Shown: positions 1-44,735 of the stretch, one piece after another
Numbering within the stretch: the stretch's first letter is position 1
How the letters are laid out: the number at the start of each line of letters is the position of its first letter
Virus record (IMG/VR): IMGVR_UViG_3300031521_000122
Span: 1-44,735 of that record
Source of the DNA: a virus
Reading direction: 5' to 3' (one strand)
Length of the DNA stretch: 44,735 nucleotides
Notes under the pieces: model-generated
The model's input: only the letters and a program-made list of their open reading frames with translations
Database searches by the model: none
Told to the model about the DNA's origin: nothing
Made by a program: the position numbers and the translations under genes

Positions 1-57
1 GACCCTATCCTGCCTGTGCCGCCGTTGCAGGATGCGGATGATAAGCCCGCCACCTAA
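1..57 (+). CDS. 3' end of an upstream gene, probably portal protein (partial)
   Basis: The first 18 codons of the window are open and end at TAA 55-57. The visible tail is DPILPVPPLQDADDKPAT, a proline- and aspartate-rich C-terminus. In phages with this head-gene order the gene just before the XkdF-like protease is normally the portal protein, so portal is the likeliest identity, but this rests on position only. A terminator-like hairpin follows 27 bases downstream, so the gene seems to end a transcription unit or to be attenuated before the protease gene. Confidence 0.4.
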   Translation, partial: DPILPVPPLQDADDKPAT

Positions 58-83
58 CCGGCCTCACAACTGACGCATTGCCT

Positions 84-126
84 TTGTGCCGCCCGATTGA
101 TATACTCGGGCGGCACAATCTATTTT
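84..126 (+). terminator. Rho-independent-type terminator hairpin
   Basis: A 12-bp perfect stem (TGTGCCGCCCGA at 85-96 with TCGGGCGGCACA at 106-117) closes a 9-base loop, with an extra T84-A118 pair. It is followed by a T-rich ATCTATTTT tract. It lies between the partial upstream gene and the protease gene, whose start is 19 bases beyond the stem. Confidence 0.7.
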
Positions 127-136
127 GGGGTCCGCT

Positions 137-1774
137 ATGCCACACCCTTTAGACTTTGACAAGCTTTGGGATGAAGGTAAATACCCCCGCAGCCGTGGCT
201 CTTTCTCACAGAAAGAGGGAGCGGGTGCATCTGAGAAAGCGCCCGCTTCGTCTGGTGTGCCTAAGAAACCCGCTGACGATAGCGAAGACGATAGCACGGG
301 GTCGGATAGCGAAGACAAGTCCCGCAGTTCCGACAGCAGTTCTGCCTCATCGTCCACTTCTTCGTCTTCGTTTGCTTCACAGCAAAGCAATAGTTCTGCC
401 CCCAGTGGCGAGGATGGTGCAGGCGGGGGCATGAGCCGACAGTCTTCCGCAAAGGCCGCGCACGTAGCCAATGCCGCTGCGAAGAAAGAAAAGAAATCTG
501 TTGCGTCGGCAAAGCCAGATACCGCCCCGGCTGCGTCGATTGCCAGCGATCGGGCGAAGCAGATTGCCGACATGTTGCTTGGCAATCCCAACCTTAACGC
601 AGGGGAACAGCAACAGGCGGCGAAAGACTACGCCGTTGCGCAAGGCTGGGGGCAGGCAGATACGGTGTCGCCCATTACGAAGGCGTTGCTTGGGCTTGTG
701 CGAAAGGACTTCGACGAGTCCAAACACCCTCGCGCCAGCAATGGCCGTTGGGGTGCAGGCAGCGGCACAGCATCCGCCAGTCACACCCCCCACGGCACGA
801 AAGAGGGCGAGCTTAACGCGGGTATCGTTGGGGGTGCCCTGGGCGGCACGATCCTAGGGGGGCTGGCAGGGCTTGCCACTATCCCCGGTGGCCCGGTGGC
901 CTCTATCGGCGTAGGGCTGGCAGCAAGCGCCGCAGGCGATTATGCGGGGCGGCAGGTTGCCCAAGGGCTATACCGCGCGGTCCATTCGGATAGCCTAAAG
1001 GAAGCCCTGCACCGTGGGCTGGACCTTAAGTCTGCCCATTCCAGTGCAAAGGAAGAAGCAGTCAGTGGTGCTGTCTCCATGGCCGCAGGGCTAGCGCTAG
1101 ACGCAACACTTGGCTTTGGTCGTACCCGATTGTTGCGGGCATGGGCGGCGCATGCTGCCAAGCGCGCAACGGCACGCGGGGCCGCATATGCTGGTGGTGA
1201 ATATGCTGGCCGTCAACTTATTCCATACATTAAGTTACACACACGAACGGGGGCCTATGATGCTTTCAACATACAAACCAATTTCACCGCCGACATCGTT
1301 CAAGCGCCCGTCTCGGAATACTTTTCTTCTGCTATCCCTTTTGGTGTTGGCGATAACCAGGGTTCGCCTCCTGCTGTAGAGGGAGACGAGTTCACAGTAC
1401 ATGCCGTTATCTGCAAGATTGACGAAGATCAGCGTATCGTCTATGGGTGGGCATCCGTCAATAAGGAGGGCGGAAATCTCGTTACCGACTGGCAGGGGGA
1501 CCAGATTGACACCAAGGATTTAGTGGACGCCGCCCACGATTTCATGCTGAATAGCCGCACTGGCGGGGACATGCACAACCGCATTGGAACGGGCGAGGTT
1601 GTGGAGTCTTTGGTCATGACCCCCGAAGTACAGAAGGCATTAGGCATTGACCTTGGAAAAGAGGGCTGGTTCATCGGAATGAAAATCCATGATGATAATG
1701 CCTGGGGCCGCGTGCGGAGCGGCGAGCTGAAGGAATTCAGCATCGGTGGTAATGGCTACAGGGAGCCGGTGTGA
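137..1774 (+). CDS. XkdF-like prohead protease domain protein
   Basis: This 545-residue protein probably acts in capsid maturation. The last 120 or so residues (from about 425, VHAVICKIDEDQRIVYGWAS, to EFSIGGNG) match the XkdF-like putative phage serine protease family. The N-terminal 100 residues are Ser/Asp-rich low complexity. A Gly/Ala-rich hydrophobic stretch follows at about 230-280. The motif FDESKHPRASNGRW starts at residue 192, and a degenerate copy (EGKYPRSRGSF) lies near residue 13; such motifs recur in phage head-morphogenesis proteins. I chose ATG 137 with GGGG at 127-130 over the TTG at 125. The stop overlaps the next ATG (TGATG), and the EISLVDR segment that normally follows this domain lies at the start of the next gene. 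Confidence 0.7.
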   Translation: MPHPLDFDKLWDEGKYPRSRGSFSQKEGAGASEKAPASSGVPKKPADDSEDDSTGSDSEDKSRSSDSSSASSSTSSSSFASQQSNSSAPSGEDGAGGGMSRQSSAKAAHVANAAAKKEKKSVASAKPDTAPAASIASDRAKQIADMLLGNPNLNAGEQQQAAKDYAVAQGWGQADTVSPITKALLGLVRKDFDESKHPRASNGRWGAGSGTASASHTPHGTKEGELNAGIVGGALGGTILGGLAGLATIPGGPVASIGVGLAASAAGDYAGRQVAQGLYRAVHSDSLKEALHRGLDLKSAHSSAKEEAVSGAVSMAAGLALDATLGFGRTRLLRAWAAHAAKRATARGAAYAGGEYAGRQLIPYIKLHTRTGAYDAFNIQTNFTADIVQAPVSEYFSSAIPFGVGDNQGSPPAVEGDEFTVHAVICKIDEDQRIVYGWASVNKEGGNLVTDWQGDQIDTKDLVDAAHDFMLNSRTGGDMHNRIGTGEVVESLVMTPEVQKALGIDLGKEGWFIGMKIHDDNAWGRVRSGELKEFSIGGNGYREPV

Positions 1775-3573
1775 TGGCTGAGCAGCAGAAGAATAAACTC
1801 CGCAAGATGAAGATCAAAGAGATCAGTCTTGTGGACCGTGGAGCTGGAAGAGGCTGCCAAGTGTTGCTCGCTAAGCGAATGACTCAGGAAGATATCGAGA
1901 AGGCTAATCCGTACCATGACGAGCAGGGCCGGTTTACCATGTCGGGCAACGCTGCCTATACCCGTCTGAGCGAACTTTCCTCAAACGGTGAGAAGCAGTA
2001 CAAGACGAAGTCCGGTGAGACTATCACGCATTCTGAAATGCAGGAACGGACGGGTACAGCTGGTGTCGGATCATCAAAATCAGGCTCAGCCCGTACCCGT
2101 ACTGGTGGTTCAACAGCATCTTCCGCAGAGCGTCAGAATACCGAAGCCTTCATCGCAGGCAAGAAGACCTTGTCGCAGGCGGTCATGGGGGCTTTGCGCG
2201 CCAAGGCGGCAAGCGCGGGTGCGATTATCCTGTCCGCGCGCCCGGTTATCCAGCTTACGGATAACGGTTTCATCGGCCAAGTGCATGTGAAGACCAAATC
2301 CGGTAGCCACGTCGTGTGGAGCAAGCAGTACACGGAAGGTAGCATCAGCTCGCGGCCCAAGGTCTACAAGGCGTACAAAACCTATCGCCGGTATCGTGAG
2401 CTTGGTGGCACGGTTGGGGCACCGAAAGCAAACGCATCGGGTGCAACGTTTACGTATAAGAAGCGTCGTGCGGAAACTGTGTTGGGCAATGCGTGGGCCG
2501 CTGAAATCCTGAAAACGTTCGATGAAAGTAAGCACCCGCGAGGCCATGGGGGAAAGTTTACGGCGGGTGATAAAGCGAACGTTGCTACGAATGGCGTTTC
2601 TGGGGCCTTCGTCGGGGGCGCTTTGGGTGGTGCCGTTGGGGGGCTTGCCGGACGGGCCGTCGGGGGTATTGGGCGGGCTGGAAAAAAAGCAGAGTCAGCC
2701 GCAAGGAATGCGTTTAGCGCCGCCTATGACGAGGCACTAAAGGGCGGTTCATCGACGGCTAAGGCACGGGAATACGCCAATTCTGCCCGCCGCAAGATCA
2801 TGGAAGAGGCCGCAGCGCGTGGGGGCGATATGAAAGAAGCTGCTGTTTCTGCTGATGCCTGGGCGAAGAAAGTCTATGACAAGCATTCCACAAAAGAGGC
2901 AAAAGATACGTCGCAAGCCCGGCTTAAACGCGCGAAGCAGGCCGGTGAAACGGCGTACAAACAGACACTGTCACGTCAGAAGTGGGCTACGGCAGTTTTG
3001 GGCCGTAAGATCGGGGGGGCTATCGGTAGTGTAGCACTTGGTTCCCTCGCGGCATATTCGTCTTACAAGGAAATAAAGGCAGATAAAGCGGCAAAGGCTG
3101 CCAAACGTGCCGCCGCACGCCAGCGTGTAAGCAAAGGCGGTCCCGGTTCCGGCCCCCGCGAAGGCCAGCCGCACCCCCACGTCGGTCATGACAAAGCCGA
3201 AGAAACCCCACGTATGTCTGAGGTCCGTGCCCAAATCCGCGCCGCCGCCAATCATGTCCGCCCTGCCCCTGGCGAAGGAAAAGCGGCGTGGCTTGGGCGC
3301 GTCGGGGGCCGTATTGCCGGTGAAGCCGGTGCGGTTATCGTCAACTATGCGGCATCACTCGGTGGTGCAGTAGATCTTCCGCCGGAAGCTGGTATCCTTG
3401 CGCAAGAAGCAGGCCGCATGATTGGAACAAAGGCGGATGCGATTGTTGCACGGATGCGCGGGGCTATCAAAAAAGCGGAAACTTTTACGCCGGACCAGAT
3501 AAAAGCACTGGAAGATTTTGTTAGCGCGTTGTATGATAGCCTTACTTCAAATCAGAAGCCCTTAGACGCTTAG
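1774..3573 (+). CDS. head morphogenesis protein, continuation of the XkdF module
   Basis: A 599-residue basic protein starting at ATG 1774, translationally coupled to the protease gene. Its N-terminus (residues 12-35, containing KEISLVDRGAGRG) matches the segment that usually follows the protease domain inside a single XkdF-type protein. Beyond it are three short head-protein motifs: NPYHDEQGRFT at residue 45, FDESKHPRGHGGKF at residue 249 and GGPGSGPREGQPHPH at residue 455. They are separated by Lys/Ala-rich and Gly-rich stretches; GGALGGAVGGLAGRAVGG resembles the equivalent segment of the upstream protein. The role is probably structural or internal to the head. No catalytic motif is seen. 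Confidence 0.5.
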   Translation: MAEQQKNKLRKMKIKEISLVDRGAGRGCQVLLAKRMTQEDIEKANPYHDEQGRFTMSGNAAYTRLSELSSNGEKQYKTKSGETITHSEMQERTGTAGVGSSKSGSARTRTGGSTASSAERQNTEAFIAGKKTLSQAVMGALRAKAASAGAIILSARPVIQLTDNGFIGQVHVKTKSGSHVVWSKQYTEGSISSRPKVYKAYKTYRRYRELGGTVGAPKANASGATFTYKKRRAETVLGNAWAAEILKTFDESKHPRGHGGKFTAGDKANVATNGVSGAFVGGALGGAVGGLAGRAVGGIGRAGKKAESAARNAFSAAYDEALKGGSSTAKAREYANSARRKIMEEAAARGGDMKEAAVSADAWAKKVYDKHSTKEAKDTSQARLKRAKQAGETAYKQTLSRQKWATAVLGRKIGGAIGSVALGSLAAYSSYKEIKADKAAKAAKRAAARQRVSKGGPGSGPREGQPHPHVGHDKAEETPRMSEVRAQIRAAANHVRPAPGEGKAAWLGRVGGRIAGEAGAVIVNYAASLGGAVDLPPEAGILAQEAGRMIGTKADAIVARMRGAIKKAETFTPDQIKALEDFVSALYDSLTSNQKPLDA

Positions 3574-3604
3574 GCATGTGAAGCGCAGGAGGCGGGGAAC
3601 CAGG

Positions 3605-4513
3605 ATGACGAACCCGAAACCGAAAACGACTGCCGATGATGGCCCCGATGATGAAACTGGCGAGGGCGAGCCGGACGGCGATGAAAACCCCTCGTCCGAG
3701 TTCGAGTCTGGCGTCGGTAACGCTGCCCATGGGTTTCTGAAGGCCCTCGAGGGCCTCGACAAAGAAGGTGGCCCCGATACCGACCAGGAAGTCCAGAAGG
3801 CGTTCACTGCATTCTTGGACGACGTTCTGGAATTCGGGCATGAGTCCATCGAAAAGGCCCTGGTGATCGGTGTCACCCTGGGTTCAGAACACGCCGCTGA
3901 CGGCGATATCAACAAAGGAGCGGGCGTGATGACAGAAGACGTGAAGAAAAGTTTGGATGCGCTGACCGGCGTCATCAAGTCGCTGTTGCCCCAGGCGCAG
4001 TCGGCACATTTCAGCTCCCTTGCCAGTGAGGCTGATAAGCTGGCCTTCGTCAGCAAGTCGTTTGCCGAGCGCGAAGCACTTGTGACCGAGATCTCCAAGG
4101 CTGGTCTGCCGGAAAGCGTGCTGAAACAGCTTACCGAAGCGGAAGACTTGAAGAAACGCTTCGACGCCATGGAGCAGACTGCCCTGGCCGAAACCTTCGC
4201 CAAACGCGCCGCGCCTCTGGGCGTCGATGGTGCCCTGCTGCTGGACATTCACAAGGCGAACCCCGAACTGGTCGCTCGCGTGGAAACGGTTCTGAAAGCC
4301 AAGGCCGAACAAATCCGCAAGGGTGGCCTGTTCTCTGAGATCGGTTCGTCCCAGAGCGACCCGAACGGAACCGATGCCGAGTCGGTTCTCAAGGCCAAGG
4401 CGGCGGAAATCATCGCCAAGAACCCGATGATCTCTTACGCCAAAGCCTACGGCATGGCCCTGGATCAGAACCCCAACCTGTACGCGGAAACCCGCGTTAC
4501 CAAACGCCTGTAA
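3605..4513 (+). CDS. capsid scaffolding protein (probable)
   Basis: A 302-residue acidic, helical protein directly upstream of the decoration and capsid genes, the usual scaffold position. The N-terminus is Asp/Glu/Pro-rich (DDGPDDETGEGEPDGDEN). The rest is predicted helix with charged repeats and ends in a basic ETRVTKRL tail, as scaffolds often do to bind coat. ATG 3605 is preferred over GTG 3578 because AGGAGG (3587-3592) and CAGG (3601-3604) lie just before it. A second in-frame start at 3929 has its own good ribosome site, so a shorter 194-residue scaffold may also be made. Identity rests on position and composition. Confidence 0.55.
   Translation: MTNPKPKTTADDGPDDETGEGEPDGDENPSSEFESGVGNAAHGFLKALEGLDKEGGPDTDQEVQKAFTAFLDDVLEFGHESIEKALVIGVTLGSEHAADGDINKGAGVMTEDVKKSLDALTGVIKSLLPQAQSAHFSSLASEADKLAFVSKSFAEREALVTEISKAGLPESVLKQLTEAEDLKKRFDAMEQTALAETFAKRAAPLGVDGALLLDIHKANPELVARVETVLKAKAEQIRKGGLFSEIGSSQSDPNGTDAESVLKAKAAEIIAKNPMISYAKAYGMALDQNPNLYAETRVTKRL
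3914..3931 (+). promoter_or_regulatory. internal ribosome binding site and in-frame start in the scaffold gene
   Basis: AAAGGAG at 3914-3920 precedes GTG 3926 and ATG 3929, both in the frame of the scaffold gene; the spacing to ATG is 8 bases. Initiation here would give a 194-residue C-terminal product, as lambda makes Nu3 from inside gene C. Confidence 0.4.
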
Positions 4514-4528
4514 GGGGAGTACGCCGTT

Positions 4529-5146
4529 ATGGCATTTGAAGCAATTCTTCGATCTCTGACGTTGCCCGCTTCGGGTGATTTGTCGACCAAGCAATACCTT
4601 TTCGTCATGCTGAACGGCAGTGGCCAGATTGCCACTGCCGTTGCGGGTTCCGCCGCTACTGGCGTGTTGCAGGACAAGCCCAACGTCGCCGGCCATGGGG
4701 GCAACGTTGCTGTTGGCGGCGTCAGCAAGATTTACGCGGGCGGCACGATCACGGCGGGCAACCGCGTGTCGTCTGATGCCAACGGTGCGGCCATTGCTTC
4801 GACGGCGGCCAGCGGCTCCCAGCTTGGGCAGGCGCTGACCTCCGGCGTTGCGGGCGATCTGATTTCCGTGCTGCTGCTCCCGGCCGACGCCGGTGCGGTT
4901 GGCGGTTCCGACTACCACCTGCTGGTCGCCGGTGCGGCGGCGGGTAACGTCACTGTAACAGGCATTGCTACCACCGATCAGTTACAGGAAGTCCTGTACT
5001 TCGTCGGCGCGGGCACGGCAGTTACGGATATCACCGATCTGACCTCGCAGTTCACGATCACGGCAACCAATACCATCAACAACACTGGCGGCACCTCGAG
5101 TTCTGGGGCGAAGCTGCTGGTACGGTGGAAGCGCCGGACGCTGTAA
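4529..5146 (+). CDS. capsid decoration / stabilising protein (DUF2190-like N-terminus)
   Basis: A 205-residue protein between scaffold and major capsid genes. Residues 30-120 (GVLQDKPNVAGHG, YAGGTITAGNRVSSDANG, LGQALTSGVAGDLISVLL) follow the pattern of small beta-rich head proteins annotated as capsid decoration or DUF2190. The C-terminal 80 residues form an additional beta-type, Thr/Gly-rich domain ending in a basic KLLVRWKRRTL. It starts at ATG 4529 with AAGGGGAG at 4512-4519. It would sit on the outside of the capsid. The C-terminal domain could be a surface or binding domain; its function is not readable from sequence. Confidence 0.55.
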   Translation: MAFEAILRSLTLPASGDLSTKQYLFVMLNGSGQIATAVAGSAATGVLQDKPNVAGHGGNVAVGGVSKIYAGGTITAGNRVSSDANGAAIASTAASGSQLGQALTSGVAGDLISVLLLPADAGAVGGSDYHLLVAGAAAGNVTVTGIATTDQLQEVLYFVGAGTAVTDITDLTSQFTITATNTINNTGGTSSSGAKLLVRWKRRTL

Positions 5147-5155
5147 CGTTATTCT

Positions 5156-5200
5156 TGCTCAGGGGGCATAGTGCTCCCTGAAGTATGTGGCCCCTGGGCA
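5156..5200 (+). other. imperfect inverted repeat upstream of the capsid gene
   Basis: TGCTCAGGGGGCATA (5156-5170) pairs imperfectly with TATGTGGCCCCTGGGCA (5184-5200). It is a stem-loop in the 67-base gap ahead of the capsid gene, without a T-tract. It may act as an mRNA stability element or weak attenuator setting capsid mRNA levels. Confidence 0.4.
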
Positions 5201-5213
5201 ATAGGAGACTTCG

Positions 5214-6209
5214 ATGCCGAGTCCGACTCTTTCTGACGTCCACGTCAATCAACCGCTGACGAACGTCAGCGTTGCGTTTATCCAGGATGCGACCAACTTT
5301 GTCGCGACCAACGTGTTCCCCAATATTCCCGTCCCGAAGCAGTCCGATCGGTACTACACCTATGATCGCGGCAACTTCAATCGGGATGAAATGCAGGTTC
5401 GCGCGCCCGGCACCGAGTCGGCTGGCGGCGGCTATACGGTCGACAACACCCCGACCTATTACTGCGAGACCTACGCCTATCACCGCGACATCGCCGATCC
5501 CCTGCGTGCCAATGCGGACAACCCGTTGAACCTGGACCGCGAGGCGACCGTCTTCGTTACGACTAAGGCGCTGATCCGCCGTGAGAAGCTTTGGACCAGC
5601 AGCTTCTTCACAGGAAGCATTTGGACTAACGACTACGTTGGCGTGTCGACGATCACCAGCGGCCCGCAGTTCCTGAAGTGGAGCGGTGCCACGGCAACCC
5701 CCATCCAGGATATCCGCACGGCCAAGCGTACCATTCTCCAGTCGACAGGCTTCGAGCCGAACAAGCTCGTTCTGGGACGTCAGGTCTATGATGCCCTTCT
5801 TGACGCCCCGTCGATCATCGACCGCGTCAAGTACGGCCAGACCGGCGGATCGGCCAACACCCCGGCGGTGGTCAACAAGGCCATCCTTGCTAACCTGTTC
5901 GAGGTTGGTGAGCTAGTGGTGATGAACGCCATCGAGAACACGGCGCATGAGGGTGCGGCCAATGTCCACTCCTTCATCGGCGGCAACAACGCGCTGCTGT
6001 GCTATGCCACTCCGACCCCTGGTCTCATGACCCCAACTGCGGGCTACACGTTCTCATGGACGGGTTATCTGGGTGCCGGTGCTGATGGCAACCGTATCAA
6101 GATGTTCCGAATGGAGCATTTGGCTTCGGACCGCGTGGAAATCGAGATGAGCTTCGCTCCGAAGCTCGTTTCGGCCGACCTGGGCTACTTCTTTGGTTCG
6201 GCAACCTAA
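5214..6209 (+). CDS. major capsid protein
   Basis: A 331-residue coat protein, presumably of the HK97 fold shared by tailed phages. It opens with the N-arm LSDVHVNQPLTNVSVAFIQD, typical of this coat group. It contains the LVLGRQVYDALLDAP and IKMFRMEHLASDRVEIEMSF segments usual in the A- and P-domains, and ends in a short SADLGYFFGSAT tail. A good ribosome site (AGGAG at 5203-5207) precedes ATG 5214. Codons are strongly C-ending compared with many neighbours, as expected for the most highly expressed gene. A terminator-type hairpin follows at 6237. Confidence 0.8.
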   Translation: MPSPTLSDVHVNQPLTNVSVAFIQDATNFVATNVFPNIPVPKQSDRYYTYDRGNFNRDEMQVRAPGTESAGGGYTVDNTPTYYCETYAYHRDIADPLRANADNPLNLDREATVFVTTKALIRREKLWTSSFFTGSIWTNDYVGVSTITSGPQFLKWSGATATPIQDIRTAKRTILQSTGFEPNKLVLGRQVYDALLDAPSIIDRVKYGQTGGSANTPAVVNKAILANLFEVGELVVMNAIENTAHEGAANVHSFIGGNNALLCYATPTPGLMTPTAGYTFSWTGYLGAGADGNRIKMFRMEHLASDRVEIEMSFAPKLVSADLGYFFGSAT

Positions 6210-6236
6210 CCGCCACCATAAGATGCCCATTGCACG

Positions 6237-6266
6237 ATGGCCCCGGCTGGAAACAACCGGGGCCAT
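6237..6266 (+). terminator. terminator-type hairpin after the capsid gene
   Basis: A perfect 10-bp GC-rich stem (ATGGCCCCGG at 6237-6246 with CCGGGGCCAT at 6257-6266) encloses a 10-base loop. No long T-run follows, so it may only partly terminate and so lower expression of the connector genes. Confidence 0.6.
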
Positions 6267-6341
6267 TAGCGTCTGATATTGTGCTCGCCGTCTACGCCCT
6301 TTTATGGCATCATACAGGGTAGTCTAAGAGAAGGGAAAGCT

Positions 6342-6788
6342 ATGCCATTCACCTATACGGGCGATCCCGCGAACGTGCCGATGGACGCTATCCGCCTTCT
6401 GTATGGCGATACCGACGCCAATGACCCCCTTCTGCAAGATGGGGAAATTCAACTGTTTATGGGGAGTAGTACGAACAACTATACCATCGCGTCGGCATGT
6501 GCCCGCACGGTTTCAGCTCGGTTCGCGAGGCTTGCAACGACAAGCTCCGATGGGACGAGCATTCACCTCAGCAATCTCCAAAAGCAATTTGAGAACCTCG
6601 CCGCGATGCTTGAAGGTCAGGCGCTCCAGGTCGGCGGAGCAGTCCCCTATGCGGGCGGTATCAGCGTGGCGGATAAGCTGCAACAGCAACAGAACAACGA
6701 CAGGGTTACGCCAAACTTTGTCCTGGGCATTGAAGACAACCCAAACGTCGTGCCCATCCAGAATGTGCCTTGGATGTACCCGCTATGA
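6342..6788 (+). CDS. head-tail connector (adaptor) protein
   Basis: A 148-residue protein, first gene after the capsid terminator. The opening region (MPFTYTGDPANVPMDAIRLL, YGDTDANDPLLQDGEIQLFM) is the usual helical signature of phage head-tail adaptors that dock on the portal. The C-terminal part is Gln/Asn-rich and ends with WMYPL. I chose ATG 6342 because GAAGGGA lies just upstream; the frame is open further back but without a good site. Its stop overlaps the next start (ATGA). Confidence 0.6.
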   Translation: MPFTYTGDPANVPMDAIRLLYGDTDANDPLLQDGEIQLFMGSSTNNYTIASACARTVSARFARLATTSSDGTSIHLSNLQKQFENLAAMLEGQALQVGGAVPYAGGISVADKLQQQQNNDRVTPNFVLGIEDNPNVVPIQNVPWMYPL

Positions 6789-7144
6789 CATTGCTCGCGG
6801 ATCAATCTGTCTATCAAGTGGCGCAGATGATTTCCACGCTAAAGCGGACGTTTACCTATCGTCGCATAACGCCAGGAACCGGACCCAACCCCACCAACAC
6901 ATACGTCGATTACACCGTCTACGGCATTTCCAAGCGCATCACCGTGCAAGTGTTCGATGGCACTATCACGCAGAATGTCAGCCGCCGTATCACGCTGCTG
7001 CCGATTGACAGGTTTGGCAATGCAATCCCCGTTCCGAATACAGAGGACTTAGTCATCGAGGGGGCTACCGAATACCGTGTTGTTCAGTCGTTTCCCTTGC
7101 AGGCCGCCGATCGCACGGTTTGCTTTGGGTTGAACGTGCAGTAA
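6785..7144 (+). CDS. head closure / neck protein (probable)
   Basis: A 119-residue, beta-rich small protein coupled at both ends (ATGA with the adaptor, TAATG with the next gene). Position between the adaptor and a gp10-like protein is that of the head-closure or stopper protein. The sequence reads as alternating beta strands (ISKRITVQVFDG, VSRRITLLPID), consistent with the barrel fold of stoppers. No diagnostic motif is visible, so the call is mainly from gene order. Confidence 0.45.
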   Translation: MTLLADQSVYQVAQMISTLKRTFTYRRITPGTGPNPTNTYVDYTVYGISKRITVQVFDGTITQNVSRRITLLPIDRFGNAIPVPNTEDLVIEGATEYRVVQSFPLQAADRTVCFGLNVQ

Positions 7145-7548
7145 TGGCCGACTTTTCCCTCCAAGTACAGGCTTGGGCAGATAAGACGGCAGCCGATAAT
7201 ACGGCGCTGCTACGTGGTGTCTGCATGGCGCTAATGACGCGCGTAAAGGAGCTTAGCCCGGTTGACACCGGATACTTCCGGTCTTGTTGGATCGACGCTG
7301 TCAATGGGGCAACGGTTACGCTAGGCGATACGGGTAATACCCCCGGCGCGGCCATTGCAATGGCGGTAGCGGGCGATACCGTGTCGATTGTCAATCCCGT
7401 CACCTATGGCCGTCGCCTGGAATACGGCTTCGTGGGCACGGACTCCTTGGGCCGAAGTTACCACCAAGAGCCGCGCGGCTTCGTTGCACAAACGGTTGCG
7501 GAGTATCCGTCCATCGTTGCGCAGGTTATGGCGGGGCTTTCCAAATGA
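7144..7548 (+). CDS. HK97 gp10-like tail completion protein
   Basis: A 134-residue protein with the family pattern of HK97 gp10-type neck/tail proteins: an N-terminal helix, then RVKELSPVDTGYFRSCW, a Gly-rich turn, and NPVTYGRRLEYGF followed by a C-terminal helix. VDTG followed by YGRRLEYG is characteristic. It probably joins tail to head. It starts at ATG 7144 overlapping the previous TAA, and its own stop overlaps the next ATG (ATGA). Confidence 0.65.
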   Translation: MADFSLQVQAWADKTAADNTALLRGVCMALMTRVKELSPVDTGYFRSCWIDAVNGATVTLGDTGNTPGAAIAMAVAGDTVSIVNPVTYGRRLEYGFVGTDSLGRSYHQEPRGFVAQTVAEYPSIVAQVMAGLSK

Positions 7549-7967
7549 GGATTTCAATCGCAGAGGTAGGGCAGGCATTTCAGTCCGCCTTTATGTCCGG
7601 ACCCTTCTACGATGAGGCTAATACGGCGTGGCCGAATAAGTCGTATGCCCCCTCCCCACTAACTCCGTGGTGGGCAGCGAAGATCGTTGCCGTCAGTCGT
7701 ATACGCGTCGGCGGAGGACTAAATGGGTGCTTCCATTGGACTGGTAACTTCCAGGTTGATTGCTATACGCAGCTCGGGGCGGGCGAGCTGCCTAACTGGA
7801 CAGCACTTGATGTGGTGCTGTCCTACTTCGATAGCGTAAAGACATTGACAACTACCAATGGTCTTGTTATAACATTGCAAGGCGGTACACCAACACCATC
7901 GCTTACCGAGAAGCAGTGGATACATGGTATTGCCCGCATCCCCTTCTTTGGCGTTGAACTCCCGTAG
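7545..7967 (+). CDS. tail terminator protein
   Basis: A 140-residue protein between the gp10-like and tail-tube genes, the standard tail-terminator slot; this protein caps the tube at the right length. Readable features are the helix MRISIAEVGQAFQSAF, then a mixed alpha/beta body with a FQVDCYTQLGAGELP strand-turn and a C-terminal HGIARIPFFGVELP strand, matching the general DUF4128/gpU-like layout. It is coupled to its upstream neighbour by ATGA. Confidence 0.6.
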   Translation: MRISIAEVGQAFQSAFMSGPFYDEANTAWPNKSYAPSPLTPWWAAKIVAVSRIRVGGGLNGCFHWTGNFQVDCYTQLGAGELPNWTALDVVLSYFDSVKTLTTTNGLVITLQGGTPTPSLTEKQWIHGIARIPFFGVELP

Positions 7968-7984
7968 CAAAAAGGAACTGCTGA

Positions 7985-9193
7985 ATGACTACTATTGCAA
8001 CCGGCGTAGGCAAACAGGTCCGCTACGCGAAAGAGACGACCTTTGGTACTCCGGCAACTGCCGGTGGAACAAGCCAACTTGTTCGGCGCGTTACCTCGGG
8101 TATTAATCTGACCAAAGATACCTATAAATCGAGTGAGATCCGTCCGGATTATCAGATCAATGACTATCGGCATGGGCACCATAAGGTCGCTGGACCTATC
8201 AGCGGTGAACTTAGCCCGAAAACGTGGAAAGATTTTCTCTCTGGCGCACTTATGCAGGCGTGGGTTACTGAGTCCACTACAGGTGCCCTTTCCACGGTCA
8301 CAGCGGCCAGCACCGGTGCAACGACTGGGACATTTACCAGGGATGCTGGTTCGTTCCTTACTGATGGATTTCGTATTGGTGATGTTGTCAGGCAAACTGG
8401 GTGGACAACGACTGGTACCGCCAATAATAATGTAAACTATCGCATTACGGCATTGTCCGCATTGGTTATGACTGTCTCCGGGGTAGTGGTGTCGAAGGCG
8501 GAAGGTGACGCCGTAACTACCGTTACCCCTGGGTCTAAACTGATGGCCCCACTTTCAGGACAAACCAATGATAGCTTCACTATCGAGCATTGGTTCAGCG
8601 ATGTTTCTCGAAGCGAGGTTTACAGTGGTTGCCGGGTTAGTCAGGTTGATCTGAAGATGCCTGCAACCGGGATCGCCACGATTGACTTCGCCTTTATGGG
8701 GCAAGATCGGCAACCAGCAGGAAGTTCCGCGTATTTTACTACCCCAACTGCGGCGACTACTACAACCGTATTAACGGCAGTTAATGGACTTGTACGTGTT
8801 GGTGGTACCGACATTGGAACGATGACGAGTCTAACGCTGTCTATTAAGCGCAGTATGACGGAGGGATCGGTTGTTGGGTCCAACGTAACCCCCGATGTAT
8901 TCCGTGGACCTGTTGATGTTAGCGGACAGTTCACCGCGTACTTTGCAGACGGTGAACTGTCGGATGACTTCGTCAATGAGTCCGAGATTGGGCTATGGGC
9001 GCTTATGAATACAAACAGCACAGCAAATACAGACTTTGTTGCATTAACCATGAACCGAATTAAGCTTGGTTCTGACTCTGTAGACGACGGGGTAAAGGGC
9101 CTCGTTCGTACCTATTCCTTTCAAGCACTTCTACAGTCAGCAAATTCTGCAATGGATGCTACTACCATTTCTATTCAAGACTCTTTGGCCTAA
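7985..9193 (+). CDS. major tail tube protein
   Basis: A 402-residue protein. It opens with TGVGKQVRYAKETTFGTPAT, the typical start of phage tail-tube proteins, followed by a Thr/Gly/Val-rich beta body. The order terminator - tube - chaperones - tape measure supports the call. It is longer than a minimal tube subunit (about 150-250 residues); residues 95-180, rich in Thr and Gly, look like an inserted domain that would decorate the tail surface. AAAGGAA precedes ATG 7985. Confidence 0.75.
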   Translation: MTTIATGVGKQVRYAKETTFGTPATAGGTSQLVRRVTSGINLTKDTYKSSEIRPDYQINDYRHGHHKVAGPISGELSPKTWKDFLSGALMQAWVTESTTGALSTVTAASTGATTGTFTRDAGSFLTDGFRIGDVVRQTGWTTTGTANNNVNYRITALSALVMTVSGVVVSKAEGDAVTTVTPGSKLMAPLSGQTNDSFTIEHWFSDVSRSEVYSGCRVSQVDLKMPATGIATIDFAFMGQDRQPAGSSAYFTTPTAATTTTVLTAVNGLVRVGGTDIGTMTSLTLSIKRSMTEGSVVGSNVTPDVFRGPVDVSGQFTAYFADGELSDDFVNESEIGLWALMNTNSTANTDFVALTMNRIKLGSDSVDDGVKGLVRTYSFQALLQSANSAMDATTISIQDSLA

Positions 9194-9256
9194 TCCGCTT
9201 CCCGATAGCGGTAATCCGTCCAGACGCTATGCCATGCAGGCAGAACAGATGGACAA

Positions 9257-9285
9257 TTAGGGCGGTGTGTCGGGCACCACCCTAA
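9257..9285 (+). terminator. hairpin after the tail tube gene
   Basis: TTAGGG-C-GGTG (9257-9267) pairs with CACC-A-CCCTAA (9275-9285): ten pairs with one mismatch and a 7-base loop. No T-run follows, so it is probably a partial terminator or mRNA stabiliser between the abundant tube mRNA and the low-expression chaperones. Confidence 0.5.
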
Positions 9286-9307
9286 CCTCTCCCCGACGGA
9301 GGCCTTT

Positions 9308-9721
9308 ATGGACCTTAACGATCTTGCTTCTCTCGATACCGCTGATTTTACGGCAACCCACCCAAAGACACTAAAAAAAGTTCGAGGATCTGATGATAAG
9401 GCGTGGGTATGGACTATTGCCGGTCCGGCCCACCCCCTCACCCTTGCGATGAAATCGGAAGCGCGTCAACGTGCCGCTGACGCCAGTAAGGCATCAGATG
9501 GTGAAATTAGCCAAGAGCTGATGAGAAAATTGGCTATTCAGAATGCTGCCAGACGCGTCCTTGGGTGGACTACTCAGTCCAGCGGGGGCGTAGACTTTCC
9601 GTGTACGTTTGATAACGTATGTGATATCTTTTCCGATATGAAGTATGATTGGCTTTATAGGCAAGCCCTTACATTCATGGCTGATGACGCGTCTTTTATG
9701 AGCGGCTCCGCGTCCGTTTAA
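9308..9721 (+). CDS. tail assembly chaperone, short form (gpG-like)
   Basis: A 137-residue protein, almost the length of lambda gpG, lying between tail tube and tape measure. It is helical and charged, as in gpG-type chaperones that coat the tape measure during tail assembly. Translation ends at TAA 9719-9721. Most ribosomes should make this form, while a minority would slip into the -1 frame near 9692-9700 and make the long form. Homology to lambda gpG is not visible by eye; position, size and the frameshift layout carry the call. Confidence 0.65.
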   Translation: MDLNDLASLDTADFTATHPKTLKKVRGSDDKAWVWTIAGPAHPLTLAMKSEARQRAADASKASDGEISQELMRKLAIQNAARRVLGWTTQSSGGVDFPCTFDNVCDIFSDMKYDWLYRQALTFMADDASFMSGSASV

Positions 9722-10065
9722 TTGCGTTCGCCGAGCATTCGTTTCGACTTAACGCTGACGTTTCTGGGGCGGCTGTTCAGGACCATTTAAAGTCAGTTTA
9801 TCGTCAAACGGGTGTTCGACCTCGCGAGTTAGACGGACCAGAATTACCCGATGTTGTGTCAGAGTTGTGGGGATATTTCCTAGCACTCCATCGTCACAGA
9901 GGGTGGTCGGCCACGGGGCCGGATGCGATAAAATGGACAGAGCTAGATGCTTGGTCGCGGCAGACTGGGGTAAAGCTGAGGCCCTGGGAAGTGTCCGCTA
10001 TTATGGACGTTGATTTGTGCTTCAGAAGGCACTATAATAAGTCGAACAAGGGGGCCACACCATGA
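9308..10065 (+). CDS. tail assembly chaperone, -1 frameshift long form (gpGT-like)
   Basis: The -1 frame relative to the short chaperone is open from 9688 to TGA 10063-10065 and reads as protein from the overlap onward (FYERLRVRLIAFAEHSF). It has no ATG, GTG or TTG before 9856, so it can hardly be an independent gene. Slippage at Phe codon 130 gives a protein of about 252 residues. The C-terminal part (ELWGYFLALHRHRGW, WEVSAIMDVDLCFRRHY) would recruit tail tube protein in the lambda model. The stop overlaps the tape-measure ATG (ATGA). Confidence 0.65.
9692..9700 (+). other. probable -1 ribosomal frameshift site
   Basis: In zero frame the codons are TCT TTT ATG (9692-9700). The four T residues at 9694-9697 let the P-site Phe codon re-pair perfectly one base back (T TTT), continuing as TAT GAG. 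It is not a textbook X XXY YYZ heptamer, because the A-site ATG does not re-pair well. The window for slippage, bounded by the -1-frame TGA at 9685-9687 and the zero-frame TAA at 9719, is only about 34 bases. Confidence 0.5.
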
Positions 10066-13000
10066 CCGATATCGCCGCGTTGGGTTTCACAATTGACTCT
10101 TCGCAGGCGAAGGCGGCGGCAGACGATCTTAACAAGATGGGGGCGGCTTCCGCAGCGTCGGAAGCTGCATCTCTTAAGTTGACTAAGCAGATTGCCGATC
10201 TTGTTGCTATTCAAAAGCAACAACTGGACTCTTTGCACAATATCGCAGATGGTCAAAAAGAGGTTATCTCCAATACAGAGTCCAATACAACCAGCTACGT
10301 TGCCCTAGCAGCCGCCGCCGTCGGCGTGTATGGAGCATATGAGCTTTTGTCCGGTGCATCATCACGGCTTAGCTCTGCCCATGATGAATTAATAAATCGT
10401 GTCGAGACCTTCTATCTTCAGCTCGCGACAGGTGGGCACCTTTCAGATTTTACTACGCAAGCAGAACAAGCCCGCGAGAAAGTTGCTGATCTTTCACAGC
10501 AACTGGGGGTATCCGTGGCCGCCTTTGACGGTGTAAATACCGTCGCAAAGTCACTGTCGGTTTCCGGGGATACTGCGAGCCAAATGATAAGTTCACTAAC
10601 AACTGTATTGTCTGTGAATGATGATACAACGAAGAAGGCAAGGGACACGCTTGCTGCCTACGGGATAAACGTTAATCAATATGGCGGGCAAGATGCCCAA
10701 ACGGTGTTGTTCAAGCTTGCCGATGCCCAACTTCGGTACAGAGACAGTATTCAAAAAACTAATGACATGATGGTTGTTTTCGGGCAGCAAGGCGGCCAGC
10801 AGTTTCTAAAGGGCGCGTCTTCGATGGCAGACCCAAGCTTGTCTATGTCTCAAGACCAGCAGTATGCTAATGACACGAATGCATCAGGTGATTATCTCTT
10901 AACGCAACAGGCCGATGCTGAAAAGAAGTATGCTGCTACACATAAAAGTATGGTCGATAGTGTGTCGTCTGATACCACTCGTATGGACGCCAATCTTGGG
11001 TATGCGTCTAAAGAGATTGTAGTTGCTTGGGATGATCTTACACTTCACTTCATGTCCTGGGGCGGAAGTATCGGAGCAACGCTTGGGCAAACAGTTGACG
11101 CGATTGAAACGTTTGCCTCACGGGCAGCAAACGCAGCGAAGGACGCAGGGCAGTCTGTTATTCAAAGTCAGAGTATTGCTGACTGGTTCCGTAACCACGG
11201 ACATGATGTAATCGCGGCTGCATTTAGTGGTCCGACTATTGCCGAAATACCCACTGACAATCGCCCTAAAACGCCAGAAGAGATTGCAGTAGATCAGGCG
11301 GCTACTGTTAAAAATAATCCACTGCAATACCAGACGAACTACCAACAGTTTATGCAGCAGAAGCAAAATAGTAGTGTACAATCATACGCGGGGTGGGATA
11401 CCTCTTCACAACTAGAGGCTACGCAGTCCTTTATTAAGCAAAACCAGCAGACGCAGGAGCAAAATCCCGGCGCGTATGCCGATGGTTCAGATAATCAAAG
11501 GCAGTTGAAAGAAGCTATTTCTAAAGAAGTGCAGCTAAGAAATCAAGCACGTATTGATGAGCATACTGCTGAAATAACTGACTATGACCAACAGGTGTCC
11601 CTTTCACAGAAGAATGTTGGGCAGAAGTTGGCCATTGCCAAACAAGAGCTTGACTCCCAGGTTGCCTTTTATGGAGAAAACTCAAAGCAGGCAGACGCAG
11701 CACAGCAGAAGGTTGCCCTGCTTGAGCAGCAATCCGCACAACAGACACTGTCATTGGCAAAGCAGGCATTAACAGACAAGAAACAGATTCTTGCCGAGCA
11801 ACTTGCAGCTCAGCAAGAAAATGACAAGCTACTACTTGCACAAGGGCTTATAACGGACAGCGAGGCAGTGGTACACCAGCGCGCCGCTATCGCGGCTCAG
11901 TATGAGTTAGCCATCCAAGGCGCAAAGGATGAAATAGAGGCAGCGCGGGCTGCGGGTGATCGGCTTGCTGAAATTCGGGCGCAAGGCCAACTCCGCCAGC
12001 TACAGACACAACAGAAAACTAAAGACACAGCCCTTATGGATCGAGACCCTATTATCATAGGGAATCAAGAAAAGGCGGCTACTAAACAGACTGACCTCTC
12101 AGCAGTACAGGCCGCGAACATAGACCAGGGAACTTTTTCACAGTTAACATCTAATAATACTGCAAAAATTATGCAGGAAGTTGGTGAAATCTATGTTAAA
12201 GGAACGCCCGAGTATTTAGATGCTGTAAATAAGCGCATAGAGATAGACCAGCAAAATATCCAATCACAAATGAAGGTGTCGGCCTTTCAACAGGCGCAAC
12301 AGATGGACCCTTCAGTTGCGTATAAGGTTGAGATGCAAAATCTTAACGAGATTATCCCGTTACTTAAGTCTTACGGGGTAACGGAAGAAGAGATCGCGCA
12401 AAAGAAGCAAGAACTCGATACAACTATGCTATCTTCTCAAAAGGACTGGGCATCGGGGGTGGAGGCAGGATTTGCAACAGCAGGTCAAGCTGCGTCAAAT
12501 TACGGGCAACTTGCACAGTCAGCCGTATCGAATTCTATGTCATCGATTGAACAAGGCACCGTTACTGCCCTTAATAATGCAGGAAACTCTTGGAAGACAT
12601 TCCAGGGGGTAGTAACCTCTGTCTTGACTCAGATCGAAACGGCCGTCGTGAAAGCAGCAACGGCTCCGGCTATGAATGCTATCGGCGGGTCGGGTGGGTT
12701 ATTTTCTAAGCTGATGGAGTCTATAGGTGGCGGGTCATCTGCAAGTACAAGCTTATCATCAGACATACCCGGTATCGGCGAGGGCCTTGGTTATGCCAAA
12801 GGGGCCGCATTTGGCGGGTCAGATGGAAAACTGTTTGCTGGTGGTGAAGCCTTTGGTACCGATAAAGTCCTTACACAAGCTACTGCGTTTACCTATGCTG
12901 GCGGGACAAAGCTAGGAGTGGGTGGCGAAGCTGGACCAGAGGCCGTAATGCCCCTCACACGCGGACCTACTGGTGATCTTGGGGTTAAGCTACAAGGCGG

Positions 13001-13226
13001 AAGTGGCGCTGTTGTTCAAGCCCCTGCGGTAACGGTTAATATTCATAACCAAAGTGGAACGCCCATTGACCAGCAACAGACTTCACAGAAACAAGGGTCG
13101 GATGGGTCGCAGGTTATTGACGTACTTATTGGCAATTCTGTTAAAAAACAGGTAGGATTAGGTGTGCTAGACGCTGCCCTGGGGCAGAATTACGGGATAA
13201 AGCGTCAGGGGTTTGAACGAGGATAG
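10062..13226 (+). CDS. tail tape measure protein
   Basis: A 1,054-residue protein, the longest helical gene of the tail module. Layout: an N-terminal coiled coil (SSQAKAAADDLNKMG), a hydrophobic stretch (TSYVALAAAAVGVYGAYELL), a very long Gln/Ala/Lys helical body (residues 470-720), and a C-terminus with GEAGPEAVMPLTRGPTGDLG, the conserved end of lambda-type tape measures. At about 1.5 angstroms per residue the tail would be roughly 150 nm. It starts at ATG 10062, coupled to the chaperone stop. Confidence 0.88.
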   Translation: MTDIAALGFTIDSSQAKAAADDLNKMGAASAASEAASLKLTKQIADLVAIQKQQLDSLHNIADGQKEVISNTESNTTSYVALAAAAVGVYGAYELLSGASSRLSSAHDELINRVETFYLQLATGGHLSDFTTQAEQAREKVADLSQQLGVSVAAFDGVNTVAKSLSVSGDTASQMISSLTTVLSVNDDTTKKARDTLAAYGINVNQYGGQDAQTVLFKLADAQLRYRDSIQKTNDMMVVFGQQGGQQFLKGASSMADPSLSMSQDQQYANDTNASGDYLLTQQADAEKKYAATHKSMVDSVSSDTTRMDANLGYASKEIVVAWDDLTLHFMSWGGSIGATLGQTVDAIETFASRAANAAKDAGQSVIQSQSIADWFRNHGHDVIAAAFSGPTIAEIPTDNRPKTPEEIAVDQAATVKNNPLQYQTNYQQFMQQKQNSSVQSYAGWDTSSQLEATQSFIKQNQQTQEQNPGAYADGSDNQRQLKEAISKEVQLRNQARIDEHTAEITDYDQQVSLSQKNVGQKLAIAKQELDSQVAFYGENSKQADAAQQKVALLEQQSAQQTLSLAKQALTDKKQILAEQLAAQQENDKLLLAQGLITDSEAVVHQRAAIAAQYELAIQGAKDEIEAARAAGDRLAEIRAQGQLRQLQTQQKTKDTALMDRDPIIIGNQEKAATKQTDLSAVQAANIDQGTFSQLTSNNTAKIMQEVGEIYVKGTPEYLDAVNKRIEIDQQNIQSQMKVSAFQQAQQMDPSVAYKVEMQNLNEIIPLLKSYGVTEEEIAQKKQELDTTMLSSQKDWASGVEAGFATAGQAASNYGQLAQSAVSNSMSSIEQGTVTALNNAGNSWKTFQGVVTSVLTQIETAVVKAATAPAMNAIGGSGGLFSKLMESIGGGSSASTSLSSDIPGIGEGLGYAKGAAFGGSDGKLFAGGEAFGTDKVLTQATAFTYAGGTKLGVGGEAGPEAVMPLTRGPTGDLGVKLQGGSGAVVQAPAVTVNIHNQSGTPIDQQQTSQKQGSDGSQVIDVLIGNSVKKQVGLGVLDAALGQNYGIKRQGFERG

Positions 13227-13231
13227 TGTAA

Positions 13232-13594
13232 ATGACTGTATACGCGTGGCCTTCTGGACTCCCCCAGCTTGTATTGGTGGATAGCTTTAAGTTCACCTAT
13301 CCGAAACAAGTTATTTCAACACAAATGGATGTTGGTCCACCAAAACAAAGGAGGAGATCAACGGCGGCGGTATCGCCGATTGTTGCGCGGGTATGGCTTG
13401 ATTCCGCAGGTAAAATACTATTTGATGAATTTTACCTAACCACCCTTGCTGGCGGATCACTTCCATTTGAATGGGCTGACCCGCTCACGCAAATTACGGC
13501 CACATTTCGATTTCAGGCAGAGAAGCCCCCTACATTAACCCCCGTTCATGGGACGCTTTTCGTTCTTGAAATGAATTTGGACAAACTCCCATGA
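13232..13594 (+). CDS. minor tail protein, gpM-like position
   Basis: A 120-residue protein just after the tape measure, where lambda has gene M. PPKQRRRSTAAVSPI followed by FYLTTLAGGSLPFEWADP resembles the strand pattern of phage minor tail proteins with an F-Y...G...P-F-x-W core, the same pattern seen in gpM. It probably belongs to the tail-tip base. The stop overlaps the next ATG (ATGA at 13591). Confidence 0.5.
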   Translation: MTVYAWPSGLPQLVLVDSFKFTYPKQVISTQMDVGPPKQRRRSTAAVSPIVARVWLDSAGKILFDEFYLTTLAGGSLPFEWADPLTQITATFRFQAEKPPTLTPVHGTLFVLEMNLDKLP

Positions 13595-14058
13595 CACTAT
13601 CACCCGTCGCAACATCCGCAGTCAATAGTCAAGAAACAGGAGAGGTTTTTCTCACCTTATTAACGATAGCGCACTCATTACTCCCTTCACCTCTTTATTT
13701 TGTTAATGATTACAACGACTGTACTAGCAATGGGAAGCTATTTCTTGCTTGCCCTTTTACACTAACACTTCCCGGCACATCAGTAGATGCGCCGCCAACA
13801 GCAACACTAACTATCGATAATACAGACGAGGAAATCGTTAAAACAATACGTGGACTAACATCTCCGCCCTACATAACCATAAGTATTGTTCTTGCAAGCC
13901 AACCGGATGTCGTTGAAATGACGTTTAGCAACTTACGTCTTCAGACAGTCGATTATGATGTTCATCAAGTTAAGGGCACATTAACCTACTACAATGTACT
14001 TTCGGAACCGTGGCCGGGGGACACCGTAACACCATCAAATCATCCGGGGTTATTTTAA
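13591..14058 (+). CDS. DUF1833-family tail tip protein (gpL-like position)
   Basis: A 155-residue protein matching the DUF1833 pattern as I know it: FLTLLTIAHSLLPSPLYFVND near the N-terminus, FTLTLPGTSVDAPPTATLTI in the middle, and ISIVLASQPDVVEMTF followed by a G-T-L strand and EPWPGD at the end. In phages with a J-like host-range protein this family takes the place of gpL. It is coupled on both sides (ATGA and TAATG). Confidence 0.65.
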   Translation: MTLSPVATSAVNSQETGEVFLTLLTIAHSLLPSPLYFVNDYNDCTSNGKLFLACPFTLTLPGTSVDAPPTATLTIDNTDEEIVKTIRGLTSPPYITISIVLASQPDVVEMTFSNLRLQTVDYDVHQVKGTLTYYNVLSEPWPGDTVTPSNHPGLF

Positions 14059-14495
14059 TGCAACTTCCTGACTGGGCGGCTACATGGATTGGACTGCCAT
14101 ATAAAGTGCGCGGGAGGGATTTGTCACTGGGTGGGCTAGACTGTTGGGGGTTTGCAGCTCTTTTGACAAAGCGTCAATTTGGAAAGGAGGTTCCACTTTG
14201 GGAAGGCGTCGGCTTTACCGACACTACCGACATGTTCCAAAGTAGAAAAATAGCGAAGGAGTTGGCTTTATTTATGGCTAACCACGAAGACCCTTGGTTA
14301 GCTATTTCTCCTGAAAAACGAGAGGTCGGTGATTGGATACTTCTTCGGGCTATCGGATTTCCTATCCACGTAGGCGTGTATGTCGGTGGAGAGTGGTTTT
14401 TACACATCGAACATAAGACCTCTTCTTGCGCCTCTCGACTTGACAGTATAGAATGGAGAAATCGGGTTATTGGATACTATCGCTATGTCGGGTGA
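14058..14495 (+). CDS. NlpC/P60-type cysteine peptidase, tail tip (gpK-like)
   Basis: A 145-residue protein with the NlpC/P60 active-site signature. Cys29 lies in GGLDCWGFAALL and His104 in FPIHVGVYVGGEWFLH. The usual third residue is likely His/Asn just beyond. Such tail-tip peptidases cut peptide cross-links in peptidoglycan at infection or act during tip assembly; lambda gpK is the analogue but also carries a JAB domain missing here. I chose ATG 14058, overlapping the previous TAA, instead of the upstream GTG. Confidence 0.75.
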   Translation: MQLPDWAATWIGLPYKVRGRDLSLGGLDCWGFAALLTKRQFGKEVPLWEGVGFTDTTDMFQSRKIAKELALFMANHEDPWLAISPEKREVGDWILLRAIGFPIHVGVYVGGEWFLHIEHKTSSCASRLDSIEWRNRVIGYYRYVG

Positions 14496-17400
14496 ACAAG
14501 AAATACTTCCCCCACTAAATGGGCCTCGTCTTATTGCCCTTCCACACCCCATAACAATGGAAGATCGTATTGACAGGGTTATGCCGTCCGGTATGACCCT
14601 TTATGACATTGTTAAAGAGTCCGGTGTTCACCCAAGTATGGTTCGTTTTGCGCGTGTCTGGGTGGGGGATATTGAATACTCCCCTGAGACGTGGAAAAAT
14701 ACATATCCAAAAGATACATCGCTTGTACGTGTGAAAGTGTGCGTACCAGAAGGCGGAGGCGGAGGCGGAGGCGGAGGAAAGTCAGTCTTACGCATCGTTG
14801 TCGTTATTATCATTATCATTGTCTCTATTTACACAGGTGGGGCTGCCGCAGGTGCCCTATCGTCGTCGGGATATATTGGGGCAGCCGGAACGGCTTCTTA
14901 CGTTGCAGTCTCCGCTGGCGTTGGCATGGCCATTACAATGGCGGGCATGGCTATGCTGAATGCGCTAATTCCGCCTGCGGGTCTTACAGATCGTGGAAAT
15001 TGGTCATCCGGTAGCGGGACCGGCGGTGGCTTACAGACACCTATGTCATCAATCACTGGGACATCAAATAGGGAAAACCCGTATGGGGTGCAAACTAGAA
15101 TACTCGGAAAAGTGCGTCTATATCCGACCCTTGGTGCCCACCAGTATACAGAAACAATCGGTGGTGTTCAGTATCTGAGGTTTTTAGCTGATTTAGGCTA
15201 CGGCCCACTTCAAATAGAAGACATAAAGATCGGGGAAACCCCCATTGCATACTTTGAGGGCGTTCAATACGCAATTCGACCGGGGTATCTTAATGATAGC
15301 CCGCTGTCTATCTATACACAGTCTGTTTTTCAAACATCGTTAAATGTATTACTAACAAATGCTGCGCCCGCCATCTATACCACACACGAAAACACAAGCA
15401 GTTCTTCTATTGACATTGTCTTTGGAAGCGGATTAACTCAGTATGATGATGCTGGGAATATTGGATTTGCCACAGTTACCTTTACTGTCCAATATGCTCT
15501 TACCGGCACAGGGACTTTTTCACCGGTATCTTGGGATGCATCGAATACAGAAGAATTTCAACCCGGCGGAAATATATCGGTAACGAGGGCTAGTCGCATC
15601 GCTGTCCTTATCGGCGGGTCATTTACCTTTCCATCCCCCGGTCAATATGACATTCTTGTTCAGCGCGTGTCACCCCAGACAACTGTCCCTTCATTAATAA
15701 ATGACTCAACCCTTGCGGCCTATAGAAGTGTTCAACCCTCCCCGCCCATAACCAAGCCTGGGATCGCCACTATTGAAGTGCGCATTCAAGCATCTAATCA
15801 ATTAAATGGGGCCATACAGTCTTTAAACTGTGTAGCAACGTCTATCCTTCGGCAGTGGGTGCCTGGAACAGGGTGGGTTCTTGGGCCAACAAGAAATCCT
15901 GCTTGGATGTATGTCGAAATAATGAGGGGCCTTTCCAATAAAAACCCCCTTGCAGACGATAGCCTCTTAGACCTGCCAAAACTTGTACAGTGGGCGGCAT
16001 TTTGTGATCAGGCATCTCCGCAGGGAGATGCACCAATGCTTACGTATAATTTTGCCCATAACCAACGGACAACCGTTCTTGACGCCCTCAAGACCGTATG
16101 CGCCGCCGGACGTGCCGCGTTCGATATTGTTGATGGAAAATTTAGTGTTGTTCTCGACATCAACCAAGTAGTCCCAATTCAGCACTTCACCCCACGAAAC
16201 TCAGCTAACTTCAGTGCAACAAAAGTATTTGTTCAAAATCCGGATGGGGTTAGGGTCAGATACATAAATCCAGGTATCGGATACCTTGAAGATGAAATAA
16301 TTGTATATTCGGATGGGTATACAGCAGGAAATGCGTCTCTTTTTGAACAAATGGACATGCTGTGGTGTACAAACGCCTCACAGGCATACCGAGAAGCCCG
16401 GTATGCAATGGCGGTTGCAAAGTTGCGCCCTGAAATATATACACTTCAGGTTGATATTGAAAATCTAGTATGTCGTAAAGGCGACCTTGTTTACGTTACG
16501 CATGACGTAACTGGGTGGGGGCTTGGGTTTGGGCGTGTGAAGTCGGTTGCTACCGATGATAGCGGAAATATACTGTCAGCCGATGTTGATGACGAGGTAA
16601 CGTTCGAGGTTGGAAAAAGTTATGTTATGCGCTTTCGCAGGACATCCGATGGTGTAAGCATTTTAGTCCACCTTATTAATCTTGCGACCACAACAACTAC
16701 AGTCGCCTTTTCCTCTCCACTTCCACCTGACCAGTCTGTTGGTAAAGGTGATCTCTTTCAATTTGGGCTTGTGAACCAAGAGACTCAGCCTTGCTTGGTA
16801 AAAGATATTGCACGTGGCGATGACTTAAGCGCAAAACTCGTTCTAATTGATCAGTCACCAGAAATCTATTCTGCATACTTAGGTGTACTACCTGATTTTA
16901 AGACGAACATTTCAACTACCACACCGCCCAACATTGCTTCCCCGCCGCCGCCACAAATTCTGTCTATTGATGGCGGGCTGAGTGCCTGTGCCCCCTTGAC
17001 CAACGGTATATATCAATCCCGCATTGTTATTACAATGCAGGCGTACCCGCCTTCTGCAATCGTGATAGGGGGAACGGAAGTACAGTACCGTACAACAGGC
17101 ACTACAGCGTGGTTTGTTTTACCACCGTACCCTTCCTCTGCTGTAAATCTCGTGGTTGTTCCTGTTACAGACAACCAAAACTATGACCTACGCGTTAGAT
17201 CTATCTCGCAAAAAGGTATCGTATCCGAGTGGGTAAGCACGTCTGTGTTTGTTACCGGACTAAGTTCACCAATCGGGGATATAACCAGCCTCTCTAGTGT
17301 ATTTGTTGCCGGGCTTACAAATCTCATTTGGGTTGGTCCGTATGACTTTCGTCACCTTGATTACGAGGTGCGTTTTGGACCAATTTTTAGTGCAGCCCGT

Positions 17401-18306
17401 GTAATCGGGAGAACCCCCTTGTCGCAGTGCCCTGCCCATGGGGATGGGACATACTGGGTAGCGGCCCACTTTAAAACAGCCGCTTCTGTTGACATTTATT
17501 CTGCACACCCACAATCAATCATAATAACAGGCGGACAACTTACAACAAACGTTATTGCTGATTTTGATGAGGCAAGCCTTGGGTGGCTTGGAAGTAAAAA
17601 TGGGTTGACACTTGTGGACGGCGAGCTTATGCTTGATGGTTCCGGGGATATACTCTTGAGTAGTGACGTTTTTTCAATTTCCGATCTTATCAGTTATGGG
17701 GGCTATACTTCTCCTGGTATATACACTGTTCCTAGCTATCACCGCATTGACGTCGGGCGTGTGTCTGCGTGTGGTGTAGTGATGTCGGCTTCTGTTCGCG
17801 GTATAGGTCTGTATGACGATGTAACTACTATTTTGGACATACTTTTAGTAACGGACCTAACTGGGTTAAGTTATGGCCCATCTGTCGTTGCTTTAATGCA
17901 AATCAGACTTTCACAGGACGCTGTAACCTGGGGTCCGTGGCAGCAGTGGGTCCCTGGATCTTACTCTGCGCGTGTATTTGACTTTTCAGTCACTGTGACT
18001 ACCCTTTCCCAACAAATTATTCCAGTCCTATCCGATATGACTGTTGCTGTTGATGTGCCTGATTTTGTGGTACGTTACACGGGCCTTGATATCCCAAGCG
18101 GTGGATTAACTGTTATTTATGATGCACCGTTTAATGGTGGACCAGACTCATCACCGCTACCTAATATCCAAGTAACAATACTTGGAGCATCGCAGGGCGA
18201 TGATGCGATAATCACGTCTAATACGCTGTCCGGGTTTACGATACAGGTCATAAACAGTGGGATTGGCGTTTCAAGATCTATCAACGTTGTTGCACAGGGG
18301 TACTAG
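14485..18306 (+). CDS. tail tip / host-specificity protein (gpJ-like, with gpI-like N-terminus)
   Basis: A 1,273-residue protein. Residues 1-89 resemble the small lambda gpI-type domain (TLYDIVKESGVHPSM, RVWVGDIEYSPETW). Nine glycines follow (residues 90-98), then a strongly hydrophobic segment (VVVIIIIIVSIYTGG) and a Gly/Ala-rich stretch, then the J-type body: LGKVRLYPTLGAHQYTE, a domain with LADLGYGPLQIEDIKIGETP, and fibronectin-like modules. The C-terminus is beta-rich and probably binds the host receptor. In lambda, I and J are separate; here they are one gene. ATG 14485 is inside the peptidase gene end (11-base overlap). Confidence 0.75.
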   Translation: MSGEQEILPPLNGPRLIALPHPITMEDRIDRVMPSGMTLYDIVKESGVHPSMVRFARVWVGDIEYSPETWKNTYPKDTSLVRVKVCVPEGGGGGGGGGKSVLRIVVVIIIIIVSIYTGGAAAGALSSSGYIGAAGTASYVAVSAGVGMAITMAGMAMLNALIPPAGLTDRGNWSSGSGTGGGLQTPMSSITGTSNRENPYGVQTRILGKVRLYPTLGAHQYTETIGGVQYLRFLADLGYGPLQIEDIKIGETPIAYFEGVQYAIRPGYLNDSPLSIYTQSVFQTSLNVLLTNAAPAIYTTHENTSSSSIDIVFGSGLTQYDDAGNIGFATVTFTVQYALTGTGTFSPVSWDASNTEEFQPGGNISVTRASRIAVLIGGSFTFPSPGQYDILVQRVSPQTTVPSLINDSTLAAYRSVQPSPPITKPGIATIEVRIQASNQLNGAIQSLNCVATSILRQWVPGTGWVLGPTRNPAWMYVEIMRGLSNKNPLADDSLLDLPKLVQWAAFCDQASPQGDAPMLTYNFAHNQRTTVLDALKTVCAAGRAAFDIVDGKFSVVLDINQVVPIQHFTPRNSANFSATKVFVQNPDGVRVRYINPGIGYLEDEIIVYSDGYTAGNASLFEQMDMLWCTNASQAYREARYAMAVAKLRPEIYTLQVDIENLVCRKGDLVYVTHDVTGWGLGFGRVKSVATDDSGNILSADVDDEVTFEVGKSYVMRFRRTSDGVSILVHLINLATTTTTVAFSSPLPPDQSVGKGDLFQFGLVNQETQPCLVKDIARGDDLSAKLVLIDQSPEIYSAYLGVLPDFKTNISTTTPPNIASPPPPQILSIDGGLSACAPLTNGIYQSRIVITMQAYPPSAIVIGGTEVQYRTTGTTAWFVLPPYPSSAVNLVVVPVTDNQNYDLRVRSISQKGIVSEWVSTSVFVTGLSSPIGDITSLSSVFVAGLTNLIWVGPYDFRHLDYEVRFGPIFSAARVIGRTPLSQCPAHGDGTYWVAAHFKTAASVDIYSAHPQSIIITGGQLTTNVIADFDEASLGWLGSKNGLTLVDGELMLDGSGDILLSSDVFSISDLISYGGYTSPGIYTVPSYHRIDVGRVSACGVVMSASVRGIGLYDDVTTILDILLVTDLTGLSYGPSVVALMQIRLSQDAVTWGPWQQWVPGSYSARVFDFSVTVTTLSQQIIPVLSDMTVAVDVPDFVVRYTGLDIPSGGLTVIYDAPFNGGPDSSPLPNIQVTILGASQGDDAIITSNTLSGFTIQVINSGIGVSRSINVVAQGY
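14752..14778 (+). repeat. GGCGGA microsatellite encoding nine glycines
   Basis: Four and a half copies of the hexamer GGCGGA lie in frame inside the J-like gene, separating the gpI-like domain from the membrane-like segment. Such a tract can change length by slippage, in units that keep frame. Confidence 0.85.
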
Positions 18307-18309
18307 ACC

Positions 18310-20571
18310 GTGACACAGAATCCAGTTAAGATACCGATAACTGCCCCCCTTTCTGGACTGGCACTAATTGCTGATATCAACGCAGCGTTTGACTCTATTT
18401 CCCGTCTATTTTCGGGTACGACTGCCCCGACAGCTATTGGGCTTGGGTTATCAGGCCTCTCTGGCGTTCTTTGGCATGACTTGTCTACCAACGCCCTTTG
18501 GCTGCGGGATCAGGCCGATGCCACCTGGATTGCTCTGGGCAATGTCGATGAGACCAACAAAGTCTTCGTGAGTGCGGGCAGTTTAGCCAATATTGCCGCC
18601 CTGCGGGCACAGACTACGACCGCACCAGTTATCGTTCTACGGGGTGCTACTTCTGCCGGAGACGGCGGCGAGGGTAGTTTTGTGCGGGGGGCCACCGGCC
18701 CCGCCGACAACGGCGGTACGATTATCGTCACAGCCAACGGGACCTATTACCGCCTACGGCTGAGTGCTCCGGTAACGCCGCAGTGGTTCGGGGCGGCTGG
18801 CGATGGCGTGACCGACGATACCGTTGCCGTTCAGGCGGCCCTCAACTATGCAGCGGCGAATGCTCTCCCGCTGAGTCTGCCTTGCGTTTATGCCGTCAGT
18901 ACGGTCCAGATCTCCAATGTCAACGGTCTGACGATAACGGGCGGTGGCCTGATCGGCATCGATACGGTCAATCCGCACCAGGGCGTGCTGGACATCATGG
19001 GCAGCAGCTCCCTCAAAATCATCGGGCTTGGCGTGAATGCCAATTACCACACCAACTACGCCTCGGCGATCCGGGTGCGCCCGACAACCGGGGCATGCCA
19101 ATATATCGACTTTATTAGTTGTAATCTAAATTATGCTGTGCATGGATTTTTAATAGGAGACGGCTCGCCCACCGTCCCGCTTGGCAATGCCGTGGTGTCC
19201 GAGATCAACATCATCGGCGGATATACCTTCGGCACCTTGATCTGCTGCGCCGCCTATGGCTCGGAGACCGTCGTCAACGTCCAGGCTGCCGACTGGCAGA
19301 GCATGGCGGCGGGTTATCCGACGGTTACTGCGTGGGTTAATGGTCCCACCTACACCCTTGGACAGTTTGCGGGGGACACGGGCGGAACCTACCAGTTAAC
19401 TGTTTCCACAAGTACTGGGGACCAGCCGAGCACAACACCAAGTAAGTGGGCCTTGGTTTCCCGTTGGCCTGCACCATCAGCATATGCACCAGGGACAACC
19501 TACGGAGTTGGACGTGTTGTTACCTACAACAATAATACGTATATCTCTTTGCAATCATCAAATATCGGCAATACCCCGACAATGCTTTCCCCCTGGACGT
19601 CGGGTGCATTAGGACCGTGTGGCCCATGGCAGTCGGCCATGGCAGTCTTGCGGGCAGTCGGGGCGCGTATCAATTTTTCTGGCGGAGAAATTAATGGGCA
19701 AAATTTAGCCGGTGCGCAAGCTTGCCTGGAAATCGCACCGCAGGCGATCTCCGAACCCAACGGACTGGTCGTCAATCCCTATGGCTCGATTTATGTGTCG
19801 GGTGGCACCAATATCGAGGCGGGCGGCAAGATCGCCCAGACCATCAACCCGAGCGCCCTCACCGGCCAAGTGGGCGGGGCCTCCTCTGGAACCATCTGCA
19901 TCCTGGGATGCAGCGGGTTCCAGTTCAACAGCCAATCGGGCATCGTGGACCCAGCCCCAGCCATCGCCACCGACGCCTTGCACCGGGGCAATATCAAACT
20001 CGATAAGAACTCATTCTATGCCCCGACAGGAAGTAGGACGGGAGTTTATGACATTTCTTGTGCTTCCTCACTGACTAGAGTAAACATAGGGGATGAAACA
20101 TCGTTTGTTGCCGGTGGGTTTCTGTCCGGGTTAAATGGCGTGACTGGCGGCACTCTACAGTTTGGGCATCGTATGATCTTCGATGCCAATAATGCCAATG
20201 GTCAATCTCTGCCCAATGCGGCAACGACCACTCTCAAGATGATATCGGTCAATACCGCCGGTGATCTGTCCCGCTTTTCGCCCGCCTATTCATCGACGAC
20301 TGGTATATGGACCTCTCCACAATCAATGAGTAACGTCACCATATATGTGTCACTGGTTAAGTCGGGTTTATCAGGGGCAATTAATCTAACAGTGGGCGGG
20401 GCATTCTATGCCGCCGCCCCTATTACGCAGTCCTGTGGTCAACTCTCCTACTCTTTCTCTGCTATTGCCGCAGGCACCACAGTCTCCATCTCCGTTGACA
20501 ACGAGTCGGGCGGAACAGTTTCACTAAACGCGAGTTATGTCGACCGTTTTCAAATCTTCGCTACCGCTTAA
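18310..20571 (+). CDS. tailspike / tail fiber with pectate-lyase-like beta-helix
   Basis: A 753-residue protein starting at GTG 18310. Residues 1-80 should attach to the tail. Residues 156-180 (VTPQWFGAAGDGVTDDTVAV) are the classic entry to the right-handed beta-helix of tailspikes that bind or cleave surface polysaccharide. Two tandem modules of about 45 residues interrupt the helix near residues 338-440 (W...Y..G....GGTYQL and YAPGTTYGVGRVVTYNNNTY), resembling CBM5/12-type carbohydrate-binding repeats. The last 100 residues form a jelly-roll-like beta domain ending FQIFATA. Base composition is patchy: the helix core uses C/G-ending codons while the modules look like the rest of the tail genes. 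Confidence 0.75.
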   Translation: MTQNPVKIPITAPLSGLALIADINAAFDSISRLFSGTTAPTAIGLGLSGLSGVLWHDLSTNALWLRDQADATWIALGNVDETNKVFVSAGSLANIAALRAQTTTAPVIVLRGATSAGDGGEGSFVRGATGPADNGGTIIVTANGTYYRLRLSAPVTPQWFGAAGDGVTDDTVAVQAALNYAAANALPLSLPCVYAVSTVQISNVNGLTITGGGLIGIDTVNPHQGVLDIMGSSSLKIIGLGVNANYHTNYASAIRVRPTTGACQYIDFISCNLNYAVHGFLIGDGSPTVPLGNAVVSEINIIGGYTFGTLICCAAYGSETVVNVQAADWQSMAAGYPTVTAWVNGPTYTLGQFAGDTGGTYQLTVSTSTGDQPSTTPSKWALVSRWPAPSAYAPGTTYGVGRVVTYNNNTYISLQSSNIGNTPTMLSPWTSGALGPCGPWQSAMAVLRAVGARINFSGGEINGQNLAGAQACLEIAPQAISEPNGLVVNPYGSIYVSGGTNIEAGGKIAQTINPSALTGQVGGASSGTICILGCSGFQFNSQSGIVDPAPAIATDALHRGNIKLDKNSFYAPTGSRTGVYDISCASSLTRVNIGDETSFVAGGFLSGLNGVTGGTLQFGHRMIFDANNANGQSLPNAATTTLKMISVNTAGDLSRFSPAYSSTTGIWTSPQSMSNVTIYVSLVKSGLSGAINLTVGGAFYAAAPITQSCGQLSYSFSAIAAGTTVSISVDNESGGTVSLNASYVDRFQIFATA

Positions 20572-20582
20572 GGAATATCACG

Positions 20583-20903
20583 ATGGCCTTAACGTTATCC
20601 ATTACTAAACCTTCCGGCGTGGTTATCCCATTCGCCTATCTCCGACTACGCAACCTCGACCTACGGGCCACCTTGGTAGGAGATTTAATCGTGGGTGTTG
20701 CATCCGCTGTTATTGAAGTATTCTCAAGTGTCGAGGCTCGTCAGCAGTTTCCGGACCCGATAGCAGACTACGCGGAGATTATTACCATTCCAATTGAAGA
20801 GGCACGAAAACTGTTTTCTGGGGGAACAGTCGACAGTATAAAATCAGCAACTTACGACTATATTAAGGGTCTTTCCGCCTTTTCTGGATCGACTGATTGT
20901 TGA
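20583..20903 (+). CDS. hypothetical protein downstream of the tailspike
   Basis: A 106-residue protein, 11 bases after the tailspike and last gene before a strong terminator. I do not recognise the family. It reads as a mixed alpha/beta fold: ALTLSITKPSGVVIPFAYLRL strands, a hydrophobic DLIVGVASAVIEVF segment and a C-terminal helix. Small genes in this position are often tailspike chaperones or adaptors, which is inference from context only. Confidence 0.5.
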   Translation: MALTLSITKPSGVVIPFAYLRLRNLDLRATLVGDLIVGVASAVIEVFSSVEARQQFPDPIADYAEIITIPIEEARKLFSGGTVDSIKSATYDYIKGLSAFSGSTDC

Positions 20904-20917
20904 ATTGACTAATCGTT

Positions 20918-20962
20918 GAATGTGCCTACACTGTAAAGAATATATACAGTGTAGGCACATTC
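20918..20962 (+). terminator. strong hairpin terminator ending the tail operon
   Basis: A perfect 18-bp stem (GAATGTGCCTACACTGTA at 20918-20935 with its complement at 20945-20962) with a 9-base A/T loop. It has no long T-run but is the longest perfect stem I found in the window. It sits 15 bases after the last tail gene and should work in either direction. Confidence 0.75.
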
Positions 20963-20965
20963 TAC

Positions 20966-20994
20966 TTGAAGTATTCTTGACTTATGCATAATAT
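20966..20994 (+). promoter_or_regulatory. sigma70-like promoter for the lysis cassette
   Basis: TTGAAG (20966-20971), a 17-base spacer, then TAATAT (20989-20994) directly after the tail terminator. The predicted start, about 21001, lies 22 bases before the first lysis gene. The placement between terminator and new operon supports it. Confidence 0.45.
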
Positions 20995-21022
20995 ACCCAA
21001 TAGTCACTTTGACTCAGGGGGT

Positions 21023-21379
21023 ATGATGGAAACTATCGGGCAATCTACGGGGGTTTCTATTAGCCTTCTTGTGACAGTTGTTTCTGGGGCGGTCCTTGTT
21101 TACTCCTGGGGATTTAAATTTCTGTTTGACTGCGTTAAGTCTGTAAAGGATGATACAGAAAAACTCGAGGTTGGACTCAAATCCACAATCGTTTTAGAAT
21201 CCAGTGAGATCTGGAGGGAACTAAACAAGACAAAAGAAGTACTGTCCTCTCACCAGTTGGGGTGCTTAACTACGTTTGCAAAAAACGAAGACATTCGTTC
21301 ACTTAAACACGATCTTGACACTCGCCTTGGACGAATGGAAACAATGTTAACTGAGATCCTCAAAAAAGGGCTTAACTGA
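21023..21379 (+). CDS. small membrane protein with coiled coil, lysis cassette
   Basis: A 118-residue protein. It has one N-terminal membrane segment (VSISLLVTVVSGAVLVYSWG) followed by a charged coiled coil (residues 40-115). It starts the lysis cassette, 1 base from the lysozyme gene. The layout fits an inner-membrane spanin (Rz-like) or a single-span holin/antiholin; no outer-membrane spanin lipoprotein was found to settle it. I chose ATG 21023 with CAGGGGG upstream rather than ATG 20984, which would fall inside the promoter. Confidence 0.5.
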   Translation: MMETIGQSTGVSISLLVTVVSGAVLVYSWGFKFLFDCVKSVKDDTEKLEVGLKSTIVLESSEIWRELNKTKEVLSSHQLGCLTTFAKNEDIRSLKHDLDTRLGRMETMLTEILKKGLN

Positions 21380-21380
21380 G

Positions 21381-21896
21381 ATGAACCTCACACTTAACGG
21401 TCCTGGAATGGACATTGCCATGGGGGCCGAGGGGCTGCGTCTTAAGTCCTATCCTGACCCGCACACAGGGACGTCTCCATGGACAATTGGACGTGGGCAT
21501 ACGGGTCCGGGGGTACATGTTGGTATGACATGTACCCTTGAAGAGGCCAATGGGTGGTTTCTGTCCGATATGGCAATTGCAGACTCGGTGATCACACGTT
21601 TTGTAAGCGTTCCGCTAAACGCCAATCAACGCGGTGCCCTCCGTTCCTTCATCTACAATGTGGGGCAAGGGCGTGCGTCCACAGTTACGTCACTGGGCAA
21701 GGACGGATTTGCTGTTCTCGCCAACGGAAAACCCTCGACGATGCTTCTCAAGCTGAATGCGGGAGATTATCAGGGCTGTGCTGATGAGTTCCTAAAATGG
21801 ACTATGCCGGGAACGAACGTTCATAATGGGCTGCTTGCTCGTCGCACCGCTGAGCGATCCTTGTTCCTGAAACCCGAGGATAACACGGGGGCGTAA
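21381..21896 (+). CDS. endolysin, GH24 lysozyme (muramidase)
   Basis: A 171-residue T4-type lysozyme that cuts the MurNAc-GlcNAc bond of peptidoglycan. The catalytic pattern is visible: Glu17 in GAEGLRL, Asp26 in YPDPHTG and Thr35 in WTIGRGHTG. The loop between Asp and Thr is about three residues longer than in T4. NQRGALRSFIYNVGQG and GLLARRTAERSLF are the usual later family motifs. There is no signal peptide or cell-wall-binding domain, so export should depend on a holin, as expected for a Gram-negative host. Confidence 0.88.
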   Translation: MNLTLNGPGMDIAMGAEGLRLKSYPDPHTGTSPWTIGRGHTGPGVHVGMTCTLEEANGWFLSDMAIADSVITRFVSVPLNANQRGALRSFIYNVGQGRASTVTSLGKDGFAVLANGKPSTMLLKLNAGDYQGCADEFLKWTMPGTNVHNGLLARRTAERSLFLKPEDNTGA

Positions 21897-21899
21897 ACC

Positions 21900-22427
21900 A
21901 TGGCAGACTTTCTCGACAGCGCACTATCCGTTCTCTCAATGGTGGCACCGGGCATAGCAACGGCGCTAGGTGGTCCCGCTGCGGGCTTGGGCGTCCAAGC
22001 GTTGGAGGCTGCTTTCGGGCTGTCTCCTACCGGCGACAAGACTGCCGCGCTACAGGCGGTGACGGCGGCTACCCCCGATCAAATCATCGCCCTCAAGAAG
22101 GTCGATAACGATTTCCAGGCCCGTATGAAGGAACTGGATATCGACATCTTCAAGACTGAGGTCGATGACCGAAAGGATAGCCGCGCCCGTGCCGTGGCGA
22201 TGAAGGACTGGACTCCTTCGCTTATTGGGTTAGTCATCATTGCCGTGTGGGCAGGTATGAACTACTTTCTGCTGTCCTCCCCCGTAGTCCCCGCAGTTGG
22301 TGGCGAAGTCCTCGGTCGCGTCCTCGGCACGTTGGATGCTGCTTTGATGGCGTTCCTCTACTGGATTTATGGCGGCAGCAAGACCGGCGATGGCCTTACT
22401 CGCACGCTTGGCGATAAGAAGGATTAA
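21900..22427 (+). CDS. holin-like membrane protein
   Basis: A 175-residue protein 3 bases after the endolysin. An N-terminal amphipathic/hydrophobic region (SVLSMVAPGIATALGGPAAG) precedes a soluble helical stretch with DDRKDSRARAVAMKDWTPSL, then two membrane segments (LIGLVIIAVWAGMNYFLL and LDAALMAFLYWIYGG) and a charged tail. The ARA...K.WTPSL-membrane-membrane arrangement is typical of the phage 3TM-type holin group. It should make the lesion through which the lysozyme passes. Confidence 0.7.
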   Translation: MADFLDSALSVLSMVAPGIATALGGPAAGLGVQALEAAFGLSPTGDKTAALQAVTAATPDQIIALKKVDNDFQARMKELDIDIFKTEVDDRKDSRARAVAMKDWTPSLIGLVIIAVWAGMNYFLLSSPVVPAVGGEVLGRVLGTLDAALMAFLYWIYGGSKTGDGLTRTLGDKKD

Positions 22428-22450
22428 CGGGCTGCTTGTGTTTTGCTATA

Positions 22451-22477
22451 GTGGTAGCCCAAAACGCGGGCTACCAC
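22451..22477 (+). terminator. hairpin between holin and SNF2 helicase genes
   Basis: A perfect 10-bp stem (GTGGTAGCCC at 22451-22460 with GGGCTACCAC at 22468-22477) and a 7-base loop. There is no T-run after it and it ends 10 bases before the next ATG, so it could instead affect translation of the helicase. Confidence 0.5.
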
Positions 22478-22487
22478 GAAGGCAACC

Positions 22488-23921
22488 ATGGAATACATAC
22501 ACAAGTGCAAACCGTTTCTTCATCAGGATGTCGCATTCAAGCGATTTGAGTACGCCCCGTTCTTTGCTATCTTTGCCGACATGGGCACCGGCAAGACAAA
22601 GATGGTTATTGACCAGGCGGGCGTTCGCTACCTACGCGGTGAGATAGACACGCTTCTGGTCATTTCCCTCAATCTGGTTGGTTCGCAGAACTGGATTAGC
22701 GAACTAGAAGCCCACATGTCCCCTGGTATCACCTACAAAGCCGCTTACTATATGAGCGGCCCGCGCGTTGCACATAAGGAGCGTGTGGCTGCCGTCTGCA
22801 ATGCAACGGGTGTCTTTCGTATCATGGTAGTACACGTTGATGCGTTATCCCATGAAAGCGGTATCAGCTTCTGCGAAGACTTTATTGCAAAGCACAAAGC
22901 AATGGTCATTGTGGACGAAAGCCAGACCATCAAAAATCCCACGTCGCGTAGAACGAAGCACGTAACTTCGCTTGGTAAGGAAAAGGCTGTCGTCGCGAAA
23001 GCCATTACTACCGGGACGCCGCTGGACAAGGGGTGGGAAGACCTTTATGCACAGTTCAGGTTCCTAAACCCGGCTATCATCGGGTGCCGGACATTCGCAG
23101 CATTCCGCGCACTGTACTGCCAGATGGGCGGATTTGAGGGCCGTCAAATCGTCGGGCATATCAACCTCCCAGAACTCAAAGCCAAACTTGAACCGCACAC
23201 GTTCAGCGTGCGGTCAGAGGATTGCCAAGACTTGCCTGAACAGATGTTCATGGAACGTAAGATTGAGCTTACGCCTGAACAGAAGAAGCTATATGACGCG
23301 TTGCGCAACGAGTTCTTCGCTGAACTGGATAGCGGTGAAATCCTCGAAGCAGATATCGCCATGACGCGCTTGACACGCCTTCGGCAAGTAACATCAGGCT
23401 TTCTTCCGAATGACGACGGTACATTTCAGCATATCCCAAGCAACCGACCGCAGGAAGTGCTGGACATTCTGGAAGAAGCGGGGGGCAAGAAGGTTATCAT
23501 CTGGTGCCTCTATAAGGAGTCGCTTCGTATTCTGCATGAAACTTTCCGCAAGGCAGGTATCGGTGTGGCGCACTTCCACGGCCTCGTCGCCCCAGAAAAG
23601 CGCGCAACGGAACTTGCACGTTTCAAAGAACACGCTGATTGCCAGGGGCTACTGTCGTCAACCGCCGTTGGCGGCGCGTGTATTACCGTGAACGAGGCCA
23701 AAGTCCAAATATTTTATGAGAATGGGTTCTCCTATCTTCAGCGGGCGCAGGCACTGAAACGTAATCATCGCCATGGGCAGACGGAACGCGTGGCCTATTA
23801 CGACATCATCGCAAAGGGGACGATGGACACAAAAGTCATCAATATGCTGAAAAAGAAAGAGTCCGTTGCGATTGATGTGCGAAGTGTTGGTGCGTTACGC
23901 GGTCTACTTGAAACGATTTAA
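22488..23921 (+). CDS. SNF2-family superfamily 2 DNA helicase/translocase
   Basis: A 477-residue ATPase with both RecA-like lobes. Walker A is DMGTGKT (residues 31-37), motif II is DESQTIKN (143-150), motif III is ITTGTPLDKGWEDLYAQFRFL, and the second lobe contains KVIIWCLYKESLRIL and a motif VI region QRAQALKRNHRHGQ. TGTP.....EDL and QA..R.HR.GQ are SNF2-type features. It is a minimal core without extra domains, of the kind carried by many phages near replication genes. Its exact job (fork remodelling, recombination or clearing of DNA-bound protein) cannot be read. Confidence 0.8.
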   Translation: MEYIHKCKPFLHQDVAFKRFEYAPFFAIFADMGTGKTKMVIDQAGVRYLRGEIDTLLVISLNLVGSQNWISELEAHMSPGITYKAAYYMSGPRVAHKERVAAVCNATGVFRIMVVHVDALSHESGISFCEDFIAKHKAMVIVDESQTIKNPTSRRTKHVTSLGKEKAVVAKAITTGTPLDKGWEDLYAQFRFLNPAIIGCRTFAAFRALYCQMGGFEGRQIVGHINLPELKAKLEPHTFSVRSEDCQDLPEQMFMERKIELTPEQKKLYDALRNEFFAELDSGEILEADIAMTRLTRLRQVTSGFLPNDDGTFQHIPSNRPQEVLDILEEAGGKKVIIWCLYKESLRILHETFRKAGIGVAHFHGLVAPEKRATELARFKEHADCQGLLSSTAVGGACITVNEAKVQIFYENGFSYLQRAQALKRNHRHGQTERVAYYDIIAKGTMDTKVINMLKKKESVAIDVRSVGALRGLLETI

Positions 23922-23941
23922 GGCCCATACAGGCGTGTTTG

Positions 23942-23978
23942 GTAACGGCGGCTATCCCCATAGCCGCCGTTACTGTTT
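23942..23978 (+). terminator. terminator of the SNF2 helicase gene
   Basis: A perfect 13-bp stem (GTAACGGCGGCTA at 23942-23954 with TAGCCGCCGTTAC at 23961-23973), a 6-base loop and TGTTT after it. It separates the helicase from the large RNA candidate downstream. Confidence 0.75.
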
Positions 23979-24785
23979 CCGGTGCCACGGGCCTGGAAAA
24001 GTGGGTAAACGGCGGCACCGGTGGGGCGGGTATCGGGTATCCGCTACAGGTACGGGGTAAGGTCTAAAAAGGTGTTGCCAGATACCCACCATTTCGGCAT
24101 ATTGGTGTTCTGCATAGTTAGCAACCTCGACCAAGTAGCAGCCTTACGGCGAACGAACGGTGAAATGAAAACTACCCCAGCGGATCGGTTGCTTGGACGG
24201 TCTGGGCCTAGTCGGAAAGCGTCATAGAGGCAACGTCAGCCAGAGTCCAGCAGGCGTGACGGGCGGAGAGAGTGCCGCAACAGTGCGTCTTCTGCAATCG
24301 GTTGGCTCGCTTAGCTTAAGCGGTGAACCGTAGGAAATTAAGTTCTATCTGCCTACCATTCGGGGAACCGAATGTAGATGGTTCGCAGAACGTAGGCTTT
24401 ATGCGAGACTGAAACCCACACCAGAACGTGCAAGACGCCAAGCAAGCAGCGGGGAAGCGTGACAGCCGGAGAGACGGCGACAGTTTTTGAGAGATTCGCG
24501 ATGGTGGAAACCTAATAAGTCCACCGGGTCTGTAACACCGTGATGGTAGACTTGCCACGGTTAGCGAAGACAGGTTGGGGCCTTAGCTCAGTAGGAAGAG
24601 CGTGTGCTTTGCAAGTACGAGGTCGTCAGTTCGATCCTGACAGGCTCCACCAAGAAGGCGATGGTGCAGTTTGCCTCTGATGCATGGCGGGATTAGCGGT
24701 TAGACCCGTGTTCCCTTACCTGTACATGTAAAACGACCTAGCCTTTGAGTGCGGGATACGAACCGCCGGAACAAGTCGTACTGAG
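23979..24785 (+). ncRNA. large structured non-coding RNA candidate with an embedded tRNA (GOLLD/ROOL-like setting)
   Basis: About 800 bases bounded by two terminators, with no plausible gene on either strand but dense local complementarity. Helices I can pair: 23979-23986/24014-24021; 24028-24034 or 24035-24041 with 24081-24087; 24121-24126/24187-24192; 24195-24205/24240-24248; 24299-24303/24326-24330 with inner 24309-24313/24317-24321; CATTCGG-GGAA-CCGAATG (24357-24374, a GNRA tetraloop) inside 24351-24356/24392-24397; a crossing pair 24342-24346/24387-24391 (pseudoknot); 24465-24468/24475-24478; 24503-24508/24520-24525; 24537-24542/24556-24561. Finally 24526-24536 pairs with 24699-24707, closing a junction that holds the tRNA as one arm. 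Size, phage location and tRNA link resemble the GOLLD and ROOL RNA classes; membership is unproven. Confidence 0.55.
24577..24652 (+). tRNA. tRNA-Ala (anticodon UGC)
   Basis: A 76-base cloverleaf. The acceptor stem GGGGCCT/AGGCTCC has one G-U pair, the D stem is GCTC/GAGC, and the anticodon loop TTTGCAA has anticodon TGC. The T arm GTCAG-TTCGATC-CTGAC is canonical, and the 3' ACCA is encoded. No intron. It lies inside the large RNA region and its pairing partners outside the cloverleaf suggest it is processed out of that transcript. Confidence 0.93.
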
Positions 24786-24818
24786 AATGCCAATCAGCCC
24801 CCCGCTGGTTGGCATTTT
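24786..24818 (+). terminator. terminator of the large RNA/tRNA unit
   Basis: A 13-bp stem with one G-U pair (AATGCCAATCAGC at 24786-24798 with GCTGGTTGGCATT at 24804-24816), loop CCCCC, then TTCC. It closes the tRNA transcript and supports a dedicated RNA unit between 23979 and here. Confidence 0.75.
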
Positions 24819-25090
24819 CCGCTCCTACAGGCAGCCTTTAGGCCGCTAAGCCCATTTAAGGGCACAAACCCCCACCTAATGCGGAAAACCCGCAGAAAAC
24901 CGCCATAGCTATAGGGCTTTACCTAATGCGCGCGGATTTGCTGAAATTTTTTTCAGGATTTCTTGGCCCTCGGCCTAAAGTGCTAAAAACCCATTGAAAT
25001 CGTTGGATAAAATCGCACTACCCCCGCCCTAATGGGCACCTAAAATTAAAGGGGCACCACTATAGCCGGGCGCGTGGGTCCGCTGGCAGC
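24819..25090 (+). other. gene-free region with CCTAAWR repeats and small hairpins, possible origin or control region
   Basis: No convincing gene on either strand. The 7-base word CCTAATG/CCTAAAR occurs five times (24875, 24922, 24974, 25028, 25039). Short inverted repeats are GCCT-TT-AGGC, GCCCATTTAAGGGC, CTGAAA-TTTT-TTTCAG (24941-24956) and GCCC-TAAT-GGGC. The T-rich 24941-24965 block is easily melted. The region separates the tRNA unit from the replication operon, so iteron-like origin or regulator binding are both possible. Confidence 0.35.
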
Positions 25091-25119
25091 TTGCTTCCAT
25101 GTGGCAAACGCGGCATACT
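25091..25119 (+). promoter_or_regulatory. sigma70-like promoter for the replication operon
   Basis: TTGCTT (25091-25096), a 17-base spacer, then CATACT (25114-25119). The predicted start is near 25126, just ahead of the ribosome site GAAGGAG (25132-25138) of the first gene. Confidence 0.4.
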
Positions 25120-25147
25120 TTGGTTTGTAACGAAGGAGCCGCATGGC

Positions 25148-25546
25148 ATGGGAAAAGTTTTCCTCATTCAGACACCCTCTATCGACCGAAAGGGGCGGTC
25201 TATCAACATTCAAGCAGCGGCGGTTCATGGGGATGTGCTGGTTGTCCTTGATGCCGGTGACTACCCGACATACCGTTCCGCGAAATGCCTGGACAAGGTC
25301 ACTCACAAGCTGTCAGAGTTCAACCCGGACCAAGACTTTCTTCTATGGGCCGGTGGCGATACACTGTCTGCTGTCATGGCAGGCGCAGTCCTGTATCGTT
25401 TCGGCTTGACGAGATTCCGCTGGTTACGGTTCGAGCGTTTCCGCAACGAGGACGGGACACGCGACAACGACCGTGGCGAATACCACCCCATCTGGGTCAA
25501 CCTCTTTCCCCCGACTGACGATGGGCAGCTTTCCCTTAACGTCTAA
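25148..25546 (+). CDS. hypothetical protein, first gene of the replication operon
   Basis: A 132-residue protein of unknown function. It reads as a compact alpha/beta fold: MGKVFLIQTPSIDRKGRSIN, HGDVLVVLDAGDYPT, NPDQDFLLWAGGDTLSAVMA, and a charged region with FRWLRFERFRNEDGTRDNDRG ending in a YHPIWVNLF strand. The GEYHPI...F ending and RFRNEDG motif look conserved-type rather than random. ATG 25148 is preferred to ATG 25143 (other frame) because it continues the coding frame and lies 9 bases after GAAGGAG. Position suggests an early-expressed or replication-linked role. Confidence 0.65.
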   Translation: MGKVFLIQTPSIDRKGRSINIQAAAVHGDVLVVLDAGDYPTYRSAKCLDKVTHKLSEFNPDQDFLLWAGGDTLSAVMAGAVLYRFGLTRFRWLRFERFRNEDGTRDNDRGEYHPIWVNLFPPTDDGQLSLNV

Positions 25547-25560
25547 CAACGAAGGATACC

Positions 25561-26208
25561 ATGATAGACTTTATTGAAGATGGCGAAGAAGACGCCAAAG
25601 CGGCAGTATCTGAGGATAAACTCGTCCTCATCTCCACTGCGGCGGTGAAACTCACGGTCATCGACACCGAAATCGCACGGTTGACGCTGCAACTGGACAG
25701 CATCAACAAGGACCGTGAGCAGATTGTCTCGCGGGTGTTGCCTGACCTAATGGCGGAATGCCAGATGGAGTCCTTTCGCCTCGAAGGCGGCGCAAGCGTC
25801 GTCGTTAAGGAGTTCATCAATCTCAGCATTCCGTCGGAAGCCGCCATCGAAAAGGCATATGGCGACGAACGGCAAGACTTGATCGGCCGTCGCAAGGAAT
25901 GCTTTGCATGGATGCGCGAACACGGCCATGACGACATAATCAAGTCCGAGGTTGACGTTATCTTCCCGAAGGGAAAGGACCACCTTTGCGGTCTTATCAT
26001 CGAGGCCGTCAACGCCGTCGATAAAGCGCAAGACATCGGCCTTTCGGTGGCGCAATCTTACGGGGTTCACGCGGCCACACTGAAAAAGTGGGCCAACGAA
26101 CTCAAGGCCGACGGCGAACTCGGCACACTGCCGCAGGAAGCCTTTTCTCTCTTTGTTGGCAAACGTGCCAGCATCGAATACCCCAAGCAAAAGAAGGCGC
26201 GCAAATAA
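25561..26208 (+). CDS. hypothetical replication-region protein
   Basis: A 215-residue protein directly before the SSB-like gene, starting at ATG 25561 after GAAGGA. Residues 20-60 form a coiled coil (TEIARLTLQLDSINKDREQI). The middle has LPDLMAECQMESFRLEGG, WMREHGHDDIIKSEVDVIF, and the end VHAATLKKWANELKADG, GTLPQEAFSLFVGKRASIEY and a basic tail. I have seen this domain order in phage genes next to single-strand-binding proteins, but know no function. It could bind DNA or an SSB partner. Confidence 0.6.
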   Translation: MIDFIEDGEEDAKAAVSEDKLVLISTAAVKLTVIDTEIARLTLQLDSINKDREQIVSRVLPDLMAECQMESFRLEGGASVVVKEFINLSIPSEAAIEKAYGDERQDLIGRRKECFAWMREHGHDDIIKSEVDVIFPKGKDHLCGLIIEAVNAVDKAQDIGLSVAQSYGVHAATLKKWANELKADGELGTLPQEAFSLFVGKRASIEYPKQKKARK

Positions 26209-27081
26209 ATGGCAACGAAGAAACACGAAGACACCACCGTTACCTCCGAAGCGACCACAACCGACGTGGCTGTCGTCACCGAACCCGCTACCGCGCTTGC
26301 CGTGGTGTCCGATGACGACCTGATGGCCGAGGATTTCGATACCACCAACGACTTCGGCAGCGATGATCTTGCTGTCCCCTTTCTGCGTATCCTCCAAGCA
26401 AATTCGCCAGCGGCTGTTAAGCGTGGCGAAGAATATGTTCCCGGCGCGGAACCGGGGCATTTCCTGAATACCGTCACCAAGCAAGTCTATTCGGGCGAAG
26501 ACGGTGTTATCATCGTCCCCGTGGCCTACCACAAGAACCTGACTGCGTGGAAGCCCCGTGCGCAAGACGGTTCCGGTGGGGGCTTCGTCCACGACTACGG
26601 TACCGACATGTCGGCCCTGACCCAGGCGGAGCGGAACGAAAAGAACAAGATGATCGATCGCGACGGCAATGAGCTCGTCGAGTCCGGCAACTACTATGTT
26701 CTTGTCGTTAATCCCGATGGTTCGTTCAACGAAGCGTTGCTGTCGCTGAGCTCCACGCAGCTCAAATATAGCCGCCAGTGGAACAGCATCATCAACGGCC
26801 TGCTCATCAAGCACCCCACGACCGGCAAAATGGCCCGCCCGGCCATGTTCTACATGTCCTACAACATCACCACTAAGGTCGAGAAGAAGGGCGAGAACCA
26901 GTGGTTCGTCGTCAACATTCACCAGGGCACCCGCACGGCCGACCTGGACAATGGCATGGATATCTACCTCGCCGCGAAGAACTTCCGTGAAATCATCTCC
27001 TCCGGCAAGGTGAAGGTCGTGGATGACCGGCCTGCCAGCAGCGGAAACCCGGATGACGAGGGTGGCGACATCCCCTTCTAA
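26209..27081 (+). CDS. single-stranded DNA-binding protein-like
   Basis: A 290-residue protein. The N-terminal 50 residues are Thr/Ala/Asp-rich and flexible. The core (residues 50-255) is beta-rich with FLRILQANSPA, VIIVPVAYHKNLTAWKPR, YVLVVNPDGSFNEALLSLSS and FYMSYNITTKVEKKGENQWF. The C-terminus DDEGGDIPF ends in the acidic D-I-P-F tip that SSB proteins use to recruit partners. Codon use is strongly C-ending, consistent with high expression. It follows the previous stop directly and is ended by a classic terminator, so its level can be set separately from the primase. Confidence 0.65.
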   Translation: MATKKHEDTTVTSEATTTDVAVVTEPATALAVVSDDDLMAEDFDTTNDFGSDDLAVPFLRILQANSPAAVKRGEEYVPGAEPGHFLNTVTKQVYSGEDGVIIVPVAYHKNLTAWKPRAQDGSGGGFVHDYGTDMSALTQAERNEKNKMIDRDGNELVESGNYYVLVVNPDGSFNEALLSLSSTQLKYSRQWNSIINGLLIKHPTTGKMARPAMFYMSYNITTKVEKKGENQWFVVNIHQGTRTADLDNGMDIYLAAKNFREIISSGKVKVVDDRPASSGNPDDEGGDIPF

Positions 27082-27130
27082 ACAGAAAAGCGCACGGTAG
27101 TGTCGTAACTCGACACTACCGTTTTTCTGT
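27082..27130 (+). terminator. classic Rho-independent terminator after the SSB-like gene
   Basis: An 11-bp perfect stem (CGGTAGTGTCG at 27095-27105 with CGACACTACCG at 27111-27121), loop TAACT, then TTTTT. ACAGAAAA before the stem pairs with TTTTCTGT after it, so it should act in both directions. Confidence 0.9.
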
Positions 27131-27144
27131 CCGTTGGGGATTTC

Positions 27145-28698
27145 ATGATGGCGTGTACGGCAGAACAGATACGGCAATTCCTATCCGTCTTCGACGGGTA
27201 TACGGGGGCTTACGGGCAATTCGCAATCAAGGGGGTAAACACTGAAAAGGGGAAGGCCGAGGGCAAGGCATGGACGTGCCCTGGAGCGCCACCTGACGAA
27301 GTGGTTTCCGCGCATCTGAACGGTGCGGGGGCTGGACTGGGTATTGTCATGCTACGCGAAGACGATACCTGCATGTTCGGGGCAATCGACATTGACCTCT
27401 ATAAGAACATTGATCATGTGGCGATTGCTGCGACTATCGAACGGCATGGCTTGCCGCTGGTCCTATGCCGCAGTAAATCAGGCGGGGCGCACCTGTACCT
27501 GTTCCTAAAGGAACCGACACCAGCATTCCTTGTGCAAGCGCGCCTGTCCGAATGGTGTGCCTTGCTTGGGTACAGCAACAAGACTGAGATTTTCCCCAAG
27601 CAAACAACCCGTGCGTCGAAAGAGGATATCGGGAACTGGATCAACCTACCCTATTACGGGGCGGCGCGCACCATGCGTTATGCAATCCGCAATGGGGTAG
27701 CGATAAGCCTTGACGAGTTCTTCGCATATGTCGAAGACAAGCGCGTATCAATGCAGGAAATGGAAGTCCCTGTATTCGATACGCCGGAGGAAACTGACCC
27801 ATTCTATGAAGCACCACCATGCCTCGTTGCAATCCATCGTGCGGGTGGGTTTAGCGATGGTACGAAGAAGAATGGTATGTTCAGCGTGCTCATCTACCTG
27901 CGCAAGCGGTTTCCTGATACGTGGGAAGACAAGGCACACCATTACAACGGGTTGATGGCGAACCTGAAAGTCGATGAAGTTAATCAGCTCATCAAATCGT
28001 TGGGCAAGAAAGACTATTCGTACAAGTGCAAAGACTCTCCCATCAGTACCGTGTGCCAGCGCAAGGCGTGCCTATCGAAGGAATTCGGCGTTGGCGGGCT
28101 AGGCCCTGAGCACATGGGGTTCAATATCCTAGGGGTCACACGATACACATCGCCGAATGAACCGCCGTTGTGGGGGCTGGAAGTCAACGGCGTCCGTATC
28201 ATTATGAGCACCGATGAATTCTGCTCCATGCCACTCTTCAATAAGCGGTGCGTGGGGCTGGGGCTGGGTGTCCCCGTGCAAGTACCGGCTGCGCGCTGGG
28301 TTAAGATGCTTGATGAAATGTCAAAGGGATCGCAAGAGGTCCCGTTGCCGATCGATGCATCTGCTACCGGCCAGTTGTGGATACATATTGAAGACTACCT
28401 TCGCAATGCCAAAGGCAAGTCCATGGACAGCTTGCTTAACGGGGCCGTGTACCTGGATAATGGCAAAGTCCATTTTACGACGAAGGCACTATTCTCATAC
28501 CTGAAAGCCGCAAAGGTAGAATACAAATCAACCCAGGACGTGTGTCTCCTTCTGCGCGAGAAGGGTGCATCGAATAAGACAGTGGCGATGAAGAAGACGA
28601 GCCGTTCGGTGTGGACTATGCCCGCGCCGGATCAGGTTATTGATGATAAACCAGTAGACGCAGTTCCCGTCTTTGCTGAGCAAGATACGGAGTTCTGA
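27145..28698 (+). CDS. primase of the archaeo-eukaryotic (AEP/PrimPol) superfamily
   Basis: A 517-residue protein with the three AEP motifs: metal-binding Asp82/Asp84 in GAIDIDLYKN, SGGAHLYLF (residues 112-120) with the motif II His116, and GNWINLPYYG (163-172). A Cys cluster (Cys295, Cys304, Cys309 in YKCKDSPISTVCQRKAC) followed by FGVG is the zinc-type region usual in phage primases of this kind. The C-terminal 200 residues are helical and may bind helicase or regulate. It makes primers on single-stranded DNA. Either ATG 27145 or 27148 could start it (GGGG upstream). It replaces the DnaG-type primase of many phages. Confidence 0.75.
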   Translation: MMACTAEQIRQFLSVFDGYTGAYGQFAIKGVNTEKGKAEGKAWTCPGAPPDEVVSAHLNGAGAGLGIVMLREDDTCMFGAIDIDLYKNIDHVAIAATIERHGLPLVLCRSKSGGAHLYLFLKEPTPAFLVQARLSEWCALLGYSNKTEIFPKQTTRASKEDIGNWINLPYYGAARTMRYAIRNGVAISLDEFFAYVEDKRVSMQEMEVPVFDTPEETDPFYEAPPCLVAIHRAGGFSDGTKKNGMFSVLIYLRKRFPDTWEDKAHHYNGLMANLKVDEVNQLIKSLGKKDYSYKCKDSPISTVCQRKACLSKEFGVGGLGPEHMGFNILGVTRYTSPNEPPLWGLEVNGVRIIMSTDEFCSMPLFNKRCVGLGLGVPVQVPAARWVKMLDEMSKGSQEVPLPIDASATGQLWIHIEDYLRNAKGKSMDSLLNGAVYLDNGKVHFTTKALFSYLKAAKVEYKSTQDVCLLLREKGASNKTVAMKKTSRSVWTMPAPDQVIDDKPVDAVPVFAEQDTEF

Positions 28699-28699
28699 T

Positions 28700-30184
28700 G
28701 TGGGTAGAACTACCATTCTTTTTGGACCACCCGGCACAGGGAAAACAACAAGCCTTCTTGCGGCGGTTGACGATGCTATACACCAGGGCATAGACCCAGA
28801 CCGCATTGCCTTTATGTCGTTCTCGCGGGAGGCCGCTAACGTTGCGGTTTCCCGTGCAGCGGAGAAGTTCTTTCTATCCGCAAGCGAATTGCCGCATTTC
28901 CGAACGCTTCACTCCGCCGCTTATCGCCAGCTCGGCCTTGCGCGGGGGGATGTGCTTGGTACGGCGCACTTCACCGAAATAGGTGATGCCATCGGCCTTA
29001 ACTTCCGTGCCTCCTACGATGAGGAGACGGAGCGACCTGTGATGGCAAACAACTGCGTCGGTGACACTTGTTATCGCATATACAGCCTTGCGCGGGCCAA
29101 GGGTACCACGCTTGAGGATGAATGGCGGCTGTCTGAAGAGGCGGATATCCTGCTGTCAACCGTAAGGCTGTTCGCGGCCACGCTTGCTGAGTACAAGCGT
29201 GCGAAGCGACTGCTTGATTTCAACGACATGTTGGATATGGCGCAATCGCCGCTGGATGTTGACCTATTCATCATCGACGAGGCGCAGGATTTGACGCCCG
29301 CGCAATGGGGCGCGGCGCGGCGCATGGGTGCAACTGCGGAAACGGTGCTGTTAGGCGGAGACGATGACCAAGCTATTTATTCATGGGCCGGAGCAGACAG
29401 TTCATCACTACTCCGTTTCAAGGGGGCAAGGAAGGTCTTGCCAATCTCCTATCGCCTTCCGCGTAAGATTAAGGTTTTGGCTGATGCTATTGCGGCGCGC
29501 ATCTCTGCCCGCGTGCCGAAGGTGTTTAGTCACAATGGCTCTTGTGGTGAAGTCGAGTGGGTCAATTCGGTTTCGGATATCAACCTACGAGACGGGAAGC
29601 GGTGGCTCCTCCTTGCCCGCAACCGCTTTCAGATAGCCGCACTTGAGCGCGAGGCACGGGCGCAGGGCGTGGTGTACAAGTCAGAAGGCCGGTGGTCAAA
29701 TGCGTCAAAGGTCATGCGAGCCGTCATCAACTATGAGAAGCTACGCCGTGGCGACCAGCTTGCCGCGTATGAGACCCGCGAAATGGCCTCGTTGATAGCG
29801 GATATGCAGCCGCCTAGCGGGTTGGAGTTCTATACGTGGGAAAAGCTGCGCTTCCCGTTTAGCGGCGCGCCGGATTGGATGGGTGCGTTAACCCGGCTGT
29901 CGCTGGAGGATATCGAATATATTCGTGAACTGCGCCGCAATGGGGAAAGCTTATCTGAGCCTGGGCGGGTGGTTATCAGCACAATCCACGGTGCCAAAGG
30001 CAACGAGGCCGACAATGTGTTTTTGATGACCGATATTGCTAAGCGCGTTTGGGAAAATGTGCTTGTTAACCCGGATGATGAGCAACGGGTAATGTACGTG
30101 GCGGTATCGCGTGCGAAAGAGCAACTTATTCTTTCGCGCCCCAACACGATTAGGTCGTGGGATTTATCCACGTATTCCACTTAA
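28700..30184 (+). CDS. UvrD/Rep-like superfamily 1 DNA helicase (copy 1)
   Basis: A 494-residue helicase. Walker A GPPGTGKT is at residues 9-16, motif II DEAQDLTPAQW at 193-203, motif III GGDDDQAIYSWAGA, motif V VVISTIHGAKGNEADNVFL, and motif VI YVAVSRAKEQL. It is shorter than E. coli UvrD (720), mainly lacking the large 1B/2B insertions. GTG 28700 is 7 bases after GGAG (28689-28692) and directly follows the primase stop. Beside the primase and polymerase it is a candidate replicative or accessory helicase, since no DnaB-type helicase is seen in the window. Confidence 0.8.
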   Translation: MGRTTILFGPPGTGKTTSLLAAVDDAIHQGIDPDRIAFMSFSREAANVAVSRAAEKFFLSASELPHFRTLHSAAYRQLGLARGDVLGTAHFTEIGDAIGLNFRASYDEETERPVMANNCVGDTCYRIYSLARAKGTTLEDEWRLSEEADILLSTVRLFAATLAEYKRAKRLLDFNDMLDMAQSPLDVDLFIIDEAQDLTPAQWGAARRMGATAETVLLGGDDDQAIYSWAGADSSSLLRFKGARKVLPISYRLPRKIKVLADAIAARISARVPKVFSHNGSCGEVEWVNSVSDINLRDGKRWLLLARNRFQIAALEREARAQGVVYKSEGRWSNASKVMRAVINYEKLRRGDQLAAYETREMASLIADMQPPSGLEFYTWEKLRFPFSGAPDWMGALTRLSLEDIEYIRELRRNGESLSEPGRVVISTIHGAKGNEADNVFLMTDIAKRVWENVLVNPDDEQRVMYVAVSRAKEQLILSRPNTIRSWDLSTYST

Positions 30185-30187
30185 CCC

Positions 30188-30215
30188 TTGCGCCACAAAA
30201 CACGCATGGTATTAT
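30188..30215 (+). promoter_or_regulatory. possible promoter ahead of the coiled-coil/HTH gene
   Basis: TTGCGC (30188-30193), 16-base spacer, TATTAT (30210-30215). It lies in the 82-base gap between helicase copy 1 and the next good start, and is only moderately like a sigma70 site. Confidence 0.3.
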
Positions 30216-30266
30216 CTGGGTATCAAAGCGGCACCCGATACCGCACACGAAGAGGCACAGTGGGAA

Positions 30267-31334
30267 ATGCCAGTGTTGGTGTTGCACTACCAGGAGCGCA
30301 AGGCGCTCGCAAAGGCCATCTGCTTTGATGGCTTTCAATCTGCGCAAGACTTTGTTACCGGCCCTGGGGCTGCTGATGAAAGTGCATGGATTATCTGGGG
30401 TGCGATGACACTGCTGGAAGTTTACGCTCCCGCTGTTCTCGCGTTTAGAAACAGGCATGCAAAGCCCAAAGTCGGGGTTTTTTCGGGCAGCATAGCCGAA
30501 TGTCAAGAGGTTTTCAGTCTCATGCAAAAGCACCAGGAAGAAACGAAGAAAGCCCCCAAGCCGCCGAAGACCGACGATGCCGCCCCGGCGGTGGATACCG
30601 TGCCGCCCAACGATACCGCACCGATCACTGAACAACCTGCCGCCGAAACCACGGATGCCGATATCCCTGACGCTGCCGACGCTGCCGTGATGGAGGCGCA
30701 GGCCAAGGCTGCCGAAGCCAAGAAAGCTGCCGACGCCGCCAAGGAAGCGGCCAAGAACGCGGCGTTGGCTGCCAAGGCCGAAGCCAAGAAGGTCACGGAC
30801 GCTGCCAAGGCCGACGCCAAAGCTGCCGAGAAGAAGGCCCGTGACGAAGCGGCGGCTGCCGCCAAGGCCATCAAGGACGCCGAGAAGGCTGCTGCGGCTG
30901 CGCCGAAATACACCGACGCCGAAATCGAAGCCGCCAAGGCCGAAATCGAAGCGGTCCGTGCGACCGTTCTGGAAAACATTACCGCAGCCAAATCCGAGTT
31001 CGACAAGATCGTCGCCGAGGAAAAAGCCAAGGTCGATGTTATCCGCGAGAAGCACAAGGATATCATCAAGCCGACCCGCACCAAGGCGGTCACGGCCGAC
31101 GGCAAACCCGCCGTGGTTCGATCTGTGGACCGCTTCGGTATCAACACCCCTTCCAAGAAGTCCGAGGTTGCGGAATTCCTGGTCCAGGGTGCCACCATGA
31201 CGCAGATCAAGAACAAGTTCGGCGGCACGCATTACAGCCTGCTCGGTGAATTGGCTGAACTCGGGCACCACATCGAACGCGATGGGGCAATCATTCGGCT
31301 GACCCATAAGGACGACGTGCGCAACAAGGGCTAA
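30267..31334 (+). CDS. Ala/Lys/Glu-rich coiled-coil protein with C-terminal HTH-like domain (copy A)
   Basis: A 355-residue protein in three parts: an N-terminal globular segment (LVLHYQERKALAKAICFDGF, WIIWGAMTLLEVYAPAVL); a long Ala/Lys/Glu-rich coiled coil like histone H1 tails or phage internal proteins; and a C-terminal 65-residue domain (VDRFGINTPSKKSEVAEFL, ATMTQIKNKFGGTHYSLL, RDGAIIRLTHKDD) reading as a winged-helix fold. The last part, plus SEFDKIVAEEKAKV before it, is shared with the protein at 38521. It probably binds DNA. ATG 30267 is my choice; the frame is open back to GTG 30111 but that region overlaps the helicase. The coiled-coil section is highly C-ending in codon use. Confidence 0.6.
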   Translation: MPVLVLHYQERKALAKAICFDGFQSAQDFVTGPGAADESAWIIWGAMTLLEVYAPAVLAFRNRHAKPKVGVFSGSIAECQEVFSLMQKHQEETKKAPKPPKTDDAAPAVDTVPPNDTAPITEQPAAETTDADIPDAADAAVMEAQAKAAEAKKAADAAKEAAKNAALAAKAEAKKVTDAAKADAKAAEKKARDEAAAAAKAIKDAEKAAAAAPKYTDAEIEAAKAEIEAVRATVLENITAAKSEFDKIVAEEKAKVDVIREKHKDIIKPTRTKAVTADGKPAVVRSVDRFGINTPSKKSEVAEFLVQGATMTQIKNKFGGTHYSLLGELAELGHHIERDGAIIRLTHKDDVRNKG

Positions 31335-31344
31335 GTTCGGCGGA

Positions 31345-31385
31345 AAGGGCGGTGTTCTGACATGGACACCGCCCTTCTTGTTTGT
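31345..31385 (+). terminator. terminator between the coiled-coil protein and methyltransferase genes
   Basis: A perfect 11-bp stem (AAGGGCGGTGT at 31345-31355 with ACACCGCCCTT at 31366-31376), 10-base loop, then CTTGTTTGT. Confidence 0.8.
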
Positions 31386-31395
31386 GGGGTATTTT

Positions 31396-32487
31396 ATGTC
31401 CAAACGACGTGCCAATCTCGATAAAGATTCCCTCTTTGACGCAGAGGATATCAACCCTGGCCCCGAGGCTGGGTTGCGCGGAAAGTTCCTGGTCCCGCCG
31501 TTCACCGTGCTAAACGCCCGAGAGGGGTGGTGGCAGGCCCGCAAAACCGATTGGGTGCGGCTGGGCATTAAAAGCGAGGTGGGGCGGGGAGCACCTATCG
31601 GCGGCAGCCTTTTGCCTGCTGACCGCGCTAAAAACGCAGCCAAGGCCGAAAGCTTTCGGTGCAATGGCCCCGGCGGGCTGGGTGCGCGGTATGGCAAGGC
31701 AGGGGCTATCCCTGGCGGCGGCACGGGCAAGAATTCCGCCTACATGTTTCGTACCGATGACGGTTATGATACCGGAGATGATGCCCAATCCGCTGGCACT
31801 GGCACCAGCATTTTCGATCCCGTGTTGTGCGAACTTTCTTACCTATGGTTCGCCCCCGAAGGCGGCACAATCTTAGACCCTTTCGCTGGCGGTAGCGTCC
31901 GGGGTGTAGTGGCAAGTTATATAGGCCACGCCTATACTGGCATTGACTTACGAGCAGAACAAATCGACGCTAACCGCCTGCAAGGCGCGCTGATTTGCAA
32001 GAATGAGACGCCCCCTGTGTGGCATACGGGTGATAGCAATGTGGTCCTTGATACGCTTCCCGATAGCAACTATGATTTCCTGTTCAGTTGTCCCCCTTAC
32101 GCTGATTTGGAACGATACAGTGATGACCCTAGCGATCTATCAACGATGGATTACGACGAGTTCGTCAAAGTCTATCGTTCCATCATCGCAAAAGCCTGCG
32201 CAAAGCTGAAAGACAACCGCTTTGCCTGCTTTGTCGTGGGCGACGTGCGCAGCAAGAAGACTGGCGGATACCGCAACTTCCCCGGCGATACCATTACGGC
32301 GTTCATGGACGCAGGATTGATGCTATACAACGAAGCAATCCTCGTCACGTCGGTAGGCTCACTGCCCATCCGTACCGGCTTGCAGTTCAATGCAGCCCGC
32401 AAAATGGGCAAGACCCACCAGAATATCCTTGTGTTCTACAAGGGTGATCAAAAGCAAATCAAAGAACAGTTTGGGCCTGTGGTCTGA
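31396..32487 (+). CDS. DNA methyltransferase (N6-adenine or N4-cytosine type)
   Basis: A 363-residue methyltransferase. The SAM-binding motif DPFAGGSVRG is at residues 161-170, followed by GHAYTGIDLRAEQ, and the catalytic SCPPYADLERY at 231-241 is the (D/S/N)PP(Y/F) motif of amino-methylating enzymes, with the binding motif before the catalytic one. The first 140 residues hold a Gly-rich segment with no known role. No matching restriction gene is nearby, so it is a solitary phage enzyme, probably for self-protection or regulation. GTGGGG lies 6 bases before ATG 31396. Recognition sequence cannot be predicted. Confidence 0.8.
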   Translation: MSKRRANLDKDSLFDAEDINPGPEAGLRGKFLVPPFTVLNAREGWWQARKTDWVRLGIKSEVGRGAPIGGSLLPADRAKNAAKAESFRCNGPGGLGARYGKAGAIPGGGTGKNSAYMFRTDDGYDTGDDAQSAGTGTSIFDPVLCELSYLWFAPEGGTILDPFAGGSVRGVVASYIGHAYTGIDLRAEQIDANRLQGALICKNETPPVWHTGDSNVVLDTLPDSNYDFLFSCPPYADLERYSDDPSDLSTMDYDEFVKVYRSIIAKACAKLKDNRFACFVVGDVRSKKTGGYRNFPGDTITAFMDAGLMLYNEAILVTSVGSLPIRTGLQFNAARKMGKTHQNILVFYKGDQKQIKEQFGPVV

Positions 32488-32503
32488 CGAAGGAGCAATA
32501 ACC

Positions 32504-32740
32504 ATGCGTGAGAAATATGTTGAAGAACGCTTTCCCAGCTATTTCATCTTTGGTTCTTCCGAGGAAGGAAAAGTTGATGTTGCATCAATAGATAACGACA
32601 CCGTCGTAACGGTAACAAAGGAACAGGCGGACATTATGATACTCAGCCGCAATAGCCTTGTCGACATGCTGGTTAAACTGGCACTTGATGAAGAAAATCA
32701 AGCGCGCTTTTTATCCATCTGGTACGACGGGGGAAAGTAA
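32504..32740 (+). CDS. hypothetical small protein
   Basis: A 78-residue acidic protein with good ribosome site (GAAGGAG, 32488-32495) before ATG 32504. It reads MREKYVEERFPSYFIFGSSE with a short strand DVASIDNDTVVTVTKEQAD, then a helix. No family recognised. It lies 16 bases after the methyltransferase and 2 bases before the next gene, so it is part of the replication operon. Confidence 0.6.
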   Translation: MREKYVEERFPSYFIFGSSEEGKVDVASIDNDTVVTVTKEQADIMILSRNSLVDMLVKLALDEENQARFLSIWYDGGK

Positions 32741-32742
32741 CC

Positions 32743-33084
32743 ATGTCAACTATGCAGAAATATGCTATCTTCACGGAAGATAGCTTTTATCTGGTCAACC
32801 TGCTGGGCGATACGGCTGCATGCGCCCTTGCTGTTTGTACCCCAGGCACTCTTGCCGTTATGCGGGCTGATGGAAACAAGATCCCACGCAACATCGCGGT
32901 CCCATCAAGTCACGAGATTGCAGTGAAAAGCCTTCTGCTCGAGCACTGCCAGCAATCTATCAATGATCAGAGAATCTCTTGCCCCGAAACCATTTATCAG
33001 ACAGACCGCGTTGTTGAAAACGCAGCCGATTTCATATGGGGTGTCTGCAATATCGTTGGATATCACGAAGAAGGGGAAGCGTAA
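32743..33084 (+). CDS. hypothetical protein upstream of the clamp-like gene
   Basis: A 113-residue protein, start ATG 32743 after GGGGGAAAG. N-terminal beta strands (KYAIFTEDSFYLVNLL, GTLAVMRADGNKIP) and a C-terminal helix (VVENAADFIWGVCNIVG). It has five cysteines without a metal-binding spacing. Function unknown; the TAA directly abuts the ATG of the clamp-like gene. Confidence 0.55.
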   Translation: MSTMQKYAIFTEDSFYLVNLLGDTAACALAVCTPGTLAVMRADGNKIPRNIAVPSSHEIAVKSLLLEHCQQSINDQRISCPETIYQTDRVVENAADFIWGVCNIVGYHEEGEA

Positions 33085-34083
33085 ATGATCCTCGACGACA
33101 TGAAACAAGGCATCGCCGCCGTTAAGCGTGCGCTGGGTGCCAAGGACGCCACCTCCGACGCGTTCAAATGCTACCTTATCCAAGGCGGCGAAATCAGCGC
33201 AACCAACGGCAACTTGTCGGCGGGCTTCCCCATTATGTGGGATGGCAACCTGCTGGTGCCCGGTGCGGAATTTGAGGCGGCTATCAACCGCATGCCGTGC
33301 GACCCTACTGTCGATATCGAAGAGGGGTTTGTGCAGTTCCGTGCAAAGAAGTTCCGTGTACTCCTGCCCCGCCTGCCCGAAGAACACCTTGTGGTTATGC
33401 GTCCGGCAGAGGGCGTGACGATTGCGCTGGACAAGGAATTCATCGACAAGGTTACGGCGGTGTTTCCCTTTTGCAGCGATCAAGACACTCCTATCTGGAT
33501 GTCAGCGCTCAATATTCTCGAAGGAAAGCTGATCGGTGTATCCAGCGGAGGCAAGGCTATCGGCATTGCCCACTACCCGCCGCTTGCGCGCGTAGGCTTG
33601 ATGATCCCGCGTGTCGCCATCGAATTCCTACTGAAACGCGGCACTGCCCCATCATCAATGACGGTGGGACAAACGGCCTGCTCGTTTGAATGGCAGGATG
33701 GCACTTGGCTTCGTACCAACCTCCTTGCGGACAATCTGCCGAAAGCGTTGATGAAGCGTGTGGCACAAATTGCCGTCCCCGATTGGGAGATCACGCCAGC
33801 TTTTCGCGAGTCCTATGGGCGCGTCTCTGAACTGTCGCAAAGCCTTGTGCGGCTATACGATGGCCGTATGACCGGCGCGGGGGTTGCTGGCGGCGGTATC
33901 GACATCGAAGACGAGTGTGATGCACCAGTTCCGCCTGATCGCGAGCATTCTGCGTGGAACCCTGTTGTGGTGAACCTGCTGCTCACGGTAGCCACACATT
34001 GGGACCCTTCCACTTACCCCAACCCATCGGTCTTTCTGGGGCCGTTGGTTTCGGGGTTGGTTATGGGAGTGACTGAGGGATGA
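33085..34083 (+). CDS. DnaN-like sliding clamp (putative)
   Basis: A 332-residue protein immediately before, and overlapping, the DNA polymerase gene. The readable pattern resembles the repeated clamp fold of DnaN: FKCYLIQGGEISATNGNLSA, LLVPGAEFEAAINRMP, EGFVQFRAKKFRVLLPRLPE, ALDKEFIDKVTAVFPFCS and IAHYPPLARVGLMIPRVAIEFLL, with the expected alternation of strands and helices and a late conserved-type ADNLPK. It is somewhat shorter than E. coli beta (366). If correct, it would tether the phage polymerase to DNA. The assignment comes from pattern plus position and needs structural confirmation. Confidence 0.5.
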   Translation: MILDDMKQGIAAVKRALGAKDATSDAFKCYLIQGGEISATNGNLSAGFPIMWDGNLLVPGAEFEAAINRMPCDPTVDIEEGFVQFRAKKFRVLLPRLPEEHLVVMRPAEGVTIALDKEFIDKVTAVFPFCSDQDTPIWMSALNILEGKLIGVSSGGKAIGIAHYPPLARVGLMIPRVAIEFLLKRGTAPSSMTVGQTACSFEWQDGTWLRTNLLADNLPKALMKRVAQIAVPDWEITPAFRESYGRVSELSQSLVRLYDGRMTGAGVAGGGIDIEDECDAPVPPDREHSAWNPVVVNLLLTVATHWDPSTYPNPSVFLGPLVSGLVMGVTEG

Positions 34084-35960
34084 TACCGACAAACATGTTC
34101 GTCGATGACCCCGAATGGGCTGCCCCGACGGAGTTCCCTGAACTCCACGGCACAATCGGGCTTGACACCGAAACCTGCGACCTACTGTTGAAGACGCATG
34201 GCCCAAGCTGGCCTTTCGACAAGGGCGGTTTCATCGCCGGTGTTTCAATCGCTATGGAAAACGGGTGGAAGGGTTATTACCCGGTGGCCCACGCGGGCGG
34301 CGGCAATCTTGACCGCAATATCGTCTTCGGGTGGCTACGCGAGCAGCTTGCAAAGCCGGACCTTACTATCGTCAGCCATAACCGCATTTATGATGAAGGG
34401 TGGATGAACAAGGAGGGCATTAAGGTCGCCGGTACGTACCAATGCACGATGTCCGCCATGGCGTTGCTGGACGAGAACCGATTATCGTACAGCCTGGACA
34501 ATGTTGGTTATGACCTTTGCAAGCTGCGCAAGGACGAAAAGCTCCTGCGCCAAGCGGCCAAGGATTTCGGTGTTGACCCCAAAAAGGACATGTGGAAGCT
34601 GCCTGCGGGTTTCGTTGGCGACTACGCCGAGGCCGATGCTTGGAACTGCCTACAGATTTGGCTAAAGCAACGGGACATGCTGGACGAGGCTAAGCTGAAC
34701 GGTATCATGGCCCTTGAGATGGACTTGATACCGTGCCTGCTTGCCATGCGCCGACAAGGCGTGCGCGTGGATATGGATAAAGCGGAAATCGCCGTTGCGC
34801 GCATGCTGGCGCAGGAAAAAACATCCCTTGCCGAAATCAAGCGCATATCCGGCATTGATATCGATATGTGGGCCGCTGAAAGCATAGCGCGGGCGTTCGA
34901 CAAGCGGGGCGTTGCGTATGAGAAGACTGACAAGGGTGCTCCATCCTTCCGCGCGCAATGGCTTGCGGCGTGCAGCGATCCTATCGGTAAGCTCATTGTC
35001 AAAGCTCGCCAAGCGAACAAGGCCCGCACGACCTTTCTTGAGGGTCACATCCTCGGCCATGCGGTTAATGGCCGTATCCACGGTCAGTTTAACGCTCTCA
35101 AAGGCGATAATGAAGGGGGCGGGGTTCGTGGTGCGGTCACGGGTCGCTTTTCGTCGGACACTCCGAACCTACAGAACCTGCCCGCTAGAGATGAAGAGAT
35201 CGGTCCGATGGTCCGTGACCTATTCTTGCCGGAAGAAGGAGAACGGTGGACAGCGATTGACTTTTCGTCACAAGAGCCTCGGCTTACCGTTCACTATTCT
35301 GCACTTACGAAGCAGAAGGGTATCCAAGAAACCGTTGATGCTTATCATGCCAACCCTGAACACGATTTCTATCAAGCGGGTGTCGAGGGTACTGGCCTAA
35401 AGCGCAAGCTGGTCAAGGGTATAGTCCTGGGGCGCTCATATGGTATGGGCGGCGCAAAGCTATGCCATGATCACGGCTTGCCCACTAAGTGGATTGAGAA
35501 CGCCAGCGGGCGCAAGATTGAAGTAGCGGGTGACGAGGGGCAGGCCATGCTGGACGCTGTTGACGCTGCCATGCCTTACGTCAAAGGGCTATACGATGAG
35601 GTCGAGAAGCGTGCAAAGCGGCGCGGCTATATTACGACAATCCTAGGGCGGCGCAGGTTGTTCAGCACGGATAGTAGTCCAAGCAACCGTGGTGCGTTTA
35701 CCTACAAGGCGCTAAACTGCTTGATACAAGGCAGTGCTGCAGATATGACGAAGAAGGCCATGGTAGACGCATTTAAGGCCGGTATCATTCCGCTGGTCAC
35801 AGTCCACGACGAACTTGGCCTGTCATGTGGAAGCGATGCCAGCATACAGCGTGCCAAGGACATTATGGAAAGTGCCGTCCCATTGGTAATCCCCATGCGG
35901 ACGGATGTCGAGGTCGGTCCGTCCTGGGGGACGGCGAAGACATGGGTGAAAGCATTATGA
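34080..35960 (+). CDS. family A DNA polymerase with 3'-5' exonuclease
   Basis: A 626-residue polymerase. The exonuclease motifs are LDTET (Asp29/Glu31), SHNRIYDEGWM (Asn101/Asp105) and GDYAEADAWN (Tyr182/Asp186). The polymerase part has motif A TAIDFSSQEPRLTVHYS, the O-helix region KLVKGIVLGRSYGMGG, and motif C LVTVHDELGLS. It lacks the 5'-3' exonuclease domain of E. coli Pol I and has the S-x-Q-E-P-R form of motif A common in phages. It is the replicative polymerase of the phage. It starts at ATG 34080 overlapping the clamp stop, so the two are translationally coupled. Confidence 0.9.
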   Translation: MIPTNMFVDDPEWAAPTEFPELHGTIGLDTETCDLLLKTHGPSWPFDKGGFIAGVSIAMENGWKGYYPVAHAGGGNLDRNIVFGWLREQLAKPDLTIVSHNRIYDEGWMNKEGIKVAGTYQCTMSAMALLDENRLSYSLDNVGYDLCKLRKDEKLLRQAAKDFGVDPKKDMWKLPAGFVGDYAEADAWNCLQIWLKQRDMLDEAKLNGIMALEMDLIPCLLAMRRQGVRVDMDKAEIAVARMLAQEKTSLAEIKRISGIDIDMWAAESIARAFDKRGVAYEKTDKGAPSFRAQWLAACSDPIGKLIVKARQANKARTTFLEGHILGHAVNGRIHGQFNALKGDNEGGGVRGAVTGRFSSDTPNLQNLPARDEEIGPMVRDLFLPEEGERWTAIDFSSQEPRLTVHYSALTKQKGIQETVDAYHANPEHDFYQAGVEGTGLKRKLVKGIVLGRSYGMGGAKLCHDHGLPTKWIENASGRKIEVAGDEGQAMLDAVDAAMPYVKGLYDEVEKRAKRRGYITTILGRRRLFSTDSSPSNRGAFTYKALNCLIQGSAADMTKKAMVDAFKAGIIPLVTVHDELGLSCGSDASIQRAKDIMESAVPLVIPMRTDVEVGPSWGTAKTWVKAL

Positions 35961-36163
35961 AGTCTATTTTCGTGATGGAAGAAGAAGTTGAGTCAGTGCG
36001 TGCGGAGCGCAACGCACTTCTGGACAAGATATGGAAAGGCGAGATATTTCGTCGGGACGAGAAAATACGTAAGTTGCAAGAAGCTATCCTGACGCACAAG
36101 GCAGCTATGGACCACCACGGGGGAGACATTGACTTCACGTTGTGGGGAGCATTGGATAAATGA
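35957..36163 (+). CDS. small helical protein after the polymerase
   Basis: A 68-residue, Glu/Lys-rich coiled-coil protein (EEEVESVRAERNALLDKIW, RDEKIRKLQEAILTHKAAM). It starts at ATG 35957 overlapping the polymerase stop (ATGA) and its own stop overlaps the next start (ATGA). Function unknown; coupling suggests co-expression with polymerase. Confidence 0.55.
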   Translation: MKSIFVMEEEVESVRAERNALLDKIWKGEIFRRDEKIRKLQEAILTHKAAMDHHGGDIDFTLWGALDK

Positions 36164-36648
36164 ACATTTTCGCGGTATCACCTGACCCTGCCCTTTGCGC
36201 TCAAACCCTGGACGACAAGCGCCTTGTCAAGATGGTGCTTGAAACTGCGCAACTGCTATGCGTTGCTGTTGCGGCACGCGGGTGCGAAGACGAACGGCTG
36301 TACAAGCCCACACACCCTAACCACCCCTGCGCCGTGTGGGTGCGCAAGGATCAGGTAAATCTGTCGTGGACCATTAACCTTTTCCAAGAACTGTGCGTGG
36401 AATACACAGCGCGCTTTCGCAAGGTGCATGCCTGCGAAACGCGCTTGCTTGATCTGTTTAGGCTGTTCTACGAAACCACCGAAACGCGCCCGCATGTCTT
36501 TTGTAACTGCTCACGTTACAAGGACGATGGCGACACACACACGGCATACCAAGCTACCTTGCGTGAAAAGTGGGAGGATGACCAAGCTGCCGGACGCCCG
36601 GCGAAATGGACCCGCCAGTCGCCACCATATTGGATGATACCCGGCTGA
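36160..36648 (+). CDS. conserved phage protein of unknown function
   Basis: A 162-residue protein with a conserved-type opening (MNIFAVSPDPALCAQTLDDK, then RLVKMVLETAQLL), followed by THPNHPCAVWVRK, NLSWTINLFQELCVEYTARF, KVHACETRLLDLFRL and PPYWMIPG at the end. I recognise this D-x-K-x-x-x-K-M-x-L-E-x-x-Q pattern from many phage genomes. The His/Asp/Lys-rich layout suggests an enzyme, possibly a nucleic-acid one, but I cannot name the reaction. It is the last gene of the replication block before the gene-free region. Confidence 0.6.
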   Translation: MNIFAVSPDPALCAQTLDDKRLVKMVLETAQLLCVAVAARGCEDERLYKPTHPNHPCAVWVRKDQVNLSWTINLFQELCVEYTARFRKVHACETRLLDLFRLFYETTETRPHVFCNCSRYKDDGDTHTAYQATLREKWEDDQAAGRPAKWTRQSPPYWMIPG

Positions 36649-36686
36649 TGGTTGATGGTTGATGGTGAGCCGAAAACCAAGCCATC

Positions 36687-36759
36687 ATACGGCCCATACC
36701 ATGGCCGTATACTGCCAACCATGGGCAGTATACGGCCATTTTGCTGCCGTATACTGCCC
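36687..36759 (+). repeat. GCCGTATACTGCC inverted/direct repeats forming alternative hairpins
   Basis: Copy 1 at 36701-36716 is a perfect 16-bp inverted repeat of copy 2 at 36724-36739 (7-base loop). Copy 3 at 36746-36759 is a perfect 14-bp inverted match to part of copy 2 (36723-36736). Copy 2 can therefore pair with either neighbour, but not both. A half copy, ATACGGCC (36687-36694), precedes them. No T-run follows. The GTATAC cores are palindromic, so protein binding is an alternative role. Confidence 0.8.
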
Positions 36760-36783
36760 AAAGGGTGCCCGCATGCCCCATTG

Positions 36784-36799
36784 TGGCACGGCCCTTGCA
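36784..36799 (+). promoter_or_regulatory. sigma54-type -24/-12 motif, site 1
   Basis: TGGCACGGCCCTTGCA matches the sigma54 consensus TGGCACG-N4-TTGCW at every defined base with the required GG-N10-GC spacing. First of five copies in a gene-free region. Confidence 0.5.
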
Positions 36800-36809
36800 T
36801 AGTGGGTTG

Positions 36810-36825
36810 TGGCATAGGGGTTGCA
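36810..36825 (+). promoter_or_regulatory. sigma54-type -24/-12 motif, site 2
   Basis: TGGCATAGGGGTTGCA, 26 bases downstream of site 1, with correct -24/-12 spacing and two substitutions (ATA for ACG). Confidence 0.4.
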
Positions 36826-36898
36826 TGGTGCAATGCTTGTGCCGCTGGCACGCGGCGCTATGCGGCCCAAACGCTGGCGGCATAATATCCCTTTAGGC

Positions 36899-36914
36899 TG
36901 GCATGCCCCTTGCA
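36899..36914 (+). promoter_or_regulatory. sigma54-type -24/-12 motif, site 3
   Basis: TGGCATGCCCCTTGCA: one substitution from consensus, correct spacing. Confidence 0.45.
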
Positions 36915-36926
36915 TAAAGTTAGCCG

Positions 36927-36942
36927 TGGCATATCTTTTGCA
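36927..36942 (+). promoter_or_regulatory. sigma54-type -24/-12 motif, site 4
   Basis: TGGCATATCTTTTGCA, 28 bases after site 3. It is followed by TAGTGG, as site 1 is, so the shared element extends beyond the sigma54 core. Confidence 0.4.
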
Positions 36943-37115
36943 TAGTGGCCTAAAAATTAAGCACTATGCAAGCCGCATGCCAGCGGCAAAATTGCCCAAA
37001 AAAGTAGCACGCGCGCTAGGGCGGTTTTTAGCGCCGTACAGGCCTGTTTGCCCGGTTGCGCCACCTTGCTATCTAAAAACAAATCACGCCAATCCGGCAC
37101 GCCATGCCCGGCAAC

Positions 37116-37131
37116 TGGCATAGCCCTTGCA
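37116..37131 (+). promoter_or_regulatory. sigma54-type -24/-12 motif, site 5
   Basis: TGGCATAGCCCTTGCA with correct spacing, 206 bases upstream of the next gene. It is the last of the five sites. Confidence 0.4.
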
Positions 37132-37336
37132 CTACGCGCGGGCAGGCGCGTTATCTGCTATGGGGTGGCGTAGCCCGGCAGTTGCGAAAAGGTCGCATTA
37201 ACCCTTGCGAAAAAATCTGCGGTAGGGGTGCATTATCTTGTTGTATCTTACACGGCAGGGCGCTAGTATCTGGCTATCAACACAGGGGCCGCCTAAACAA
37301 CAGGGCGGCACTTGGGGCAAGTAAAGGAAAAGTATC

Positions 37337-37555
37337 ATGGCGCGGCGCTATATCCCCTGTGCAGTAAATCCGGCCCTAAACAAGATTGTGTTTGAAATAA
37401 CAAATCCGGAAATACCTATAACCGGAAAGGGGTTGTTTAGCTATTGTGGGCGGAAAGGGGTTGTGGTGGATTTTACGCCTAACGAAATAAGTGTTAAATG
37501 GGAAAAGATTGGCACGCGCACCTATACAGATATCAGTTTCGGGCAGATTATCTAA
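37337..37555 (+). CDS. hypothetical small protein, accessory region
   Basis: A 72-residue protein with AAAGGAA before ATG 37337. It reads as a small beta-barrel-like protein (KIVFEITNPEIPITGKGLF, GVVVDFTPNEISVKWEKIG, TYTDISFGQII). Codon use is more A/T-ending than the replication genes, and the same holds for the next two genes, suggesting a separately acquired cassette. Function unknown. Confidence 0.55.
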   Translation: MARRYIPCAVNPALNKIVFEITNPEIPITGKGLFSYCGRKGVVVDFTPNEISVKWEKIGTRTYTDISFGQII

Positions 37556-37586
37556 TCTTGGTTTATGGCATGGCTACACTTGCCGT
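37552..37586 (+). repeat. 35-base intergenic repeat, copy 1
   Basis: Begins CTAATCTTGGTTTATGGCAT and ends ACACTTGCCGT. It starts at the stop of one small gene and ends 34 bases before the next, and matches the copy at 38023-38057 at 34 of 35 positions. Here TATGGCA (37564) also pairs with TGCCATA (37586-37592). Confidence 0.8.
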
Positions 37587-37620
37587 GCCATAGCACAAGC
37601 TTAGTAAAGGATAAGTAATC

Positions 37621-38022
37621 ATGGCCGATTTTAAGCCGCTGGTAGCGCGTAACGGTACAGTTGTTACTGGATTTAACTGGGATATCTTAAACAACGATAA
37701 GCAAATTTACCATGCAGATATTATTGCATGGTATAAGGATACTTTATCGTTATTGGATAGTGGCAGTATCGCGCAGATAAATGCAGCACTATCCGCCCCA
37801 GCAATCAGTATTGATAGCTATACCAACAGTGATATGTGCGGCGAAAACCTGTTTTACTTGGATTTGCCCAATGGGGTACAAATAAACGTGGGCTATTATA
37901 TGGATTATTATTGGCACGCGTATAACGATACCGCCGTTGCCCGAAATGATAACGGCTACCCAGTGCTTTGGATTGGCGCGTTTGATTATGGCATTTACTT
38001 TGCTGCACTGCCCAACGATTAA
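37621..38022 (+). CDS. hypothetical protein, accessory region
   Basis: A 133-residue acidic protein (start ATG 37621, weak AAAGGATAAG site at 37606). It is rich in Tyr, Asn and Asp: FNWDILNNDKQIYHADIIAW, LPNGVQINVGYYMDYYWHAY, GYPVLWIGAFDYGIYFAALP. It looks like a compact beta-rich fold. No family recognised. It is flanked on both sides by the 35-base repeat. A small acidic early protein could be a host-takeover or anti-defence factor, which is only an inference. Confidence 0.55.
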   Translation: MADFKPLVARNGTVVTGFNWDILNNDKQIYHADIIAWYKDTLSLLDSGSIAQINAALSAPAISIDSYTNSDMCGENLFYLDLPNGVQINVGYYMDYYWHAYNDTAVARNDNGYPVLWIGAFDYGIYFAALPND

Positions 38023-38057
38023 CTAATCTTGGTTTATGGCATGGCTATACTTGCCGT
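38023..38057 (+). repeat. 35-base intergenic repeat, copy 2
   Basis: The second copy, differing from copy 1 only by T for C (TATACT instead of TACACT). It again starts at the stop of one small gene and ends 20 bases before the start of the next, so a promoter or processing element is likely. Confidence 0.8.
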
Positions 38058-38077
38058 TAGCTGGAAAGGATATGCCA

Positions 38078-38365
38078 ATGTTTTGTTATAGCGATACTGA
38101 TACGCCCGTGCGTGCTGGCGGGTTTAACCCTAACCCGCCAGCAACCCAATACTGGTTAACCCATTTTGCTAACAGCCTGTACTTGCAATTTATTGCCGGG
38201 CATGCAGATAGCAGCTTTGCCGATAAGCAACAGGCAAACCATGAATTGGTGCTGTGCAACAAAAAGCTTGCCTTTTGGCAAAAGCACCCAAACTTTGATA
38301 GTACCGCCGCTGCAACTGGCGCGCTTGCTTGCAAAAAGCAATGGCAACCCGTTGCAAAAAGATAA
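38078..38365 (+). CDS. hypothetical small protein, accessory region
   Basis: A 95-residue protein. ATG 38078 is preferred over 38072 because AAAGGA (38065-38070) is 7 bases before it. PNPPATQYWLTHFANSLYLQF and KKLAFWQKHPNFD suggest a helical protein. There is a basic KKQWQPVAKR end. No family recognised. It is the last of three similar-sized genes, two of them preceded by the 35-base repeat. Confidence 0.5.
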   Translation: MFCYSDTDTPVRAGGFNPNPPATQYWLTHFANSLYLQFIAGHADSSFADKQQANHELVLCNKKLAFWQKHPNFDSTAAATGALACKKQWQPVAKR

Positions 38366-38430
38366 AAAACAGCTTGCATGGGGGATAAGATACAAGTAGG
38401 ATACTTTTTGGGGGATGGATACTAAGTTTT

Positions 38431-38468
38431 GGCTTGGGCATGGTATCGACCGTGCCCCTGCCCAAGCC
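38431..38468 (+). other. stem-loop in the leader of the second coiled-coil/HTH gene
   Basis: GGCTTGGGCA (38431-38440) pairs with TGCCCAAGCC (38459-38468), ten perfect pairs. A small inner hairpin (GGT-ATCG-ACC, 38442-38451) lies in the loop. It ends 52 bases before ATG 38521, so it may be a terminator, mRNA stabiliser or translational control element. Confidence 0.55.
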
Positions 38469-38520
38469 TAGATGGGCTTAACCCCGCCTGGGGGAAACAG
38501 GCAACGAAGGATGGTATGCT

Positions 38521-39273
38521 ATGACCAAGACCCATGTTGCGCCCAAAACGGGCGATACCGCTGCTATGCAAGCCTTTCTGGCAAGCGGGGGCGAAATTAC
38601 CAAGGTGCCGCCGTTGAAGACCGGCCTGCCCAAGGAAAAAAGCCCAACTGTTATCGCGCAAGAAGCCGTTGCGGAAGAACGCAAGATGGCAAAATCGGTA
38701 GCACGGCAGGCGAAGATTGCCGTGGCTACCGATCCCGACAAAGTGGCAAAAGCTGAACAACGTGCCACGGAAAAGGCTGCCAAGGCGGCACAACGGGAGG
38801 CTGACAAAGCCGCTGCGCAATTGGCAAAGGACAAGGCTACTGCCGAAGCCCTTGCCCTTGCCAGCGAAAAAGCTACCGAGCGCGCCAATGCCGAAGCCGA
38901 AATTGCCGAAGCTGTGGCGATTGCGACCGCTGTTACCGCCACTGCGCAGGCGGAGTTTGATAAAATACAGGCGGAGGAAAACGCAAAGCTGGCGGCATTG
39001 CGCGAAAAGTACAAGAATATTATTCCCCCCGCGCATGCCAGCACGGCAAAGCCACGTAGCGCGCGCCACGGCGAAGGCTTTGACCGCTATGGTATCGCCC
39101 TTGGCACGAAAAACGCCCAAGCCGTGGTGATGCTGGAACGCGGCGCTTGCATGGCGGAAATTTCCGCAGCCTTGGGCGTTACTTTTTACAACCTGATTTC
39201 CAGCCTGCGCGCGACCGGCCACAAAATCCGCAAGGATGGCAAGGTTATCTACCTGACCCATATGGATGATTGA
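38521..39273 (+). CDS. Ala/Lys/Glu-rich coiled-coil protein with C-terminal HTH-like domain (copy B)
   Basis: A 250-residue paralogue of the protein at 30267. It has a long Ala/Lys/Glu coiled coil (residues 40-150), then AEFDKIQAEENAKLAALREK, then a C-terminal domain (FDRYGIALGTKNAQAVVML, GACMAEISAALGVTFYNLIS, KDGKVIYLTHMDD) aligning along its length with copy A, including the final LTH-DD. It lacks copy A's N-terminal globular part. Likely a DNA-binding protein, possibly nucleoid-like or a regulator. GAAGGA is 10 bases before ATG 38521. Confidence 0.6.
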   Translation: MTKTHVAPKTGDTAAMQAFLASGGEITKVPPLKTGLPKEKSPTVIAQEAVAEERKMAKSVARQAKIAVATDPDKVAKAEQRATEKAAKAAQREADKAAAQLAKDKATAEALALASEKATERANAEAEIAEAVAIATAVTATAQAEFDKIQAEENAKLAALREKYKNIIPPAHASTAKPRSARHGEGFDRYGIALGTKNAQAVVMLERGACMAEISAALGVTFYNLISSLRATGHKIRKDGKVIYLTHMDD

Positions 39274-39280
39274 GGCAATA

Positions 39281-39306
39281 TGCTAGGGGCGATTACGCCC
39301 CTAGCA
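39281..39306 (+). terminator. terminator after copy B of the coiled-coil/HTH gene
   Basis: An 11-bp perfect stem (TGCTAGGGGCG at 39281-39291 with CGCCCCTAGCA at 39296-39306) and ATTA loop, 8 bases after the stop. No T-run. Confidence 0.7.
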
Positions 39307-39323
39307 ATCTGGGAGTGATGGTT

Positions 39324-39815
39324 ATGATCTACGCATCCTTTGGTGAAATTTCCCACGGCACGTTGAGGCCAGAAGATCTTATTCCGACTTTCGCCACCGA
39401 ACTGGAGTACCATATCCAGCGCAATGCTGCCGAATGGTGCAGTGACGAGGGGCGCGCAATCCGTGATGGTTTGCTTAAGCTGGCACATGACGCCCAAGCC
39501 ATCGAATTCGATGGCGATGAACAACCGGACCCGGAAACCATCGGCGACATGATTTGCAGCCTGGAAGATGAGCTTGACACTTTTGCGCCGCGCTACGCCT
39601 ATTTTAGTGCAAACGAGGGCGATGGCAGTTGCTTCGGCTTTTGGCTGTCCCCTCAGTTCACCGAAGAAGACGACTTTGACGGGTTGCGAGTGTCCGACCT
39701 TTCCGATATCCCGGACAACTATGAGGGCGAGGCATTGGTGGTAAATGACCATGGCAACATGACGCTGTACGATTGCGTCGACGGCAAGCAAACCGAAGTC
39801 TGGGGGATTGTGTGA
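39324..39815 (+). CDS. hypothetical acidic protein
   Basis: A 163-residue, strongly acidic protein (many Asp/Glu; for example EFDGDEQPDPETIGDMICSL and FTEEDDFDGLRVSDLSDIPD). Helical N-terminus, then beta strands with GEALVVNDHGNMTLYDC at the end. ATG 39324 is 8 bases after GGGAG (39311-39315). Highly acidic small phage proteins sometimes mimic DNA to block host enzymes; nothing here proves that. The stop overlaps the next ATG (TGATG). Confidence 0.55.
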   Translation: MIYASFGEISHGTLRPEDLIPTFATELEYHIQRNAAEWCSDEGRAIRDGLLKLAHDAQAIEFDGDEQPDPETIGDMICSLEDELDTFAPRYAYFSANEGDGSCFGFWLSPQFTEEDDFDGLRVSDLSDIPDNYEGEALVVNDHGNMTLYDCVDGKQTEVWGIV

Positions 39816-39994
39816 TGAACACATACCAATGCTTTTTCGTTTTTAAGAATGGTGTGAAAATTGCACGCGCGGCAGTATCGGACGCAGGCACCATTCAGGC
39901 AGCCTCCTCTTTCGATGCACGGCAGCAAATTGCGAAACAGCTCTGTGTTGACGTGACGGACGTTTGCGCGGTGCGGATACGGGAAGTGGAATAG
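39815..39994 (+). CDS. hypothetical small protein
   Basis: A 59-residue protein coupled to the previous gene (ATG 39815 in TGATG). MNTYQCFFVFKNGVKIARAA is a beta-hairpin-like opening, followed by a helix (SSFDARQQIAKQLCVDVTD). A similar layout (KNGKEWDRARC) is seen in the protein at 42704. Function unknown. Confidence 0.5.
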   Translation: MNTYQCFFVFKNGVKIARAAVSDAGTIQAASSFDARQQIAKQLCVDVTDVCAVRIREVE

Positions 39995-39997
39995 ATC

Positions 39998-40255
39998 ATG
40001 AAGATCAAGCCTGAACATTACGCCCATATCCTCGCCGCAATTGAAGGGACAGGCGCTAACACCGCTGAGATGCGGGCCGCCATCATTGCCGAGGGCCGGG
40101 CCAAGGACGTAGAGAAGCGGCTACGATGGGATTTAGCATGGCGATCCGGCCTAACCCCATGGCTTCGTGCCAACGTCTACCTCTATGCCGACGATACCCA
40201 CCTGGATACCGTGCTACGCGCCGTCGTGAAACACCTAGAAGGGCAGCAATCATGA
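39998..40255 (+). CDS. hypothetical small protein
   Basis: An 85-residue helical protein, ATG 39998, 3 bases after the previous stop. It reads KPEHYAHILAAIEGTGANT, EGRAKDVEKRLRWDLAWRSG and YADDTHLDTVLRAVVKHLE. The R-W-D-L.....L...W motif and DTHLDTVLR resemble a short phage family I have seen in accessory regions, without known function. Confidence 0.5.
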   Translation: MKIKPEHYAHILAAIEGTGANTAEMRAAIIAEGRAKDVEKRLRWDLAWRSGLTPWLRANVYLYADDTHLDTVLRAVVKHLEGQQS

Positions 40256-40485
40256 CCAACCAAGCCCTCATTGAACGCTTTCACGCGGCATGCTACCGCG
40301 TGGTAAAGGAATGCACCGACCCCGTTGCACACAGCTATGCCCAAGCGGGCACCGAGATGTGCGGTACGGAATACATCCGGATGCAAATCCCGTACATCAG
40401 GAGCAACCTGCAATATTGGCGCGGCCCTCCGGCACGCGAGGTGAAGGCCGAGTTGGATGCGTTGGCGGAGGAGTTCAACGAATGA
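40252..40485 (+). CDS. hypothetical small protein
   Basis: A 77-residue protein, ATG 40252 overlapping the previous stop (ATGA) and followed by another ATGA overlap. Helical with MCGTEYIRMQIPYIRSNLQY and a Glu-rich end. No family recognised. Confidence 0.5.
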   Translation: MTNQALIERFHAACYRVVKECTDPVAHSYAQAGTEMCGTEYIRMQIPYIRSNLQYWRGPPAREVKAELDALAEEFNE

Positions 40486-40667
40486 AATACCGGGTCACTG
40501 TGGAAGTCCGAAAAGAAGGTGCTATCGGCGTCTTCTATGACAAAGTATTCACCGTGGAGTCCGATCTTGGGTCGAAGCATGCCCGTATGATGGCATTGGA
40601 TACCGCCCGCGCCGCTGGGTTCGCTACCCGGTTTGTAAAAGACCATACAGTGGAAGGGGAAATGTAA
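40482..40667 (+). CDS. hypothetical small protein
   Basis: A 61-residue protein at ATG 40482 (ATGA overlap). It is mostly beta (MKYRVTVEVRKEGAIGVFYD, KVFTVES), then a helix ARMMALDTARAAGFATRFV. The stop overlaps the next ATG (TAATG). Function unknown. Confidence 0.5.
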   Translation: MKYRVTVEVRKEGAIGVFYDKVFTVESDLGSKHARMMALDTARAAGFATRFVKDHTVEGEM

Positions 40668-40903
40668 TGACCTACGAAGTCGGCAGGGTATATGAGATGC
40701 ACCATGGTATGACCGGTGGCATTATCAGCCACGTTAAGGTCGAACGGACAACACCGACGCTGCTTATCACGCGCACGATTGTCGTATCGCGCAAAGAGAG
40801 CTTCTATCGGTCCGGCATTGAATTCCGGTTTCATATCCAAACGGGTCGTCGCGTCGGCGGTTGTTCGCTGGATGAGTACTTGGGCAAGGAGGTAATACCA
40901 TGA
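40667..40903 (+). CDS. hypothetical small protein
   Basis: A 78-residue protein, ATG 40667. Beta-rich: EVGRVYEMHHGMTGGIISHV, TTPTLLITRTIVVSRKESFY, RSGIEFRFHIQTGRRVGG. It ends with an acidic turn and coupled stop (ATGA with the next ORF). Function unknown. Confidence 0.5.
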   Translation: MTYEVGRVYEMHHGMTGGIISHVKVERTTPTLLITRTIVVSRKESFYRSGIEFRFHIQTGRRVGGCSLDEYLGKEVIP

Positions 40904-41040
40904 GCCGAATTGGGCGACACACCCGGCAGAAAAAGAGAAAGCAATGGAAGGCGGCAGAAAAGGCAGAACGCTTGAAGTTTAAATATGGGGAGCGGCACAT
41001 TATCCGGTTTCCCAAAGGAATGGACAGACGACAAGGGTAA
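40900..41040 (+). CDS. very small basic protein
   Basis: A 46-codon ORF starting at ATG 40900 inside the ATGA overlap. It reads MSRIGRHTRQKKRKQWKAAE then KAERLKFKYGERHIIRFPKG and ends MDRRQG. It is extremely rich in Lys and Arg, so it may bind nucleic acid. The coupled start and its place in an unbroken chain of overlaps support translation. Confidence 0.45.
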   Translation: MSRIGRHTRQKKRKQWKAAEKAERLKFKYGERHIIRFPKGMDRRQG

Positions 41041-41067
41041 CGCCTAGATGGGCAAAGGAACACCACT

Positions 41068-42639
41068 ATGAACACCATTGAATTTATCCCTTCCCCCCAG
41101 CAACAAGCCCTTTTCGATTGGGTGCGCGATGGCAGGGGAAGTGCCAACGTCATTGCGGTGGCGGGCGCGGGCAAGACCACTTCGATCCTTACCGCTGTGC
41201 AAATGATGCACGGAAACATATTCGTCGGGGCATACAACAAGAAGATTGCTGAGGAAAGCGGCTTGCGCTTGCAAGCTATGGGTGCCGATATGCGCCGCGT
41301 GCGCAGTGGCACGATGCACAGCGCAGGCTTCGCCGCATGGCGCAATACGGCCAAGGGCGTCCGCGTAGACGATAAGAAGACCTGTGGCATCGTTAACGAC
41401 CTTATCGTTGCGGAAAACTTGCCGAAAGGGCAGGGCATTGCAGCCTACGCGGATTTCATCCCCAAAGCGGTAAGCCTAGCCAAACAATCGGCGTTCGGCC
41501 TGTTGTGCGATTACCGCAACCCCGTGGCGTGGTATGGCATTATCGAACATTTCGGATTGGATGATGAACTTGACGCAGGGCATGATATCGCACGCGGCAT
41601 TCAGTATTGCATCTCGGTCTACGAAATATCGTTGGGCATGGACAAAGAGGTTATCGACTTCGATGACATGATCCTTGCCCCGCTGGTCCACAAGGCGCGC
41701 TTTTGGCAACAGGATTGGGTGCTGATAGACGAGGCGCAGGATACGAACCCCGCCCGCCGTGCCCTTGCCCGCGCCATGCTCAAGCCGGGCGGTCGTCTGA
41801 TTGCCGTCGGCGACCCGCGTCAGGCAATCTTCGGCTTTACGGGTGCTGACGCCGATAGCATGGACCTTATCAAAGCGGATTTCAACTGCATCGAACTGCC
41901 GTTGACAGTCTCTTACCGTTGCCCCAAGGCAGTAGTGGCCCATGCGCAACAGTGGGTAAGCCACATTGAAGCGCACCCCACTGCGTTGGATGGTGTTGTG
42001 CGCACTATGCCCTTAACCCGCTTGCTGGAACAGGCTGGCGCAGTACATGCCTTTTTGGATGACGAGTGGCCTGCCCTTTCCAAGGACGACGCCATCCTTT
42101 GCAGAAATACGAAGCCGTTGGTCGAGTTGGCCTATGGGCTGATCCGCCTTGGGGTTGCGTGCCAAGTTGAGGGGCGCGATATTGGCCTTGGGCTTATCAA
42201 GCTGGCGCGCAAATGGCGTTGTACCGGCCTGGAAGCCTTGCTTGGAAAGCTGGCGCTGTACAAGGGGCAGGAGTGCGCCAAGCTCGCGGCCAAGGGTAAG
42301 GAACAACAGGCAGCAGCCATCGAAGACCGGGTTGAAACGCTGATTTGCATGGCCGAGGTCTGCCAGACGCAGGGCAAGCACAACATAACCGATCTTGTTT
42401 CGTTTATCGAACGGCTGTTTGGCGACACCAAAGATGGCGACCGGCCACGGGTGCTTACGCTTTCCACCGTGCATAAATCCAAGGGCCGCGAGTGGGACAA
42501 GGTCTATCTGTTGGGCCGCAACAAATACATGCCTAGCAAATGGGCACGGAAGGCTTGGCAGCAGGAACAGGAAGACAACCTATGCTACGTGGCCGTCACC
42601 CGTGCCAAGCGCGAACTCATCGAAATCATGGTGGATTGA
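41068..42639 (+). CDS. UvrD/Rep-like superfamily 1 DNA helicase (copy 2)
   Basis: A 523-residue helicase with an N-terminal Q-motif region (FIPSPQQQALFDWV), Walker A AGAGKTT (residues 32-38), motif II DEAQDTNPARR (221-231), motif III GDPRQAIFGFTGADADSM, motif IV-like SYRCPK, motif V TLSTVHKSKGREWDKVYLLG and motif VI YVAVTRAKREL. It is clearly different from the copy at 28700 (only motif-level similarity), so it was acquired separately. A ribosome site AAAGGA (41054-41059) precedes ATG 41068. It may serve recombination, repair or concatemer processing. Confidence 0.85.
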   Translation: MNTIEFIPSPQQQALFDWVRDGRGSANVIAVAGAGKTTSILTAVQMMHGNIFVGAYNKKIAEESGLRLQAMGADMRRVRSGTMHSAGFAAWRNTAKGVRVDDKKTCGIVNDLIVAENLPKGQGIAAYADFIPKAVSLAKQSAFGLLCDYRNPVAWYGIIEHFGLDDELDAGHDIARGIQYCISVYEISLGMDKEVIDFDDMILAPLVHKARFWQQDWVLIDEAQDTNPARRALARAMLKPGGRLIAVGDPRQAIFGFTGADADSMDLIKADFNCIELPLTVSYRCPKAVVAHAQQWVSHIEAHPTALDGVVRTMPLTRLLEQAGAVHAFLDDEWPALSKDDAILCRNTKPLVELAYGLIRLGVACQVEGRDIGLGLIKLARKWRCTGLEALLGKLALYKGQECAKLAAKGKEQQAAAIEDRVETLICMAEVCQTQGKHNITDLVSFIERLFGDTKDGDRPRVLTLSTVHKSKGREWDKVYLLGRNKYMPSKWARKAWQQEQEDNLCYVAVTRAKRELIEIMVD

Positions 42640-42703
42640 AATAACAAATCAAACGGAGAGCATGCCTTTTCTTCTTAATCGTCGTAGTCAAAGGAACATA
42701 GCC

Positions 42704-42880
42704 ATGGCTAATACACATGCATTAGTGCTGTACAAGAACGGTAAGGAGTGGGATCGCGCGCGTTGCCCGGTGGATTACAACTATGTGACGGCTATTCGCC
42801 AGCTTTGCGAATGGGAGACAAAAATCCTCCGAGAGGAACCTGACGCTAAGACCACAGCAGGGTTGGAGCAACTGTCATGA
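42704..42880 (+). CDS. hypothetical small protein
   Basis: A 58-residue protein. ATG 42704 is 7 bases after AAAGGAA; an upstream ATG at 42662 would extend it without a better site. MANTHALVLYKNGKEWDRAR, then a helix and acidic end. The KNGKEWDRAR opening resembles the KNGVKIARAA opening of the protein at 39815, hinting at relatedness. Function unknown. Confidence 0.45.
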   Translation: MANTHALVLYKNGKEWDRARCPVDYNYVTAIRQLCEWETKILREEPDAKTTAGLEQLS

Positions 42881-42925
42881 TCGCCATGGCTATCATCTCC
42901 CACTACGAAATATAGGTGGATTGAA

Positions 42926-43120
42926 ATGGAAAATAAAAAGATACCACTCTTTACGACGAAAGCCATACAACTCCTTGCGCAGGCGGCGAATACCAAGGTG
43001 GGCATAGATAGGGCGGTGCGCTCGTTTGCCTCACTTTGCCCGGCTTGTGGGCAGTCTCACATGGAAAATAGCCCGGTGGGATTTCGCTGCCCCAATTGCG
43101 GAGCGGAAGTTTACTACTAA
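42926..43120 (+). CDS. small zinc-ribbon protein
   Basis: A 64-residue protein. After a helix (residues 1-35), CPAC and CPNC pairs are separated by 15 residues (SLCPACGQSHMENSPVGFRC, then PNC), the classic four-cysteine zinc ribbon. Such small ribbons bind nucleic acid or RNA polymerase. Start ATG 42926 follows a 13-base word (GGTGGATTGAAAT) repeated from the end of the helicase gene. Confidence 0.6.
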   Translation: MENKKIPLFTTKAIQLLAQAANTKVGIDRAVRSFASLCPACGQSHMENSPVGFRCPNCGAEVYY

Positions 43121-43136
43121 GGTAGGGGTCACTATC

Positions 43137-43616
43137 ATGACTATCAGAACCACCATTGAACAACGCATCGCCCGCTGTGAGACCACGCTATTCCTTGCCG
43201 GTGTCGTCCGCGAACAGGTTAAGCGGCAAGAGGGCAAGAAGCCGTCCAAGCTCCTCGTTACAGCGGTACAGAAGAGCCTTGACTCCTGTACCCTGGACAT
43301 TGGATACCATGTTTGCGAAGACAAGGACGGCTTTGCCTATCGCATTCACATTTGGGGCAATAAAATCCCCTATAAAGACCGCTTTATTTCTACGGTAGCG
43401 CGGTCTTGCGAACTGATGTCCGAGGCTGCCTACACCGACCACAATCAATGCTACTTCCTCAACGCCGAACTGCTCCCTAAGCTACGCGAGTCACTGGACA
43501 GGTTAGACGCATGGAAAGAACGGCTGAAAGCTATTCTTGCGCTTAGTAAGGGGCTAGAGGAGGAGATGAGTCCTTATGGGGTGCGTCTGGGAGACTTCGA
43601 CACAGGGGACTACTAG
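43137..43616 (+). CDS. hypothetical protein
   Basis: A 159-residue protein, ATG 43137 after GGTAGGGG. Helical N-terminus (TTIEQRIARCETTLFLAGVV), a middle with SCTLDIGYHVCEDKDGFAYR and IHIWGNKIPYKDRFISTVA, and a helical C-terminus with an acidic end. No family recognised. Three bases separate its stop from the next ATG. Confidence 0.5.
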   Translation: MTIRTTIEQRIARCETTLFLAGVVREQVKRQEGKKPSKLLVTAVQKSLDSCTLDIGYHVCEDKDGFAYRIHIWGNKIPYKDRFISTVARSCELMSEAAYTDHNQCYFLNAELLPKLRESLDRLDAWKERLKAILALSKGLEEEMSPYGVRLGDFDTGDY

Positions 43617-43619
43617 AAA

Positions 43620-43796
43620 ATGACAACCGAGAACGAAGTACAGTCCAAAAAGTTTAGACCAAACCCTTGCAAAGAATGTAATGGGTCAGGGTGCGGCGGT
43701 GGCTATGAAGGGAGGTGCGAACGTTGCTACGGTTCGGGTATTGAATGCGACAGTGACTACTATAACGATTACGACAGCCGCTATCACGTTAAATAG
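43620..43796 (+). CDS. microprotein with DnaJ-type zinc-finger motifs
   Basis: A 58-residue ORF starting at ATG 43620. It contains two CxxCxGxG motifs (CKECNGSG and CERCYGSG) separated by a short Gly-rich turn, with an extra cysteine after each motif, the pattern of half a DnaJ central domain. The rest is charged, with a Tyr/Asp-rich C-terminus. It may hold one zinc ion and either mimic or disrupt the host DnaJ chaperone, or bind nucleic acid. This is inference from the motif alone. Confidence 0.55.
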   Translation: MTTENEVQSKKFRPNPCKECNGSGCGGGYEGRCERCYGSGIECDSDYYNDYDSRYHVK

Positions 43797-43901
43797 GGCA
43801 ACGAAAAATGACAACCGAGGCATACATATTCTGGTGAATCGTGGCACTGTTTCTGTGCTTCGCGGTGCTGATCATAACCCCAAACAACAAGGTGTAAGCG
43901 C

Positions 43902-44048
43902 ATGACACGTAAAACAAACACCGACGCAATCATTGGCGTGGCGGTAGGCTGTACCGTAGTGGCCCTTATCCGGTGGGTAAAAACACTGTCGGAAGATGAT
44001 ATCGCCAAGTTCCTCGTCAAGGCCGAAAAGGCGTTCAAGTCGCTTTAA
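43902..44048 (+). CDS. small single-span membrane protein
   Basis: A 48-residue ORF, ATG 43902. It has a polar N-terminus, one membrane segment (DAIIGVAVGCTVVALIRWVK) and a basic amphipathic C-terminus ending KAEKAFKSL. It sits 105 bases after the zinc-finger microprotein. The gap (43797-43901) holds only a 9-codon ORF starting from a repeated AAAATGACAACCGAG. Could be a membrane-acting early protein; function unknown. Confidence 0.45.
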   Translation: MTRKTNTDAIIGVAVGCTVVALIRWVKTLSEDDIAKFLVKAEKAFKSL

Positions 44049-44070
44049 TCACTTGCGGAAAATAAGTGAT
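44048..44070 (+). other. weak stem-loop ahead of the repeat-protein gene
   Basis: ATCACTT (44048-44054) pairs with AAGTGAT (44064-44070), 7 pairs, loop 9. A 10-base palindrome CCTAGCTAGG follows at 44092-44101. Either could bind a regulator; evidence is slight. Confidence 0.3.
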
Positions 44071-44126
44071 AATGCGATACTAAATGGGTGGCCTAGCTAG
44101 GGCTAAACGAAGAAGGGCTGACAAAC

Positions 44127-44735
44127 ATGATAACGACAACGCTTACTGCCATCCGCGCGGCGTCCCCGTGCATTAGCGGGTATCGAATCCTGGTTGAATC
44201 CCTTGGCGGGATTGGAGACTACGGAAGTGACACGCCAATTTCCCCCGCACAGGTGCTTGGAAGTAACGGGGTAGACGACGCCCTTTGGGTTCTAGCCCGC
44301 GTTTGCGGGCCGGAGGGTGAAAAGCTGGTTCACCTGTTTGCGTGTGACTGTGCCGAACGTACTCTGGCTAACTATACCGCGCATTTCCCTTCCGATACAC
44401 GCCCGGCGGATGCCATCGCTGTTAAGCGCCGGTGGGTGGAAGGCAACGCCACGGACGAAGAACTAACCGCCGCTTGGTCTGCCGCTGAGTCTGCCGCTGA
44501 GTCTGTCCAGGCGGCTGCCTGGGCTGCCGATGAGTCTGTCCAGGCGGCTGCCTGGGCTGCCGATGAGTCTGTCCGGGCTGCTGCCTGGGCTGCCGCTGAG
44601 TCTGTCCGGGCTGCTGCCTGGGCTGCCGCTGAGTCTGCCTGGGCTGCCTGGGCTGCCGCTGAGTCTGCCCGGTCTGTCCGGGCTGCCGCTGAGTCTGCCG
44701 CTGAGTCTGCCGCTGAGTCTGCCCGGTCTGTCCGG
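44127..44735 (+). CDS. alanine-rich repeat protein (3' end beyond window)
   Basis: Open for 203 codons to the window edge with no stop. Residues 1-110 form a globular domain (ISGYRILVESLGGIGDYG, LWVLARVCGPEGEKLVHLFA, CDCAERTLANYTAHFPSDTR, PADAIAVKRRW) that looks like the N-terminal domain of bacterial/phage proteins of the Imm5-like (putative immunity) type. From about residue 120 it becomes tandem Ala/Glu/Trp repeats of the type SV(Q/R)AAAWAA(D/A)E, likely a helical rod or solenoid. AGAAGGG precedes ATG 44127. Repeats are nearly identical at DNA level, so expansion is recent. Confidence 0.5.
   Translation, partial: MITTTLTAIRAASPCISGYRILVESLGGIGDYGSDTPISPAQVLGSNGVDDALWVLARVCGPEGEKLVHLFACDCAERTLANYTAHFPSDTRPADAIAVKRRWVEGNATDEELTAAWSAAESAAESVQAAAWAADESVQAAAWAADESVRAAAWAAAESVRAAAWAAAESAWAAWAAAESARSVRAAAESAAESAAESARSVR
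44502..44633 (+). repeat. 33-base tandem repeats coding for an 11-residue unit
   Basis: Four in-frame units of 33 bases (44502, 44535, 44568, 44601) encoding SV(Q/R)AAAWAA(D/A)E, followed by irregular shorter copies to the window edge. Units 1 and 2 are identical, and units 3 and 4 are identical apart from possible single bases, showing recent duplication. Confidence 0.85.

Follow-up and report, generated by a model that had tools for sequence, protein, structure and literature searches.

What occupies the gene-free stretch between the helicase gene and the next ORF of this phage, and which of its parts are conserved? The 44,735-base virus record analysed here (the window, that is, the whole stretch of DNA at its full length) encodes the tail, capsid and replication functions of a tailed phage. 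Its proteins are only 33–55% identical to those of the nearest named relatives, for example to the capsid of Roseobacter phage RDJL Phi 1 and the polymerase of phage DSL-LC04. After the end of an SF2 helicase gene at 23921, no plausible ORF begins before 25143; in this gap lies the stretch 23979–24785, which a preliminary description had read as a large structured phage RNA with a tRNA-Ala inside one of its junctions, being either a divergent GOLLD or ROOL RNA or a new class.

Inspection of ORFs and sequence bore out that these approximately 800 bases are without genes and lie between two strong hairpins. ORFs of 64–80 aa within 23979–24785 gave no PHROG match below E = 0.09, and it is solely from missing ORF matches that the stretch is judged noncoding. 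The upstream hairpin is probably the terminator of the helicase operon and the downstream one, formed by AATGCCAAtCAGC/GCTGgTTGGCATT, the probable terminator of a noncoding transcript (Table 1). A good sigma-70 promoter was not found inside 23979–24785. Just 3' of the downstream terminator, some 160 bases contain three copies of CCTAATG (window 24850–25040), a possible binding-site repeat. Elsewhere in the window, the protein encoded at 38521–39273 matches, over a short span, the RNA-polymerase-binding domain of SutA (E 2e-6, just under the curated score), and is a candidate host-polymerase binder.

The tRNA-Ala proved sound, ARAGORN and Rfam agreeing on it: the cloverleaf and anticodon are accompanied by an encoded CCA and by a G3:U70 pair, both read from the sequence. 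The helices previously proposed around it fared differently. The GNRA hairpin at 24357–24374 is exactly as claimed and exceeds chance, a 7-bp GNRA hairpin being present in 14 of 300 shuffles, and the helix 24526–24536/24699–24707, said to enclose the tRNA, pairs as written. The crossing helices 24342–24346/24387–24391 and 24351–24356/24392–24397 do exist as pairs, but such an arrangement is not above chance, since it was found in 278 of 300 shuffles (8 observed versus a mean of 5.1, under a loose criterion). The folding energy of 23979–24822 is only 1 SD under that of shuffles (z = −0.99). Mostly, the helices on which the preliminary description relied differ from the conserved parts; the structure for which conservation could be demonstrated in the stretch consists only of the tRNA and of two pseudoknot-plus-hairpin modules, the latter missed in that description.

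Each module is an RNA of approximately 50 nt, composed of an H-type pseudoknot, a GAC and then a hairpin with a GARAGA-type loop (GAGAGA-type in the window), in which the P1 hairpin loop AACxyz pairs with z'y'x'GU immediately 5' of GAC. When both strands of the window were scanned with the R1 model, whose training set contained neither window copy, the top two matches (24433–24481 and 24231–24281) both fell in the stretch, on the + strand. All three elements (P2 partner, GAC and GARAGA-loop hairpin) are present in both copies, which score 36.1 and 13.7 bits, the former score being partly circular because the search pattern was derived from the module 2 site.

Table 1. Coordinates (window numbering) of the features of the gene-free stretch and its flanking hairpins.
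Feature	Position	Strand	Basis or remark
Palindromic hairpin, 14 bp, then TGTTT	23942..23982 (hairpin 23942-23973)	+	Sequence; palindromic hairpin also in cmscan output
Module 1	24229..24276	+	Second-best R1 match across the 44.7 kb (13.7 bits, E 0.039)
Module 1 P1, GGC/GCC	24229-24231/24239-24241	+	
Module 1 P2 pseudoknot, ACGTC/GGCGT	24233-24237/24253-24257	+	
Module 1 GAC	24258-24260	+	
Module 1 P3 hairpin, loop GAGAGAG	24262-24265/24273-24276	+	
Hairpin, 7 bp, with GGAA (GNRA) loop, CATTCGG-GGAA-CCGAATG	24357..24374	+	Sequence; shuffle test
Module 2	24429..24478	+	Best R1 match across the window (36.1 bits, E 9.5e-8)
Module 2 P1, TGC/GCA, weak	24429-24431/24442-24444	+	
Module 2 P2, ACGC/GCGT	24435-24438/24457-24460	+	
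Module 2 GAC	24461-24463	+	
Module 2 P3 hairpin, GCCG/CGGC, loop GAGAGA	24465-24468/24475-24478	+	
tRNA-Ala, anticodon UGC	24577..24652	+	ARAGORN; Rfam tRNA 61.9 bits
Strong hairpin, then TTTT	24786..24822 (hairpin 24786-24818)	+	Sequence; 16-bp stem in fold

The lead to the module was Acinetobacter phage DMU1 (locus L010), where a tRNA-Arg lies in a gap of about 490 bases directly after a homologous helicase; DMU1 has GTGACAGC-CGGA-AGACGGC in common with window 24459–24478 (by eye), and its tRNA-Arg begins 8 nt after the module. By means of a gapped pattern with 19 fixed bases, the core of module 2 was found in at least 120 viral contigs of IMG/VR, where a handful was expected by estimate. 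The 22-mer of module 1, CGTGACGGGCGGAGAGAGTGCC, has an exact match in 20 other viral contigs, and the P2 partner is present in 17 of the 21 rows with this word, the window included. Since the contexts of the core matches are diverse, the module does not belong to one phage lineage. It is carried by Acinetobacter phage DMU1, Pseudomonas phage Itty13, Stenotrophomonas phage phiSHP3 and Morganella phage IME1369_02, isolates in public records that make work possible without the metagenomic phage. An exact 25-mer of module 2 with its flank had no match, and searches through the helicase, a Pam3-gp34-like protein, the DNA polymerase and the capsid did not retrieve any full-length homologue with the RNA, thus leaving about 700 of the 800 nt without comparative support. 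One match of the homologue search (G017) was set aside, as it sits in coding-looking sequence, and in Manatee Spring phage ct3Et533 the gap after the helicase has neither a tRNA nor similar sequence.

Pairing was evaluated against shuffled controls, which, rather than the curated alignment, are the proper controls for covariation. Among the matches listed, the three bases z'y'x' just 5' of GTGAC pair with xyz of the upstream AACxyz (P2) in 68 of 111 cases, against 29.5 in shuffles and a maximum of 40 in 200 shuffles. The bases flanking AACxyz on both sides (P1) pair with each other in 74 of 86 of the matches listed (47 shuffled, maximum 58), and a P1 of at least 4 bp occurs in 45 of them versus 22, both counts being above all 300 controls. 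The P3 stems compensate (CTCT/AGAG, AATC/GATT, CCTT/GAGG, CCCC/GGGG) while the GARAGA-type loop is kept. The covariation proposed earlier as a check was thus found, P1, P2 and the hairpin stem of the module all exceeding the shuffled controls. In the curated alignment both sides had changed in 6 of 9 pairs, a biased count because the insides of loops had been cut back and pairing itself had guided the choice of the 5' strand. Similar tandem hairpins also occur upstream of the module (15 versus 0.8 in shuffles and 1 in distant sequence).

Short words recur upstream of the modules as well. Within 300 nt, GAGTAGG has 18 copies in many phages, mostly near −52, and GCGAAAGC is found 13 times versus 0.8 expected, the sites of the two words lying at about −52 and at −100 to −180; this suggests a conserved core longer than the module. 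At the 3' ends of L128 and of L010 (DMU1), GAGCGyGGGCGTGAAAAACTG is common to both and both finish in CGCTCTTTTT; some of these RNAs may therefore have another conserved domain at the 3' end.

The module has one locus per genome: R1 matched 35 of 37 records, nearly all of them at a single place or in one tandem cluster, with 1–4 copies close together on the same strand. No R1 match below E 0.1 was present in 783 kb of unrelated phage contigs. The bacterial and archaeal genomes of GTDB (257 billion bases) gave 34 places, mostly in alphaproteobacteria, so the module is rare there, the two counts being not strictly comparable because the GTDB pattern was two bases longer than the viral one.

A tRNA starts within 150 nt downstream at 7 of 113 loci, against 0.35 expected, at a distance of 6–13 nt in six of these, and none of the 113 loci has an opposite-strand tRNA within that distance. 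The tRNA T-loop word AGGTTCGA is enriched upstream of modules too (7 versus 0.16). In the window the tRNA-Ala begins 99 nt after module 2, thus its geometry differs from that of the other phage loci. Excision of the tRNA from a larger RNA, as previously suggested, is plausible because tRNAs recur 6–13 nt 3' of the module in other phages. In Pseudomonas phage Itty13, a large gene-poor stretch (L139:2600–3860) has two modules (2677 and 2969). Downstream of them is a sequence resembling a tRNA, which ARAGORN does not call and whose anticodon region has extra bases, and there is a further T-arm-like sequence near 3610. Atypical tRNA-like sequences, with normal acceptor and T arms and unusual or long anticodon regions, also lie near modules at L106:200–320, L036, L051 and L336.

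A different reading of this neighbourhood, possible if somewhat unlikely, is that the module works in cis as a leader element preceding genes or tRNAs, for instance an RNA-only processive antiterminator like HK022 put, by which polymerase would pass terminators. Indeed, the downstream gene is on the strand of the module in 83 cases and on the opposite one in 19 (crude, mechanical gene models), and the module frequently lies 17–60 nt 5' of a start codon, just ahead of the ribosome-binding site, in many phages, or 6–13 nt ahead of a tRNA. Tandem copies, the strong terminators on both sides of the window copy and a conservation across hosts that suggests universal machinery are in accordance with such a role. 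It is harder to reconcile with one locus per genome in unrelated gene contexts, with its placement in Vibrio phage 1.123.O, between two converging genes and with a terminator, and with the weak enrichment of downstream terminators (7 in 0–200 nt versus about 2 per bin elsewhere). No enrichment of the Rho-protective boxA was observed upstream of modules. The leader position holds at many module loci, not at all of them, and R1 had no significant match in the searched part of HK022 (20000–40751; best 10.5 bits, E about 1).

The same tandem pseudoknots, immediately 5' of tRNAs and ribosome-binding sites, might act as roadblocks, the module being a stability or processing element that shields the 5' end of the downstream tRNA or mRNA from nucleases. 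A hammerhead-like match upstream of the module in DMU1 (22.5 bits, below the gathering score) could yield a 5'-OH end. We consider this distinctly unlikely, one locus per genome being odd for a general stabiliser.

Frame 0 of the module is open at loci rich in GC and for the most part alphaproteobacterial, and reads as the conserved peptide VTAGETA or VTGGESA; over about 280 nt, 34 of 158 loci keep frame 0 open and 6 keep frame 2 open. At L147, a single 1,451-codon frame runs from a full ParB/MT-A70 methyltransferase through the module into a helicase-methyltransferase (L147:2423–6775); at L340, L331, L343 and L170 the module is at the edge of methyltransferase/helicase-type proteins. At these five loci and at L163, the module was seen to sit in frame, with GcrA, helicase or methyltransferase domains of the phage on either side. 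An in-frame module could be the tolerated read-through of an insert or could have a translational function. The former would make of it a mobile or selfish RNA-encoding insert tolerated between or inside genes, like the Rickettsia palindromic elements, and translated in frame in some phages; we regard this as very unlikely, given that a one-base bulge or nearby stops break the frame in many phages and that one locus per genome is unlike a spreading repeat. Since bulge bases and stops destroy the frame so often, the RNA structure is the constant feature. Speculative, and rather unlikely as a whole, is a broader reading in which this is an undescribed, very widespread phage RNA family with modules acting on universal host machinery; some phages would have a tRNA-linked noncoding RNA, and those of alphaproteobacteria an in-frame RNA device set between genes, joining or separating what they encode as translation proceeds.

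There is direct support for the module and its covarying pairs, for its recurrence across phages, for its restriction to one locus and for nearby tRNAs on the same strand; the earlier view of a structured phage RNA locus sharing one gene-free unit with a tRNA is also supported. Our preferred reading, at a probability of roughly 0.55, takes the stretch as a gene for a noncoding phage RNA that stops at the terminator at 24786–24822, with the two modules and the tRNA-Ala predicted to lie in one transcript. Units at DMU1 and L128, with promoter-like and terminator-like ends read by eye, and in Vibrio phage 1.123.O are suggested to be free-standing noncoding units. Against a free-standing RNA, the module elsewhere is often just before a start codon or within an open frame between genes. 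The near-chance folding energy, the lack of a good sigma-70 promoter, the 700 nt that found no comparative support and the 99-nt spacing of the tRNA from module 2 also weigh against the preferred reading. Weighing the free-standing-looking units against these leader-like positions, we favour the tRNA-linked noncoding RNA, with the leader element as its main rival. The stretch would be transcribed as a single precursor; a cut by host RNase P at the 5' end of the tRNA would free both the tRNA and a 3'-trimmed noncoding RNA, of which the modules would be the conserved docking part. As the module hardly varies between phages whose hosts differ widely, its docking partner would probably be host machinery common to many bacteria, such as RNA polymerase, the ribosome or a ribonuclease.

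To our knowledge, few large structured RNAs are known in tailed phages, and GOLLD and ROOL are without known function. Hallmarks of GOLLD are a conserved 3' domain and assembly into a 14-mer cage. Like the present locus, GOLLD (RF02032) is a large phage RNA near or around tRNAs, which its linkers sometimes contain, and ROOL is a phage RNA often near tRNA islands (PMC12286853). The present stretch shares their setting, a phage-borne, single-locus unit of about 800 nt with a tRNA in it, noncoding by the lack of ORF matches. However, the Rfam comparison that had been proposed turned out negative for both: with lax filters and a cutoff of E<=10, cmscan found no family in the region except tRNA, the other five lines being weak microRNA, snoRNA and SgrS matches far under curated scores, a direct GOLLD search of the whole record found nothing, and Rfam scans of relatives (13 at gathering score) gave neither GOLLD nor ROOL. 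Moreover, the conserved unit here is a repeated pseudoknot module of about 50 nt. Of the two identities put forward at the outset, a divergent GOLLD or ROOL is thus unsupported by covariance models and extremely improbable, whereas a new class is supported by recurrence with compensatory changes. C4 antisense RNA, considered as the identity of the core motif, had no Rfam match either.

Among smaller phage RNAs, the HK022 put antiterminator is a leader of about 70 nt with two structured elements (PMC9378689), which are two stem-loops, with no such pseudoknot or GAGAGA core reported. The theta (HDV-like) ribozymes are likewise small structured RNAs adjoining phage tRNAs (PMC10879173); the module differs in lying 5' of the tRNA and in having no Rfam HDV-like match. 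Neither hammerhead, HDV-like, twister, pistol nor hatchet ribozymes had an Rfam match in the window, and the relatives gave only the sub-threshold one of DMU1 (L010:9833–9880). This HH9 match has its core and stems complete by eye and lies just after a promoter-like box, TGATATAAT, upstream of the module and the tRNA-Arg.

Rickettsia palindromic elements are structured RNA-coding inserts readable in frame between protein domains; the module differs by its single locus per phage, its pseudoknot and its tRNA neighbourhood. A search for the core sequence in open-access literature text found nothing, subscription journals being outside its coverage. Judged against Rfam and this literature, the module family is new and widespread, associated with tRNAs like GOLLD and ROOL and, by model search, unrelated to them, and such a compact module, present once per genome, clustered with tRNAs and recurring in well over a hundred phage sequences from varied hosts, provides a testable handle on what tRNA-linked phage RNAs do.
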